From contig MJCC01000012.1 of assembly GCA_001766655.1 (NCBI GenBank), positions 556,827 to 620,826 of the forward strand: DNA of 64,000 nucleotides, in the 5' to 3' direction. The position numbers and the translations under genes are program-made. Shown in pieces: positions 1-64,000 of the stretch; position 1 is the stretch's first letter; each line of letters starts with the position of its first letter. The notes under the pieces were generated by a model, which worked only from the letters and a program-made list of their open reading frames with translations, did not search any database and had not been told where the DNA came from. This stretch comes from Phytomonas francai. Lineage: Eukaryota; Euglenozoa; Kinetoplastea; Trypanosomatida; Trypanosomatidae.

Positions 1-491
1 TCCGGCGTCTGCCCCAAATTTTCCCTATGACCACGTTTTTCGTTCACCAATTCCAACTGAGTGTTGAGTTCAAGACTATCACCAGGCTCAGGCGTCTCTT
101 CTGCCTGAGGAATATGTGAATGCAATGACGGAACCGATGGTCTGCCATCAGTACGCAGATCGTTTCTATCAGCCTGAAACTCCTTCCTCATTTGTGCGAT
201 GTCCTCCTCTGTCAACATCAACATCTCAGCATGACCACCTCCCTCTTCATTGTGCACATAAGGTTCCTCGCGATATTTTATACCGTTAATCACAAAGGTT
301 GGCGGAGCATCATCACGCTTGCCTTTTTCGCATGTTTTGCTCGACTTGGGAGGCCGGGAGGCACGTTTTGTTGGCGTCTCTGTAGCATCAGAATTGAAGC
401 GCTGCGTATGAGCTTTAGTAGACTCTGTATTTCTCAAGCCATTGCTATCTGTGTTAAAAACAGGCAACAAACGCAACCTTACGAGAAGCAT
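1..491 (-). CDS. Hypothetical protein, C-terminus cut off by the window edge
   Basis: An uninterrupted minus-strand frame runs from an ATG at 491 off the left edge, giving 163 codons. The frame is also open about 24 codons upstream of that ATG, back to a TAA, but has no other ATG there. The first 13 residues are hydrophobic and basic (MLLVRLRLLPVFN). The rest is polar, with a basic stretch (PTKRASRPPKSSKTCEKGKR) and then an acidic segment containing EEDIAQMRKEF. I do not recognise a family. A pyrimidine-rich stretch on the minus strand, seen as purines at about 598-645, would suit its splice acceptor. It is the next gene downstream of NOP56 on the same strand. Confidence 0.6.
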   Translation of the reverse strand, partial: MLLVRLRLLPVFNTDSNGLRNTESTKAHTQRFNSDATETPTKRASRPPKSSKTCEKGKRDDAPPTFVINGIKYREEPYVHNEEGGGHAEMLMLTEEDIAQMRKEFQADRNDLRTDGRPSVPSLHSHIPQAEETPEPGDSLELNTQLELVNEKRGHRENLGQTP

Positions 492-1096
492 TACGAAGGA
501 AAATCCCTTGTTTCCCCCCGCTGTTCTAGATCCCTTGTTATTTACACAATATAGGGGAACTTAGACTGGCTTGCACTTTATAATCATACGAATCGACATA
601 AAGAAGAAAATGTGGGCAAAAAAAAGGACAGGTGAGAAGAATGAATTAACCCCTACTCCAAAAAAAATTCCCCCACCTCCACAAACTCCTATTCTCATCA
701 ATAAAAGAGTAAAAATGTACGACTATATGCGCAGTGTCAAGGAATCTGTTACCTTATTCGCATTAGTTTCATTATTTCATTGCCTTAAATTGTCTCAATT
801 CGATTGTTACAATTAATTAACGCCAGACGAACAAATATATTTACCAGAGACAACAAATCTCCCTTTTACTCTTCCAGCATGACTATTTATGTCTATTTGC
901 CTAACATAACACATCATAAACAGTATAAATGTGGAACAGCATTGATAGTTGAGGTGATGAATGTTTATTTTTTTTACAACTTGCTGCGTGTTAGAGCTGT
1001 TTAAGCCCTCTTTTTGCAGAACTCTACCTCGCCCCTTGGAGACTCAAAAAAAAATACGAAAGCAACTTGTGCTGCTTCTTGAGGGAAAAGTTATAT
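492..1096. other. Intergenic spacer
   Basis: AT-rich spacer between NOP56 and the edge gene. It holds the NOP56 3' UTR and a purine-rich plus-strand stretch (about 598-700) that reads as a polypyrimidine tract on the minus strand. I see no RNA gene or repeat. Confidence 0.5.
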
Positions 1097-2527
1097 TTAA
1101 CTAGACTCCTGCGAGACAGTTTCCCTCTTCCTCTTCTTAACCGTAGTGTCCACTGGGCTGTCTTCTAGCTGTCTCTTCTGTTTGCGCTCGCGACGCTGAA
1201 GGATGTGCTGATACTGCTCTAGAGCCTCTGCCATGGAAGCCTTATTGCTTGGTGGCTTGTTGCCCGTGTCGAAGAAGCTCAGACGCGCCTCCACTTGCTC
1301 TCGGAGCTTTTCGCCGAACACAGTAGGTGGCTGCTCCATGAAGCAGTCAATGCGGCAGGCCAGTGCAGCCTTGTTTGCAAGATAACGTGATATCTTACCT
1401 CGGTTATCCTTTGTAGCGCGTTGGATGAAGGAGGAGTGGAATATCAAGCCATATTTGGGGGTGTTGCCTTTGCGCTTCTTAAGCGCCCGGAACAATGCCT
1501 TCTCCGCACCTAGGATTTGAATGGTACTAGCCGGGGATTTGGCAAGATTTGTGAGGGAACCGGCCTTTGAGATGAGCTTAGCGCCGATGTTTTGGCCAAT
1601 GAGCTGCGTCAGGTTTGGTGCCACAAGCATCATCTTATCCACTAGGTACTGCGCAAGACCTCCGCGATACTCACCAAGCGAGACAACGCGCTTGGCAAAC
1701 GTGCGGAAGCAGTCCCAGTCCACCTCGGCCATGTCACCGCCCATAGAGGTGGCTGCCTTTTCATACACGCGCGCTGCCAGCGCTTCGTCGCCTTCGAGTA
1801 TCTCGCTGATCGCCACCTTTACCTCATCCGCGTCGCGCTCCTCCAGCGAGGAGCGGTTGCCTATGAACAATGCGATGGAGGAATACTTGAGCGGCTCTGG
1901 TACCTCTTTTGCGAGCTCAGGGAAGTGCCAGCCATACCACTCCTTCACGCGCATACCGAGCAGGTTCACCCCCTTATCCATATGCTCCGCGAGCGCCGAG
2001 GCCTGGATAATCATGTTGTCACTCCGGTGCACGTTGAACTTGACTTTGTTGCGGGAGAAGGCGTGGCCGAGACCGCACTGCGCGCGTGGGATGTCGCCCC
2101 CCTCGTGCTCCGGCAGAAGCTTCTCGGCGTGCAGGCGGACGCAGCGGCAGAGCTCGGTCACGGCCTCATTGCAGACCACCGGGTACTGCAGCTGCTCGTG
2201 AATCGCGCTCCCGAGTTTGGGGTCCTGCACGCCGAGCTCCCACCTCGCCTCCCCCTTTGCCGCTTTCTTCGCGAGCGCCGTGGTGAGGAAACGGCTGAGA
2301 AAGGCGCTCATCAGGCCCTCGGAGACGCACACGGCGTCCCCGAGAGCGTTCTCCGGCGACTCAAAGGGCGCAAAGGACACGAGCTTCACCCATGGGGAAA
2401 AGGTGACAAATTTCTGGAGATCCTTCTGGAGGGACACATTATCAGCGCCAATCTCTTCCGTCGTGAGAACCTTGAAGATGCTGTAACCGGTGGGCGACTC
2501 GTACAGTAAGTAAAGGACCTTTGACAT
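1097..2527 (-). CDS. NOP56: Nucleolar protein NOP56, box C/D snoRNP core
   Basis: This 476-aa protein is a core component of the nucleolar box C/D snoRNP, which guides rRNA 2'-O-methylation and early pre-rRNA processing. The N-terminus (LYESPTGYSIFKV) matches the NOP5 N-terminal domain. The centre has the NOSIC/Nop features, including GLGHAFSRNKVKFNVHR, DNMIIQ and RVKEWYGWHFPEL. The Nop RNP-binding signature is strong at about residues 300-365 (VAPNLTQLIGQNIGAKLI, AGSLTNLAKSPAST, QILGAEKALFRALK, YGLIFHSSFI). The C-terminus is lysine- and arginine-rich, as usual. YGLIFHS and the GAEKALFRALK sequence favour NOP56 over its paralogue NOP58. ATG at 2527. No domain is missing, and the length is typical of protist NOP56. 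Confidence 0.95.
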   Translation of the reverse strand: MSKVLYLLYESPTGYSIFKVLTTEEIGADNVSLQKDLQKFVTFSPWVKLVSFAPFESPENALGDAVCVSEGLMSAFLSRFLTTALAKKAAKGEARWELGVQDPKLGSAIHEQLQYPVVCNEAVTELCRCVRLHAEKLLPEHEGGDIPRAQCGLGHAFSRNKVKFNVHRSDNMIIQASALAEHMDKGVNLLGMRVKEWYGWHFPELAKEVPEPLKYSSIALFIGNRSSLEERDADEVKVAISEILEGDEALAARVYEKAATSMGGDMAEVDWDCFRTFAKRVVSLGEYRGGLAQYLVDKMMLVAPNLTQLIGQNIGAKLISKAGSLTNLAKSPASTIQILGAEKALFRALKKRKGNTPKYGLIFHSSFIQRATKDNRGKISRYLANKAALACRIDCFMEQPPTVFGEKLREQVEARLSFFDTGNKPPSNKASMAEALEQYQHILQRRERKQKRQLEDSPVDTTVKKRKRETVSQESS

Positions 2528-2856
2528 GATTTCGGATATGCTTAAAAATATATCAGCGAAATGGATATTCTGTCGCTTTTAATTAATTTTAGAAATGTCG
2601 TAACTAAGGCTTTAAACTTTTCTTAGAAGTGAGATAAAAAATGGTGCAGAAAGAAACGATTATCTTAAACTGATACGCTCCCGTATCTCAAGATGCCTAC
2701 AGCACAATCTTTGGGGTTTAACCGAAAATAAAAAGCAATTCATGTATCTATATGCATATGCATATATAGATATAGATATAGATATATGTTCCTTAGGTCG
2801 CAAATGCTTCGTGGTCTGTTTGTAACAAATGCACTCATTCATCACCCTCTCGACAT

Positions 2857-3041
2857 TCACCGATATAATAAAGCAAAAAAAAAAGATAAAAATATATTGT
2901 ATCGCAGCCGCGGGCGCATAACATGGGTCACCAGCGATGTACCTAGCGAAGAGCTTCCTAACATAGGCTTCACCAAGCCAGACTGCACACCTGTGAGTTG
3001 GTCAAAACGGATCACGGCGTAGTCCTGTACACGAGAGTTAG
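2857..3041 (-). pseudogene. Short coding-like patch, possible gene fragment
   Basis: A minus-strand frame of about 60 codons lies between a TAG (about 3042) and a TGA at 2857-2859. It begins without an ATG. Its first two thirds are GC-richer than the surroundings and read like ordinary protein (for example VQDYAVIRFDQLTGVQSG and SLVTHVMRPRLRYNIF); the end dissolves into a poly-T stretch. I do not recognise it. It may be the relic of a gene lost from this spacer, or chance. Confidence 0.25.
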
Positions 3042-4346
3042 TCTAGAGCAATTGCATAGCTATACAGGAACCTGACTTTACTCTTAAATGGTCGACTGTT
3101 CACGAATCTCTGACTACTAAAAAATTCGCCTGCGTGAGTTTTTATTCCTCATCTGGTGATCATAAAGGAAAGCTTACGCTTTAGTGAGTCGTGATTGCAA
3201 CAAAATCAGATCAACTGGAAGGCAAAAGCCCAACCAAAATTTGTGACTAGTTTTTTTTTTACTAATGCTTCCTTTGCGCATACCAATAAAGAGAAAGGAG
3301 CTGCACAGAAGAGAAACATAAACCTTACCACAGAGATAATGAGAACGATTCTATCTTTATTTTCTTAAACGGGACCACTTGAACATTATATCGGGATAAA
3401 AACACGCTCATTTAGATATTATCACCTCCTCCTGTCTCGATAAACATTCACAGGCACACGGGCACACACGATTATTGGAGACGATATATATGGAAAGGAG
3501 TAAATAACTTAACATCTAGAACTCGAATCCTTTCTTGAGATACCCTTCCTTACCTTTATAGGTATACATATAGCACAACCTAAGATTATATTCTTCTTGT
3601 CGTTACCACATACTGGTTGTATCGACATGAGATGTTACAAGCACTTTTGACTTTCCCTCCATCGAGAAGGTAATTCGAATTAAATAACAAGTTCTAAATA
3701 GAGTTGTGCACATACGCACCAATAAATAAGTCAGATAAAAAGAAATGAAAATAAAGGATGCGTTTAGGATTCAGATCAAAGTGCTCCAAAGATCTGATAA
3801 ATTCGGAACCTTTAGAGCTGTTAGATGTGCGTACTAAAAAAGATACTGTGGGAAACTCGAATAATTAAAAAAGATATCAACCAAATAAGTGCAGAATCAA
3901 AAAAGCTGCAGCCAAATAAGCATATAAAGAAAAGATATATATATAAGGCAAAAATAACAGACAACTGAACTCTATTCTGGAAGATTAGCATCCTTCTAAA
4001 TTTAATACGTATCATCTCGACTTTTTTATTCAAATCTCTTAAATACCTGACCAAAGGTCAATATATTTGCATTTCCTGACGAATTGTCGAAAAAATAAAA
4101 GCAGCATCGGGACGAACAAAGGTATTAGTACTAGTAATTAGACAAGAGGCTTATCTTATTCACACACTAAAGAATAGTATTTTCATAGATTTTTTTGAGC
4201 TTAATGAATGACAGTCATATCGAAAATATTTCTGCAAAGAATTTAAACCTCAAAAAAAACTAGATGCCTTCCCTACTTGCCGCCACCCTCAGTACAATAA
4301 CAAATATTCGTACATATATGCTCGCTAACACACACAGACACACACA

Positions 4347-4375
4347 TGTATATATATATATATATATATATATAC
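4347..4375. repeat. (TA)n microsatellite next to a CA tract
   Basis: About 14 TA units (4348-4374) directly follow a CA-rich run (4328-4346). Similar TA tracts recur in several other spacers of the window. Confidence 0.9.
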
Positions 4376-4941
4376 CGTAAAAAAAATTCTTACGATTTTG
4401 TTACATTTCTTAGAAGAGGGAAAATTGAGGACAAGGTTATATTGAGAGATAATCAAACCCGGTTCCTCTACATCATCAGTAGTATAAAATTTGAAACACA
4501 TCAACCAGGTGCAGAACGACATAATAACCAAATAACACAAATAAGAGCAATTAAAAATTAGCAACCGGGCCCTGCAGACATTTTTTGCATGGAAGAGGGA
4601 GGGTAAATCCTTTCATTAGGATCATCAAAGAAGGGAAAATTACAATTAACGACTAAAAAGTGAACTTTCTATGGGAAAATCGTATACAAATAAACTTTAT
4701 GATCAGGGTGAAGCTAAGACTAACGGGAAAGGAGCACTGATAAAGATAATTTAACTTCACTATAAAAAACGAGTCGATAATTCTGATTCTAAAGAGGTAC
4801 ATGAAAAATGCTCGCATATGAGTAAAGCATATTTAACGCATTGCTTATCCTATCCCACTCCCCTCCCGCTAAACGTCGACACACCACCACCTACAGGTGC
4901 ATAAGGAACAATCAGTTTCCATCGGCGCAACTTGTGTTCAA

Positions 4942-6156
4942 TCACGACACGTTACCCATAACCTCCATTAGGCTATGCGTGCGCGGCACGTGATCAGCAC
5001 CGATAGCGTTTTCGGCTTGCGCTGACGCGCGTTCACGTGTCCCCAAACTCCGTTTCCCCCGCAACGTATTAAAACGCTTGAGTTCCTCTAAAAACATGGA
5101 GTGCATTTCACTTACTTCTTCAATACTCTCATCAAAGTGAAAATGCGGGCTGAGACCTTCGCGGAGGTCGAGCGGATCAAAGAGAGGAGCAAAGTATGGG
5201 TGTTGTAACGCCTGCTCCGCGCTGATGCGCTTATTGGGATTAAATTCCAACATTTTTTTGATAAGATCAAGCGCCATCGGATCGGCAGTTGGGACTATTG
5301 TGTGCCATGGGCGTGCACGTAGATTGGAAAGAGAGTTATGCAAGTACTCTCGTGCTGAAGGTGAAGAGAAAGACACCACTTCCTCCATGTTGGGTGTACC
5401 AACCACCTCCACAATCTTATTGAGCTGATTGTAGAAAGTTGAGCCACGAAATAGTGCCTTTCGGTTGAAAAGCTCCGCCATAACACAACCAGCCGACCAC
5501 AAATCTACTAATTTCGTGAAACCCTTGAATTGCATAACGAGTTCTGGTGCGCGGTACCAGCGATGTGTGACATAGTGCGTTTTGTTCGTGTCCGCAGTAT
5601 CCTCCCGAGCGAGGTTAAAGTCACAGATGGTGATGTCATTGTTTTCCGATAGAAGGATGTTTCCAGGATGCAAGTCACGGTGGACTACGCCAGCTTCATG
5701 AAGAACATGCAGGCCCAAAAGGATGTGATACATGAAGAATTGTATGTGTTGAGGGGAGATTTGAATTCGCGGATCATGGATAACCTGAGCCAGATCGCTG
5801 TGCATCAGTTCCGTCACGAGATATAGCTTGTGCTGATTCGGGCCCTTCAAATCTACAAAAATGTCCCGTAAACCCAGAATATTCGGGTGGTGGAAGTGAT
5901 TCAACAACCGAATCTCGCGAAGCACACGTTTGCATAGAAACGAGTCGGACAGAATGTTCACGTTGTGGCCCTCCGACACAGTATCAAAAACGCGCTTAAT
6001 GGCCACTGGCCGGCCCTCACTATCAGTCCCAGCACACACGGCCCCATAGCTGCCGCTGCTGATAAATCGCTTGACAGTATAGGGGGACTGTGCATTCTGG
6101 AGCTCGACAATAAGATAACGCATTGCAGCCTCCCCTTTGGCTCTCATTGTGGACAT
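4942..6156 (-). CDS. Mitogen-activated protein kinase (CMGC group)
   Basis: A complete Ser/Thr kinase of 404 aa. It shows the glycine loop SSGSYGAV, the catalytic lysine in VAIKRV, the catalytic loop HRDLHPGN, DFN in place of DFG at the metal-binding site, the activation-loop THY dual-phosphorylation motif followed by VTHRWYRAPE, and the CMGC feature DLWSAGCVMAEL. These make it MAP-kinase-like. The C-terminus is a polar tail after HPYFAPLFDP. The open frame starts earlier at a TTG. The first ATG is at 6156, with others at 6147 and 6123; the ATG at 6156 sits just after TTTTCAG, a plausible splice acceptor. Which numbered trypanosomatid MPK this is I cannot say securely. DFN is unusual but the HRD and lysine residues are intact, so it may be active. 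Confidence 0.88.
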   Translation of the reverse strand: MSTMRAKGEAAMRYLIVELQNAQSPYTVKRFISSGSYGAVCAGTDSEGRPVAIKRVFDTVSEGHNVNILSDSFLCKRVLREIRLLNHFHHPNILGLRDIFVDLKGPNQHKLYLVTELMHSDLAQVIHDPRIQISPQHIQFFMYHILLGLHVLHEAGVVHRDLHPGNILLSENNDITICDFNLAREDTADTNKTHYVTHRWYRAPELVMQFKGFTKLVDLWSAGCVMAELFNRKALFRGSTFYNQLNKIVEVVGTPNMEEVVSFSSPSAREYLHNSLSNLRARPWHTIVPTADPMALDLIKKMLEFNPNKRISAEQALQHPYFAPLFDPLDLREGLSPHFHFDESIEEVSEMHSMFLEELKRFNTLRGKRSLGTRERASAQAENAIGADHVPRTHSLMEVMGNVS

Positions 6157-6715
6157 TTCTGAAAACCGGTGGGGCAAACGATCTCTTTTTCTTAATGGTA
6201 ACTAGACACAACGGCGTATATAATATCAATGAAAAACTAATTATCCTACTAACGTTTTTTTTTGTTACTCTAAGGACTACCCTTAAATCTTCTTTTTTAA
6301 ACACTTACCAAATCAAGAGTAAAAAAAATTTCGACGTTTCAAGACCATTAATTCGCTCGTTTCAACAAGATTTTTTTTACCTGCACACAAGCACGAAGGC
6401 GAAAAAAAATTGCAGATAAACAAAATGTTCACAAAAAAGCTCTAGGAAACCTAACAATAATAATGAGATATTAATATGTGTTAGAGGTACAGGGAATAAT
6501 GTATAAGCTTTGTAAGTGTGAGGCCCCTATATAATTGTAATTCGTACAATCCGAGGCGCAGACGGCATCGTAACTCACGACAGGGAATTTTAAGTTTTCG
6601 AATGGTAGTGTACCCCCCTTGCTCCCCATAAACACTTTTTTAAAAAGTAAAAACACATTGTTTTTAATAAAACTAATTTACATAATTATGCAACAACAAA
6701 GTCCTAAAGCTTCAT
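6157..6715. other. Intergenic spacer
   Basis: AT-rich spacer with several short A and T runs. The minus strand has pyrimidine-rich stretches that could serve RNA processing of the MORN gene. No gene or repeat family is seen. Confidence 0.5.
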
Positions 6716-7324
6716 TTATTTACAAGCACATGCAGAGGGATCCAGTGCCGTTTGGGCTGTTTTAGTATAAATACGGTTTAGCCCTGGGCCAGTCCCGCAG
6801 TAGAAGATGCCCTTGAATACCTGTCCATCTGCGTCAATATAAACACCGTTGCCGTGCATGCGATTTTGTCTCCATTCCCCATCATACCGGCTACCGTCTG
6901 CCCAACAGTAGATACCCTTGCCGTCGAAGCAACCGTCCCGAAAACCGCCTTCGTAAGAGCTCCCGGACTGCAGGAAGAACAAATGTCCGTGCCCATCCAT
7001 TTTATCGTCCACCCAATCTCCCTCATACCGGATCTGTGGACTCGCATAAATTCCGTGGCCGTGCCGCACTACACGACCTACATGCGCGTGACCATTTGCA
7101 TGGCCTCCATCCACGCCTGAGAACACGACTGAATGCGTGCTAGTTTTGCCATGGCTGCTAGATTGTGCATGCGTCGACTGTCGCACGCCGTCCATGTTTG
7201 TGTTCACAGGATAGCGCCGGACACCTCCAGTGTAACGTGCACTTTCATTTTCATGAATTAGTGATCCTATCGAGTCTACAAACGCAGGTTCCTCGGGTTT
7301 TGACTCTTTTTTCTTGGCAGGCAT
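6716..7324 (-). CDS. MORN-repeat protein
   Basis: A 202-aa protein with a charged N-terminus (MPAKKKESKPEEP), a histidine- and glycine-rich middle (GGHANGHAHVGRVVRHGHG), and four or so MORN repeats in the second half. The repeats are recognisable from their cores YEGDW, YEGGF, YDGEW and FKGIF, each followed by a GxG element such as MDGHGHL, FDGKGIY and MHGNGVY. MORN repeats mediate membrane or cytoskeletal association, and many kinetoplastid members are in the flagellum or flagellar-pocket collar. That location is inference here. The open frame begins at a TTG; the ATG at 7324 is the natural start. The C-terminus has two cysteines (SACACK). Confidence 0.85.
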   Translation of the reverse strand: MPAKKKESKPEEPAFVDSIGSLIHENESARYTGGVRRYPVNTNMDGVRQSTHAQSSSHGKTSTHSVVFSGVDGGHANGHAHVGRVVRHGHGIYASPQIRYEGDWVDDKMDGHGHLFFLQSGSSYEGGFRDGCFDGKGIYCWADGSRYDGEWRQNRMHGNGVYIDADGQVFKGIFYCGTGPGLNRIYTKTAQTALDPSACACK

Positions 7325-7998
7325 CAAGTTGTTCTTTACCTATTGAGACTACTGTCTGTAAAGCCCTTTTTTCTCCCGCAATAAAATAGTGAATCAAAAG
7401 CATCCTTACTAATACCATCAAGATATGTGAAGACCAACAATACCTGTGCATCACATTCAAGGAAAATAGAAAAATGAAAAGGGCACTACTTACCCCTTGC
7501 TTTAAAACGCCTGTCAGATAGCAAAATATAAGTAATTGCTAATGGGAAAAAATACTTCGTTAAAACAAACAAACTCCTTAAATACAATCGAATCTTCACA
7601 AACGTGCAACAGATGAAAGTTGAGGAGCACCATGAAAATAAGTAATGCAAATAGCAATTAGTGTTCAAAGAATAATAAATATACATGTTGTTGGAATAAT
7701 ATAATACCCACGTGCAGTAGTAGGCATCACATACGCTGGGGGGGGGGGGGGGGGGGGGGCAATAAACCATCCAGACTAGGTTTTTACATTTCTTCAGACT
7801 CATTTAAGAGTCATCGCCAACTCGTCCTAAAGTCGCGATAACGTTTCTACAGAGCGATAGATCGGAGAGGGTGTGATATCACTACCAAAGGTGGTTCTAC
7901 GCCTGCTGAGTAGACTATGATGCAGGATTCAAATTGAAACATTGCGTAAGCCGGTGATCGTGTCCCTTCACAGAACCACTGCGCCCAACGCAGGGCTC
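7325..7998. other. Intergenic spacer with a G22 run
   Basis: AT-rich spacer. It contains an uninterrupted run of 22 G at 7738-7759 (poly-C on the transcribed strand). No gene is seen. Confidence 0.6.
7738..7759. repeat. Poly-G tract, 22 bases
   Basis: Twenty-two consecutive G on the plus strand. Read on the minus-strand transcript this is C22, upstream of the MORN gene, where it could act as part of a pyrimidine tract for trans-splicing. Length may be unreliable in assembly. Confidence 0.9.
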
Positions 7999-9396
7999 CT
8001 ATTTGTACCCTCGCCAGAGTTCTCGGGAATTTAAACGCTGCGGGAATGCACAGGTATAACGTGTCACAGGCATCACAGAAAGTCCTCTCGTGGCCCTGGT
8101 GGACCTGTGATGTGTATCCCGAACCTGCCCATCATGACACCGATGAGTGCGAGTCGGCAGGCTTGTGTCCAACCCTCGAGAATCACAATCACTGGTGTAG
8201 AAGCCATGCGAAATTCCCGATACGTCGGGAGTTGTCGTGTCAACAGCATCTTCAAAAAGTTGCCGCACCGGTGTCTCGCTAACGTCGTCCAAAATGTTAA
8301 TGAGATGCCGCACTGCGGCAGCAACAGGATCGTTTATCGAGTCCTCCGCTTCCATGACATTCTTCACTAAACTTTGTGTAGCAGAGGGACGCATCCTTTG
8401 CGTCATCTCACCGGTTGACGATGAAGGATCTGGTTGGAAGAGCCTACACCGTGTATGCATGATACGTTGTACCTTGGAGATATCACAGGCGTCCAGGGCC
8501 GCAAGCAATTCCATATAAAATGTACCGTGGCTGTCGGATATTTTTCCCTCAGCAAGCGGTGGTGGCATTGCTGACAACACCTTTACAGGAGATCTATTCA
8601 AACTATCGCGACTGCATGAATTGACAAGCGCCCCAGCAGAGTCAAAGGCAAGGAAGAATTGTGCAAGGCGCCGCTCGGCGGTTCGGAACTGATGCGCAAG
8701 TTCGTTGACCTGTCGTTGGAGGCATTTGAGTTGGTGGTGAACATCGTGAAGGTCATTTAAGGTTTGGTCCCGTTTGAGCTGCGTAGAGTCAATTTCATTC
8801 TCAACATAGTCTTCATCATCTAACAAGGCCGTGGTCAGGTTCATTTGCCTAATTGAGCTCATACACGGCTCTTGCCGTGTCTTGCCACCAGGAGAACAGG
8901 GAAGTGGTGGACGCTCCTGCGGGGTCTGCGGCTGTGCTAGGGGAGCCTTCGAGAAAAAAGCCTTGAGGCGCGTGGCTACCTCCTCCTCTACAAGGTGTGA
9001 GAGCTGCTGTAGGAGATCTGCCCCAACTTGGGCGCGCACCACCATCACTAACCACTCTACATCCCTGGAGGAGAGTCTGGTGTCAACCCCAGATTGAGCC
9101 AACCCATCTCCAAGCCATAGCGGTGGGTTAAGATTGTTGGTTTGGATACCCGGGACAGTCCCATTATCCACCTGAGCACCAGCTTGGTCGGCTTGCCCTG
9201 CAAGTAAACGTGGAAGAGACTTCTTTTCAAACCTATGAAGCGCATCATCGATCATGGATTTTACCTCCAGTGATGAAGGGAAGCTAGACATAAGGTTAAA
9301 GAAATCAGACGTTTGGAAGGACAAAATGCCCGAGACCTCGGAAGCCGTATTACGGTCATCTGGGCCTCCGTCAAAAATGTTTTCATTTTTGATCAT
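7999..9396 (-). CDS. Hypothetical protein with a central coiled coil
   Basis: A 465-aa protein starting at an ATG at 9396. No known domain is evident. About residues 205-250 (ENEIDSTQLKRDQTLNDL and HHQLKCLQRQVNELAHQFRT) show a heptad-like pattern expected of a coiled coil. Around residues 120-145 there is an amphipathic helical stretch (VEWLVMVVRAQVGADLLQQL). The last 80 residues are rich in Arg, Thr and His and appear disordered. No signal peptide or membrane segment. Its position in the minus-strand array and uninterrupted length support a real gene. A cytoskeletal role is only a guess. Confidence 0.7.
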   Translation of the reverse strand: MIKNENIFDGGPDDRNTASEVSGILSFQTSDFFNLMSSFPSSLEVKSMIDDALHRFEKKSLPRLLAGQADQAGAQVDNGTVPGIQTNNLNPPLWLGDGLAQSGVDTRLSSRDVEWLVMVVRAQVGADLLQQLSHLVEEEVATRLKAFFSKAPLAQPQTPQERPPLPCSPGGKTRQEPCMSSIRQMNLTTALLDDEDYVENEIDSTQLKRDQTLNDLHDVHHQLKCLQRQVNELAHQFRTAERRLAQFFLAFDSAGALVNSCSRDSLNRSPVKVLSAMPPPLAEGKISDSHGTFYMELLAALDACDISKVQRIMHTRCRLFQPDPSSSTGEMTQRMRPSATQSLVKNVMEAEDSINDPVAAAVRHLINILDDVSETPVRQLFEDAVDTTTPDVSGISHGFYTSDCDSRGLDTSLPTRTHRCHDGQVRDTHHRSTRATRGLSVMPVTRYTCAFPQRLNSRELWRGYK

Positions 9397-10054
9397 TATT
9401 ACGTAGTCAATATAACGGCCTCTATCCTTTTTCTTTGTTTCAGAGCAGAACTAAGGAGAAAGGGATCAAAAAATAGGGAGAGAGTGAGAGAGAGATTGGG
9501 TTCAGTATGTACTCCCCAAAGGTATTTGCTTAAAATAAATTAATAAAACTATCAAAGAATGCGAACTTGTGCTTTTCCCTTTTTTTTTTAATCCTCGTGC
9601 TAACCCTTTTCTGTACACACCTTTTGGAATACAAAGGTGATCTTTCAGAATTCAGGAGTCTAATGTTGATAAGAAAATGCGAAAAAGGTATTCATTCATA
9701 GTCGTTGTGGGATATCGTGAAATACTCACCAACAGCCATTTAGCAAAGGAAGGCCGATCCCCAGAAAGTCTTAGGCATGCACTTAGGTTACTTCTTCCAA
9801 AAATGAGATGAACACAGTAGGGTAATAAAATTAGGTATATGTTACATCCAAATAAAAAGGTTTGTCAAACCAACGAAGTAATCGGGTGTTTTGTACGGCA
9901 GTCTAATTCTATCAAACCGAATCAAGATGACAGTAAAAAATTGAGAGGCTTTCAAGCACCCACTCATTCGTGTTCCCAATACCTATACACATTGTAGCGT
10001 GCTACTTGTAAGATACATAAGCAAAGGAAAATGGGACAATACGATCCGAAATCC
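9397..10054. other. Intergenic spacer
   Basis: AT-rich spacer with short A/T runs and a purine-rich patch at about 9475-9500 (GAGAG), which is pyrimidine-rich on the minus strand just upstream of the preceding gene. Nothing else stands out. Confidence 0.5.
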
Positions 10055-10792
10055 CTATTTCGACTCGCGCTGTGCCCGCTGCGCTGCATTATAGCGATCC
10101 AGGCGATCCCTCACCTGAGTTTGGCATGTATCGGAACACGTATAGAACACGAAGGGCAGCTCTACATGCTGGCAGAGTCGATGAAACGAGATAAAGGCGC
10201 GGTAGTTCTGTGTCGGGATGCAGCAGTTCACGCAATCTACATTCGATAGACTGGGGGCAAGCGTCACATCAGGTATGCCTTCGATTTCTACAGGATCGTA
10301 TAAAGGATTATTTTCCAATGTCAACTCTTTCAGATGCTTCAAAAAAAGTAACCCTCCGGGCAGCACCTTCATATTATTATTTTCAAGATTCAGCTGCTTC
10401 AAAGATTTGAGCCTTGACGCTTCTAAAGACAAATATTCAAGCTGATTGTTCGCTAAGTTAAGGTGCTCAAGTCGGGGCAAAGAACCTAAACGTGGATTGA
10501 TATGTTTGATGCGGCAGTAACTCGCGTCTAGAACTCGTAAACACAAGAAATCTCCAATAAAACCAGGAATTTCACACAGATTGTAGTTGTTATCTATAAG
10601 AAGTAGCTCAAGCTGGCTTCTTAGCATCTTGATACTGTTTGGAAGCTCGCGAAGGCTGTGTTCATGCCGTATGATAAGACCCGATGCTTCAGATTCATAC
10701 GCACATCGTATTTTTTCTTCAATGGGGTCGACACCAGTTGTTTCTTTGACCTTAGCATGGGCCTGGTGGCTGCGAGTTCGCGGTACGAGCAT
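10055..10792 (-). CDS. Leucine-rich repeat protein
   Basis: A 245-aa protein from an ATG at 10792. Residues about 40-165 form five or six leucine-rich repeats, for example LPRLEHLNLANNQLEYL, LKSLKQLNLENNNMKVLP and LKHLKELTLENNPL, of the plant/SDS22-like type. A C-terminal tail has clustered cysteines (DCVNCC, then CQ and CSDTCQ), which might bind metal or be coincidental. LRR domains are protein-interaction scaffolds; kinetoplastids have many flagellar and kinetoplast-associated examples. No signal or membrane segment is visible. The specific function is unknown. Confidence 0.82.
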   Translation of the reverse strand: MLVPRTRSHQAHAKVKETTGVDPIEEKIRCAYESEASGLIIRHEHSLRELPNSIKMLRSQLELLLIDNNYNLCEIPGFIGDFLCLRVLDASYCRIKHINPRLGSLPRLEHLNLANNQLEYLSLEASRLKSLKQLNLENNNMKVLPGGLLFLKHLKELTLENNPLYDPVEIEGIPDVTLAPSLSNVDCVNCCIPTQNYRAFISFHRLCQHVELPFVFYTCSDTCQTQVRDRLDRYNAAQRAQRESK

Positions 10793-12691
10793 GTAATGTT
10801 TTCCTTTATCTTACTGCGGACACTCTCCGTTTTCAATCAATTTACACAGAAAAATCAAATAAATAGAGAAAACACAATTAAAAATTGAACCAAATTAAAC
10901 ACAACTAGCAGAGTGTGAATATTTCGCGCATGTATATGCACGCATAAATGTGAGGAAAGAAATAAAAATGCATTTAATAATGCTAGCATCATTGATTCCA
11001 CTTCCTTCTTGATATTCTTCACACCCAAACTCTCAAGATACACCGTATTCAGGTAAAAGGAAACACTGGCACATGCCAATAGGATATTCTACACGAGTGT
11101 GCGCACTGCTTAGTGCAGCTTAAGGTCATCAGCAAGTCTAGATAAAATATCATGAGAAGGGCACTATTTGTGGTCGGAAAGTTGCCAAGTAATATAGCAC
11201 TATCTATGTATCTATCTATGTGCACCCACATAGATCCATACTAGAGGGCACCCTCACGGTAATTTAGTTACCGCCCATAAGCTAAGTAGCCTTTGCGCTG
11301 GTGCAGTCGTGTGTGTACTGCGTCTTGGGTTAATTGAGGCCTCAAAGCTAAGCCGTTACCATTAGGAGGGCAGCTGTGGGTTAGACAAAAATAAATGTAT
11401 AATTTTTTGAGAAAGTATTTCTCCTCTCTTCGCACAGCAATAGCAACTTTTCTTCATTTTAGACTATCATGATAAATTTCAATGCATCAATGACTCCATG
11501 TGAAGAATGACGAGCTAGTGCTATTCGAGCCTAAGTTTAAAATTGAAAGAAGCAAAATATACAGTAAAATCTAAATTGCAAAACTGTTTATTCTAATTAT
11601 TACTCGCGAATTTGGGAGGAGGAGGAGGAGGAGGAGAGGGGGGGTGGGGGACGAAGCATGCATACTATTTAGGATGCCATTTTCGTTGAGTAAGTGTTTA
11701 ATCGAAGAGGGGCCTAGTTTAATATTCTAATTCAACATAGAAGTAAACCTGTATAGACTTAGGAAACGCAGTTGATAAAGGTCCCTCTGCAACTCTAGAG
11801 ACAGGCTTTATATTTCCTTCTAAATTTGTGAGGTCGCTAAAATCACCTACATCCGACTCGGTTACTACAAAACACTAGTAAAAAGAACCGCAACCATAGA
11901 AATCAGCACATAAGGTAGAAAACGAAACACACACACACACACACACAAAGAAAGACTAAAACGAGCTCCACAAATGGAGCTGGAGTTAGCCCTAGGAAAG
12001 CATCTCAATCTGAGCTACAAAATATGAGAATACATTCTAACGCAATCCTTTAGCACTCAGATATTAGAGAAAAATGCAATACAAATCTGGCTGCATAGTA
12101 AGAGGGGTGAAAGAATAAAAATACTTTCTTATTTTTGGAGAGTAAGCACGTAGCACAGATTTAAATAAAAACTAAACTATACTAAGTGAATAAAACCTAA
12201 AATGCACAGCAAAGACACCATCCTATGTAATTCCTATTTCTGTGAAAATTAAAATGTTGCAGGCGTTCAATGCCGTTAACAAAGAGAACAGCCTTAATAC
12301 GATGCCAGCGTTTGGTATCCTGAACTCAGTGAAGAAGCTAAGGGACGGCTGCCTTTTCTATACGCAGTTCAGATTGCAGGCGCGGGGGAGTTGTGGCTAC
12401 GGCGATCGGCCCAGAAGCAGAGTTCCGATTGGGGTGCCCGGAGTCAGGCTTCCCCTCCTACCCACTTCTCAGTGCTTCGCGTATTGTACAATTCAATTGC
12501 ACAGCTCCACGCCAGTCGAGGTCGCTATCTGGAGGGATACCGCCCTTCATGCAATATTATAACAAACACACAACTCCGACAAATGGCTCAATTTGTGGAA
12601 TAGAAGACAAACGCACTCAGTCTCTGCATTTCCTCAATAAAAGCTCCAGTAACATAACCAGTCCACTCCCACGCAAGTGCTGCTTACAACT
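10793..12691. other. Intergenic spacer, 1.9 kb, with a dispersed repeat
   Basis: Contains a GC-richer patch of unknown nature (about 11235-11385), a GGA-rich purine tract (about 11617-11650), a CA run (about 11929-11946) and the 285-bp dispersed repeat (12291-12575). I see no protein-coding gene. Confidence 0.55.
12291..12575. repeat. 285-bp dispersed repeat, copy 1
   Basis: This stretch matches 18455-18739 over its whole length. I find one mismatch (gaagaag here, gaaaaag there), and similarity tails off a few bases beyond the right end. It is much more GC-rich than the flanks and lies about 115 bp downstream of the stop of the minus-strand gene 12692-14971, so it falls in that gene's 3' UTR. 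No target-site duplication is obvious. On the minus strand it carries GACCTCGACTGGCGTGGAG followed by an 8-bp stem (GTGCAATT/AATTGTAC). This is loosely reminiscent of the start of trypanosomatid ingi/L1Tc retroposons, so a SIDER/RIME-like short retroposon is one possibility. That link is from memory and weak. Confidence 0.85.
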
Positions 12692-14971
12692 TTAATTCAG
12701 TTCCATGGGCGGCGGCATAGAATCATCGGACGGGCATTTCTGGCTATACTTTTGTGGAGTAGCTTCTAGGATTAGTGGGCGCGGCGGCGACATCCGCGCC
12801 GTGTTTTGGACACAAATTGAAGGTGTATGTATCATATTAGCTTGTTGCCCAGCGGGTATATTTAGGGTTTCCTCAAATGCAATGCCCTCATGAGTTCTTG
12901 AATCCTTTTTGCCCACAGCTGGCTGCATCACGCTTGATGCAACAGTATCCCCAGTTACGTCTTCCGACATGCATTGGTTCATATTCATTTCCAGTGCGGC
13001 ATCAAAGTTAATAGAGGTGGTGGATGCTGTTTGTGTACTGCATTCCTTGACTGAACCCATATATGGTGCGATGATATATTGATTTGTATGGGGATCAAGC
13101 GTGACGTAAGACAGGTTGGCTGTTGCATTGACCTCCGAATCTAAAGTCTTATTCGCTAGAAGAGACGAATCAGGAATCGACTTGTTCGCACTCGATGCAA
13201 GCAGGGCGTCCACACTATTATTGATGGACGGGACTTGCACAGGTGGCGACATGGCCTGCCGCCAGTTTGGGATCGGAGAGGCAACAGGTATGGTGGTGGA
13301 GACTCCAGCTTTAGAGACTTTTGAAGAGGAAGAGGTGTCTCCCAGCGCATATGGGCCTTGCAAACTCACTCTGTTGGAGGTGACCTCGAGAAAGCTGTCG
13401 TTATTGCTAGAGGTTGTGTACGGAGTAAAAGAGTCATCAGGTCGATTCTGAGAGTTGAAACGCAATTCGGGATCGACTCCCATAATGTTCCGAATTCCTT
13501 TGAATTCCTTAAAGGCTTTTTCGGTTTCAGGTTGCCCCTGAGCGTTAGGTATGTTGTCTAGTTGCTGCCGTCGTTTATGCTGTTCTGCTTGGACACGCTG
13601 CTCTAGCTGCTTAGCCGTCGAGGCGTATTGATCGACAGCTTCGATGTCCTCTTTGCGCAATCCTTCTACTACCGCGATCTCCCGCTCTAAATAGTGAAGC
13701 CTCTCATTGGGGTTGTGCGTAGACTCCAAAACAATATGCTCAGTGCCATCATCACTAGTCTGTCGCGCGGCACCACGTGGAGTCTGATCTACACCCAACT
13801 CGTCGTTCCATGAAGTCATCTCGGGTTCTGGGATCGGGCTGCTTTGACTAAGCACTTCTTCTGCGTGAAGTAGCGGGTGGTGGAATATGGTGGTAGTGTA
13901 ATCGCACGCAAGCTTTTGAGCTTCGTCCACTAGCTCCTCAAGCTGCTGGAGGGAGCTGGGCCGGTCCTGCAGAAGCTCCTCTAGCTGCTGGCGCTGAGAC
14001 TTGAGCTGAAGAAGTTGCTGTCGCATGCGAGATTCGATCGCCTTTTCCTCTTGTGTGAGATGCTGAGAAAGCGTCGCGATAGTGCTCTGCATCTTCTGCA
14101 GCCGAGCCTCTTCAAGCGATTTTTGAGATTCCACAGCGCTGAGATCTCTAGCCAGGTTTGCTTTCTGTCGTTTAACAGCGTCCAGTTTCCGCATGATGCC
14201 GTTCGTGATGTTCTCCTGCCTCTGCTCGACCAACATGTACGTCTCGTTCATCCCCTCGCGCAGCGATGCGTATGAATCCTGTGCCCGGATGATACCTGTC
14301 TTTGAGACCCGGTTCCCCGTTTGTAGATCCTCCACTGCTTGTCGGAGTTCCTTAATAGACATCGCCTCGGCCTCCATCTCGTATTGCTCTAGCGGTGGCT
14401 GCATCAGTAGTGGGTCCTCACGCGGGGTGCACACCGTGGTCGTGGGCAAGCTCTGCACGGTAAGTGACCTGTCCTGGTCAAAGAGACCAGCAATGAGCGG
14501 TGGGGTCATGGCACTTTCGCTTGCGCGAGATCCTACGGCATGTGGCTTGTGGGAGTGGACAGCTGTCGTCCGAACACGCTCGCTGCTCGCCCCGCGCTGC
14601 GGGATCGTTCTGTGGGACGACTGTGCCGTGTGTGAGTCCATACTGCTGCTCATGGGACGAATTCCGCGCGAGCTGCGCGGGTCCACAGCCTCCGAGTGAC
14701 GTGAGCTTTCCCTGGTCGCTGTGGTACTGGAGACCGAGCGCCGCACAGAAGGCCAGCGCATCGAGGCGGTCAGGTTCATCTCTGGCAAAGCGGCCGCAAT
14801 ACGGGGCGGGGTCGTGGTGCTTACAAAGAGTGAGGTGGAGCTACTGGGAAGGCTTCCCTGGTAGTTCGTGGTGTGAACTCCCGGCGAGTTGGACATGTGA
14901 TTCCCCGTAAGCTGTTGTATCTGCTGCTGCTGATTGGAAGAGTGTCCAGCTTGAGTGCGGCAAGTTGGCAT
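12692..14971 (-). CDS. Coiled-coil hypothetical protein, serine/threonine-rich
   Basis: I place the start at the ATG at 14971, giving 759 aa. The longer open frame to 15118 begins at a non-ATG codon and reads through a T-rich tract followed by GATTGCAG, a clear trans-splice acceptor. The N-terminal third is polar and low-complexity (NQQQQIQQL, many Ser/Thr). A coiled coil runs over about residues 245-360 (MRKLDAVKRQKANLARDL, SQKSLEEARLQKMQS, LKSQRQQLEELLQ). A second helical stretch lies around 430-490 (HYLEREIAVVEGLRKED). The tail is disordered. No family is recognised; a cytoskeletal or basal-body role would fit the architecture but is unproven. Confidence 0.75.
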   Translation of the reverse strand: MPTCRTQAGHSSNQQQQIQQLTGNHMSNSPGVHTTNYQGSLPSSSTSLFVSTTTPPRIAAALPEMNLTASMRWPSVRRSVSSTTATRESSRHSEAVDPRSSRGIRPMSSSMDSHTAQSSHRTIPQRGASSERVRTTAVHSHKPHAVGSRASESAMTPPLIAGLFDQDRSLTVQSLPTTTVCTPREDPLLMQPPLEQYEMEAEAMSIKELRQAVEDLQTGNRVSKTGIIRAQDSYASLREGMNETYMLVEQRQENITNGIMRKLDAVKRQKANLARDLSAVESQKSLEEARLQKMQSTIATLSQHLTQEEKAIESRMRQQLLQLKSQRQQLEELLQDRPSSLQQLEELVDEAQKLACDYTTTIFHHPLLHAEEVLSQSSPIPEPEMTSWNDELGVDQTPRGAARQTSDDGTEHIVLESTHNPNERLHYLEREIAVVEGLRKEDIEAVDQYASTAKQLEQRVQAEQHKRRQQLDNIPNAQGQPETEKAFKEFKGIRNIMGVDPELRFNSQNRPDDSFTPYTTSSNNDSFLEVTSNRVSLQGPYALGDTSSSSKVSKAGVSTTIPVASPIPNWRQAMSPPVQVPSINNSVDALLASSANKSIPDSSLLANKTLDSEVNATANLSYVTLDPHTNQYIIAPYMGSVKECSTQTASTTSINFDAALEMNMNQCMSEDVTGDTVASSVMQPAVGKKDSRTHEGIAFEETLNIPAGQQANMIHTPSICVQNTARMSPPRPLILEATPQKYSQKCPSDDSMPPPMELN

Positions 14972-16893
14972 GCCAACACAAAGATACAGATATAAAGGCT
15001 TTCGCTCCGCTATCCTCCCTTCGATTTGTTTAGATCTCTCTGCTACTTCTTTTCCCCTATGTAGTCTAAAATATTCCACTCTTTTCTGCAATCCAAAAAA
15101 AAAAAAAAGAAAGCTCAACCAAATACAGACAAAACCAATTTTTTGTTTGTAATAAAAAATGTAAGAAAAGCTTAAGGCAGGGAAAGTATTCCAAAAATGC
15201 AGCCGAGAAAGTTGAGATGTGAAAAAAAGTGTATTTTTTCAACAAACCATAATTTATCTATCTATCTGAATGCCGATAGATCTGGTTGGGGGCTCGAAAA
15301 CCCCTATTTGAAGCCCTCGTTAGTCGAAAGATCGTTTTTCCTTTCCCAATGTGTTCGCGATGAATTCTCGGAAAACGTAGAAAACATAGTAAAAGAAAGA
15401 AGTAAATATAAAAGCATGACGTCATTCCTATTATGCAGTTGTACAAGACATATCGTGACTCATATCTATCATACTGAATATAAACAGTAATTCCAGTTAA
15501 GTGGTATAGAGAATAGTATTTCTGTTACAATATATATGTGCACATTAAAGTAAATACCCTTCGATCCCGCCTCCCATATCGTAATATAGAGTTGTTATAG
15601 ATAAAAGCGCATCGGCTGCGAGAACGGGGTCCACTTACAACATTTTAAAACATACGAACTCACGAACACGACAGCATTATAATAAAGCAAAAGGGAAAAA
15701 ATAAATAAATCAAAACATAAATTGCAAAACAACAAAGCCTCAAAACAGTTACCACTTTTAGGTTACTTTATTTACTGTAACACAGCATGGGAATCATCTC
15801 CTAGATATGCATACACGCACGCAAACATACATATGAATAAATACACTTTAAGTGAACACAAATGAGCATCTATGGAAAGACCAACACCTTACGGGATCAA
15901 TGATCCCACTAACGTTACAAACAAAGGGAAAACATTTTAAGTTGGTATAATCATTTTGGTCTTAAAAAAGTCAACATGTAGGAAACATATAAGTAAAAAA
16001 AAAAAGAAACAAAGCAAAAGGTATTTTATATAGTACACAAGATTTTTTTGATTCCTTTAATGCATTTTTTTTTTAATCTCCTTAAAGTTACAGAAAAACA
16101 TATTATTATTTATTTAACTGTTCCTTTTCTGCCCCGGGTCTGATTTACAATCTTCGATTTGATACTTAGTATGATCTACTTCAACTATTTATTTACTTCA
16201 CTCATTTTTTAGACTGCTTGTTACACGGAATTTTTTTTATCAAACGTGAATCTTCGTATTATAGGGACACTGCCTATTTCTATAAAAGTGTAGTCTTGTA
16301 ACAAGGCACGTAGTAAAAGTTTACTTTTATATTTTATACTGATAGTCACCCTTCTGACGTCCGCTCCATCTTCCCATTTCATTTATTATTATTATTATTA
16401 TTATTGGTAATCATCAGCTTCTTAATTTTGCCTTAAGTAGAAAATATTAGTGATTACCATTTTACCATTTTATTGTACCCCATTACGATTGGTACGGTCT
16501 TCATTATTTACATTTTCGACACCATCTCATTGTTGACTTTCCCCTCCTCTAATTGTCAATAGACATATATGTATGCAAAAGTAGGTAAATAATGAAATAC
16601 AATGTGATTAACTGAGATTGAAGGCGAATTACTGCCTACGATACAAATACAGCGTGACTAAACAAAGACTTCTAACCTTATCACAATATATAGACACCTT
16701 TGTTTGGTAAAGAAGTTTTCACTGGAATGCTTCAAAACAAAAAGAAATTGGAAACCCCTCGGTGCAGCATTTGACTTTGAAGGAAAAAATCTACTCCAAT
16801 AACACAAAAACACAAAGTTTTTCTCAATTTTAAGAACACAAATTAAATAAAAGTATGGATGTTGCAGAAAAGGAGGAAAAAGCTCTGACCTCT
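14972..16893. other. Intergenic spacer, about 1.9 kb
   Basis: Starts with the 5' UTR and splice region of the coiled-coil gene. The rest is AT-rich, with a TTA trinucleotide run (about 16383-16405) and many short A/T runs. No gene or RNA is recognised. Confidence 0.5.
15086..15113 (-). promoter_or_regulatory. Trans-splice acceptor (polypyrimidine tract plus AG)
   Basis: On the minus strand a tract of about 18 pyrimidines (T-rich) is followed by GGATTGCAG, with the AG at 15087-15086. It lies 115 nt upstream of the ATG at 14971 and decides the start of that gene. Confidence 0.7.
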
Positions 16894-17964
16894 TTATGCT
16901 GGACTGTAAGGTGGTGGTGCCGCAGTGTAGGAGGGGGTTCCACGAGACGACACAATACTCTGAGTATACACCCCCCCCGATAAAAAGGGAGTGTTGACCA
17001 CGCCGCCGTTGCATCCTGCAACCATGCTGTATTCTGGAGGATCACCGTAGCTCGACACGAAAGCATGCTGAGGATGCGTCTGCGTTGAACTTCCATTGAG
17101 AAACATAGTGCTAGGTGAAGGCTCTGCAGCTGCCGGCAGCGTGTACCTCGGAAGTGGTGAAATCGGGGGGGAGTTGACTGTCGTGGATGGCGTGTATTGC
17201 ATTATTTTTTTATTTGCAACAGGCTTAAGCAGGAAGACACCATTCAGATTGCGTAGTATAATGTTGTCAGCAGGTTGTGCAGTGGCCGAGGTGGGAAGCA
17301 TATAATTGCCCGCCATGGGGGAATTTTCCAACGTTGGCATCCTTGACATCGACAAAGGAGTAGTTTTGGCGATGGCCTCCGCGAACGATGGCGGTGCCTT
17401 CACCGCGGTGATGCCAGGACTTATATGAGGAATTCCAGAGTAGGGAAACACACTTGCCCCGATAATGGGTGTGCCCCCGTACACCGGTGGCGGCGGTGGC
17501 GGTGGTGGCAGCACACCATGTAGAGCTGGTGTTTTCTTTTCAGGGACCGTGCTGCTGCCTTCCACTATAAACCCATTATTGCTTTGAGATGCGTTGCAAG
17601 AGGGGCCTGTTGGGAACTCCCCGGAGGCGTTGAACGAGTTTTCAAACATATTGGGTACAAAAATAGAAAATGTCGCCAAAGGTCCTTCTTCACTCTCGTT
17701 GGATGTGGCATCGTCGTCAGCTGTGGCTACTTGTGTTACCTCATTCAGAAGCCGCTGCAGGATCTTATTATTACTTTCAAGATCGTCATTATCAGAAAAA
17801 AGACTTCCAGAGCGAGGAGACACCACTGTATTGTTGATTGTGATCAGGGTAGTTGCGGTAAGTCCTTCTGTGCTAATATCTCCTCCTATACCTGTAGACT
17901 GCAGAGTTGATGCTTCTGTAGACAGATTGGGTGCACCATCTACAGCAGGGCACGCTTTAGGCAT
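16894..17964 (-). CDS. Proline-rich low-complexity hypothetical protein
   Basis: A 356-aa protein from the ATG at 17964. The frame extends to 18030 but starts there at TTG within a pyrimidine-rich stretch ending in GTAG, so 17964 is the better start. The composition is Ser/Thr/Pro/Gly-rich throughout. Residues about 150-160 hold a run of eight prolines followed by VYGG. A short helical segment precedes it (NNKILQRLLNEVTQVAT, near residue 65). The end reads YTAAPPPYSPA, which includes a PPPY motif. No globular domain is visible. Such proteins are often RNA-binding partners or scaffolds in kinetoplastids, but I have no evidence for the role here. Confidence 0.7.
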   Translation of the reverse strand: MPKACPAVDGAPNLSTEASTLQSTGIGGDISTEGLTATTLITINNTVVSPRSGSLFSDNDDLESNNKILQRLLNEVTQVATADDDATSNESEEGPLATFSIFVPNMFENSFNASGEFPTGPSCNASQSNNGFIVEGSSTVPEKKTPALHGVLPPPPPPPPVYGGTPIIGASVFPYSGIPHISPGITAVKAPPSFAEAIAKTTPLSMSRMPTLENSPMAGNYMLPTSATAQPADNIILRNLNGVFLLKPVANKKIMQYTPSTTVNSPPISPLPRYTLPAAAEPSPSTMFLNGSSTQTHPQHAFVSSYGDPPEYSMVAGCNGGVVNTPFLSGGVYTQSIVSSRGTPSYTAAPPPYSPA

Positions 17965-19382
17965 AGCCTCGGAAACGTTACTATTTCCTTTGATTTTCCT
18001 ACTTTTTACCAAACAAGGAACGTGAAACAAGAAAGGTGACTAAAAGCAACAAAACCTTTAATAAATTAATTACTAAATATTTACCTCCCTATCCTTAATA
18101 CTTGTTAAACAGTAAGACCAAAGGTGAAAAGTAAGAGAAGGTAAAGGAAAAAGTAAAAGCAAAATTATTTAGTACACAAACAAATACAGTAAATTCCTCT
18201 AAAGTGATGATGCATGCAATGCTTTGAGACAAAGTCTTACTTCTTCACATAAAATCAGCGTCGTTTTGATGAATTATTTTTTTTGTTACTTGGAAGTGCA
18301 CCTCGGTCCCCTAGATCACGCTAAGAGAGGCTAATAAGAGTTGTTGTGAGTTTTAGCCAGTGACCAAGCTAACATTAATGAAACAATGCCACATATGTAT
18401 TTTGATTCACATTTAATTTGTACCGAGTATTAATACACTCTATTGCAGCATACCGCCTTAATACGATGCCAGCGTTTGGTATCCTGAACTCAGTGAAAAA
18501 GCTAAGGGACGGCTGCCTTTTCTATACGCAGTTCAGATTGCAGGCGCGGGGGAGTTGTGGCTACGGCGATCGGCCCAGAAGCAGAGTTCCGATTGGGGTG
18601 CCCGGAGTCAGGCTTCCCCTCCTACCCACTTCTCAGTGCTTCGCGTATTGTACAATTCAATTGCACAGCTCCACGCCAGTCGAGGTCGCTATCTGGAGGG
18701 ATACCGCCCTTCATGCAATATTATAACAAACACACAACTACGATAAATGAGCTAATCAAAGCCTTTCCTTTTTGTTCTTGACTGAGAAGAAAAAGTATCA
18801 AGAGTATTAAATGATGCCTTGCTACTTGAAAAGCAAAAGAATACGCATTGCAATCAGTTTCAACACCAAGTTATCCTCCGGGAAATGCCATTAAAGACTT
18901 GCTATGAGATTTTTCCACAAAACAAAAAACGCGAATGTAACTGCTTACATTTAAGACGCAAAAAGGTAAACGCATTGGGAAAGGAGTAATTTTTCCGGAG
19001 GAAAGCCCCCAAGCAACAAATCATGCAAACATTACAGAGATTTTAATAGAAGAATGTTCTCCTACTTAAACACTGCAAAGAATTTAGTGAACAATAAAAA
19101 GATGCAAATAAGTAAGATTACCGTTTTACGCAATAAAAGAGTATATAATAGACAACAAACATGAAAATATTTAGCAACAACATGTAGAAAAACTGATGAA
19201 CAAGAGGGAGTAGTGACAACAGAAAAGTTCCCCTTTAAGTCTGATTAAAAGAACAAATTGCATGTTCATTAAAATAAATAAATCAACCCAAAATTTATTC
19301 CCCTTCTCCCACGGATCGTTACTATTTATTTATTTTGAGAAACTAGATGTTAAATAATCTTGATTCGTCCCTATCCGGGGTA
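17965..19382. other. Intergenic spacer with dispersed repeat
   Basis: Includes the splice region of the proline-rich gene (AG at about 17999-18000), the second copy of the 285-bp repeat (18455-18739) and AT-rich 3' UTR of the gene at 19383. No other gene is seen. Confidence 0.55.
18455..18739. repeat. 285-bp dispersed repeat, copy 2
   Basis: Same length and orientation as 12291-12575, with one substitution that I can find. It lies about 640 bp downstream of the stop of the minus-strand gene 19383-21431, again in a 3' UTR or spacer. All three plus-strand frames are open across most of it. This reflects GC richness and few stops and is not evidence for a protein. Confidence 0.85.
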
Positions 19383-21431
19383 TTAGCTTTCAAAATTATA
19401 TATTGGAAGATTGTATTTCTTATCTTGGGTCTTGCTATCATTTTCCTGTGTGGTATTATCCACCGATGGAGCGAAGTCGTAAGTTGGTCTTTCATACTCA
19501 ATGACGTTGCTACCAGGCAATGTCGTTGTCTCACTCGCCCCAACTGCACTTGTTTCTGTGTCGTAGGACGGACCAAAATTGAACTTTGGCCGTGGAGGAA
19601 TACCGGTATTTGTGGTCTCTTCCGAGGCATGTGCATCTTTGGTGGCAATCTCGAACTCAAAATTGGAGAATAATTGTGCTCCAGACGTATCGCTTATTTC
19701 GCCAGTACCCGGCGGGGGTGTGAAGTAATCCATTTCGTCGTAGTATGGATCAACGTGGCTATCGCCATTCGCTGGAAGCGCTTCCGAGGAATTGGCTTGG
19801 GTGGGTTCTGGTATGACGTTTATACTGAAGCCTGGCTCTACCAGGGTGTTGGTGTTGCCCACTAAGGGAGAGAACGAGGAGTTGGATGCTGCCGGTTCTG
19901 AGTTAGAACGCGCGAACATTTCGGTATTGAGTCCCGTAGGTCTTAGGGGATCTTGACGCTGAGGCCTTGTACTGTTTTCAATCGTGCGTTTTGTTTCGCT
20001 CGCTTTGAAATCTCCCATCGAAGGCAAGTCCTCGGCGCCAAAAAGGTCGTTTGTTGTGGGATGACCCGAGGGTGAGTTCGATCGCGTTCGCTGATGTACA
20101 ATCGGTTTCAAATAGTTAGAAAGTGTCATGTTTTCAGTGGTACGGGCATCACTCAAGTTTCTACTTCCAGTGTCGCAAAAGAGATTGTCAATTGTGGACT
20201 TATCGTTTGTCTCGGGCTGAGGAGGATTCTTGTTCCGTGCCCATGACAGTACATGGATTGCTGCAGTGGCAACCATGTGATTCACCTGAGCCTGCAGCTG
20301 CTCTTGCTCCATCTTGAGGGCTCCTATGTGCTCATTGATGCTCTTCACTTCGCGACCAACCGGGGTACCCGCGTTGTCGCGACTATACAAAGCCTTTTCA
20401 TTGGCCTCCTTCGTCTGTTCAAGTATTTTGATCTGTGCATTCAGAGAATCAATCTTCTCCAGGTTGGCGATCAGCTCCTCAGTTACATCAGTCTTGTCTT
20501 GAATTCGGCCTAGGGCGAGCTGATCTTCCTCGAGCTTGTGTATTTGCCGCCGTAAATCCTCAATGCGACTCGTGGTTCGAGCTAGTTGCTCACGCAATGT
20601 GTTCTCCGACGTAATAGCGATTTGATCTGTAAGAGGGATTCCGCTCACTAGGGCCATTTGACGGAGGTAAGCAGCCGTAGCGCCGATGTAGTTATTGCGA
20701 AATTTCCGCGCAAGAGCCACAAACTGCGCCCTCACCACATCTTGGCAGCGGGCTGTGATTGCTTTATTAGCCATACCTTCCAACCGCGCAAGCTTATTGC
20801 GCTTATCTTGCAGTTCAATTAACTTTAGTTCACCCTTAGATGCCGCTATTGGAAGGCCTTCGGGATTTGCCTGTTTCTTCCGTTCGAGAATGGTCTCTAG
20901 AGATATGAGCAGCGTCATTGCTTCACCACGAGACATAGCTGACACTTTAGATGTAGATGCTTCGACATGATCCGACTGCGGAGGTTTGAGAATCATATCA
21001 AAAGACAAAGGTAGCCCGTTTTCAGGGTAAACTAAAATAGCCACTTTCATTTTCCCGTTCATACCGTATACTTGTATAGGGACATCTATCACACCGGAGC
21101 CTGAGTTTTCATGTGGACCTAAGACATTTGAGCAGTCCACATTCGTTTCAAACACTGTGTGACGCGGCACCCCGACCATGAATTCCTCCAGTCGAAATAA
21201 AATGAGTTTTGGTGCAAAGCGGCGAGCCACCCCTCCGTTCTTAAAGTGAATGATAGCAGCCCCCTCCGGCATCATGCTGAAGTCCACGACACCGTTTCGA
21301 GAGGTGTAGCATGGCGTAGAACGACGTGTATCTCCACGACGGTAATAGATTGTGTACTTTTGGCCGTCCTGGAATGCCCCAGACTCCACAGAAATCACCT
21401 TAAAGCGTACAATGTGCGTCATTTGTGGCAT
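19383..21431 (-). CDS. N-terminal C2-like domain plus coiled coil protein
   Basis: A 682-aa protein from an ATG at 21431. Residues about 1-150 are beta-rich (THIVRFKVISVESGAF, PIQVYGMNGKMKVAILVY) and resemble an N-terminal C2 (NT-C2/EEIG-type) domain. Residues about 165-400 are helical, with coiled coils (RIEDLRRQIHKLEEDQLAL, INEHIGALKMEQEQLQAQV). The C-terminal 250 residues are disordered. They carry DNLF and NDLF motifs that resemble adaptor-binding signals, and three spaced copies of a P-x-[FY]-[ND]-F element (PKFNF, PTYDF, PIYNF), the last almost at the end. C2 domains bind membranes and DLF-like motifs bind clathrin adaptors, so a membrane-traffic role is a reasonable but untested inference. 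Confidence 0.72.
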   Translation of the reverse strand: MPQMTHIVRFKVISVESGAFQDGQKYTIYYRRGDTRRSTPCYTSRNGVVDFSMMPEGAAIIHFKNGGVARRFAPKLILFRLEEFMVGVPRHTVFETNVDCSNVLGPHENSGSGVIDVPIQVYGMNGKMKVAILVYPENGLPLSFDMILKPPQSDHVEASTSKVSAMSRGEAMTLLISLETILERKKQANPEGLPIAASKGELKLIELQDKRNKLARLEGMANKAITARCQDVVRAQFVALARKFRNNYIGATAAYLRQMALVSGIPLTDQIAITSENTLREQLARTTSRIEDLRRQIHKLEEDQLALGRIQDKTDVTEELIANLEKIDSLNAQIKILEQTKEANEKALYSRDNAGTPVGREVKSINEHIGALKMEQEQLQAQVNHMVATAAIHVLSWARNKNPPQPETNDKSTIDNLFCDTGSRNLSDARTTENMTLSNYLKPIVHQRTRSNSPSGHPTTNDLFGAEDLPSMGDFKASETKRTIENSTRPQRQDPLRPTGLNTEMFARSNSEPAASNSSFSPLVGNTNTLVEPGFSINVIPEPTQANSSEALPANGDSHVDPYYDEMDYFTPPPGTGEISDTSGAQLFSNFEFEIATKDAHASEETTNTGIPPRPKFNFGPSYDTETSAVGASETTTLPGSNVIEYERPTYDFAPSVDNTTQENDSKTQDKKYNLPIYNFES

Positions 21432-22776
21432 TTCTTTTTCCTTGTGTGCGTGTATATAACTCGAATATCTATTTTTAAAAAAAGAAACTCAATGATCAGC
21501 GGGATAATCGCGTTGATAGATCCGAAGGAAAATATACCTACTGCTCTATAATGAATTTGCTACTATCAAATACTTTCGTTTTAAAGGTCAAATATTACAA
21601 ATAATTGTTCTCTGGTTTTAACTTTGAAATAGAGAAAAGACAATAAAGGCAACCATATAGTAAATACTAAAATTTGATACATTGTTCGATTAACATAAAT
21701 ATATCATCAACAAAGCCACACATTATCCATCTTGGGACATTTTCTTGAACGAAAAAGCGCAGCAGAAAATGGCGGTTTTCATTAATAACATATACCATAC
21801 CACTGACGCTGCAAAATCCAAGATGTAAATGCGGCAGCTATTATAATAATTTATCTCCATAGAGTGCAGATATACATGTATACAATAGCATTTAATACAG
21901 AAAGATGATAAGTGTATTTCTAGAATCATCTTTAGAACGTGTATAATAAAATTTTCCTACATAAACATAACTATACTTACAAACCATGATTTAGATTTTT
22001 AAATCTTTCTCTAATGTTTAATATCTATAAAAATTGCCTTCTCTCATCTCTTAAACATTCTTGATTTGATTTATTATATGCTGACACTTAGCATTTCACA
22101 ACAATAAGTGCAAAATGTATATACCAAAATGCATGTACAGTTGACAAAGAAGGAAGCTTATACAAAGAAACTGAGATGCACAATATAAATGAAGATGCAG
22201 TTGAGAAGCAAGTGAATAAAAATAGAGACGAAAAGAAAAACAACTACACAAATTTGAAAGAAATGATTGGATTCATTCAGAATATATAGAATTTTTCGAA
22301 AAATCTACTATTACTAGTTCTTCCTCTACGAGTATTTTTATTCGATAAACCATCGTGTAGTTACAATAATGTCTGCTCTTCTTTTTCTTAAATGTACTGA
22401 TTCAAAAGTAAGACTGTTATCAAGCCATACAAATCAGATTCTTAAACATATTCCCTAATCCAACTGTATTATGCATTTTAAATAGGTTCTGCACCTTTTG
22501 CATAAATTTTATGAATCATCCCAAATACTTTTGAATCTATGCTGAAATCAATCGTGTGTGTATATAAGCATTAAAAAAAGATAAAGGGGTTCTATAGAAA
22601 AAAAGAGTTTTTACTAATGCAGTTATGCGATAGGGAAAAAACTCACTTGAAATAATAAATTGATAAACACAAAATGTATTACGATATATTTTCATTCCCC
22701 CGCCCCCCCCCCCCCTAAATGTGTCACAGGCATTTAAAATCCGGGAAAAATCTATGTGGTAGAAGTGGTTGAACAG

Positions 22777-22812
<36 letters not shown>

Positions 22813-23261
22813 CTTTAAAAAAATTCTATGCAACGCAAGAAGTGAAAAAGTTAAAATCATAAAGAAAATGAATAGAAACCATCGAAAAAAATGCATTGTT
22901 TGCCTGTATTTTCTAATTGTTAATGTAAAAAAAACGACCATGCCAGAACACTGTAAAGTAATAGTAAAGCGTGTCTCTGTATTCCATAACGAATCGTGAA
23001 AGGATAGAAAGAATATTGTGTGTCTGGATTTATGGTCTAGCAGAATTTTCTTTTCCATTTTATTTCCTTTACGGATATGCGCCCAATAAACCATGTGAAC
23101 TTGTTCCGGGGGATATAGAGGGAGAACAAGATGGATACTGCTCTTTACTAATTTTTTCGGGTTTAAACAGAAAAGGGAGTATTATACGGTAAAAGGCAAA
23201 GATGAGCAAAAGCTAATGATAGTCTAAGTGAAGAGAGATGGAAAATAAAGATGTTTATAAT
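21432..23261. other. Intergenic spacer, 1.8 kb
   Basis: Very AT-rich. It holds a C13 run (22703-22715, preceded by C5 and a G) and a TA tract (about 22778-22810). No gene or RNA is recognised. Confidence 0.55.
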
Positions 23262-24338
23262 TTATTCACGACGCCGGTTACCATTATTATGGTTTTTATT
23301 CCGAATATTCGTTTTAAAATCATTCCGGCGATGCTCTCCATGTGTTTTAGAATCGTTGGAAGTATGCTGAACGTTGCGGTTCAGCTGATGCATCCAGATA
23401 CGGCATTTGTAGTGTGTATGCAGCATGCGCGTGAGGACTTTAAAGTCTACGTAAGACTCGCTCGTGTACTGCAGAGTAAGCTTCTTGCGATCATACTGAA
23501 AAATTGCACGCTCAATAGTAATAGGTACGTTCAAATCAGCCTCCTCTAAGTATTCTTGGCAACGTAGCAATGCTTCTTCTTCAGCTTCAGGAAGTTTTTC
23601 GTAACACATGATGTCTAGGTTGCTTACCTGGCGCAACACCCTTCGCAAATTCGTATTATCTCCAGCTTTGTTATCGTTGTCACGACTACTAGTGTTTTTC
23701 CGCTTTTCCGGGGTCCTATCAGTGGTTTCTGCGGTTATCGTTTTGGTTGAATTAACAGCTGATATAATACCCATGTCCTCGCCGCGGTCTCCCTCAACAA
23801 TTACATAGAGCCCGACTAAATCATTGATTTCTATATCTGAAGGAAAAATTTCGTACACGTCAGATATGATAAATGTCCCCTCACCGTATCGAAGCGCTAC
23901 AGTTACCTCCACGGAGTGGCGGCACAAGACCGGCCGCGGTCGGCCACTGACGTAGATCTTCCCAATGTTCTTTGAGGGCATAGTGCTTGGTGAATTGTTA
24001 AGCTTAGACAAGTTAAACCCCTCAAGAGGGTTTAGGGGGTTAAGAATATCATGGGAGTGGAATAGTGAACGATTGACAGGCTCCACTGTGCCCTCCTCCC
24101 CTCCTTGCGCTTGATGTGGTTCGAAGGGTGCTGCATTAATGTTCGGCTCAACAAAGGGGGAACTCAAACCACTATAAGGGGTTTGATTAGTGTAGTACGA
24201 CATGGTTTCTGGGCTACATCCTGGCGCCGGTGTTTCTGTCGAGAATGGCAACATTGACGAGCGAACAGAATCCTCGGGGGCAAGCAAACAGCAGCTGTAG
24301 GGGTCATGACGAATCTGCACAATAGGTTTTGTAGTCAT
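23262..24338 (-). CDS. PSP1-domain protein
   Basis: A 358-aa protein with its start at the ATG at 24338. The open frame upstream begins at TTG and crosses a pyrimidine tract followed by GATTCAG, so those 30 codons are 5' UTR. The C-terminal part (about residues 235-325) matches the PSP1 C-terminal domain: LRRVLRQVSNLD, ALLRCQEYLEEADLNVPI, AIFQYDRKKLTLQYTSE, VDFKVLTRML and RIWMHQL. The N-terminal half is polar, and the last 25 residues are Asn/Arg-rich. In Crithidia, PSP1-domain proteins occur in the cycling-sequence-binding complexes that control S-phase mRNAs, so an RNA-regulatory role is likely but inferred. Confidence 0.85.
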   Translation of the reverse strand: MTTKPIVQIRHDPYSCCLLAPEDSVRSSMLPFSTETPAPGCSPETMSYYTNQTPYSGLSSPFVEPNINAAPFEPHQAQGGEEGTVEPVNRSLFHSHDILNPLNPLEGFNLSKLNNSPSTMPSKNIGKIYVSGRPRPVLCRHSVEVTVALRYGEGTFIISDVYEIFPSDIEINDLVGLYVIVEGDRGEDMGIISAVNSTKTITAETTDRTPEKRKNTSSRDNDNKAGDNTNLRRVLRQVSNLDIMCYEKLPEAEEEALLRCQEYLEEADLNVPITIERAIFQYDRKKLTLQYTSESYVDFKVLTRMLHTHYKCRIWMHQLNRNVQHTSNDSKTHGEHRRNDFKTNIRNKNHNNGNRRRE

Positions 24339-24862
24339 GGTATTGTTTGCCTTATTAAATGCCTGAATCACAGAGTTAGTGCAATCGGAGAGAGGAAAAA
24401 ACATTACGTTGGTGAAGAAAAATATCAATAATAATCTATGTATTTCTAATATATATATTTATATGGTAGTTACGAAATTTAGATATGAACAATATGTATC
24501 GTGTATTTTAGACCTATACAGTTAAGTTTCTATGAGACTTGAAATGTCAAAAAATCAAAGTGAATACCTACTGAAAATTCAAATCTAAGGCTACAGTGTT
24601 TTATATACGTATGCAAAGAAACTCAAAATAAGAGATGGACGAGGCACCATGAGACTGTGGATATATGTGCTATGTGAACAACTCACATAGAAGGGGTACG
24701 AAGCAAGACCATCAACAAATCACAACTATGCCGATATGTTGAAGTGTACGTCTATCATCAATGCACCTACTTAAGTATTTGTTTTACTAAACTCATTTTT
24801 TATGATGAGCATGAACAAGCCGATGCCGTCGAGTATTACAACATGTTATCCATGCTCTCATA
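24339..24862. other. Intergenic spacer
   Basis: Carries the PSP1 gene's splice acceptor region and the CIAO1 3' UTR. AT-rich; nothing else seen. Confidence 0.5.
24363..24401 (-). promoter_or_regulatory. Trans-splice acceptor of the PSP1-domain gene
   Basis: The minus strand reads a TTTTTTCCTCTCTCC tract, then a spacer, then GATTCAG with the AG at 24364-24363, 25 nt before the ATG at 24338. It decides the start codon. Confidence 0.7.
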
Positions 24863-26074
24863 TCAGCATCGAGTTGCTGAGACTCTCCATAGCTTGACGA
24901 CATCGTCATCTCCACCTGTAGCCAGTAGCAGGCCTTGGTTTTTGTGCGTATCATCCAGAATTCCATTACTTTCCGCACACAACCTACCAAATGATGAAAA
25001 AGAAACAGAGTTAACATCTGCCTCGTGTGCCGCATGGAGCGTCGTGGCTATATGCACATGCACACCCTCGGAGTTCTGGAACAGAAACAGCAAGGATACA
25101 CTGTTATCACCACTACCACATGCTACAAGGGGCTCACCATGCGGGGCCCATGCCACAGAGTAAATGGGACGTTCAGCAAATCCTGATCCACGTGCCACGC
25201 TCTCGAATTTACCACTTGCGTTTCGCTTCCAGAAAGAAACCGTACAATCATCCGAACAAGCGCATAGTAGTGGCTGAGGAGTGGATGCGTCACACATCTC
25301 ATTCCCACCTTCACCTAATTCATATCTTCTCTCGTTCGCGATGCAGTATTCTAAGCGTTGTAATGCCAACATCCACACAGTTCCCTCATGCTCCTTTAGA
25401 GTTTCTATGCAGTGCCAATCATCCTGACGGTGCGAATCACACCATACACGTATGGTATCATCATAGCCACATGAAAGGACAAGTGGATGTTCATTAGGAC
25501 CTGAAGAAAGGTACCACAGACAGTGCTTGACATCTTGTGTATGACCGGTGAGAATCCCACCACACTCATACTCGCCCTCAGCGACCCGCTCCCAGACCCA
25601 CACCGTGTGATCGCGCGAGCATGTTGCCAAGATGCTGTCTGTTGCCCACTCTACACATTTCACTTCGCTCTCGTGCCCGTCAAGGATACCTTCGACCTCG
25701 AATTCGCAGCTTCCCATAGAGCTTCGACGCCATACACTAACCGTATGATCAAAGGAAGCACAGGCTAGATATTCTCCACTTGGGCTCCAGCTCACGTGGC
25801 GCACCGTGCGGTCATGTTCCCCTTCCAGGATGCCAATGCACTTCCATTCCGCAGTATCACCTTCTCTGGATGATTCCGAGGCTTGACTCCATAGTCGAAC
25901 GGTTGCATCTGCTGAAGAGGTTGCCAAGATGCTAGCTGTGGGACACCACGCCACACACCAAACTCGTCCTTTGTGCCCCTCTAGGGTAGCAACATGTTCC
26001 ATATGGAAGTTTGTTGGCGGCGCGGAAAGCAACTTTATCGGCATGTCATGTGAGCGTGCTTCGAAACCCATCAT
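24863..26074 (-). CDS. CIAO1: Probable cytosolic iron-sulfur assembly protein CIAO1 (seven WD40 repeats)
   Basis: A 403-aa WD40 propeller. It follows CIAO1/Cia1 closely: HDRTVRHVSWSPSGEYLACA and SFDHTVSVW, ECEG-type blade ends, GHESEVKCVEWA, ILATCSRDHTVWVWE, ILTGHTQDVKHCLW, and SCGYDDTIRVW with a tryptophan-containing WHCIETLKEHEGTVW. CIAO1 is the docking platform of the CIA targeting complex that delivers [4Fe-4S] clusters to cytosolic and nuclear apoproteins, working with MMS19 and CIAO2B. MMS19 lies in the same array at 32848-35730. The protein is longer than the usual 330-345 aa, mainly through insertions between late blades (IANERRYELGEGGNEM, LCAESNGILDDTHKN) and an N-terminal extension of about 25 residues. 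ATG at 26074; a second ATG is the next codon. Confidence 0.9.
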   Translation of the reverse strand: MMGFEARSHDMPIKLLSAPPTNFHMEHVATLEGHKGRVWCVAWCPTASILATSSADATVRLWSQASESSREGDTAEWKCIGILEGEHDRTVRHVSWSPSGEYLACASFDHTVSVWRRSSMGSCEFEVEGILDGHESEVKCVEWATDSILATCSRDHTVWVWERVAEGEYECGGILTGHTQDVKHCLWYLSSGPNEHPLVLSCGYDDTIRVWCDSHRQDDWHCIETLKEHEGTVWMLALQRLEYCIANERRYELGEGGNEMCDASTPQPLLCACSDDCTVSFWKRNASGKFESVARGSGFAERPIYSVAWAPHGEPLVACGSGDNSVSLLFLFQNSEGVHVHIATTLHAAHEADVNSVSFSSFGRLCAESNGILDDTHKNQGLLLATGGDDDVVKLWRVSATRC

Positions 26075-26383
26075 ACTTGTACTATAAAGTTCCTAAAGTT
26101 TGGAAACAAAGTAAAAATGGACTAAATACCACATGATTAACGTCATACGCGATAAAAACAAAATGGACATCGTTAAATGAGCTTATTGCCTGCATTTTAT
26201 AGCTCTTTTATAAATCAGGTGCTAGTTAAAGGCTTTATAAATTTAATCGTAACTAGACAAAATTAGACTTAACGCAATAAACTTCATCCGCTTCCATGAC
26301 AAGTCTATTTGCAAAATAAGGTATCCAATTATTGATTAAAAAGTTACTGGCTAATGTAATTTAAGAGAAACGTAGACAGGAAT
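26075..26383. other. Intergenic spacer
   Basis: AT-rich spacer; no feature seen. Confidence 0.5.
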
Positions 26384-27055
26384 CTAGTCTTCGTCACTGT
26401 CAGGAAACTGGTAGGAGCGCACTGAGAAATCCACACCCGCGCCGTAAAACTTTCCCTTGTTTTTTTGCTTCAGCTTATTAAAGCTCTTCCCCTTTACCTG
26501 CATCATCTCTTGATTCTGTCGCAAGACCATATGCTCAGACCCAGGACGGTTGTCGCGCAGAACGTCAGAATGAAATTCTACTTTGCTTGGATTGATTCGT
26601 TGAAAGCGGCGATAGGATCCATCCTCCATACGGTTTGAAGGACCACTTCGGGTTCGGTTGCTGTCGAGCTCCTGACGCCGCGTATTGATGGGAGATTTTG
26701 TATCTTCTATTGTACTGTTTTTCGACACCTTCTTCGAAACTGTTTCGGGGACGGACGACTTCTCATCCAAACTATTTGATATGGGCGCCCCCTTGGATTC
26801 CACACGTGGTGACACTTGGGTAAGCGACTCCTTTAGATTAGACTGAGGCGATCCACCATTGATGGATAAATTATCATCACGCTTCCGTTTTCGATTCCTG
26901 TTACATATCAGTGCTTCAAGATTGATTTGTTTAAATAATTCTTCCCTTTTCGTCTCATCGATCAACGCGGAGTCTTTCTTAAAGGCTTTAGCAACCGCTG
27001 GATAATGTTGAAGAAAATACTCCCTAATTAAGGCATTAATAGCAGAAGAAGCCAT
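26384..27055 (-). CDS. Nopp140/SRP40-like nucleolar protein
   Basis: A 223-aa protein from an ATG at 27055. The N-terminal 40 residues (INALIREYFLQHYPAVAKAF) form a LisH-like dimerisation motif. The middle is Ser/Lys-rich with a basic cluster NRNRKRKRDD. The C-terminal 75 residues match the SRP40 C-terminal domain of Nopp140: FQRINPSKVEFHSDVLRDN, KGKSFNKLKQKNKGKFYGAG and VDFSVRSYQFPDSDED. Nopp140 is a nucleolar chaperone of box C/D and H/ACA snoRNPs. The long acidic-serine/basic repeat region of animal and yeast homologues is almost absent, so this is a minimal version. NOP56, a C/D snoRNP core protein, lies in the same array. Confidence 0.8.
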   Translation of the reverse strand: MASSAINALIREYFLQHYPAVAKAFKKDSALIDETKREELFKQINLEALICNRNRKRKRDDNLSINGGSPQSNLKESLTQVSPRVESKGAPISNSLDEKSSVPETVSKKVSKNSTIEDTKSPINTRRQELDSNRTRSGPSNRMEDGSYRRFQRINPSKVEFHSDVLRDNRPGSEHMVLRQNQEMMQVKGKSFNKLKQKNKGKFYGAGVDFSVRSYQFPDSDED

Positions 27056-27171
27056 TAATAATTCAGGTTTACCTTACTTTCCTGCGCGCCTAACTCCCTG
27101 CTTTGTCAACAAAATAGACGTTCAAGTCTCTACTTATGAAGTGCTAAGGCACAAAAAGGTATGCCACATAA

Positions 27172-27204
<33 letters not shown>

Positions 27205-27618
27205 AAGGAAGAGGAAAATTAGGATGGAGGAAACAAACTTCTTTGCTAGCATGGCAAGTCGAAATACGAGTCAAAGTATTGATGGGAAAAACGGATCGAT
27301 AAGAATACGTTTTGCCTTCGACACTGTAAAGACTAATGAGTATAAGACAAGGAATATTAAAACCATTAACATTATATAGAGATAACGAGAAGCTACACTT
27401 TGCAACAATGCATATACAGAAAAAGTGAGGTTGCGTAGTCAAGTAAAAATAGCAGGTTACCATATTTTTGACATGGCTGTTAATAAAAAGAGCTCTACTA
27501 ATCCGCTGTAACAGGCTTCACGCACGTTTTTTTTACATGGTGAAAAAGATAAGAAAAATGGAGAAACAACAGAAGCAGAACCACCACTAGATTGCGACAC
27601 AATGGAAAGGGGTAAATT
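27056..27618. other. Intergenic spacer with a TA tract
   Basis: Holds a TA microsatellite (about 27174-27202). Otherwise AT-rich with no gene recognised. Confidence 0.55.
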
Positions 27619-28611
27619 CTAGCTTGCTTTAGACTTAGGAGAACCCATATCATCTACCATCCCCTCAGCCCAGGCTGAGAGAAGCGCATATGAAGCTGTA
27701 AAGGCTGGCGGCAAAGCAAACTCATGTGTGCCTCTGAGAGCCTTTTGCACGTTTTCCTTGGATACCCATCCAACGCTGAGGAGTTCATCTTGGTCTGCCT
27801 TCGGTATGGAACTGTTGTCTGCAACAGCGTAGTAGCATGCCATAATCTGTGAAGGAAAGGGCCATGGTTGTGAGCCCGCATAACGCAGTTCAGAAATAAC
27901 AACATTGGACTCCTCAAATACCTCCCGAGAAACAGCATCTTCCAATGACTCTCCCTGTAAGAGATAGCCCGCAAGAATGGTTTGTATTGGCTTATTTTCA
28001 GGCGCTTTGAAAGTCCGATTCTTTCGTTGTGATAGGAGCACATTGCCTCTTCCGTCAAGTACAGCCACAATTATCGCTGGGGAGACCTGAGGATAATGCA
28101 CGGCGCTGCAAGATGAGCACTGCAAAGAGGCGCCCAGGTCCTGAAGCTGATTAGTTCCACCGCATCGGGGGCAAAATTTAAACGAAGTCAGCCAATGATG
28201 CATAGAGATAGACAACCCCAGAAGGGATAACTCGTTTTCGTCAAGATAATTAAAAAGAGCACGGGCGTTTACCCAGCTACCAGATACTAGGTAGTCTGGC
28301 TTTACATCTTCTCGACTCGTTACGAAGAGATTGTATTGCCCTTTTTCGTTCTCACCAACATAGGCTGGACGCGAAAGGTTAATCACGTTCCCTTCCTTAT
28401 TTGGTTGAATGGGATGCAGCCATCTCCTACCCTCACCGGTGACGAAAATTTTTGAACCGTCAACCTCACATACCACAGCATGGGGATTTGCGGTAGATGA
28501 TAACTTGGATTTTAAAAAGTCCTCTAATTTTCGATCCTTTTCGTGTCTATTTAGTGAACAACTAGTTAGTGAAAATTTCACAAATTCTTTGCCTAAAATA
28601 GAAGCTTTCAT
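27619..28611 (-). CDS. NUDIX hydrolase, NADH pyrophosphatase type
   Basis: A 330-aa protein matching the NudC/NUDT12 family, which cleaves NAD(H) to NMN(H) and AMP and, in bacteria and mammals, can remove NAD caps from RNA. After an N-terminal domain of about 165 residues there is a zinc ribbon (CPRCG ... CSSC, about residues 176-195). The NUDIX box follows (GYLLQGESLEDAVSREVFEE), with the catalytic REVFEE glutamates present. Then comes the NADH-pyrophosphatase signature SQPWPFPSQIM. The residue normally glycine after EEx is asparagine or serine here (EESN). No C-terminal peroxisome signal is evident (ends KSKAS). ATG at 28611. Confidence 0.9.
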   Translation of the reverse strand: MKASILGKEFVKFSLTSCSLNRHEKDRKLEDFLKSKLSSTANPHAVVCEVDGSKIFVTGEGRRWLHPIQPNKEGNVINLSRPAYVGENEKGQYNLFVTSREDVKPDYLVSGSWVNARALFNYLDENELSLLGLSISMHHWLTSFKFCPRCGGTNQLQDLGASLQCSSCSAVHYPQVSPAIIVAVLDGRGNVLLSQRKNRTFKAPENKPIQTILAGYLLQGESLEDAVSREVFEESNVVISELRYAGSQPWPFPSQIMACYYAVADNSSIPKADQDELLSVGWVSKENVQKALRGTHEFALPPAFTASYALLSAWAEGMVDDMGSPKSKAS

Positions 28612-29607
28612 ATATTATGCAACTAAAGCTGTAAAACTATTCTTTCTATTGCGTAACCCTTAGTGATGCAACCATAAACGAGACGAAGTCAACCGGTTGC
28701 CAAATAAATATAGAGTTGTAAATAAATCTAATGCTACCCTTCATTCCTACTAGCTGTCAGTATATGTCTATTCTTGGTACCCTTTGTTTCTTTACTTTTA
28801 GGGCATCGAAAACGTACCTTTGAAAAAGGATTGCAAACCATATATCAATGCGGTTTATCCTATTATTATATTAAATGAACTTAACATTAGGCAATCTCAA
28901 AAAAAAAACATCACGCCTTTCCTTTAAAAAAAAAAAAAAACGCATTGTCGATTCATTGCAATTTAAGCAGGTAAACTATGGTAACATCAACAACATATCG
29001 ACTAAAGGAAAGATACAGAGCGTGTGTCTGGATGCTTTCTATGATCCTTTCGTCTTTAAGAAGCAAGAGACACCAACAAAGTGGTATCGAATGCGCTAAT
29101 AAAAAGAGAAAGCTGTGGTTACAGCTACTGGGAATCAAATATACAAGATGAAAAAGATAACGTGTTTAGTGTATAATTTTGAGGCATAATATTATGTTAA
29201 GTGGCCCATTTTGATCTGAACAAACTTTCGATTTCAGTGAAAGCCAAAATGGTGGCACCTCGCCAGACTGCGAAACAAATAGGTATTCATTGGCCTAGTG
29301 ACACGGTGCGTAAATTACTTGTTAGAATTTAAAGTGCTCTCTGCCCTTGCCAAAATTAATAATTCAGTCAATGTTCATCAATCACTAATTGCTAATGAAC
29401 TATGTTATCTTTCTCCATTTAGGATGACGATTATTGAATGAGTCGAAAGTGCATTTAATTGGCAATCCTATCTTCATCATCTTAATTCGGAAATTAATAA
29501 AGCGGCGTAAATATTGTAGTAGGATTCTCTCTCTATATATACACGCATATACCTCATTAAAAGCGATACGGTTTGGAAAAGTGAAAGTCTGTCCAAAGGC
29601 TAGCCCT
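28612..29607. other. Intergenic spacer, about 1 kb
   Basis: AT-rich, with A runs at about 28899-28907 and 28927-28940. A 27-codon plus-strand reading frame at 29249-29332 is discussed among the rejected items. No gene is called. Confidence 0.5.
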
Positions 29608-30645
29608 TCAGAGTGTCATTGACCATTCATACAGCATACCATTGGACTCAGCTATGCATAGCTGCACAGTTTGCGATGTACACTGAAAAATAGTCGCGTC
29701 TAGAATGTCTCCGTCTGTAGCTTGAACTGATCCCAAGGCTTCAAGTGAAACCACATCCAGAGTGCCAACTTGGCTCCGCATGACAAGAAGAGCAGCGTTG
29801 TCTTTGCTATGCGACCTAACTGATACAGCAGCACCCAAACATCGTCGCAGCAAAGGCTCCGCCATTTTCCGACGATCAAACACAAGAAGCTCTTCTGATT
29901 TCGTCGAGCATACCAAATACTTCTCCCCAGATATCCCTCCACTACAAATTTGTCTTGGCTCGATATAGCGCTGTACACAATGCTGTGTCGCATTCCGCTT
30001 ATCAACGGTATATATTCCCCTTTCATGAAAGACAACCGCGGTGGAAGACGCGGCGTTCACGATATTACAATTTCCAGACGAAGGCAATTCTGCACTGAAG
30101 TCTGCTTTCGTTGTCGTTTTCGAAAACAAGTGCTCGATGTTAATCGAAAAGATGGTCGTAGGATCATCACCACCCGCGCACCACACCCAATCACTATGCG
30201 TGAAAGAGAGAGACTGGATACCCTCTACCGCTATGTGGTTCGCAGTCAAGGGGAACTGTCGTGGCTGATGGTAAAAACTTGCAGAAAAGCTGTTTGCGTG
30301 GGTTCGGAACGCTATTCCTGTGACCTGCTTCCACTGGTCAATGTTTCGGAAAAACTTCTGATTTTCACTCTTCAGTTCAAGAAACTTACTCCGCGTCGAA
30401 AGTAATTGTTCAAACGAAGAACAAGGTTTCCTTTTCGAAATATCCAGACTCAAAAGTCGCCATGCGAAAGATGCTTTCAGGAGTCCAGAGTGTCTTACCA
30501 TAGTCACCGCCTTTATTTCTTTTATAGAGTTAAATCGGTCCCCAAAACGTACAATAGGAAAGGGTGACTGATAGCCTACACAGGCATTATGAATGCAACC
30601 ATATGTGTCCGAGAATGTGTCGCAATCCTTTGAGGAAACAATCAT
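29608..30645 (-). CDS. Hypothetical protein, possibly a divergent beta-propeller
   Basis: A 345-aa protein. The frame opens at 30663 with GTG, so I use the ATG at 30645. I see no clear domain. The sequence from about residue 140 on alternates short hydrophobic strands with turns (IQSLSFTHSDWVWCAGGDD, STAVVFHERGIYTVDKR, KYLVCSTKSEELLVFDRRK, VRSHSKDNAALLVMRSQVG) in the manner of a degenerate WD40 or similar propeller. The C-terminus ends in MLYEWSMTL, like a closing blade. No membrane segment. The role is unknown. Confidence 0.65.
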   Translation of the reverse strand: MIVSSKDCDTFSDTYGCIHNACVGYQSPFPIVRFGDRFNSIKEIKAVTMVRHSGLLKASFAWRLLSLDISKRKPCSSFEQLLSTRSKFLELKSENQKFFRNIDQWKQVTGIAFRTHANSFSASFYHQPRQFPLTANHIAVEGIQSLSFTHSDWVWCAGGDDPTTIFSINIEHLFSKTTTKADFSAELPSSGNCNIVNAASSTAVVFHERGIYTVDKRNATQHCVQRYIEPRQICSGGISGEKYLVCSTKSEELLVFDRRKMAEPLLRRCLGAAVSVRSHSKDNAALLVMRSQVGTLDVVSLEALGSVQATDGDILDATIFQCTSQTVQLCIAESNGMLYEWSMTL

Positions 30646-30890
30646 GGAAAGCCTTTCCTTCACGACATATGAAACCGACTCTGTTGAATAAGTCAGAGAA
30701 AAATGATCTTAGGAGTTAGCAAAAAGAAAAAGACGGGAAATAAGGCGAGATTTTAGGAGGAATTCAATCGAAAAAAACACCCACACGCCACACCAGATAA
30801 CACGAGTCGTATTTGCCTATAATCCTATAATATGAGCCATTCAGATAAGGCCTAAATAATAACAAAAGAAGACGAGTTCAATGGTCAATG

Positions 30891-31325
30891 TTAAATGTGA
30901 CTAGGGTACAAATACACGCGAATGCGGCGGCCAATCGCGCACGCAGGGACAGACGCGCCGTTGAACTTGATGCGCACCATGCCCGAGTTACCGTGCGGCC
31001 GCGTCACGCGTCCCCAGATGGCGCGCGTGTTGCTGCGCCGCGCCGGGGCCTTACTCCAGCGCACGCAGCGCTTCACCTTGTAGCCGTGGTAGACGTAGCA
31101 GACGCGCTTGCCGACGTACCACTCGGCGTCGCTGCGGGTGTTGACGTTGTCAACGCGCACGAGGGCCGTTTTCTTGACCTGGCCGTGAAGCCCACGGGTG
31201 TAACCGGCCAACGTCCCCTTCATGTAAAGACGCGGGGGCTTGCGGTTGCGGCATACCCTGCTCTTCAGCTTGATGAGCTGGTGAAGCTTCCTGCTGCGAT
31301 CGGCATGAACCTTTGAGGTCGCCAT
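30891..31325 (-). CDS. RPL35A: 60S ribosomal protein eL33 (L35a)
   Basis: A 144-aa cytosolic large-subunit protein. It shows the family landmarks KGTLAGYTRG, KTALVRVDNVNTRSDAEWYVGKR, VCYVYHGYK, RWSKAPARRSNTRAIWGRVTRPHGNSGMVR and the RRIRVYLYPS end. The open frame continues upstream to 31400, but those residues translate a pyrimidine tract and the acceptor ACATAG; the ATG at 31325 (MATSKVHADRSRK) is the start. The gene is much more GC-rich than its flanks, with codon bias typical of a highly expressed gene. Confidence 0.95.
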   Translation of the reverse strand: MATSKVHADRSRKLHQLIKLKSRVCRNRKPPRLYMKGTLAGYTRGLHGQVKKTALVRVDNVNTRSDAEWYVGKRVCYVYHGYKVKRCVRWSKAPARRSNTRAIWGRVTRPHGNSGMVRIKFNGASVPACAIGRRIRVYLYPSHI

Positions 31326-31619
31326 TCTTGACCTATGTGTGAGGGAAAAAAAAAGAAAAAAAAGATGAGTTGCAGTGAAATTTAAAGAATGAAGAAACAT
31401 GCATATCGCTTTACCCTAGCGAACCTAAAGAATAAAAATTATAAGCATTGATTTATATTTGCGTCTGACAAAACACATTTCATACGAAGGACGATATGGA
31501 ATCGTTTGAAACTTTATAAATTTCAAACAACATACATATAAAAATATATATATATGCATATACGGATACATATATGTATCTATCTACCTATATTTATATG
31601 AATAGTCGTATCTTTTCAA
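31326..31619. other. Intergenic spacer
   Basis: Contains the eL33 splice acceptor, then AT-rich DNA with ATAT/ATGT runs (about 31540-31600). No gene. Confidence 0.5.
31333..31366 (-). promoter_or_regulatory. Trans-splice acceptor of eL33
   Basis: On the minus strand a tract of more than 20 pyrimidines (TTTTTTTTCTTTTTTTTTCC) is followed by CTCACACATAG, with the AG at 31334-31333, only 7 nt before the ATG. Confidence 0.8.
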
Positions 31620-32672
31620 CTAAGACTTGAATGCAGCGATACGAATCAAAGCTGTGTATATCTCCTTATGCAACATCTGGGGTGTGTGTCTTACTCCAGA
31701 CGAATCGCAACACATAATCCATCGAAAACTGTCGAGTTCATCGCAACACCACAGGAATATATCTCTAATAGTCTCCTTATATGTGTCACCAGCTGTTTCA
31801 TGAATATCCAAGTACTTACGCGTCACGTCACCCTGCATAGCCTGCATGGCGATTTCAGGAGGTAAGTCCAGATAGAAAGTCACTAAGCATGGTGGCAGGC
31901 CCAACCAAGCTACCTCCAACCTCTCCAGATTCCTAATAAAGCTCGCTCTCTCCTTTTTAGGCAACTTGGCGGCCTGATATCCGAAGTTTGAGGTGTAATA
32001 ACGATCACAAAGAACAAATTGCTCTCGGCGCGTCCAGAGTCTTAGCTCAGGTAAGCATTCATAACGATTGAGCGAGAAAATAAAGCTGAATAGCATTGGA
32101 TCAAGATCGGAAATGCTACCTTTCTTACCAGAAAGGATAACGCGTATTAGACCCCCGTATGGCACCCTTTCATTTGGAAAATCTATCGTTTGCACTGGAA
32201 AATTTTCAGACCTTAAACGCTCAAACAGGAGCTTGGTCTGTGTTTGCTTTCCAACCCCATCCCCACCCTCCACCACAAAGACACCATCCATGGAAGACGA
32301 GCTCCAAGGGAGGAAACTATCCACGAGTTCAGCAAGCGAAAGCGGGGCGTCCCGCTTTTTTGTTGAAGAAACATTTGCAGGTGAAAAAAGCAACGAAGAA
32401 AGTCCAACCTGACATGGTTTCAGAGTAAGCACCGGGATGCGAGCACAGAAAAGTGCGTAGCTGACATTCGCGTCAGCTGGAGTTTGCTCTTCAGTTATAT
32501 AGCCCACAAAGTGTTCGGATGAAGGGTGTATAGCCTCTGTGAGCCAAGCATGAATCAGACCCTTTTCGATGCAGGGCACAAACCTAAAAGAATTATAATT
32601 CCTACTTGCACATTCATGAACTAACTGCTTGAATTCATTAGACAAATCGTCAATAAAAAGTGTCGCCTTCAT
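31620..32672 (-). CDS. Thymidylate kinase with N-terminal extension
   Basis: A 350-aa protein in two parts. Residues about 128-345 are a thymidylate kinase (dTMP + ATP to dTDP + ADP). The P-loop is EGGDGVGKQTQT, DFPNERVPYGG corresponds to the dTMP-binding DFP motif, CDRYYTSNFGYQAAK is the DRY/H motif, and LPPCLVTFYLDLPPEIA is the strand before the lid. Residues 1-125 are an extra region with no domain I recognise (FVGYITEEQTPADANVSYALF); kinetoplastid and other TMPKs are usually about 205-215 aa. The ATG at 32672 lies in good context. The extension could be a fused regulatory or enzyme domain. Confidence 0.85.
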   Translation of the reverse strand: MKATLFIDDLSNEFKQLVHECASRNYNSFRFVPCIEKGLIHAWLTEAIHPSSEHFVGYITEEQTPADANVSYALFCARIPVLTLKPCQVGLSSLLFSPANVSSTKKRDAPLSLAELVDSFLPWSSSSMDGVFVVEGGDGVGKQTQTKLLFERLRSENFPVQTIDFPNERVPYGGLIRVILSGKKGSISDLDPMLFSFIFSLNRYECLPELRLWTRREQFVLCDRYYTSNFGYQAAKLPKKERASFIRNLERLEVAWLGLPPCLVTFYLDLPPEIAMQAMQGDVTRKYLDIHETAGDTYKETIRDIFLWCCDELDSFRWIMCCDSSGVRHTPQMLHKEIYTALIRIAAFKS

Positions 32673-32847
32673 ATAGTACTATTGCGGACTTAGTCATAAT
32701 GATAAAGGCAAGGAATATCAAAGAAGGAAAGAAATACGCCAAAAGGGTTAGAAAGACTGCATTTGATAAGTATTAATACAAACAGGCAACTCCTAATCTT
32801 GGGTTTCGCATCAATATTTAGGATAGTTATGATTTATTCGTTAGTGG

Positions 32848-35730
32848 CTAGTTTAAGCTATGCCACACATGTCGGCAGTGTGCTGCAGCGCGGCGCACTT
32901 TCCGTTTTTTATCACTTAAATATGGTTGTACGGCATTGAGTATGACATCACGGGCTTTGCGAAAAAGATTGCTTTCGCTATACTGCTCCTTTACCGCATT
33001 TACAGCACACGTTGAGAATGACGAGAGGAGGTTCAGTGTCTCGCGGCGATCTACTGAAGCCTCCGAGCGGATCCCCTCGAGAACAAACGCCAGCAAAGCA
33101 GGGCTCAGGAGGAGCTCTTTAACCACACGCGTAGCTGGGAAATGTTTTTCGATGAAAACGCAGAGACACTGTCTTAAGAGCCCAGTTTCCACACCAACAC
33201 GGAGGCCTTGATGTAGTCGCTCTAGAAAATGAGTCTCAATTACGGGCTGAGCTTCAATTGATTTCACCTTTAATAGGCAGAGAACTCCCCTCCAGTATAC
33301 ACGAAGCGCCACAACAGGATCCATATCAATGAGGAGGTAACAACTAAGCATGGCTTGCTCTTTCCTCAAGATTTCAGTTGGAAATTGAATGGGCGAAAAA
33401 GATAACGCATCGAGAATTTCATCCTCACTTGCTGATAACAATAAATTGCTTAAGGATGACGTTATCACCGCCGCTGCTGAGTCAGAGTCTTCACTATTTA
33501 ATGATCTAAAGCTCATTGCCCATAGGATCGCTATGTGCACAGCAACCTCTAGAGGTGGTTCACTAAGGAAGCTGCATAGTTCTTCGTATTTCAGAGCTGA
33601 AGTGCTTACGACTCCAAAGATACCATTCATGGCAAGCATTTTTTTCCCCTTATGATTCTGTGAAGATCGAATGAATTCGTCAAATCTGCTCAGAAGGCAC
33701 TTATTTTGTTCATAAAAATCCGAGCAAGATGTGGAGATGCACGAGCATACTAATGCAGCTGCCACAATCAGCGGCAGCCGATCAAGGTTCCTGCGAACCA
33801 TCGCACGGAACGTCTCTGAGGTCCTTGAGAGGAGTGAAAAAATGCATTCAAAGTAACGCAAAGACCTCTCCTCATGCGCGGTTAGCTTCTCCAACAAATC
33901 CATAGCTATGGTGTCGTCTATAGTGTCAATAGAATTCAGGATGCGTAGCACAACATCCGAGCGCTGTACTTCTGTTAGCTCTATTTGCCAATTACTCACT
34001 GGAGCAACCGCCTCGAAGAAGCATTCGTTGATGACAAAAAGAGCGTGCTGCAAAGAAACGCGCGCAACCCCTTCCAGTAAAGACAGTATTTTATCAGTAG
34101 AAGCACCCATTATAGCTTTTTCAATAACCTCTTTGCGTATCAGTTTCATGATATCATCAGTGTCAGGGGAAACAATGCTGCAGATCAAGGTGCTGGCCTT
34201 ACTCGATGCTACATGTGGTAAAGCGAGTGAAACTGAGGCGTGAAGAAGCGCATGCAAAGCAAACTCCGCGTCGCTCTTTCGCATACGTCGAGCCAATTCT
34301 GCCGAGAACCTGAAAAAAGATGCAAGAAACTCGACTACGCAACTCGCATCGAATTCATCAGTAATTAAATTTGACATTATCTGTTGCTCACAATACCTGG
34401 CAAGATCGACAAGTTGCTCCAAAAGAGGCCGCTCTATGCGGTTTCTCAAACTTGCCGCCCCTGTGGCATCGTCGTACGCAAAGGTATGAAGCGCATCGGT
34501 TAGTCCGGAACAGACAGCAGACAAAAGTAAGCAACTGCTGGAGAGCTTGTTGTACTTCTCTTCGGTACAAATCAGCGCAAGGACATGGACTCCACAAAGC
34601 ACGCTGCAAGGCAGAGATCCTGTAAGAATGTGATAAAGCATGGTAGCATAAACTGAACACAACGAAGGCTCGGAATTGATTGAGCTAATGACACCTTCGT
34701 TAATGGGGGCGAAGATCTCTAAGACTGGGTAAGCGGTAACATCATTCCCACATTTTTTACTCATACTCTTCAGTAAACCAAAACACAGAGAGATAAAGCT
34801 CTTCATTGACGGATTATCTTCATATTGGGGATAAAAGCATACCTTGATGATCTCATTCCGCGTGTGTAATACCATGTCAATCAGGTACTTCTTTTCAACA
34901 TGGTTTGGAAACGTTTCAATGATTGTCTCCAGGGCTTCTATGGATTCTTGCCTTACTACCATAGAGGGAGAGGACAATTTACTAATAAAAAAGGGGATAG
35001 AGTTGTTAACTAGAACTCGATCGGAAAGACAGGCCGACAAACCACGTTGAAGATCCCTTTTGCTGATAGGGCATTTTGGTGGAGGCGTGAAGACGACTGG
35101 AAAGTACGCGGCCAAGCTATCAAAATAGTTCTGTGCAACAAATTGGAACTCTTCCTCCCTTGCATAAGTAAGGATTAACTTTGAAAAATGGAAGAAGTCA
35201 TTGACAAGTACTGGATCGGCTTCTCCATCCATAGCCTCCAGTAGCGCGCGAAGGTGCCTTGCTTCACAAAACTCAACGGTACTCTTATTAATCATAAAGG
35301 AGATGATAGCAAAGCCATCCCTTCGCGCTGACAAGCGAAAGTTCTGCAGAGGTGCCTTTGCTATAAAGGAGTTTATTAGCGTGTCAAATAGTACTATTGA
35401 GCACTTCCGGGATGATAAAAGGTCAACCGAAATGCTTTTCAGACTGGCCAGCGCAACTGCAGTGAACTTGGGCTTTGTGACTTTTTCGCAAAGAAAGTTC
35501 ACAATAACACACAACTCCTCATCACTCAAGTTATCCCTCTTTATAATAGCTTGTACTAACACATGTATCGCCATCGCAGAGGTTTCCTCACTGCATAAAT
35601 GGGACTTCATTTCCTTGCACAAATCAAGTGGAGTCATTTTTCGCAATCTAGAAAAGTGCTCTTCCGAAGACAACACACCTAGGCGCACTGCCTCCTCGAT
35701 GGTAGAAAGTGCACTGGCATCGGACTGCAT
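32848..35730 (-). CDS. MMS19: Probable MMS19, CIA targeting complex / DNA repair HEAT protein
   Basis: A 960-aa alpha-solenoid. The N-terminal third matches MMS19: the segment around residues 195-225 reads NYFDSLAAYFPVVFTPPPK and then ISKRDLQRGLSACLS, as in the family's characteristic YFPI-x-FTPPP block. It is preceded by VNDFFHFSKLILTY and followed by HEAT-like helical pairs to the C-terminus, which ends with an ARM/HEAT pair (KKRKVRRAAAHCRHVW). MMS19 is the substrate-recruiting scaffold that works with CIAO1 to insert Fe-S clusters into DNA polymerases and helicases. CIAO1 is encoded 7 kb downstream in the same array. ATG at 35730. The length is close to human and yeast MMS19 (about 1030 aa). 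Confidence 0.8.
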   Translation of the reverse strand: MQSDASALSTIEEAVRLGVLSSEEHFSRLRKMTPLDLCKEMKSHLCSEETSAMAIHVLVQAIIKRDNLSDEELCVIVNFLCEKVTKPKFTAVALASLKSISVDLLSSRKCSIVLFDTLINSFIAKAPLQNFRLSARRDGFAIISFMINKSTVEFCEARHLRALLEAMDGEADPVLVNDFFHFSKLILTYAREEEFQFVAQNYFDSLAAYFPVVFTPPPKCPISKRDLQRGLSACLSDRVLVNNSIPFFISKLSSPSMVVRQESIEALETIIETFPNHVEKKYLIDMVLHTRNEIIKVCFYPQYEDNPSMKSFISLCFGLLKSMSKKCGNDVTAYPVLEIFAPINEGVISSINSEPSLCSVYATMLYHILTGSLPCSVLCGVHVLALICTEEKYNKLSSSCLLLSAVCSGLTDALHTFAYDDATGAASLRNRIERPLLEQLVDLARYCEQQIMSNLITDEFDASCVVEFLASFFRFSAELARRMRKSDAEFALHALLHASVSLALPHVASSKASTLICSIVSPDTDDIMKLIRKEVIEKAIMGASTDKILSLLEGVARVSLQHALFVINECFFEAVAPVSNWQIELTEVQRSDVVLRILNSIDTIDDTIAMDLLEKLTAHEERSLRYFECIFSLLSRTSETFRAMVRRNLDRLPLIVAAALVCSCISTSCSDFYEQNKCLLSRFDEFIRSSQNHKGKKMLAMNGIFGVVSTSALKYEELCSFLSEPPLEVAVHIAILWAMSFRSLNSEDSDSAAAVITSSLSNLLLSASEDEILDALSFSPIQFPTEILRKEQAMLSCYLLIDMDPVVALRVYWRGVLCLLKVKSIEAQPVIETHFLERLHQGLRVGVETGLLRQCLCVFIEKHFPATRVVKELLLSPALLAFVLEGIRSEASVDRRETLNLLSSFSTCAVNAVKEQYSESNLFRKARDVILNAVQPYLSDKKRKVRRAAAHCRHVWHSLN

Positions 35731-35928
35731 TTTGCCTAATCTTTGTTTTACCTTTTGATGCGATTCGTACTAAACCTTTGCGAATAATGGTGGGATTGTG
35801 AAGAGGAGTGAGTAGATAAAGACTTGGATGCATAAATGCATGAAGAATATTCTACGGCAGGTTGAAAAAGCCAAACACACTTCGACGATAAACAGTTTCC
35901 CACAAGTGCGCTACAGACTGTGTTAGCA

Positions 35929-38900
35929 TTAGGTGGATTGTATGAGTGCATCCAAAGCTAAAGATGGTTGTTGCCCTGAAAAAACTGTCACATAATGTCC
36001 AATGTTAGGTCGCGTCACGACGGAAGATCCGTGAATATCATTAAGCTGAAGAAGCGGCAGCGGTAATTCACCAACCTTCAGGGGGATCAGCTCAATCCGC
36101 TCCTCAGTATTATCATGTGGGCAAACGGCGAGATTCCACCGAGTGCGCCCACGAATATTAAAACAGTCTGATCGCGTGTCTACCAGGAGTTCACCACGAA
36201 AAAGATCCTTTCCTGAGTTAACAATGACCAATTTCAATAGTAAGGTGTGCCCAAAGAGAACCGTAGAGGGATAAACACACTTTACCCTAATGACAGAGTC
36301 TTCAATTACAATCAGTGGAAGCGGAAAATCAGCCACGAGCTGAGGAGATGGGGAGGACTGAGGTGTAAACAGAATCCGGACAAAACCAGGCGAGAGAGTG
36401 CCCTTTTCTCGAACTCGCAATTGGGCGACAATTGACACCGACTCCTCCTCATCCAAAACACAGGGAAGCTCTCCAGAGGATAAGCTGTGGAGCTGCAACT
36501 CTTCGCCACATATAACATCAGATTTTAACACAATGATTTTTTTCCCTGCCGTGCATGTTAAATTAATAAGAAATGTTACCATCTCACCCACAGAGGTCCT
36601 TAGAGGTGCTTTTGAGGTAACACCTTCGTCACGCACGGCATAATAAAGTGCTGCATTCTTTCTATACCATTCTGCAGTTGAATTGGATGCTTGCAGCAGG
36701 GTTATATCCTTTGGCTTCTCGAGAGTATTTAAGTCTCGTTGGTGATAGGCTGAATTTACCGTGGGAAAATTTACTTCACTGGCGTTGTAAGATCGTGATG
36801 TGGAAGTGAAACAGGAATACTCAACTGAAAAGGGTGGGTTGATCACCAAAACAGATATCCTTAGAATTTCCATATCCGTAAAATCCTTTGTAGAGTGGCG
36901 AAACAATATAGGAACTTGGTACACACCGCCCCTTAAACATTTCCCACGAAGGAACAAAGACATGGTGTGACCTGGAAATATATCTTTAAGCACATAGGCT
37001 GATTGATCATTAGAGCGAAGAATATTCTCACATGGCATGATACCTCTGTTTTCTGTCGAAGCGAAATAAAGCGCTCCTGAAAAGAATTCAGGCAAATAGG
37101 GAAAAGAGATGCTTACATTGGTCAGTAAATTTTCCCCAGCTTCAATGGTAATAGGTACTTCAAAGCTCTCATATTCCACCGCTTCTACACAATCGGCGGA
37201 TGACACATTTGCAAACGCAACAGGCTTCATAACATTCAGAGCAGGAGTTTTAGCCAAAATGAAGGATCGTTTCGAGCCAACCTCAGCACTGGATTCATAG
37301 AGTGTCCAAAGGACATCAAACATGAGAGCCCCCATTGAAACAGTAGCCCATAGCTTGTTGCAAATATATTTCCCATTCTGCGGAAATGTAATCTCGACTT
37401 TTGCCTTCGTTGACACAGACGCTTGTATTTCGTAAGAACCAAGTACGGAGGCCTCGAGCAACCCTGCTTCGATATCTAAGCAGTTGACATTCAGTAAGGT
37501 TACTTGAATGTTAGTCAATACAATGGGAGTCATAGAGGTAGTGAAGAATATGAAAATCAATGGTGCTTTCCCGTCAGACGCCTCGACTGAATTATGTTCG
37601 ACTTGCGTGAGAACCGTGAAGGGTGGCTGAAAACTACCGTGTGGGTAGTGCAAAGTGGGAGCTGGTCGTTCCGACAATTGATCAAGCCTATTCCGAAACT
37701 GTATTTGCGATGGTATAGAGAGTGGGCTGACAGAACCATGAATAAGAATATAATAAAGCAATTCATTCTTCCTGGTCTCCATGCAATCACCCTCGTATTT
37801 ATCCAAAACCTGTGCGCAAAAAAAATCGGAAACATAAAGAGAATGCAAGTCCTTCTCAAGAAGGGTTTCCAAAAGGCCTAAATCAAGTGTGTCAAGAGCG
37901 CACAGCTCAAAATAGAGCTTTTCGCATTTTCGGTATTCAGGCGATGAGGCCGTAATGGCTTCCTTTAATAAACCACGAATGTGAACTGAGGACACCGACT
38001 GCTTAAACATCCCAAAAAAAGAATCAGCATAGGCATCGGTAAAGCACTCCGTTCCGATGTATAAAGGAGAAAAAAGAGTTCTTCTTCCCCCTGGTGAAAA
38101 TTGTGAAAGAGTTTTGATTTGGTGCAAATTATTTGCAGCTGATATCAAAAGGTCACTTCGCATTAGTGGGTTTATGTCATGCGTCTTCCTGGCTAAAATT
38201 TCGCACCATTCCGCCACGAGAGCACTTTTTAGGGATAACGCAAGTTTTTGGCAGCTGCGGCTGTACTGGGAAGTAAAGGCATGCCCAAGCCAGTCGATAT
38301 GCGAACTAATTGTCTGAAAAAGTTCAGATTTCACCGAGAAAACATCCCCACATAGTGGGAGCACCGATACGATGTGAAACAAAAAAAGGGATGCAACCAT
38401 GCGCACATCAAAAGGTGGGAAGTTTGGAAAAGAATGCCTTAATATTTTATAGGCCCTGAATAATTTGCCCCTCACTTCATTATATTCATGAATAACTAAA
38501 TGATGCCATCCTATTTGAAAATAGGTTCGCACAAGCGCCGAAAGGAAATGGTTCTGGGAGGATAGCAATTTCTTCTTTTCTCCCAGCCTCGAAATTTCAT
38601 TTCTGTGATAATCTGAAGCAGCATCAACAAGAGTCTTTCTGAGGTCTGACGCTGCGAGGTAATTTGCAGTATTGTGAGAAACTGAGGTAAATGCATATAA
38701 ACGTTCGCCAAGCAGCTTTTTGGATAATTGATACATACTCCCCAGAAATTCTTTGTCAAAATTATTCGTTGTCTCTTGAGTAATGACAACAATAACAATA
38801 TTTGAACGGATTAGTTTATCATCAACTCCCTTCAGAATAAAATTCAGTCGTTCAAACGTCACCTCGTTCTGGCCTTCATGTGCTGCAAGAGAAAGCAAAA

Positions 38901-39174
38901 TGCATCCAAAATCTTGATATTGGTGTTTGCAGCACCATTTACTTTTTATCAGACCCTTATTGGAAATGGCATGCAATTTTTCCTTTTTGGGGATAATATC
39001 ATCAAGAGAATCAGAAAGTGTTAGATGAAATTGAAAATCCGAAACTTCAGCTTGTTGCAAGCTTTGTTTGAGAAGAAGAGCATTTTCTCCTACGATACAA
39101 ACAGAAAGAAGCGGATTCGTGTTCAAAGATTCTTTATAGTTGTCATCACTAAAAAAGTTTGACAAAAAAATCAT
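35929..39174 (-). CDS. TRAPPC11-like trafficking protein (foie gras domain)
   Basis: A 1081-aa protein from an ATG at 39174. The N-terminal third is alpha/beta (YQDFGCILLSLAAHEGQ, RSNIVIVVITQET). It is followed by the helical foie-gras region: YFQIGWHHLVIHEYNEVRGKLFRAYKILRH, FDVRMVASLFLFHIVSVL, and SHIDWLGHAF with ALVAEWCEILARK, which parallel the TRAPPC11 segment ending in HIDWF. The C-terminal half is beta-rich, as expected for the gryzun-like domains (TPIVLTNIQVTLLNVN, EVPITIEAGENLLTNVSISFP, SVIRVKCVYPSTVLFGHTLLLKLVIVNSG). TRAPPC11 belongs to TRAPPIII, which acts in ER-Golgi traffic and autophagy. The match rests on architecture and short motifs, so certainty is moderate. Confidence 0.62.
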   Translation of the reverse strand: MIFLSNFFSDDNYKESLNTNPLLSVCIVGENALLLKQSLQQAEVSDFQFHLTLSDSLDDIIPKKEKLHAISNKGLIKSKWCCKHQYQDFGCILLSLAAHEGQNEVTFERLNFILKGVDDKLIRSNIVIVVITQETTNNFDKEFLGSMYQLSKKLLGERLYAFTSVSHNTANYLAASDLRKTLVDAASDYHRNEISRLGEKKKLLSSQNHFLSALVRTYFQIGWHHLVIHEYNEVRGKLFRAYKILRHSFPNFPPFDVRMVASLFLFHIVSVLPLCGDVFSVKSELFQTISSHIDWLGHAFTSQYSRSCQKLALSLKSALVAEWCEILARKTHDINPLMRSDLLISAANNLHQIKTLSQFSPGGRRTLFSPLYIGTECFTDAYADSFFGMFKQSVSSVHIRGLLKEAITASSPEYRKCEKLYFELCALDTLDLGLLETLLEKDLHSLYVSDFFCAQVLDKYEGDCMETRKNELLYYILIHGSVSPLSIPSQIQFRNRLDQLSERPAPTLHYPHGSFQPPFTVLTQVEHNSVEASDGKAPLIFIFFTTSMTPIVLTNIQVTLLNVNCLDIEAGLLEASVLGSYEIQASVSTKAKVEITFPQNGKYICNKLWATVSMGALMFDVLWTLYESSAEVGSKRSFILAKTPALNVMKPVAFANVSSADCVEAVEYESFEVPITIEAGENLLTNVSISFPYLPEFFSGALYFASTENRGIMPCENILRSNDQSAYVLKDIFPGHTMSLFLRGKCLRGGVYQVPILFRHSTKDFTDMEILRISVLVINPPFSVEYSCFTSTSRSYNASEVNFPTVNSAYHQRDLNTLEKPKDITLLQASNSTAEWYRKNAALYYAVRDEGVTSKAPLRTSVGEMVTFLINLTCTAGKKIIVLKSDVICGEELQLHSLSSGELPCVLDEEESVSIVAQLRVREKGTLSPGFVRILFTPQSSPSPQLVADFPLPLIVIEDSVIRVKCVYPSTVLFGHTLLLKLVIVNSGKDLFRGELLVDTRSDCFNIRGRTRWNLAVCPHDNTEERIELIPLKVGELPLPLLQLNDIHGSSVVTRPNIGHYVTVFSGQQPSLALDALIQST

Positions 39175-39186
39175 CCTTTCTATATA

Positions 39187-39233
<47 letters not shown>

Positions 39234-39335
39234 TCCTATATATATATATTATCGAACAGGGCAGAGAAAATACGTGATAGGATAGACAGTATTCTATTTC
39301 ATAGAAATTAAACAGGTTACGCTAATATAATCTAA

Positions 39336-39371
<36 letters not shown>

Positions 39372-40131
39372 AAATATTAATATAAAAACACAACTAGAAA
39401 CGCTATTTATAATTTAAAAATACCAATTAAAAAAAAAAGCATATGTGGACAGATAATCATTTCATAAATAAGAACGGATTAGTAACTTTAGATATAAAAT
39501 CCCGTATGAAGCATCATTAGATTCGTCGTAATACAACAGAGATTACATTTTTCAATTCTTCTGTAATCACTATGAGTAGATATCAGTAAAAGATCCATTA
39601 TTGCATAAAACCGAATCGCATTAAATTGAAATTAAGGGAACCTATTCAGGTTAATTGTGTATCTTTAAAGAGAAAAGGGAATAAATTCCATAAAAAGGAA
39701 AAGGGAGGTTTAAAATAGGAAAACAAAAGAGAAATGAACGAGGTTACATGAAATGTTTCTGATATATACAAAATGTATATAGAAACCAAATGCGTATAAA
39801 TTACGCTGAGATATAGACCTCGACTTCACTATTGAAATATGGTTTATATAATCAAAATCCATTGTATTGAAATGAAAATAATGTCGACCAGAGAAGGAAG
39901 TGTCAACGCACAACCAACAAAATATGTTATTAATTTTATAAAAAAAGACTGAGTAATGAAGAAATAATTAATATATATGTATATGTATATGTATATGTAT
40001 ATATATGCAACATTCGAGGAGTCAATGCCCATTAAGGAATGGATTCAAGCCTAATAGACTTTGGTTTGCCATTAATTCTGGCTTGGCCTGAATAAAACAA
40101 GCTTGAAGATGAGCGACGTTTGTATAAAATA
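39175..40131. other. Intergenic spacer rich in TA microsatellites
   Basis: Contains TA tracts at about 39181-39231 and 39340-39368 and a TATATG run at about 39970-40007. The first TA tract starts directly at the ATG-proximal end of the TRAPPC11-like gene, within its 5' UTR. No gene seen. Confidence 0.6.
39181..39231. repeat. (TA)n microsatellite
   Basis: About 25 TA units with a single TG interruption, immediately upstream of the ATG at 39174. Confidence 0.9.
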
Positions 40132-41247
40132 TTACTCATGATCGTCTATGCTGACAATATTATGGGATTGATTAGTTCCATTTCTAGATGGCATGCCTTG
40201 GGCCTTGGCACTACTGATTAGGTTTGCCAGGGCTTCGATTGCTTGTGACGAAGTCTTTTTCTCAATAATGTTATTACTAAGGGCAGGGACATCTTGCAGC
40301 TGTTCAGGCTTTTTGATTTCATGGGCAAACGGGTCCCAATCGAATATATTGTCCATCTGCTCACAGGGGTTCATTTCTTCCAAAACTGAGTTCAACAAAA
40401 CATGACACATTTCGTAGTGCGGAACCTCTGTGAAGGCCATATTCCGTACGTAGAACAAAAGGTAACTGAACTGGCGAGGACACTTCGCACAAATTTCATT
40501 TACGGGTATTTGCTCTTTAAGCTTTCCAATATGTTGCTTTTTTGTGTCGTAATCTTTTATATTAAGACCAGTCCATGGTAAACGACCCCGGTACATGTAA
40601 ATCATTATATATACAAGTTGCTCCATATCGTCCCGACGACTTTGAGAGAGACCCTTGTGTGTGTTCAGAGAGGCGAATCGCGACGTGCCCAGGAAGCTCT
40701 TGCCTGTCGTTAGCTCTCGGTGTCCGCAGCTGGGGGTGCGATACCTGGTGCTAAGCCCAAAGTCAATCAAGAAAATACGCCGAGAATTTACACCTCTCCC
40801 TATAAGGAAGTTATCGGTCTTAAGATCTCGGTGGATATAACCAGCAGAGTGCACATATTGCAAACGTGACAGCATTTGATCAGCAAGCATGACGGTGGTT
40901 TTTAGAGAAAAGCGCTTCATTTTTTCAAGTATAGATTCTAACGAAGGGCCATGCAAGGTCATGATTATCACCCGGTAGTCTTCCTCTTGCCCATAGTACT
41001 TGAGTGTTGAAATCCCTACTATGCCATCGTGACAAATGACTTTTTCTAAATCATGCATAACATGGGCTTCATGAAAGAGAAAGGAAGTTTTGCCAGTATT
41101 CTTTTCTACTTTAATAGCGACTGAGTCATTATTAGAGGTTTGAATTCCTTCATACACTTCACCGAAGCCGCCTTTCCCAATGTACTTGGTAATCAAAAAT
41201 TTCCCCTGAAAAATAGAGTGTGGTAATTCGCGTGTTTGTTTAAACAT
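40132..41247 (-). CDS. Casein kinase 1 family protein kinase
   Basis: A 371-aa kinase from an ATG at 41247. Kinase landmarks: IGKGGFGEVYEG, VAIKVEKN, HRDLKTDNFLI, IDFGLSTRYR, and the CK1 signature GTSRFASLNTHKGLSQSRRDDMEQLVYIMIY, where other kinases have APE. In CK1 the catalytic loop is normally HRDIKPDNFL, so proline is replaced by threonine here. LPWTGLNIKD and EICAKCPRQFSYLLFYVR are also CK1-like. The C-terminal 80 residues are a divergent tail (KKTSSQAIEALANLISSAKAQG). Catalytic Lys, Asp and DFG are present, so activity is likely. The substrate is unknown. Confidence 0.9.
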   Translation of the reverse strand: MFKQTRELPHSIFQGKFLITKYIGKGGFGEVYEGIQTSNNDSVAIKVEKNTGKTSFLFHEAHVMHDLEKVICHDGIVGISTLKYYGQEEDYRVIIMTLHGPSLESILEKMKRFSLKTTVMLADQMLSRLQYVHSAGYIHRDLKTDNFLIGRGVNSRRIFLIDFGLSTRYRTPSCGHRELTTGKSFLGTSRFASLNTHKGLSQSRRDDMEQLVYIMIYMYRGRLPWTGLNIKDYDTKKQHIGKLKEQIPVNEICAKCPRQFSYLLFYVRNMAFTEVPHYEMCHVLLNSVLEEMNPCEQMDNIFDWDPFAHEIKKPEQLQDVPALSNNIIEKKTSSQAIEALANLISSAKAQGMPSRNGTNQSHNIVSIDDHE

Positions 41248-41691
41248 TACTGATTTTTTTCGTAAGGTTAATTATAAAAGTACCTGTGATGCTTTATTGA
41301 AATCGATTGAACTAAAAGGGCTGAAAAGCTTTGGATATAATTTGGTGTGAATCCTATTATTAACGCGTCAATGAGAAGGAAAGGAAATGAAGCCACGCAC
41401 ACACACGCACAAAAAAAAAGTCTATCAATAAAAATATGCAAACATACCCCCCTCTTATCCCGCACACTATACATTTAGACACAAGGTAGCGGCTACAACT
41501 GCAAAGACTTGACCGAGTAGATTTCCTAAAATGATTAGGTCGGCAAGATATAATTTATCACGCACCAATGAAGTGACCCAAAAATTCAAGAGCGAATTCA
41601 AGTGTTAATGCATCTTGCACAGATAAATCCTTCCACCTATCCACCCCCAAAGGCTTTTAAAACTAAGGGCTCAGTGGAATCAATCGGATTT
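41248..41691. other. Intergenic spacer
   Basis: AT-rich. A plus-strand ACAC run followed by nine A (about 41396-41419) reads as a pyrimidine tract on the minus strand, likely the CK1 splice acceptor region. No gene. Confidence 0.5.
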
Positions 41692-42078
41692 TTAATCAAG
41701 AAATCGCTCAAGTTGATGCAAAATACCTGGCCAATACGATATTGGTAACCGACGCTCAATACGGTAAAAGCTCGAATCAGATGAAGCACCACTTGCTCTT
41801 AAGACCTTGCAGAGCCTCTCTTTCTCGAGCATAGGTGTTGTTTCCCCTGTGATGGTCGAGCGTGGCGTAGAGTTGGTAGCATCGGGATCTTCCTCCACCA
41901 TTTCCGCCGAACATTTGTCCTTCGTTTTAGCCGACGCATTCGCAACAGAGCACTGTGCATCAATCCTTGATCGATACGCCTCTAACTGCTGTGAGTGAAC
42001 TTGAGCATAGGATTTAGCTTTTTTGCTGAGGTTTTGATATTCATGAAAAAGAAAAGAATGCAGCGCCTTCAGCTCCAT
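41692..42078 (-). pseudogene. C-terminal part of the broken coiled-coil gene, after an in-frame TAG
   Basis: This 128-codon frame is in the same register as the 42085-44715 frame. They are separated only by TAG (42087-42085) and two sense codons before the ATG at 42078. Six bases cannot hold a splice acceptor and 5' UTR for a separate gene, so this is best read as the severed C-terminus of the upstream protein. It is helical at first (FHEYQNLSKKAKSYAQVHSQQ) and then Ser/Thr-rich. Confidence 0.6.
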
Positions 42079-42084
42079 CTCATC

Positions 42085-44715
42085 CTAAATAAATTTAATG
42101 ATTTGATCATTTTCGCTAATTAGGCATAAAATAGTAGGGAATAGGATATGTCGTGCACTGGAAAAGTAGTGAATCGGGAGAGAGCTCAGCATACTTCCTA
42201 TGAAGGTCTTCCCCTTTCCCCAGGAGATCATTTCCTGTAAAAAGGGATTATCCAAGCAGAGATATCCGACCAGCAAAATACATTCGTGTAAGGCTGCTCG
42301 AAGAGGGTATCTCTTTCCACCTGGTTTGTATTCCTCAGCAATGGGCTCATTGACGTCTCTGGACTCTGGAGATGGGAACGGGAAGGTAGGTAGCTGTGTT
42401 AAGGTGATGCCAGCTCTTAGCGCGTCCTCGAACGAAGAGGTTCTCCCTGTGCTTGGCGCAGACAGACCCACACTTGAGGGTATCACCTCTAGATCCTCTC
42501 GGTGATCCTGAACGTAGACGAAAAAAGTATTCAGAAGGTGAAAAAGCTCCATCCTAGTGATTTGCAGAGGCCGAGACGAATTGGTGATAGTTGTGTTGTT
42601 GTCTTTTGGGGGGGTTCCCCCAATGGATTCGGAGGCCGTGGGGGCAGCATTTTGCAACGTCGCAGCACCTGCGGGGATGGCCTCGGAAAGCAAATCCTGA
42701 AAGGCCGTGAGCTGCCACCGCGCAAGCATGTTGAGCGCACGGAATGCGCTGAATAGCACAACGACTTGAGAAACACTGAGCGATCGCTCAGGCTGAGAAA
42801 ATATATTATCGGCAAGTATCGTATTCTGAAGCAGCGAAAAAAAGGAGGCAGTGGCATGCTGAAACCAAAGAGTTCGGGATTCGTAGAGATACCGAGCAAA
42901 GACGTTTAACTCGGCATTCAAAACGCGCAGTGCACAATGCGTAAGGCTAAGTTCAGCTTCTGAGGAAGGAGTTTTAATGATTGCGAAGCAAATGCGATCT
43001 ATGCCCGTTGCATCCAGCTCGTACAGCATTTGATCGCGCACGGGGGCAATTTTAGACTGGTTTTCACAACACACCTGCTCCAGGCACGCACCTACAACTT
43101 CTAAAATTGCTATAAAAATATCTGCGTTGGCATTAGGGAAGTTGTGCTGTCGCAGAAACGTTGCCTCATCCCATGACTCCAGCAGTAAGAGCACCAAATC
43201 ACCGCTTTTCAAGAAATATATCACATTTTGTCTACCTTCAATTTCATCTGCAAGCAATCGTCGCAGGAGGTTAGTGGTCTGCTGTACTACACCCACATCA
43301 CGCACCTTCCTTGCGTTCGCAATAAGCTCTACAATTACCTCAAACGCGTTGAAGTAGCGGATAAATTCATGGTCGATACTACCCAAATCCGATGCAATGA
43401 TGTCGTGCAACGGCTGCTTACATTGCACAACGGAGGCGGCGCTTAAGAACGTGGAAAGTCGAGTAAAAGAAACGCGAAGCCTACTTCGGTTAAGATCTTT
43501 AGTGGAAATGAGGCACTCTGTTTGATAATTATCAGAAAATGCTTTTCCTTGTCGAGAAGAGGAAGAGACTAGCTTGGGCAAGCGAGATGATATCTCTTCC
43601 TCGTTCTGGACGAAAAGAAACGCCATTGTCTCATGGACCGTCGCCTTCGACTCCCCCTCACGATCTCGTCGGCTCTTAGTTTCACGCTGCTTTTGGTCTT
43701 CCCTCTTCAGTTTTTGTCTCCTTTTTTCACGTTGCTCTTCCAGAATCTGTTGACTTTGCTGAAACTTTTCTTCAGCTTTACGGCTCAAGGCTTCCATTTC
43801 GGCATGAGCATCTTCTTGGCGCTGATGCACCCTCTTCTCCCACTCTTCTGCCTTTTGTTGTTTCAGCTCAAGTTCCAGTTTTTTTTTTTGCTCTTCAATG
43901 CGCCGTAAAATCTCCTGCCGCTGCAGCTCCCTCTGCTGCTGCTTCTCTGCTCGTTCCTCGCTAAGGTCTCGACGTCGCCTGGCGGCAGCCGACATGGCTT
44001 CTCGTCGCTCCTGTGCACGCCGTTCCCGGGCTTCTCTCCTGGCCTCTTGGTTATGCCCTACTTCACTCATTTTTTTGTCGAGCAAGAGAACTTTAGTTTG
44101 ATGACGTAGCTCATTGGTGAGACGAACCTCATCGACACGCGAATGCGCTCGCTGCGCGCGCTCAACCGTCTGCTTTCGCGCTTCCTCGACCCGGCGAACG
44201 GCATTTTCCTGTCGGTCCATAGCCTCGACCCTCTGCCTCTGCACTGCTGCCTCTCTTCTTGCTTTTGCGCGCTGCCCACGCGCCTCGGCCTCCTCCAGAC
44301 GCATCCGGACCTCATTGAGAAGAAAAAGCCGGCGCTCCTCGGCCTGGCGCTGACGCTCCTCGTTTCGCAGGGTCGAGGCGTGCCGGGCGTCCTCGATGGT
44401 ATCCCGGGTGATTTCATCGGACACAAATGGCGAGACCTTCGGGGACGGCTTTTTTTGCCGCACCACGGTCGAAATGTGGGCTTTGAGAACAGTGCGTGAG
44501 CCCGTGGGTGTGCAAATTTGCGGTGACTCTTCCCGATGTAGATCTTCCTGGAAATCTAGCATTATAGGGGGGCTAATGGTCGAGTTTTTCGGCACGTTTG
44601 CACGGCGTGATTCAATTCGGCGCCCTAGCTTGATAACCTTGAGCTCCTTCAGGAACTCCTCTGCGACGGATATAAAATCATTCACGTCGTACGTATTCCA
44701 GCGGAGCCTAGGCAA
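42085..44715 (-). CDS. Large coiled-coil/armadillo-like protein, main open frame of a disrupted gene
   Basis: The frame covers about 876 codons but has no ATG at its beginning (TTG at 44715); the first ATG in frame is at 44562. Its natural N-terminus lies in another frame (44682-44903), joined by a -1 shift somewhere in 44685-44724, and its C-terminus continues beyond a TAG into 41692-42078. About residues 110-350 are a long highly charged coiled coil (RLEEAEARGQRAKARREA, LRRIEEQKKKLELELKQQK). The remainder is helical and Leu-rich, as in ARM/HEAT repeats (VIVELIANARKVRDVGVV, LALTHCALRVL-type pairs). A long coiled coil followed by an ARM-like region recalls SCAPER, but that is weak. The unbroken length suggests recent disruption, assembly error or recoding. 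Confidence 0.65.
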   Translation of the reverse strand: MPRLRWNTYDVNDFISVAEEFLKELKVIKLGRRIESRRANVPKNSTISPPIMLDFQEDLHREESPQICTPTGSRTVLKAHISTVVRQKKPSPKVSPFVSDEITRDTIEDARHASTLRNEERQRQAEERRLFLLNEVRMRLEEAEARGQRAKARREAAVQRQRVEAMDRQENAVRRVEEARKQTVERAQRAHSRVDEVRLTNELRHQTKVLLLDKKMSEVGHNQEARREARERRAQERREAMSAAARRRRDLSEERAEKQQQRELQRQEILRRIEEQKKKLELELKQQKAEEWEKRVHQRQEDAHAEMEALSRKAEEKFQQSQQILEEQREKRRQKLKREDQKQRETKSRRDREGESKATVHETMAFLFVQNEEEISSRLPKLVSSSSRQGKAFSDNYQTECLISTKDLNRSRLRVSFTRLSTFLSAASVVQCKQPLHDIIASDLGSIDHEFIRYFNAFEVIVELIANARKVRDVGVVQQTTNLLRRLLADEIEGRQNVIYFLKSGDLVLLLLESWDEATFLRQHNFPNANADIFIAILEVVGACLEQVCCENQSKIAPVRDQMLYELDATGIDRICFAIIKTPSSEAELSLTHCALRVLNAELNVFARYLYESRTLWFQHATASFFSLLQNTILADNIFSQPERSLSVSQVVVLFSAFRALNMLARWQLTAFQDLLSEAIPAGAATLQNAAPTASESIGGTPPKDNNTTITNSSRPLQITRMELFHLLNTFFVYVQDHREDLEVIPSSVGLSAPSTGRTSSFEDALRAGITLTQLPTFPFPSPESRDVNEPIAEEYKPGGKRYPLRAALHECILLVGYLCLDNPFLQEMISWGKGKTFIGSMLSSLPIHYFSSARHILFPTILCLISENDQIIKFI

Positions 44716-44903
44716 TAAAGCACCTCATTCACGGTCGACTTCAGCTTCCCAAGTAAAATAAAACTAGAAGCTGGATGAGCATCTATCAGCTGAACAGCAG
44801 GAGATAAAGATTCTGGGGCGAAATAGTGAGGATTATACACGACATCGAATTTCTCTTCCAAAGGATCTACTAGGGTATCGATACCGGGATCCTGATGGTG
44901 CAT
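44682..44903 (-). pseudogene. N-terminal part of the broken coiled-coil gene (other frame)
   Basis: From the ATG at 44903 the frame reads about 65 sensible residues (DTLVDPLEEKFDVVYNPHYF, HPASSFILLGKLKSTVNEVL). It then runs to a TGA at 44684-44682, where the -1 frame (42085-44715) takes over and reads PRLRWNTYDVNDFISVAEEF. The upstream frame out to 45032 is 5' UTR. An AG after TTTTACGTG at about 44940 is a candidate splice acceptor. Confidence 0.6.
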
Positions 44904-45517
44904 TTTTAAGTTGAGGGATACACTTATTATAATTTCTTCGCTACACGTAAAAGAACAAAAGATAAAAATTGTGGAAAACGAAAATAGGAAAGAATCTCTA
45001 AAGGGGAAAAATAAAAAACTATTATCATCCAAACTCTACTGGGGAAAAATATTTTTTTTTATATCGAAGCTTTTCCACTAAGACATGTTATTTTCATTTT
45101 TACACACGTACGAAAGCATATATATATATATATATATAAAGGAAAGAGAGGCTGTACAAAAAAAAATTCGATCCTATTAGAACATAAATGATAAATTTCT
45201 CCTTGCAGTGTTACATTACTACTACTAAAAAAAAGGATGATTGTTATGAGTTTGCTCCATGTCAAACCTCAATAGAAAAGTAAAAACTTGTTTTCGAAAA
45301 CCATTCGTAAAACAAGAGAAGGATCACTACAGTCTTATGGCGTCTTCGAAAAAATAATCATTTGACCGCCAAGGCGTGCTTTTACCGTTAAAGTAACGAA
45401 TATGAATTCACTGATATGGGATAAAATAGTTTAAAAAATCAACTTATAAAGAAAGTATAAAATAATCTACTACCCCAATGCGTAATAACAGCAGAACTAC
45501 ATATAAATAAAAAAGCT
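44904..45517. other. Intergenic spacer
   Basis: 5' UTR and splice region of the broken gene, a TA tract (about 45117-45138) and actin 3' UTR. No gene. Confidence 0.55.
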
Positions 45518-46645
45518 CTAGAAGCATTTGTTGTGGACAATAGATGGTCCCACCTCATCGTAATCCGCCTTTGAAATCCACATTGTCTGGAATGTAGACA
45601 AGGAAGACAAAATTGATCCACCGATCCATACGCTGTATTTCCGTTCCGGTGGTGCCACAACCTTCAGTTTAATTGATGATTGAGCAAGATTTGTGATCTC
45701 CTTGCTCAATCGCTCCGGGAGATTTCGGAACATCGTTGTGCCGCCAGAAAGAACGATATTGGCATATAAATCACGCCGCACATCAATATCGCACTTGTTA
45801 ATGGATTGGTATATCATATCAGGGAAGCCAGGGACCTCGTCAAGTCCAATTAAGGACGGCTTGAACAAGCATTCGGGGCAACGGAAGAGTTGATTGCCTA
45901 TATGGATCATTGAGCCATCTGGTAATTCATACGCTTCCAAATTCGCTGACTTTGCACTACTGGTCATTTCTTCTTCAAAGTCCAACGCAACATAGCAGAG
46001 CTGTTCCTTGATATTCCGCACAATTTCTTTTTCCGCGGTCGTCGTAAAAGCCATACCGATTTCTGTCAGCAACTTCATGAGATATTCGGTCAGGTCACGC
46101 CCCGACATATCCACCCGACGAATCGCGTGTGGTAATGAGTACCCTTCATAAATGGGGACGGTGTGGGTCACCCCGTCCCCTGCGTCCAGGACGATGCCGG
46201 TGGTGCGGCCGGACGCGTAGAGCGAGAGGACAGCCTGAATGCTGAGGTATACCCCGGGGGCGTTGAAGGTTTCAAACATGATTTGCGTCATTTTCTCACG
46301 GTTCAATTTCGGGTTCAGCGGTGCCTCCGTGAGGAGAATATTATGATTCTCGGGATTCACACGAAGCTCGTTGTATAAGGTGTGATGCATAATCTTCTCC
46401 ATGTCATCCCAGTTAGTGACGATGCCGTGTTCAATGGGGTATTTTAGAGAAAGAACGCCCCGCTTCGCATGCGCTTCATCCCCAATATAGACCTGCTTGT
46501 TAACACCTCCGATTAAAGCTTGGTGGGTTTTAGGGAAACCAATGATGGACGGAAAGATGTGGCGTGGGGCATCGTCACCGGCAAACCCCGCCTTTACCAT
46601 ACCCGACCCATTGTCGCAGACAATTGGGGCTTGTTCCTCTGCCAT
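45518..46645 (-). CDS. ACT: Actin
   Basis: A 375-aa conventional actin of kinetoplastid type. It has the N-terminus [26 protein letters not shown], the phosphate loops, [59 protein letters not shown], and the end [18 protein letters not shown]. Actin polymerises to F-actin; trypanosomatid actins serve endocytosis and are unusually divergent. Substitutions here relative to consensus include [18 protein letters not shown] in subdomain 2. The ATG at 46645 lies 2 nt after CTTTTTCTTGCAG, a clear acceptor; the frame above it is 5' sequence. It is the last minus-strand gene before the strand-switch region and heads the polycistronic array. Confidence 0.97.
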
Positions 46646-48660
46646 TCCTGCAAGAAAAAGGTTAATAAATAATATAACGTAAAATAGAACTTTTTGTAGC
46701 GTAAAAATACTAATAAAGACAAATAGTAGCATCAGTACAGGATCAAAAGGAAAAGTGAAAATACAGTATACTATTAGCGAATACGCTATTTATCAGGCAA
46801 GAAATCGTAATAATTCATTTCCCCTTGGGAATCTATATATTTTAACTCACACAATTAAGTGAGATACGCAAAAAAAAAAAATGTTGGCAATCTGAAGTAT
46901 TAAAGCGTAAAGTACACCTTAACGTTAAAAAGAGCCAATAAGGATCATAATACATAACAAATTCACCTCCAGGATTTTATGCTCAACAATTTTTCAACTA
47001 GACGGAAAACATCCTCGTCAGGGAAAGGAATGCCTTTACTGTTAAAAAGAAGTAAACGTATTAAATAATTTATGGCTTTGAAACTTAATAAGTTTTAAAA
47101 AAGCGCAAAGTGGTGGGTTAAATATATATCTATTAGAAAGAAGAGCAAGGATATATATAACCATAATTATACGGTTGAAATTAACTCAATTTTCACTCTA
47201 TATACGAAAAAAATATCGAATGAGGGTTCACAATGGGGAAAAGCAATCGATTCGTATCACTGCATTTTTGAAAAAACATATATATTAACAGCAAGTGGCG
47301 ATATTTAAACAGGAGAAGAAGGAGGACCATAAGCTGATTTTGATGAAGAGAAAGTAACGCATGTGTATATATACTGAGTGTTTTTTTTAAGTAAAATAAT
47401 GCAAACTAAAAACTTAGTATTGCCAATAGAAAAAGCATTGCTCGACAGGATGAGACAGAAAAGTCAAAAAACTGTCTATCTTCCTTTTAAAGGACAGCAA
47501 TATAGGGGTTTTAAAATATAAGTGCACTAAACTAATATAAAAGATCTCAATAAATTGTAAATACTATAGCGTGGAAAATGTTAAGAAATAACAATCTTCA
47601 GCTGCAACTAAATTTATCAAACCACTCTATCAAATAAGATCAAACAGACGTGATAAAAAAATATTCTACTGAAGTCAAAAAACATCAGTAAGACAGAGAA
47701 AAAGAAAGCTAAATATTTTAAAATGAAGCAATGCAGTGAAGATTTTTTTAAAATGTCATGATCGTGAATGATTGAGTTTGTTATTGATATAAGAGAAAAA
47801 GAAAGAATTTATTGCTTAAAATGAAACAATGTATTAGAAAAGAAAACTCTATAGCCGTCAAAATAGGAAGAATCTCACGGAGAGAAGATGAGATATTATA
47901 TAATTCTTGATGAGAATTTAATACTATCACCAGTTAAATTTTCAGATGGCCTAGAAAGGTGTATCATGATTCCCAGAAGGAAAAGAAAGACAAAGAGTTG
48001 CAACCACAAGGTTTCTCCTAGTTATCCTGACAGGTTTAATGCTTTCTTTTAATGAAAAGTCAAAGGAAATAAAACCTTTCGGTATGATTATATCCCACTC
48101 ACACAAACCTAAAAAAAAGTTTCCAATGAGATTTGTAAGGTGTTTTCAGACTTCTATTATTATATCCAAGAGGGGAATGGTATTACTCTAAAAAAAGATA
48201 AAACTTTGGATAAAGTATATAATGTTTATAAATTATGTCATACCATCATTTTAAAATGTAGCCAAGAAGCCGGGAAATAACGGTGGGCACACTGACTTGA
48301 AAAGTGAAAGAAACAAAATGTTTTCCATCATCAATTCATCACCAACGATATTTATTTATATATGCATATGTTTCCTTAGCATCGCGAACCCTCACAGATC
48401 TTGCATAATAATAGGTTCACATATATACAAGCAATTCACACCTCGGATACAGTCGATACGTTCTCTAGTTAAATAAAGCTCCCGTTAGACGGTGAGAGTG
48501 CTTTTAAAATTTTCAAACATACGACTTTCTCCAATAAAAAAGAAATATCACTTCCTCCAATAAAACAAAGAAAAAATGCAATAACCGCCAAACAAATCTG
48601 AACAACCCTTCAGAACTCCACCCAATATGAAAGTTGACTAGAACAAAAGGGGGAAATATT
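46646..48660. other. AT-rich part of the divergent strand-switch region
   Basis: About 2 kb with no open frame of note, between actin (minus) and the plus-strand subtelomere. It has many A and T runs. Divergent strand-switch regions are where kinetoplastid polymerase II transcription usually starts, so this is the likely origin of the minus-strand array. No tRNA was recognised. Confidence 0.5.
46648..46662 (-). promoter_or_regulatory. Trans-splice acceptor of actin
   Basis: The minus strand reads CCTTTTTCTTGCAG followed by GA and the ATG. The acceptor AG (46649-46648) leaves a 5' UTR of about 2 nt apart from the spliced leader, which is unusually short, so an upstream AG could also be used. 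Confidence 0.55.
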
Positions 48661-50960
48661 TAGCGGTAGGTTCCCTTAGGTCGTTTGCACGCGTGCGCCC
48701 TAAGGGTTGCATCAGAGAAATTATTCGAGATAAATGCCCCGCAAATAAAACACCCACAGTCGCCTTCACAACTACCGATGCTCGAAAAGAGACCTGGCGG
48801 CGGAGGCGCGCGCACGGCAGCGCTTTTAGGCCGCAACCATCCGCAAGAGCCTATGAACTTCTTAACATGCTAGCGATGTTTTCCCCCTTTTACGACCCCT
48901 AGTCGTGTTGAAGAGGGCTTCTCCCCAGGCCATGGTCAAATAAAACCCCGAACCCCGTTCCCGCGACACAACCGGAGGCCCACGCCGATTGACCAGCATG
49001 CCGGGCCCTTGGGAAAGTGGAACCACTATGCAAATAGCAAAAAATACCCAAACCCTCCGGACGGACATTGGGAGGGCCCCGTTTCAGAACCAACGCCACA
49101 TAATCCACAGCAGCTGTCCAACTAGTGATTCATTAGATCGCCCCAGCAAGGCCACACCACCAGACAATTACTAAGGCGTGGGCGTGGTTACGGTAAAAGT
49201 AAGTTTTCAATTTATTTTTAATAAACTCGCTAGTTTAAAGGGATTTATTTAACTAGTTTGCGAAACGATCCTTGCGGTGGCGACCCCTCTGGATAAACAA
49301 AGCGTATGCCCATGGGGCCCTGGGGGGCTCTGGAAAGGCGTCCGCATTCCGGCGGGCCGCCCACCGTGCCCCCGAAAGGGGGGGGGGGGGGGTGGGCGCG
49401 TCGGGATTGCTCATGGTTTCGAGAATCCTTCTAGAAAAGCATGCGGCGAATTTAATAAATTTAAAATTCGAAACATGAAATATTTAAGCAATAGGTTAAA
49501 TATGAAACAAGGACCCCTGAATATGCAAAATGAAAGGGGGGGTGCCGCGCATTTTGGATTAGCAACGCCAAAGGTCGCATGCACCAGAACCAAGCGAGGC
49601 TATGAAAAGAGAAAGTTGGAGATAAAAATCTTTATGAAACAGGAAAGGCTTGTAGTGAAAAAGAGATTGTTATTTATTTTTTAATAGGGAATGGGGTGGT
49701 AGATTCCGGGTGGAATTTGTGGGTGATTCGTCGCTTCTCCAAGGGTTACGTTCTCCCTAAACACGAGGGGTTCAACCACTCCAACGTTACCACCCATTTT
49801 GGATTCTGAGTAGGGATAAGAGGCGCAGTGGAATCCGATAAGGTTAGCCGCACCGCCGATGAATATTTTATAAGCAAGGGGTTCTCGCCCCCATGCGCGT
49901 GTCAAAGGCGAGATGGGGGATGCTCTTGCCCTAAACCATCCCAATGGGCTGTGCAATGGGATTTCTCCTAAAATTTGAATAATAATCATTTACTAAAGTC
50001 AAATAGGATAAATTCCTTCGCTTGGTGTGTGTGTGTGTATGTGGGGATTTCGTGATCCTGTGGCGAGTACGCGGGGTGAAAGGCACGGGTGTTTTTTCCA
50101 TCTTCCCCCTACTGTCTTTGCATGCGTCTTATTGATTAAGCAGTGGGATGCGGCTATTCAAAGCGATGTGCTAGACTAGAATAGCACCTGCGTAGGGTTA
50201 TTGTTGGTTCCACTGTAGGGGCCATGCGCCGTGCGCAACCCCCAAATGGGCGCCAACACTATCATCCATCGTCGGGTGCGCTGTGAAACTAGTCCTGCAT
50301 TTCACTTGGTTGTGATATCGTTTGGTGTGGTGCAGCTTCCGCCATTGCCTAAAAATGCCAAACCTGGGGACGGTGTTATAAAATTACCTTTCCTTGAGGA
50401 GTAGGGGGAGTCCAAGGGAAGATGCTTCCAGGCGGCTGGCGCCCCTATGGTTATTCCAATTGGGGCCAATTTTAAATGGCTTCTGGGGGTGGTGGTATGG
50501 CTGTGTGGGCCGTGTCCCCCGAGCATCTGCCTTAACCAGGGGCACGGCCTATCATTGCCCATTGGGCTCTTTTATCTGACTCCAGGGGTTCCTCCTCGGA
50601 GGCGGGGGTCGGCGGTGGCAACGTAATCCATAAGAAGGCCCCCGTGGATTTTTTATTGAACGGTTTGGGGAAGTGACTGCAAAAACAAATGCGTTGATGG
50701 CTTTCAGTCTCCCCCACCGGGGGGTTATCGGGTGGGCGCCGGCGTATGTATTGCCGTTCATTTCGCAATGTTCCCTGTGCAGTGGCCACCGCAAAATTAA
50801 TCCTATCAATGGGGGAGGTGAGTATGGCTGTCCGTCTGCTGTAAAGTATCCAACTCCTTGTTTTTGTTCCCTCCCCCCACTTAATTCATTAAAGGCGATA
50901 TCGGTGTAGCTTTTGCCATGCTCCTGCCTCATGCGCATTTTGTCACTATATTTCATTTCG
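48660..50960. other. GC-rich island with G runs, origin unknown
   Basis: Base composition changes abruptly: GC-rich DNA studded with G and C runs, including G15 at 49378-49392, interrupted by an AT-rich stretch (about 49195-49260 and 49430-49680). Overlapping open frames exist on both strands but none resembles a known protein or has a clear splice site. It may be decayed or foreign sequence. Confidence 0.5.
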
Positions 50961-51726
50961 CTATTCAGGAAGAGGCCTAAAGATGGGAATATTTGATCCA
51001 GTGCATGCTTTTTTTCCTAGATTGCATGTTGCTGATTTCCCACCTTGCATACTTATTCTGACAATGCTAGTGGTAACGACGACGGTGGTGATTCTTATTT
51101 CGCAGTTCGTAAAATTCCACAGCACGATGTGAGGAAGCCCTCTGTGCGGTATGGAGGCGTGGATTCTTTCCGAAAGCGATAACGAGCTTCAAAGCAATTG
51201 TGCATCTTTTTCTTATTCAAGTGAGGTATAAATTACCTGAAGAAGTACATCAGGAGTTAGCCTTCGAAAAGTCAATGATAGTGCTTCAAAGGGAGACCAA
51301 AAAATGTCAAGACCAAATTGGGACACTCCATCTATTTCAAATGAGTCCTATGCGGAGGACCGTTGTAGTGTGAGTGGAGGTGTGCCACCATGTGCTGCTC
51401 ATTCGCAAGCCTTCTGAAGAACAAGTTCAGTATACGAGCAGAAGCCCCTTGGAATCTTGCTGTCGACATCCATACGCAAATCCCTGCTTCATTTAGTTAT
51501 GCGTGCGGCATTTTTTATGGGTGAATCTTTGGAGGGGTGTAGTTTCCGCATACCTCATCTGTGCTTTTTCAAAAATGTATGCGGATAATGCTTGGACTTT
51601 CTTGACGTTTTCCATTTCTACCTAGTGCCAAGAAATGTTAATGGAACCTAACGGTGTTGAACAGGATCTTCTTCGCCCTGGTGTGATTGTTTATTTGTGA
51701 CCATGTGTGCACAGCAGTAACTCTAG
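50961..51726. other. Spacer without recognisable genes
   Basis: Composition returns to average. No open frame or repeat recognised; it may be further decayed subtelomeric sequence. Confidence 0.4.
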
Positions 51727-51894
51727 GCTGCTGTGCTGCCAGCGATGTGGGACCTAGCACTCAACAACAAGGTTCTGCAGACAAGAACCCCTTTTACACA
51801 TTGCTTTGGGTGCAGCGCACTGTGCCTGTGTTTGTCTAATGCGATCCCTGTCGTACTAGTGGATGTTTCTGCAGTAGTGCAAGGCACAGGGTGA
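51727..51894 (+). pseudogene. Coding relic, possibly DGF-1-like
   Basis: A plus-strand frame of 56 codons between stops, reading LALNNKVLQTRTPFTHCFGC and LCLCLSNAIPVVLVDVSAVV. The cysteine-rich, beta-strand-like pattern is what I recall of the DGF-1 surface family of Trypanosoma cruzi. It has no start and ends at TGA (51892-51894). It is one of several fragments on this strand. Confidence 0.35.
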
Positions 51895-52399
51895 GTCTCT
51901 TAATTGTGCGCTGTGTCCGTTGAGATTTAAAGGACGCTGACAGGCGTAAGGTACGATTGCTCTTAGCTACGATGGATCGACACCTCTACTTTACGCGTCT
52001 CATCAGTTGTACCGTTTTTCATACAGCTCGACGTTCCCTGTGTGGGGTCAGTGCCTGAACAGGATAGGCATTGAGAAATCATCCCATGGAAATGTACACC
52101 CTCTTGGTATCCGCTTGCCTTGAGGAATCCGCTCTATACAGTAAGCATTTTTGCCTTGTTGCTTAAGTTTTGGTTTGTTTCCATGCCGCTTGTTGTGGGG
52201 CAATTTTCCTTTGATGACGAAACCGTTGACAAATGCACTGCACACTGACCGTACATTGTGAGGGCTTTTCATAGGTCGAGGTGACTCTTACTTTGTGCCA
52301 TCCATTGATACTGCAAGAAATCCGAGGTGTAGAATCTTCGTGCTGGAGTTGGGAAGGCATACAATTAGTGGAAAGCTGCCAAAATTGTTTCCATACATA

Positions 52400-53135
52400 T
52401 AGCTCGAGGTGAAGGGGATCAACTTTGCGTTTTTAGAGCGCCAACATCTCTGGGCTCTGCATCTGGGCAAGACAAAGGGCTCGTTTAATTTTACCGTAAC
52501 AGGATACCACATCATTTTTGAACCTTTTAATTTAACCCTCACTGTGTCGGGTGGGTGCTTGCGTGGTGTGAGGCACAGCGAATGCAATGAGCTGGACATT
52601 GCCATTTTGACTACAGGAACGTATGGGTTCTTGGATAGCAAGATGCTGCTTCGAGCTGCGGTTAGAGGCAAAGACGTTCAAGATTGTGTGACGGGTGTGA
52701 GTACCCGAACAATGAGAGCTGAGGTCATAATCAATTGACACTGCTTACACAAGCACCCCCTCGGTGCACTGCACGTCCACTAGCGTTGCCATTTCAACAT
52801 ATGTGACGTTGCGGGATGCCAGCTCGGTTTCTCTTTTTGTGCATGTCAACTCGTTTCAAAACAGCATTATTCTTCCTCACGCTACTATTTCGGATTAGTT
52901 TGTGCACAAAGCACATGAATTATCCGAGCGTTACAGACTGAACCACTGCGCTGTATTAGTGTTGGCCATATATCTTTTCCGGCAATCTCTATTCAAATTA
53001 GTGGGGATCGAAGTATGCTTGCGCCGACAGATTGTATCCTTGGTGATTTCCCACCAATTATTCCTTCCCCTGATCACACTTGCTTTGCCCTTCCATACAT
53101 GCAATTCCAAGCTCCTTACACTTTTGCTCGGTTAG
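52400..53135 (+). pseudogene. Degenerate surface-protein relic, possibly DGF-1-like
   Basis: Three plus-strand pieces follow one another with a frame change and a stop between them. 52402-52738 reads INFAFLERQHLWALHLG and NLTLTVSGGCLRG and ends in TGA. 52740-52898 is in another frame and reads VTLRDASSVSLFVHVNSF and SIILPHATISD, ending in TAG. The same frame stays open to 53135. The beta-helix-like repeats LRDASSVSL...N-F resemble DGF-1-type surface proteins. The breaks and missing start show a pseudogene. Subtelomeric position is typical for that family. The family call is from memory and low in confidence. Confidence 0.35.
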
Positions 53136-53860
53136 CTGCTCTTCAACTATTCTGAACAGCGACACTGAGGTAATTGCATCCCACTGTCGACCGTGTTGGC
53201 TTCTGCAGGCAGGCCAGGTGTGCGGCCCTCAGAGAAGGGGGGAAACACGGAGGAGGGGACTTGTCCGATGAGACACTCGACGCATCACCCGAGTGGGCTA
53301 GTGGAGCGGGCACTCTCAGATATTACTGCCTCACGTGGTAAAGTTTCTTGGATACAAAATTCAGGTCGGAGACTTTCTCCTCTATCCTGTACGCTGAACA
53401 TTTCCAAGGGGCACCAATCGTGATGCGCTCAGTCGTACAGACACACAGTCTCGACACTTTTTGTTCCACCTTTGCAACTTTTCTTATCACACCGATCTGC
53501 GTAGATTCCATGGTTTCGATCGATTATGGGCTGCAGAATTATGCTTCCCCCCGTTGGTTGGGTTTCGAGCGTTTCGGACCCCTACTTTCACCCTTTCCTA
53601 AACCACACGGTGCGTCTTTTCTCAGCGTTAAAACCCCTGTTCAAGACCACTGCGAGAACTATGGGCACACAGGATGGCGTGCCGTGGGAATTTGCTAACG
53701 GTTATTTAGAATTTATAAGCAACTGAAAAAATTGAGATCACTACCAGAGGACAGCGTGCTTTCCTCTTTTTAAATTCACATTTTAATTACTCTACATTCC
53801 TTTTTCTTTCTGACTCATTTTAATATGCTTAGACATAAAGACGGATAGCAGTGTGTTCTC
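53136..53860 (+). other. Probable further coding relic and splice region of the first glycosyltransferase-like gene
   Basis: 53348-53698 is an open plus-strand frame with protein-like composition (ILYAEHFQGAPIVMRS, CSTFATFLITPICVDSM) but no ATG start I trust; it probably belongs to the same decayed region. At 53800-53832 there is a pyrimidine-rich tract (TTCCTTTTTCTTTCTGACTC) followed by TTAG, a plausible acceptor for the gene at 53973. Confidence 0.35.
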
Positions 53861-56640
53861 TTTGTTTGGAGGCATAGAGGATCAGCACTCGGAAGGGTTT
53901 ACGAGGGAAGAGACTAAAATAATGACATTTTCGATAGAATTTCTGCAAAAACGATTTTGAAACGACGTTTTTATGCGTCGTTTCCGGCGGTCGCTTCTCG
54001 TTGGACTCTTTTGCATGCTTTTCATCCTTCTTTGCATACATTTTTCCGACAATTCAAATGGGACCCCCATTGCGCCCTCGGTGCTTCCCCGTGGTGGCAC
54101 GCCGGACATGTTTGTTTATTCGACTACGGGGACTCGTGTGGTTGTTTTCGTCATGAGTGACAAAATTTATGACGCTCTTTGCTATTCCGTGGGCTCAGCC
54201 TACTTGAGTGGGCTGCCCGTGGTGGTGGCCGGCTATCATATGCCGTTTCGTGGATTTCTATCCAAGTTCGACTTTTTGGAGCGGGCCATCAAGAATGCCA
54301 ATCTGAATCCCGAGGACGTAGTCATTGTATTAGATTCCGACACGATTTTCACGAGTGAGGATATTAACCCGTTCCTCGATCGTTTCATCGCGCAGTCCGC
54401 CGCGATTCCAGAGGAGCTGGACGCGCTGGCTGTGCGGCAGGGCCGTGCGATGGCACCGTTCATAGTGAGCACTGAAGCTGGTTATTTCGCACCCAATGTG
54501 TTCAACGATTGGCAGGCTTGCTTTGCTGGTTATAACGCTCTCGCGGAAAAGGTACGGAAGTATGCCGCCGCGCATCCCGCGCATAATCTTGCGTTTCCTT
54601 TTGACAAAGCACCACAACACCAGGTAAAGTCAGTCGTTGTGATTGCCCGTACGTGGGCGTACGAGGAGTTCCTGCAGAAGGCCGTGAATTTAGCAAAGAC
54701 ACAAGCTCCACCGTCCAAGACCCAAAATAGGTGGGACTGTGATCAGTCCGTCTATACAGCACTCTTTATAGATGCCCTAACATGGGAGGTTGAGAAGGAC
54801 GTTTTCTCGATGCCATTAAAAGAGCGGCAGACAATGCGGTCCCCCTACGGTGTGCGTGCGGGATTCCTCGATTTAGATCGCGCGAATGCGTTGTCGCTTT
54901 CGACACTGATATTCGTTGTATATCTGTCCGAACTGAACGATGAGCGCTGGGCGAAGTACCTTCCATTCAGTTGGTTCAATCACCTGCACTCCCATGACAT
55001 ATCTGATTTCAAGGGTATGTATCCGTTTGTGCGTGGCCTTTACAGACGAGCGTACGCCGCACACGATAAGAAAATATACACGAGGCTGGCGGTGCCCAGG
55101 TGGGTTGACGGGAAAAGGACTTCCCGTATGACCCACATCAGTCTCACACCGCCACTGTGGACGCCCAGGCTGAGGCCCATCGACACAGTCCACAACACGA
55201 CCCGTCATACGTTTCCAGTAATCTTGCACACACAGGGCTGTCCCGACGGGATGACGAAGGTGATGCACATGGAACATGTCTCTGTAGGTGCAGGGTGGCT
55301 CGCACCGATGGTGCACGACTCCGATGCAGAAAAAGTGGCGGTGGAGTATCTGGCATCTGCGCCGTTGTTTCTATCGACACACAATACCATCCTTCAAGAT
55401 TCTTACAACGCGAAATGTGGCTTCCCATTTGAGAGAATTATAAAAAGGGCAAGGAGTCTTTGAGGCGGCTTGCCTTTCCTACTGCATGGAGACTTGCACA
55501 ACACCCTTTAATATGCCATCTACTTTTACAAAGTTAAGAGAAGCACGTTGAGAAGTTTTGTATCTTACGAAGTAACCTTTTAGACAGATCTTGCGAAGAA
55601 AATATGTAAAGCGAGGTTGGACTTCAGGTCACTTTTCCACTGTTTATACACCAGCACATAATCCCATACCAATGCTAATATGGTAGTTGATTTTCTGTTT
55701 TATTTTATTTTATCCCAGCCTTCTTATCACCCTTTTCACAGGGTAGGTTTCCTTAGATCACTCATCTGCGATTTAAAACGCAACAGCATTTTTTTTCTAT
55801 CTAGTGTAACACAGGGTCCCAGAATGGAGAACTCAAGTGCCTAGTATGGATTATTGTCGCACAATATAGACGGTAGAAGTTGTGTTTCGAATCTAATAAT
55901 GTGTAGCTCCGAGGTGATTGTTTTTAATGCTAGTTCCTTTGCAGATTAAACATTCCTTTGGAAGACTGCTGTAACCTCTGAGGTTGTATCTGTGTGTACA
56001 GGTATGTACCCATGGAGCACACTTTCTTCGGCTTACGAGTTCTTTTCGAATAACATGGAATGCTAGTGTGGTATCATTCGTCAATGAGGTACTTTTAGTC
56101 TCATTTGTACAGCGTATCAATATCCTCCCTCTGCGTATTTTTTTAATGCTTAGGTTTTGTAGTATCCACTGATATGGATGAAAAGACGTTTCAGATAAAA
56201 CAATTCAATCATCAAACATTTTCTTTGACCAAATAAATATCCAAACCTGTGGTTTTAAGTCAATTGACGAATTCACACCCTTTGCGGTAGTCGATCATGC
56301 TTTGTAAAAAGGGAGGGCTAGGGGAAACCAGCAAGGATTCACCGCTACGATACCCATTTCGACTTGTTTAAACTTTAACCCATATATTTTGCCCCTATGT
56401 ATTCCTTCTTTAAATGATCGAGTATGCATCCTTTATTTTTGTCCGACTGAGACTAACACGGACCAACCACTACATTATACATTCCTTTTTTTCTTAATAT
56501 TTCTTTTTTTCCATACCTTAAAGATTGCTATATCTAGGTGGAAGCCGTAAGACAGCATTTCTTTAAAATTCAGAAATACTTTCCGTTAGATGCGATTCGT
56601 GTGTTTCATTGGCATTTGAGTCTCTGTGATGTGCTGAAAC
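53861..56640. repeat. Subtelomeric tandem duplication, left unit
   Basis: Corresponds to 57290-60070 at an offset of about 3.43-3.44 kb. Similarity is visible upstream of the genes (the stretch before CACTCGGAA), through the coding region, in the 3' flank (GAGAAGTTTTGTA...) and in the distal spacer (AATGTGTAGCTCC against AATGTGTAACTCC, and the CCGTTAG stretch near 56584 and 60010). The coding parts are most alike; the flanks have drifted. Confidence 0.75.
53973..55463 (+). CDS. Putative type II membrane glycosyltransferase, copy 1
   Basis: A 496-aa protein. Residues 7-22 (LLVGLFCMLFILLC) are a signal anchor after a basic MRRFRR, so the rest should be lumenal. A GT-A-like core follows: VVVFVMSD, VVVAGYHMPFRG, then VIVLDSDTIF with the DSD metal-binding motif at 121-123. 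FPFDKAPQH and WDCDQSVYTALFID (about 254-267) parallel the donor-site segments of PLOD/GT25-type galactosyl- and glucosyltransferases. Where copy 2 has YLNSGVV, this copy has QVKSVVV, so the NSG motif is lost. An upstream ATG (53922) matching copy 2's start leads into a TGA 12 codons later, so translation must use 53973, which keeps the anchor. Acceptor and donor are unknown. Confidence 0.75.
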   Translation: MRRFRRSLLVGLFCMLFILLCIHFSDNSNGTPIAPSVLPRGGTPDMFVYSTTGTRVVVFVMSDKIYDALCYSVGSAYLSGLPVVVAGYHMPFRGFLSKFDFLERAIKNANLNPEDVVIVLDSDTIFTSEDINPFLDRFIAQSAAIPEELDALAVRQGRAMAPFIVSTEAGYFAPNVFNDWQACFAGYNALAEKVRKYAAAHPAHNLAFPFDKAPQHQVKSVVVIARTWAYEEFLQKAVNLAKTQAPPSKTQNRWDCDQSVYTALFIDALTWEVEKDVFSMPLKERQTMRSPYGVRAGFLDLDRANALSLSTLIFVVYLSELNDERWAKYLPFSWFNHLHSHDISDFKGMYPFVRGLYRRAYAAHDKKIYTRLAVPRWVDGKRTSRMTHISLTPPLWTPRLRPIDTVHNTTRHTFPVILHTQGCPDGMTKVMHMEHVSVGAGWLAPMVHDSDAEKVAVEYLASAPLFLSTHNTILQDSYNAKCGFPFERIIKRARSL

Positions 56641-57289
56641 TGGGATAGAGCGGCACTCAGCTGCTATTCTCCAGCGGGTAGAGCATGGCTGCGGGGTGTC
56701 AGGAGAGAGGCAGGGGGAGGAGGGGAGCACAGGGAAACGCGCGCGAAAAGGCTGCACCCTGCGGGGCTGGCACGGCTGCCTCCTCTGACGCCCTGCGCTG
56801 GAGTGTGGGTTGGGGTTAGGGGCTCGCTCCGCAGCCTGTGCGTGTGTCGCCAGGCGGTAGCACACGGACTGAATGATGGCATAATCATCGCATCCTCTAC
56901 GATTGGTTATAGCCATCTCTAGGCGTTAATATTGGTGGGATAGTTATATGGAAGAGGAAGAATTAGGGGCACGTTGTGCTCGCTGGGCTTGCTAAATATC
57001 TGGATGAAGTTGCGCTGTTCCGTTCACCACCTTTGGCATGACCTTCGCTCAGCTAGTTTGCGTCAACCAGGTCGGCGACTCCTTCCTTCCGGTCTTTGGG
57101 AAGCCTGGTATCGAGCGCCACTTTTTTGAGGCAGATTTTGCGACAGAAAGGTGTCCAAGGAGAAATTTGAAGTACTTGATGTGATATAATTTATTTTTCC
57201 TTTTTCGCACTTGTTCTATGACTCTCATCTATCTTCATCCTCTTCTTCGTATTCACCCACTTGAATTCTTTTAGATATTGAGACAACAC
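55464..57289. other. Spacer between the two glycosyltransferase-like genes
   Basis: First part is the 3' flank shared with the second unit. From about 56640 it diverges: a GC-rich patch (56660-56900) with a telomere-like GGGTTGGGGTTAGGGG stretch (about 56806-56821), then a short coding-like piece (57038-57184). The polypyrimidine tract at about 57185-57250 (TTTTTCCTTTTTCGC...) serves copy 2. Confidence 0.5.
57038..57184 (+). pseudogene. Short coding-like fragment
   Basis: An ATG frame of 48 codons reading MTFAQLVCVNQVGDSF and LPVFGKPGIERHFFEADF, ending at TGA. Composition is protein-like, but it is too short to be a known gene and I do not recognise it. It is probably a relic. Confidence 0.25.
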
Positions 57290-60070
57290 ACATTCCGTTC
57301 GCTTTGTTTAGAGGTATAGGCGTTTGTCACTCGGAAATGTTCACAAAGGATAAAGCTAAAAAAATGACATTAGCCCTAAAGCGCTTCGCAAAAGAGTCAC
57401 TAAGTGACATTTTTATGGGTCGTCTCCGGCGGTCGCTTCTCGTAGGGCTCCTTTGCATGCTTTTCATCCTTCTTTGCCAAACTTTCTCTGACAGGTCGAA
57501 AACAATCCCATTTCCACCCTCGGTGCTTCCCCGTGGTGGCACGCCGGACATGTTCGTTCGCTCCACTACAGGGCCTCGTGTGGTGATTTTCGTTATGAGT
57601 GATAAAATTGGTGACTCCCTTTGCTATTCCGTGGGCTCAGCCTACTTGAGTGGGCTGCCCGTGGTGGTAGCTGGCTATGACATGCCATTTCGTGGATTTC
57701 TATCCAAGTTCGACTTTTTGGAGCGAGCGATCGACCATGCCGAACTGAATCCCGAGGACGTAGTCATTGTATTAGATTCCGACACAGTTTTCACAGGTGT
57801 GGACATTAACCCGTTCCTCGATCGTTTCATCGCGCAGTCCGCCGCGACACCAAAGGAGCTGGACGCGCTGGCTGTGCGGCAGGGCCGTGCGATGGCACCC
57901 TTTCTAGCCGTCGGTGAGGATAATTGCTATTCACCTAACATATTCTTCACCACGAATCATTGCGTTGCTGCATATGGCGCCCTCCTTGAAAAGATGCACA
58001 ATTATGCCGCTAAACATCCTGAACATAAGCTCACCTTCCCCTTTGACAAAGCACCACAACACTACCTAAACTCAGGTGTTGTAATTGCCCGTGTGTGGGC
58101 GTACGAGGAATTCCTACAAAAGGTTACCAATTTAGTAGCAGAAAGATTACCCAAAGCTTCAAAGGTGTGGGACTGTGACCAGTCCATCTACACAGCACTT
58201 TACCTCGATCTCTTAACATGGGAGGTAGAGAAGGACGTTTTCTCAATGCCATTGAATGAGCAACAGGCAGTGCAGTCCCCCTACGGTGTGCGTGCGGGGT
58301 TCTTTGGGTTGGACTTTGCTAATGAGTTTGCATCCCTTTCTACGTTTCCTCGTATGGAAGATCACGATGAGCACTGGGCGAAGTACCTACCACGAGACGG
58401 ACCTCAATACCCGCATTCACTAGAGCTGAATAATATCAGAAGTATAGGCCGGTTTGCGGGAACCCTCTTCGGACGAGCGTACGCCGCACACGGTGAAGGG
58501 ATTTACACACAGCTGGCGGTGCCCAAGTGGGTTGGCGGGAGAAGGACACACGATATGACCCACATCCGGCTCACACCGTCACTTTTGTCTCTGAAGCTGA
58601 GGCCCATTGACACAGTCGATAACATTACGCGGCATACATTCCCAGTGATTATGCACGCAGCAGGTCTTACTTTACAATTCAAAGTTGAAGACATGGATTA
58701 TGCTGGTGTGAGTGCAGGGTGGGCTCCGCAGCTGATAAACAGCAAAAGGTCCAAAAAACATATTATGGAGTACCTGGCTTCTGTGCCGTTGTTTTTATCA
58801 ACCAACAACACCATTCTTCGAGATTCTTACCACGCCAAATGTGGCTTTCCATATCATAGCACTATTCAAAAACTAAAATTGCTTCAGTCATTCCCTTTTT
58901 CGATCATATAGACATCGCATCTCCCTTGAGTACACTATCTGGTCGCTTGCGTTTCTCCCTCCTTGAGAGGGGCGGTGGTATGTCGAGGAGTTTTGTACCT
59001 ACAGAGTACCTTCCTGGATAAAGCTTACGAGGGGAATAGGCACAGTAGGGAAGGGCAGCTAGAAGTCTTCCGCTCTTCGTGTGTATCAATACGGGATGTG
59101 ATACAAGCGTTAACATATTTCTTTTTTCCCTTTTTAAATTACACCCGTCTTATCACTCTCTAAATAATACAGGTTTCTCTGGAGAAACCCATCTATGTTT
59201 TTAAATTTAGATGCAGGCTATTCTTTTTCATATTGTGTGACACAGTTACCAATAATAGGGCATGCATATGTTTTGTGAGTAATGGATTAAGAATTGTAAA
59301 AATAAAGTTGGTAGAAGTTGTTGTTTAAATCTATTAATGTGTAACTCCAAGGTTGTTGTTTTAAACGATATTTTTTTTTTAAAAATAAATATTTCTTTGG
59401 AAGGCTACAGTGACTTTTAAGGTTGTGCTATGTATTTAATGTAAATAGATCAAAATTTTATTCAGCCTTCAAGTTCGTTACGAATAACATGAAATGCGAG
59501 TGTGATGCCTAGCATTAGCTAATAAAGGACGTTTGTTCCCATACGTAGTGTAGCAGTACGCTCCCCCCGATTTTTTTTACTCAGCTTTTGTAGTCTCTAC
59601 TACGCTGATTTTGGATGATATGGACATTTCAGATGAAACAAATTAATGATCCATATTGTCCTTGACAAACAAGTATTCAAAAGCGTGGTTTTAACGAATT
59701 GATGAACTCGTATACTTTTTCCTGGTTGAAAATAGTTAGCAAAAAATGAGGGCAAAGGAAACGAGTAAGACTTTACAGATCTTATACCCATTTAGAATTT
59801 CCTTTAATCCATATATTATACCCCCATATTTTCCTTCTTTAAACGATCGAACATGCATTCTTTATTTTGTCTGTCTGGCACCAACATGGACCAACCACTG
59901 CATTATGCAGCCCTTTTTCGTTTTCCTAATATACAACCCTTTCCCCTTCTTTTTATCGGTGATAGGTGTATAGACAAGGTATCTTTTTTTAGCGATACAA
60001 AGGTATTCTCCGTTAGGCAAGGTGTGCATGTGCTTTGCTGGAATTCGAGACTCTGCAATGTGCCCTAGTC
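57290..60070. repeat. Subtelomeric tandem duplication, right unit
   Basis: Partner of 53861-56640 (see there). Confidence 0.75.
57337..58911 (+). CDS. Putative type II membrane glycosyltransferase, copy 2
   Basis: A 524-aa protein from the ATG at 57337; others lie at 57364 and 57415, and the earlier open frame starts at TTG. The short cytosolic tail is followed by RRSLLVGLLCMLFILLC, a signal anchor at about residues 31-46. The core is the same as copy 1: VIFVMSDKIGDSL, VVVAGYDMPFRG, VIVLDSDTVF (DSD), FPFDKAPQHYLNSGVVIARVWAYEE and WDCDQSIYTALYLDLLTW. The PHYLNSG and DCDQ elements resemble the PLOD/GT25 donor-binding region, intact here, so this is the better candidate for an active enzyme. 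Likely location is ER/Golgi lumen. N-glycosylation sites are possible (NIT, NNT). The sugar and acceptor are unknown. Confidence 0.8.
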   Translation: MFTKDKAKKMTLALKRFAKESLSDIFMGRLRRSLLVGLLCMLFILLCQTFSDRSKTIPFPPSVLPRGGTPDMFVRSTTGPRVVIFVMSDKIGDSLCYSVGSAYLSGLPVVVAGYDMPFRGFLSKFDFLERAIDHAELNPEDVVIVLDSDTVFTGVDINPFLDRFIAQSAATPKELDALAVRQGRAMAPFLAVGEDNCYSPNIFFTTNHCVAAYGALLEKMHNYAAKHPEHKLTFPFDKAPQHYLNSGVVIARVWAYEEFLQKVTNLVAERLPKASKVWDCDQSIYTALYLDLLTWEVEKDVFSMPLNEQQAVQSPYGVRAGFFGLDFANEFASLSTFPRMEDHDEHWAKYLPRDGPQYPHSLELNNIRSIGRFAGTLFGRAYAAHGEGIYTQLAVPKWVGGRRTHDMTHIRLTPSLLSLKLRPIDTVDNITRHTFPVIMHAAGLTLQFKVEDMDYAGVSAGWAPQLINSKRSKKHIMEYLASVPLFLSTNNTILRDSYHAKCGFPYHSTIQKLKLLQSFPFSII

Positions 60071-60299
60071 GGTGTACCACGGAGTAACACTGGTCTCGCA
60101 CCGGGCCACATGCTTGCGCCCACCGTGTTCGAGTCCCTTGTACCGTACTGCGATCCCGTTGGTTGGGATTCCCTGCTCTTTTTCCAAGTGGAGAGGCATG
60201 CAGAGGGCATGCGCACCGTGACGCCGCCCGTGAGCAGCTTGCAGCGAGGGAAATCTTCCTTTTTTAATAGATTCCCTACATCCACTTCTTTTTCCTTAA
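58912..60299. other. 3' flank of copy 2 and coding-like segment before the telomeric reading frame
   Basis: 58912 to about 60065 is the 3' flank matching the left unit. 60071-60255 is GC-richer and reads in one plus frame as protein (PGHMLAPTVFESLVPYCDP, GWDSLLFFQVERHAEGM) with no ATG start; I do not recognise it. TTCCTTTTTTAATAG (about 60257-60271) and a pyrimidine tract before 60300 are candidate splice signals. Confidence 0.45.
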
Positions 60300-61172
60300 A
60301 TGGAGCCCAATCTAAGCCCAGAGCTTCTGGAAAAATTCTCCAAATTGGAAAGCTACGTTAAAAATGGGCATATTAATAAGGAGTTGGCCGATAAATTTAA
60401 GATGGACCTTCTGGACAAGTTTCTTTTGTCCAAAACATGGAGCGAGTCTTCTCGAGAGGGTGTTAAACTGACGGAGCAGGAGCTTGATACTCTGGGGGAC
60501 CGCATTGAACCGTGGAAAAGTGAGTCCCGACGGTTACGAACATCAAGGAAACAGGTTCTTGAATCTTTGTGCCCACCGAACAGAGAAAAAACCATGAGGA
60601 CACTGAGGGGTTGCTATAATGCGAAAGCACACTATGGCTGCATGACCCCCATCGAGTCTTTGGTTTTGCAGTACCTCTTGTTTGGTACGGAGGATATCAC
60701 TGTCAGGGTGGGGTATCTTGCTCACCTTCTCCTTATGGACTACAAACGGGAGCGGACCCTTTTGCATAACTGGGCCGTCCACGATGAGTTCCCCCCCCTG
60801 GAGCAGGACAACAAGGGCGATTATATTGCCAACCTTATGATCCCACTCTTCCCGGCCCACATGACAGAGTTAAACAATAAGATATTCAGTCGTTTGACGC
60901 AAGCCTTGGCAGGTGGTGGGACCGATGTGTCAACGGAGGATTTCTTAAAGCTTGAGCAGGACATGCGGACTGTCAGCGTGGAGGCCATCAGCGACAAGAA
61001 CAGGCTTGCTGTCACCGACAACAAACTGCAGCTGGCAGCCTCCGAGTTTGAGGCGTTCAAGGCAGAGATGGAGAAATTCCGGAGTGAGATGGCTCAACAA
61101 CTGAATCAGATGCAGCAGTACTTGATGCAAACACAGCGGCCTCAGGCCCTTATACCGCAGCCTCGTATTTAA
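60300..61172 (+). CDS. Unknown subtelomeric protein, N-terminal part up to an in-frame TAA
   Basis: A 290-aa frame starting at an ATG at 60300 with a pyrimidine tract just upstream. It is helical and charged (PELLEKFSKLESYVKNGHIN, ADKFKMDLLDKFLLSK). The centre includes MTPIESLVLQYLLFG and VRVGYLAHLLLMDYKRER. Residues about 230-285 form a coiled coil (FEAFKAEMEKFRSEMAQQL) followed by a Gln-rich stretch (NQMQQYLMQTQRPQ). It ends in TAA at 61170-61172, but the same frame then stays open for 398 more codons. I recognise no family. A gag- or nucleoprotein-like architecture is one thought; a telomere-associated retroelement is another. Neither has direct support such as a reverse transcriptase. Confidence 0.6.
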   Translation: MEPNLSPELLEKFSKLESYVKNGHINKELADKFKMDLLDKFLLSKTWSESSREGVKLTEQELDTLGDRIEPWKSESRRLRTSRKQVLESLCPPNREKTMRTLRGCYNAKAHYGCMTPIESLVLQYLLFGTEDITVRVGYLAHLLLMDYKRERTLLHNWAVHDEFPPLEQDNKGDYIANLMIPLFPAHMTELNNKIFSRLTQALAGGGTDVSTEDFLKLEQDMRTVSVEAISDKNRLAVTDNKLQLAASEFEAFKAEMEKFRSEMAQQLNQMQQYLMQTQRPQALIPQPRI

Positions 61173-62369
61173 CCAACAGCCAAAGGAACAAGCGATACAC
61201 AGGCGGTCACAGGTTCCCTTCTCCTCAGTGAGAAGCTGGCATGCCGTAACCTAAGTGGGGATGATGAACAGGAAACCAGCTCTCCCTCCACAGAAGCATC
61301 TGTTCAGGAGAAGATACCCGCACCTCCATCTTATTTGGAGGACTTGCTTGAGTATGGAGTCGAACAAGTACGTACGTCAGCGTTTTCAGATGTGATCGAG
61401 GGTGACATTCAAAAGATGCCATTTGATGCTTCAGGAAAATTGAGGAAAGAACAGCTAGTAAGGTATATATGGTTTGCTAAGCAAACGTCGACGAAGCTCA
61501 AGATGGTGGCAGTGTGTGCGTGTCTCTTCCTCCATAAGTATCCATATCTAAGGGAGGAGAGCTGTTGCAGAGATCTGAGGCATGATTTTGACAATGGATT
61601 CAACGAAACGATGGAGCAGCTCGATAAAAACGAATCCATTCAGGATGGAATGCTCCTGGTGTATACTGCAAAGGCCCAATGGTGGCAGACCAATCATCAC
61701 ACTGGGAAATCGAGGACTAAAGCTTCGGTATATATGGAAAAATGCATGAGGGGTTTGGGCCTTGATCCTAAGGCCCCAGACGAAGTGCGTGTTGTACATA
61801 TGGTCACACGTTGGTTTAACACAAAGGTGATTCTCTATTCAGCTGGTGTGCATCCTATAAATGGATTGCCAGACGACATTGATTTGACAGTATTGCTCCC
61901 AATTAATAAGGACATTGTTGTGCGTATGAGGTCAAATCCTGCAGGGACTCCAAAGCAAGCTATTATCATCGTCATTCTGAAAGAGCTTTGCAGTTCTGAA
62001 TATGTGAGATGTGTAGACCCTGAATTCGCAACGAAGATTACACACCTTATTAGGTGGGAGAAAATCGCGAAGAAAAAGTGGGCACGGTATCATCCTAAGG
62101 CAGCATATCTTACAGGGAAGCCAAGGTTGGTGCCTCCTGTGATTAGCTACGACCTTTTAGACATGGCTAAAGCTTACCTTCAGGTGTGCTTAAGCGATAC
62201 CGCATACGCTAAGGCTTTGAGCATGAAGTCGGCAAGTGCTAACTCAGTTGCTTTGGCTGCGATGCAATCGTTGAATGAAAGACTTGCCGAAGGTAAAGCA
62301 AGACCAAAAGATCGGATTGAAGATAATGTGGTGTGGAAGGCAGTCAAGGATGCTTGCAGAGCCGAATAG
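61173..62369 (+). pseudogene. Continuation of the 60300 reading frame after the TAA
   Basis: Open from 61173 to a TAG at 62367-62369, in the same phase as 60300-61172. The first ATG lies well inside, so on its own it lacks a start at the natural place. Early residues are acidic and disordered and include a PPSY motif at about 61323-61334 (IPAPPSYLEDLLEYG). From about 61400 it is globular (LRKEQLVRYIWFAKQ, LKMVAVCACLFLHKY, EVRVVHMVTRWFNTKVIL, FATKITHLIRWEKIAKKKW). The end is helical (NSVALAAMQSLNERLAEG). Identical codon style on both sides of the TAA argues that it was once, or still is, one protein of about 690 residues. Confidence 0.6.
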
Positions 62370-62592
62370 CTACACCTATATGTGTTTACATCTGTAAACT
62401 CAAAGACAAATGCTTTATTTTTTTATTATACGTATTTATTTTTTTACTATGGGCCAAATCTGCAGTGATTTGTTCCCTGCCATGGGATTTAGTTATCCAT
62501 GGATGTTTTTTTTTTCATTATTCGAAATAATAGTGAGGCTGATAATTATTTTTGATAAACAAGTTGATATGCTTATAAATCCCATATTTTGA
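62370..62592. other. AT-rich spacer
   Basis: Very T-rich spacer after the TAG at 62369. No gene; under 300 bases. Confidence 0.5.
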
Positions 62593-62928
62593 TATACTTC
62601 TAGATCCAATTCCGTCAATGCTGCACACGATACTCCCCGTAGACGTTCAGCATTAGACAATAGGTTAGCCAGTAGTGAAAAGGTAAGCCATCTAGAAGAA
62701 ATACGGGAGGTGCTTATTGGACCTCGTATAAAGTTAACTTATCCGATTCTTTTCAAGTTTTCAGTGATTGGTACAGACTTGTACTTATATATGACATCAT
62801 CGCAAGTATTTGTCAGTATTAACCAGACATTGTATGCCACCACAAATCTTTTCCATCTAAACGCATTTACTGATGCAATAGCACTCAGGAAAAAATCCCA
62901 ACAGAAGGATATCTTTTTCTTTTCCTAA
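62593..62928 (+). pseudogene. Second coding-like fragment
   Basis: A plus-strand frame of 111 codons between a TGA and a TAA (62926-62928), with no start codon at its beginning. It reads NAAHDTPRRRSALDN, SHLEEIREVLIGPRIKLTYP, FKFSVIGTDLYLYMTSSQV and LFHLNAFTDAI. Composition and spacing suggest the remains of a second gene of the same insertion as the 60300-62369 frame. No family recognised. Confidence 0.35.
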
Positions 62929-63134
62929 CCCTGGTAAATGATCCAATTTTTAAAATAAAACACATGCACCTACCAGTAGCGCTGGGTCACGAACTAGCAG
63001 GGCCCGACCGCGGCTTTCTCACTACTTTATACCAAACTCTTTCCTCTTTCTCTCTCTCTTCTTCTTTTTCGTTTTCCTTCGCTCACCTGGAGGCCCCCAG
63101 ACGAGGGCCCCAAGTTGTTTAGCGGGCACCTCTT
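62929..63134 (+). promoter_or_regulatory. Pyrimidine-rich tract, possible trans-splice acceptor
   Basis: At about 63035-63083 the plus strand is almost pure pyrimidine (CTTTCCTCTTTCTCTCTCTC and onward), followed by CCCCCAG at about 63100. This looks like a strong acceptor for a gene that is now only a relic (63128-63530). Confidence 0.4.
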
Positions 63135-63530
63135 TACCGGGAAGCACACGGCCACGTGGAGCCACGGACGGTGCAGCAGCAGCTCGCCCGACTGGCGCCC
63201 GACGGGCTCCCGAACGCGTCGCGTCTCACCCTCGTGAGGGACCACTTCCCGATTGTCCCCGCGCAGCGCAAGCCGAACGGGTAGGACGGCATCGGCGGCG
63301 GGTACTCGGTGAGCAAGCTGTATGAGTCCCCATGGGATCTGTGGCACGCGCCGTGCATCGATGTGGTCTTCTTTTACTTGCGCGGGCGGCGGAACTCTGC
63401 GTATGCGCTCTCGCGCCACTTTATGGGCGACCGCTGCGATGCCAGTGTGCAGGTCGCGCGTGCGGACGACATGGGACACCTTGGTCTCCGGAGCGCGTTC
63501 TCGCCGCTGTGCGACCCCCCCTCCTCCTGA
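63128..63530 (+). pseudogene. GC-rich coding relic with an in-frame TAG
   Basis: One plus frame reads about 52 codons (HGHVEPRTVQQQLARLAPDG, RLTLVRDHFPIVPAQRK), then a TAG at 63282-63284, then 81 more codons in phase (GGYSVSKLYESPWDLWHAPC, VVFFYLRGRRNSAYALSRHF) to TGA at 63528-63530. It has no ATG start. Composition is far more GC-rich than the 60-63 kb region. I do not recognise the protein. It appears to be a recently decayed subtelomeric gene fragment. Confidence 0.35.
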
Positions 63531-63843
63531 TGCAGCCTGGGGCGCGTGCTCGCACCCCTCTCTCCCTCGATGGATAGGAGACGGAATGCGTGGAAACTGT
63601 GGTGCATGGAGTCTGTGTCTGTACGATTTTGTATTGCAAGACCGGGTGAGGCACTAAGCCGTGTTGCGGAAAATGAATGGATGTGAAGATGGTGATGAGG
63701 ACATGGCACGGCGATATTTGGAAGCCGTTCTTTGTTTCCTCTTGATTGACTGAAAATGCCGACGCAGGGAGTGATGAATGGCGGGTAGGTGTGTGGAAGG
63801 AACTGAACCCCCCGTATCGTGGATGTGGCGCAGGCCCGCATGC
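63531..63843. other. Subtelomere-telomere junction
   Basis: About 310 bases of unique-looking sequence of mixed composition between the last coding relic and the telomere repeats. No repeat or gene recognised. Confidence 0.5.
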
Positions 63844-64000
63844 TTAGGGTTAGGGTTTGTGTTCTTGTTTGTGTTTGTGTTAGGGTTCGGGTTCGGGTTC
63901 GGGTTCGGGTTCGGGTTAGGGTTCGGGTTCGGGTTAGGGTTAGGGTTAGGGTTAGGGTTAGGGTTAGGGTTAGGGTTAGGGTTAGGGTTAGGGTTAGGGT
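63844..64000 (+). repeat. Telomere repeat array, TTAGGG with internal variants
   Basis: Twenty-six hexamers in unbroken register plus one base. From inside out: two TTAGGG, TTTGTG, TTCTTG, two TTTGTG, one TTAGGG, five TTCGGG, one TTAGGG, two TTCGGG, then eleven TTAGGG to the edge. The G-rich strand runs toward the right, as expected for a right chromosome end. TTAGGG is the kinetoplastid telomere repeat. Confidence 0.98.

Follow-up and report, generated by a model that had tools for sequence, protein, structure and literature searches.

The 690-codon reading frame next to the telomere-like repeats at the right end of contig C3 of Phytomonas francai (genome of 17.4 Mb in 37 contigs) belongs to a telomere-adjacent gene family that was not found elsewhere, and the copy described here is broken by a single stop codon. 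By the window we mean the whole stretch of 64,000 nucleotides that was analysed, which forms this contig end and terminates in TTAGGG repeats and variants of them. We consider it probable that the frame is one of nine long copies of the family, that the window copy is a pseudogene and that recombination drove the spread of the family. The window contains the following parts.

53973..55463, + strand: subtelomeric gene of the same family as the next gene (open frame, no Pfam match, ~75% DNA identity to that neighbour)
57337..58911, + strand: second gene of that neighbour family (23 relatives, 44-60% identity)
58912..60250, + strand: spacer common to many chromosome ends (16 genome matches)
60251..60299, + strand: short 5' leader, lacking 306-322 bp that six other copies have at this point
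60300..61169, + strand: first part of the frame, 290 codons, with a variable N-terminus, a conserved core and a helical, Gln-rich end
61170..61172, + strand: TAA, in the window copy only; a sense codon in 8/8 other copies
61173..62366, + strand: second part of the frame, 398 codons (9 matches, all without an internal stop)
62370..63000, + strand: AT-rich spacer (GC 0.35), also present at the other chromosome ends
63285..63527, + strand: GC-rich tail (open for 81 codons), homologous to C2:128589-128825 and to the terminal part of the C32 relic
63844..64000, + strand: telomere repeats, TTAGGG and variants

The frame begins with an ATG at 60300, runs for 290 codons to 61169, is interrupted by the TAA at 61170-61172, and continues for another 398 codons (61173-62366) to a TAG at 62367-62369, with no further in-frame stop found within 60300-62369. 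When the 2070 nt were shuffled by base, the longest open stretch was 195 codons, and 0 of 2000 shuffles reached 290. The original prediction of a 690-codon frame split by one in-frame TAA is thus confirmed, both sides being in one phase, as is the distance of about 1.5 kb from the stop of the frame to the telomere-like repeats.

The position of the TAA is occupied by a sense codon in all eight sister copies, and the stop is therefore private to the window copy. Because the other eight copies are open at this site, the window copy looks like a freshly broken (or misread) member of the family, which supports the earlier proposal of a recently inactivated gene; it would be a new pseudogene, with at most the 290-residue first part as a product. 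The same proposal had allowed for a readthrough product, which is not supported because the TAA is not conserved among the copies. Programmed readthrough, or two separate genes, would agree with the single phase on both sides of the stop, but with the stop in 1/9 copies and the other eight open across its site we regard either as extremely improbable. An error of sequencing or assembly, leaving the window copy intact, would likewise account for a sole in-frame stop in 2 kb where 8/8 sister copies are open; however, the window copy is already unusual in lacking the upstream segment of ~310 bases, and we consider an error improbable. This segment of 306-322 bp is present before the gene at C3 left, C5, C7, C9, C12 and C36, six copies that share the N-terminal type of the window copy. 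The single in-frame TAA is the least interesting part of the result; the family itself is real and moderately interesting.

A DNA search of the genome returned 11 places, comprising the window copy, eight other long copies and two pieces of 69 bases. The eight other long copies are 86-95% identical to the window copy, those on C4 and C23 matching only from base 325. Long copies, nine in all, are found on C3 (one at each end), C4, C5, C7, C9, C12, C23 and C36; every one is near a contig end with the 3' side outward, and each is the outermost long frame before that end. Where the stop was seen (eight copies), 0.5 to 1.8 kb of contig remains past it, and telomere-like repeats are reached by only three of the nine contig ends (C3 right, C12 and C23). 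Seven sister copies are uninterrupted from ATG to stop, with 689-692 codons, and the C36 copy, which is cut by an N run of ~1 kb at the contig start, is open over 564/564 readable codons. The possibility that two unrelated host proteins had been fused was rejected, as one continuous frame runs across the copies of the family. The two short pieces (C11:401-469 and C16:244-312) have an identical junction, at which the gene ends after its first 69 bases and telomere-like repeats follow directly; these truncated genes look like healed chromosome ends. Like the window copy, both lack the pre-gene segment of 306-322 bases.

Sequence is exchanged between these chromosome ends. In a PHI-like statistic calculated with our own script, 0/2000 permutations reached the observed value for eight copies, and again 0/2000 for the six copies that remain without C4 and C23. 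The nearest neighbour of a copy shifts along the block, and C4 and C23 differ strongly from the other copies in the N-terminal region, with 54-64% DNA identity over the first 400 alignment columns vs 79-96% over the remainder of the gene (columns 401-2000). Homology between copies continues past the gene on both flanks. Several copies at chromosome ends and exchange between copies, two features of a subtelomeric multigene family, are thus both found here. We propose that recombination between chromosome ends, as gene conversion or as a copying of sequence out to the telomere, spreads and homogenises the family, rather than any enzymes of the family itself.

These results also bear on an alternative, namely that this is a plain subtelomeric host gene family of no mobile ancestry, and that its decayed relics elsewhere in the genome, described below, are old chromosome-end fossils or captures during break repair. 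The copies are embedded in long common subtelomeric blocks together with neighbour genes, evolve in concert and conserve the frame. The shared blocks include the spacer at 58912-60250, for which the 15/16 genome matches checked (all but C30:1531047) fall within ~8 kb of contig ends; the two genes upstream of it, at 53973-55463 and 57337-58911, are putatively ESAG3-like. We hold this alternative to be quite plausible, though short of probable; the points against it come from the relics.

The frame appears to have been kept open for longer than neutral decay would allow. Three pairs were simulated under neutrality, all drawn from copies that are open (seven in number, so that the window copy, which carries a stop, was left out); 7.3, 8.4 and 11.8 stops were expected vs none present, and 1, 0 and 0 of 2000 runs were without any stop. 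Length differences in the protein alignment of eight copies are whole codons, and in the 3' spacer 43/52 gap runs are not multiples of three. The DNA alignment contains eight gaps of a single base, confined to two columns with a spacing of 11 bases, the first column involving C3 right, C3 left, C5, C7, C9 and C12 (also C36, uncounted) and the second C4 and C23; the two columns either compensate each other or reflect the way the sequences were aligned, and the frame is unchanged. Over the 28 pairs of eight copies dN/dS was 0.63; two conserved segments had values of 0.41 and 0.43, columns 235-380 (the linker) reached 1.12, and the window copy vs C7 gave 1.01. Since the copies recombine, the 28 pairs are not independent and these values are rough. 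As they are high for a constrained gene, selection on the family may be weak or partly diversifying. Judged from its sequence, the family evolves fast and is conserved as a protein.

No relatives were kept from searches of 5.8 billion proteins, whether the query was a single copy or a seven-copy profile, with the 7995 candidates sharing the most words scored for each query. The neighbour gene at 57337-58911 served as a control and matched 23 proteins, of which 22 are named Phytomonas (15 Hart1 and 7 EM1); therefore, the database holds Phytomonas proteins, and the family was still not found there. The absence of a recognised family, as originally predicted, holds for both parts of the frame in Pfam, PHROGs, NCBIfam and PDB sequences, which gave no or weak matches. 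Among these, DUF4423 (0.0032) and DUF2390 (0.0051) in Pfam were below their cut-offs, and these two, phrog_23878 (0.0083) in PHROGs and seven PDB chains at 0.33-0.79 were all taken as chance; so was a Fic-domain chain (0.094) that a profile of the sister copies matched in the PDB. A word search of the open-licence literature, which cannot use sequence, turned up no description of the family.

Structure predictions of the protein were poor (mean pLDDT 35.7 and 41.3). A coiled coil had been proposed to end the first part, and this claim is weakly supported: the single-sequence model places a helix at residues 212-277, but pLDDT there is low, with means of 28-66 over 10-residue blocks. A simple hydropathy scan of eight copies found no membrane span, the highest 19-residue values being 0.96-1.41; in the C5 copy, 11 residues close to the N-terminus are moderately hydrophobic (1.46). 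The product is predicted to be soluble, mostly helical and self-associating, with no membrane span, its solubility being taken from the simple hydropathy scan. A YPYL motif at about residues 415-418 occurs in 8/8 long copies scanned, although a motif of this length may be without significance.

The original prediction had further suggested that the frame encodes the structural protein of a telomere-associated element or an integrated virus, which is unproven. The PPSY motif on which this partly relied is present at the expected place, but a PPxY occurs in 1/9 copies only, the window copy's own, and a role as a late domain was rejected for this reason. The product is an orphan protein and the window copy has a PP-x-Y motif, both of which would suit a virus. 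However, the motif is not conserved, no further viral gene was recognised in the unit (frame, spacer and tail), and viral contigs scanned with two short first-half patterns gave 63 pattern matches and 0 confirmed relatives; we judge a viral origin to be very improbable. As for an element, a CCHC box (CX2CX4HX4C) occurs in 0/8 long copies scanned, and the unit contains neither a recombinase nor a reverse transcriptase (RT). What speaks for the element claim is a relic on C32 that joins the first half of the gene to the telomere tail, and a 12-base motif before several copies.

This telomere-like motif, TTCGGGTTAGGG, stands 273-287 bases before the ATG in 5/9 copies, with a near form in C7. It lies within the 306-322-base segment, which is missing in the window copy, and is absent from C4 and C23; the number expected in window shuffles was 0.00, for a motif that was chosen after being seen.

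First-half remnants of the gene were found at C1:9359-10106 and C32:493530-494169 by protein search, in which the 13 genome matches to the first part (60300-61169) comprise nine telomeric copies and four relic pieces, and at C36:701307-701807 by DNA search. In C1 and C32, three of the four pieces are 36-43% identical to the family and the fourth 33%. All three relics extend back to the N-terminus of the family, are decayed and lie outside the telomere units. The C1 relic is 9.4 kb from its contig end, as a chromosome-end fossil of a host family might be. The C32 relic, however, lies ~490 kb from the nearer end, and the surrounding 10 kb has four frames of 388-509 residues, every one on the strand of the relic. 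Also against a plain host family, the relics on C1 and C32 share 93% identity along 880 bases although both are broken, and then diverge abruptly; their GC reaches 0.65-0.72 vs 0.44 in the window, and next to the relic on C32 there are stretches with GC of 0.29-0.46.

In the C32 relic the first half of the gene is joined to the GC-rich tail in the same order and on the same strand as in the telomere units. Tails from C32 and the window matched with a blastp value of 3e-9 in a single comparison, and their DNA is 68% identical over 244 bases (0/2000 shuffles). The tail of the C12 copy vs C32 was not significant by BLASTP (0.093), yet scored above all 2000 shuffles. A genome search with the C32 tail returned itself, C2 (3.8e-7) and the window end (1.7e-4), then more weakly C23, C9, C12 and C7 at 0.002-0.006 and two places at 0.16 and 0.89. 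The C2 match belongs to C2:128467-131700, a decayed, shortened ingi-like retroposon in which the telomere-unit tail takes the place of the 3' end. Since the first half in the C32 relic runs into the telomere-unit tail, the gene and tail have moved as one into a chromosome interior at least once. The same junction hints at an origin from a dispersed, perhaps retroelement-like unit.

The unit might accordingly be a non-autonomous retroelement that associates with telomeres, or a tamed descendant of one, along the lines of TATE and VIPER elements after loss of recombinase and RT; the frame would be a gag-like first ORF and the tail the last part of an RNase H frame since lost. The first-half relics at C1, C32 and C36 agree with this, above all the C32 relic with its telomere-unit tail amid same-strand frames, as does TTCGGGTTAGGG before the ATG. 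So does the C32 tail, whose '...ADALSR...' may resemble the RNase H end of gypsy- and DIRS-type elements. Against this, neither Pfam, NCBIfam nor the PDB supported RNase H in the tail: Pfam gave no match, NCBIfam one weak unrelated model (0.26) and the PDB one weak unrelated chain (1.4); the PF05380 profile also gave no match, but its controls were silent too. The tyrosine recombinase profile PF00589 had 0 matches in the genome (control positive in 14/14), and of seven genome matches to RVT_1 none fell within a telomere unit; at least five of the seven read by eye as ingi-clade. Split direct repeats were sought in the C12 telomere unit and the C32 and C1 relics, where only short weak repeats were found; the lack of mobile-element boundary structure in these three places also favours a host family. 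The insignificant C12 tail comparison weighs against a retroelement as well. The second half of the gene was not found in the C1 relic tail (12 comparisons, none above z 1.8), and in the C36 relic tail one borderline z of 3.8 (3/500) among 12 was taken as chance. A recombinase first suspected in the C1 relic tail had no support from the Pfam scan, and the frame as part of an ingi retroposon was rejected, the 690-codon frame not being beside the ingi copies examined. On balance, we regard the retroelement reading as unlikely, and we are equally doubtful that the unit works like a reduced telomere element. That the protein descends from the first, gag-like frame of some dispersed element is a little easier to entertain, as a minority possibility. 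Somewhat more doubtful is the full combination, in which recombinase and RT were lost, selection preserved the first frame, and the resulting gag-only telomere-associated unit is now carried at chromosome ends by recombination.

The family that we favour, spread by recombination among chromosome ends, can be compared with three known systems. TATE sits in telomeric hexamers of L. braziliensis, with internal copies as remnants only (PMC2696322), and no domain is predicted in its gag-like frame (PMC6681497). Our unit is similarly linked to telomeres, with copies at many ends and remnants inside chromosomes, and its frame has no recognised domain, a parallel that counts for the retroelement reading. 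Compared with insertion into telomeric hexamers, distal repeats are found at C3 right, C12 and C23 and the proximal motif in 5/9 copies, with the near form in C7. Unlike TATE and VIPER, the unit has no recombinase, RT or split direct repeats where these were looked for, and it is not classed as either because they were not found where examined. Leishmania SCG genes likewise occur at many chromosome ends and exchange sequence among their copies (PMC5853035, PMC2696322), but our family is not a recognised glycosyltransferase or surface protein. DIRE of Phytomonas are decayed ingi-clade retroposons (PMC3916237); ingi-like copies occur in this genome too, one of them (on C2) joined to the telomere tail, but the 690-codon frame was not seen in those examined.

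That a compact parasite genome has kept an orphan protein frame open at seven of its chromosome ends makes a test of function worthwhile. If the retroelement ancestry were true, a telomere element could shrink to one structural gene and persist without enzymes. A gag-only unit, if real, would persist in a lineage for which loss of TATE and VIPER is reported from Phytomonas EM1 and HART1 (PMC6681497).

Two minor observations concern the surroundings of the relics. Beside the C32 relic lies a short dispersed repeat of ~90 bases that recurs at seven other places in six contigs. Near the left end of C1, an open frame at C1:8001-8849 contains repeated cysteine-rich units, with a masked stretch not far from it.
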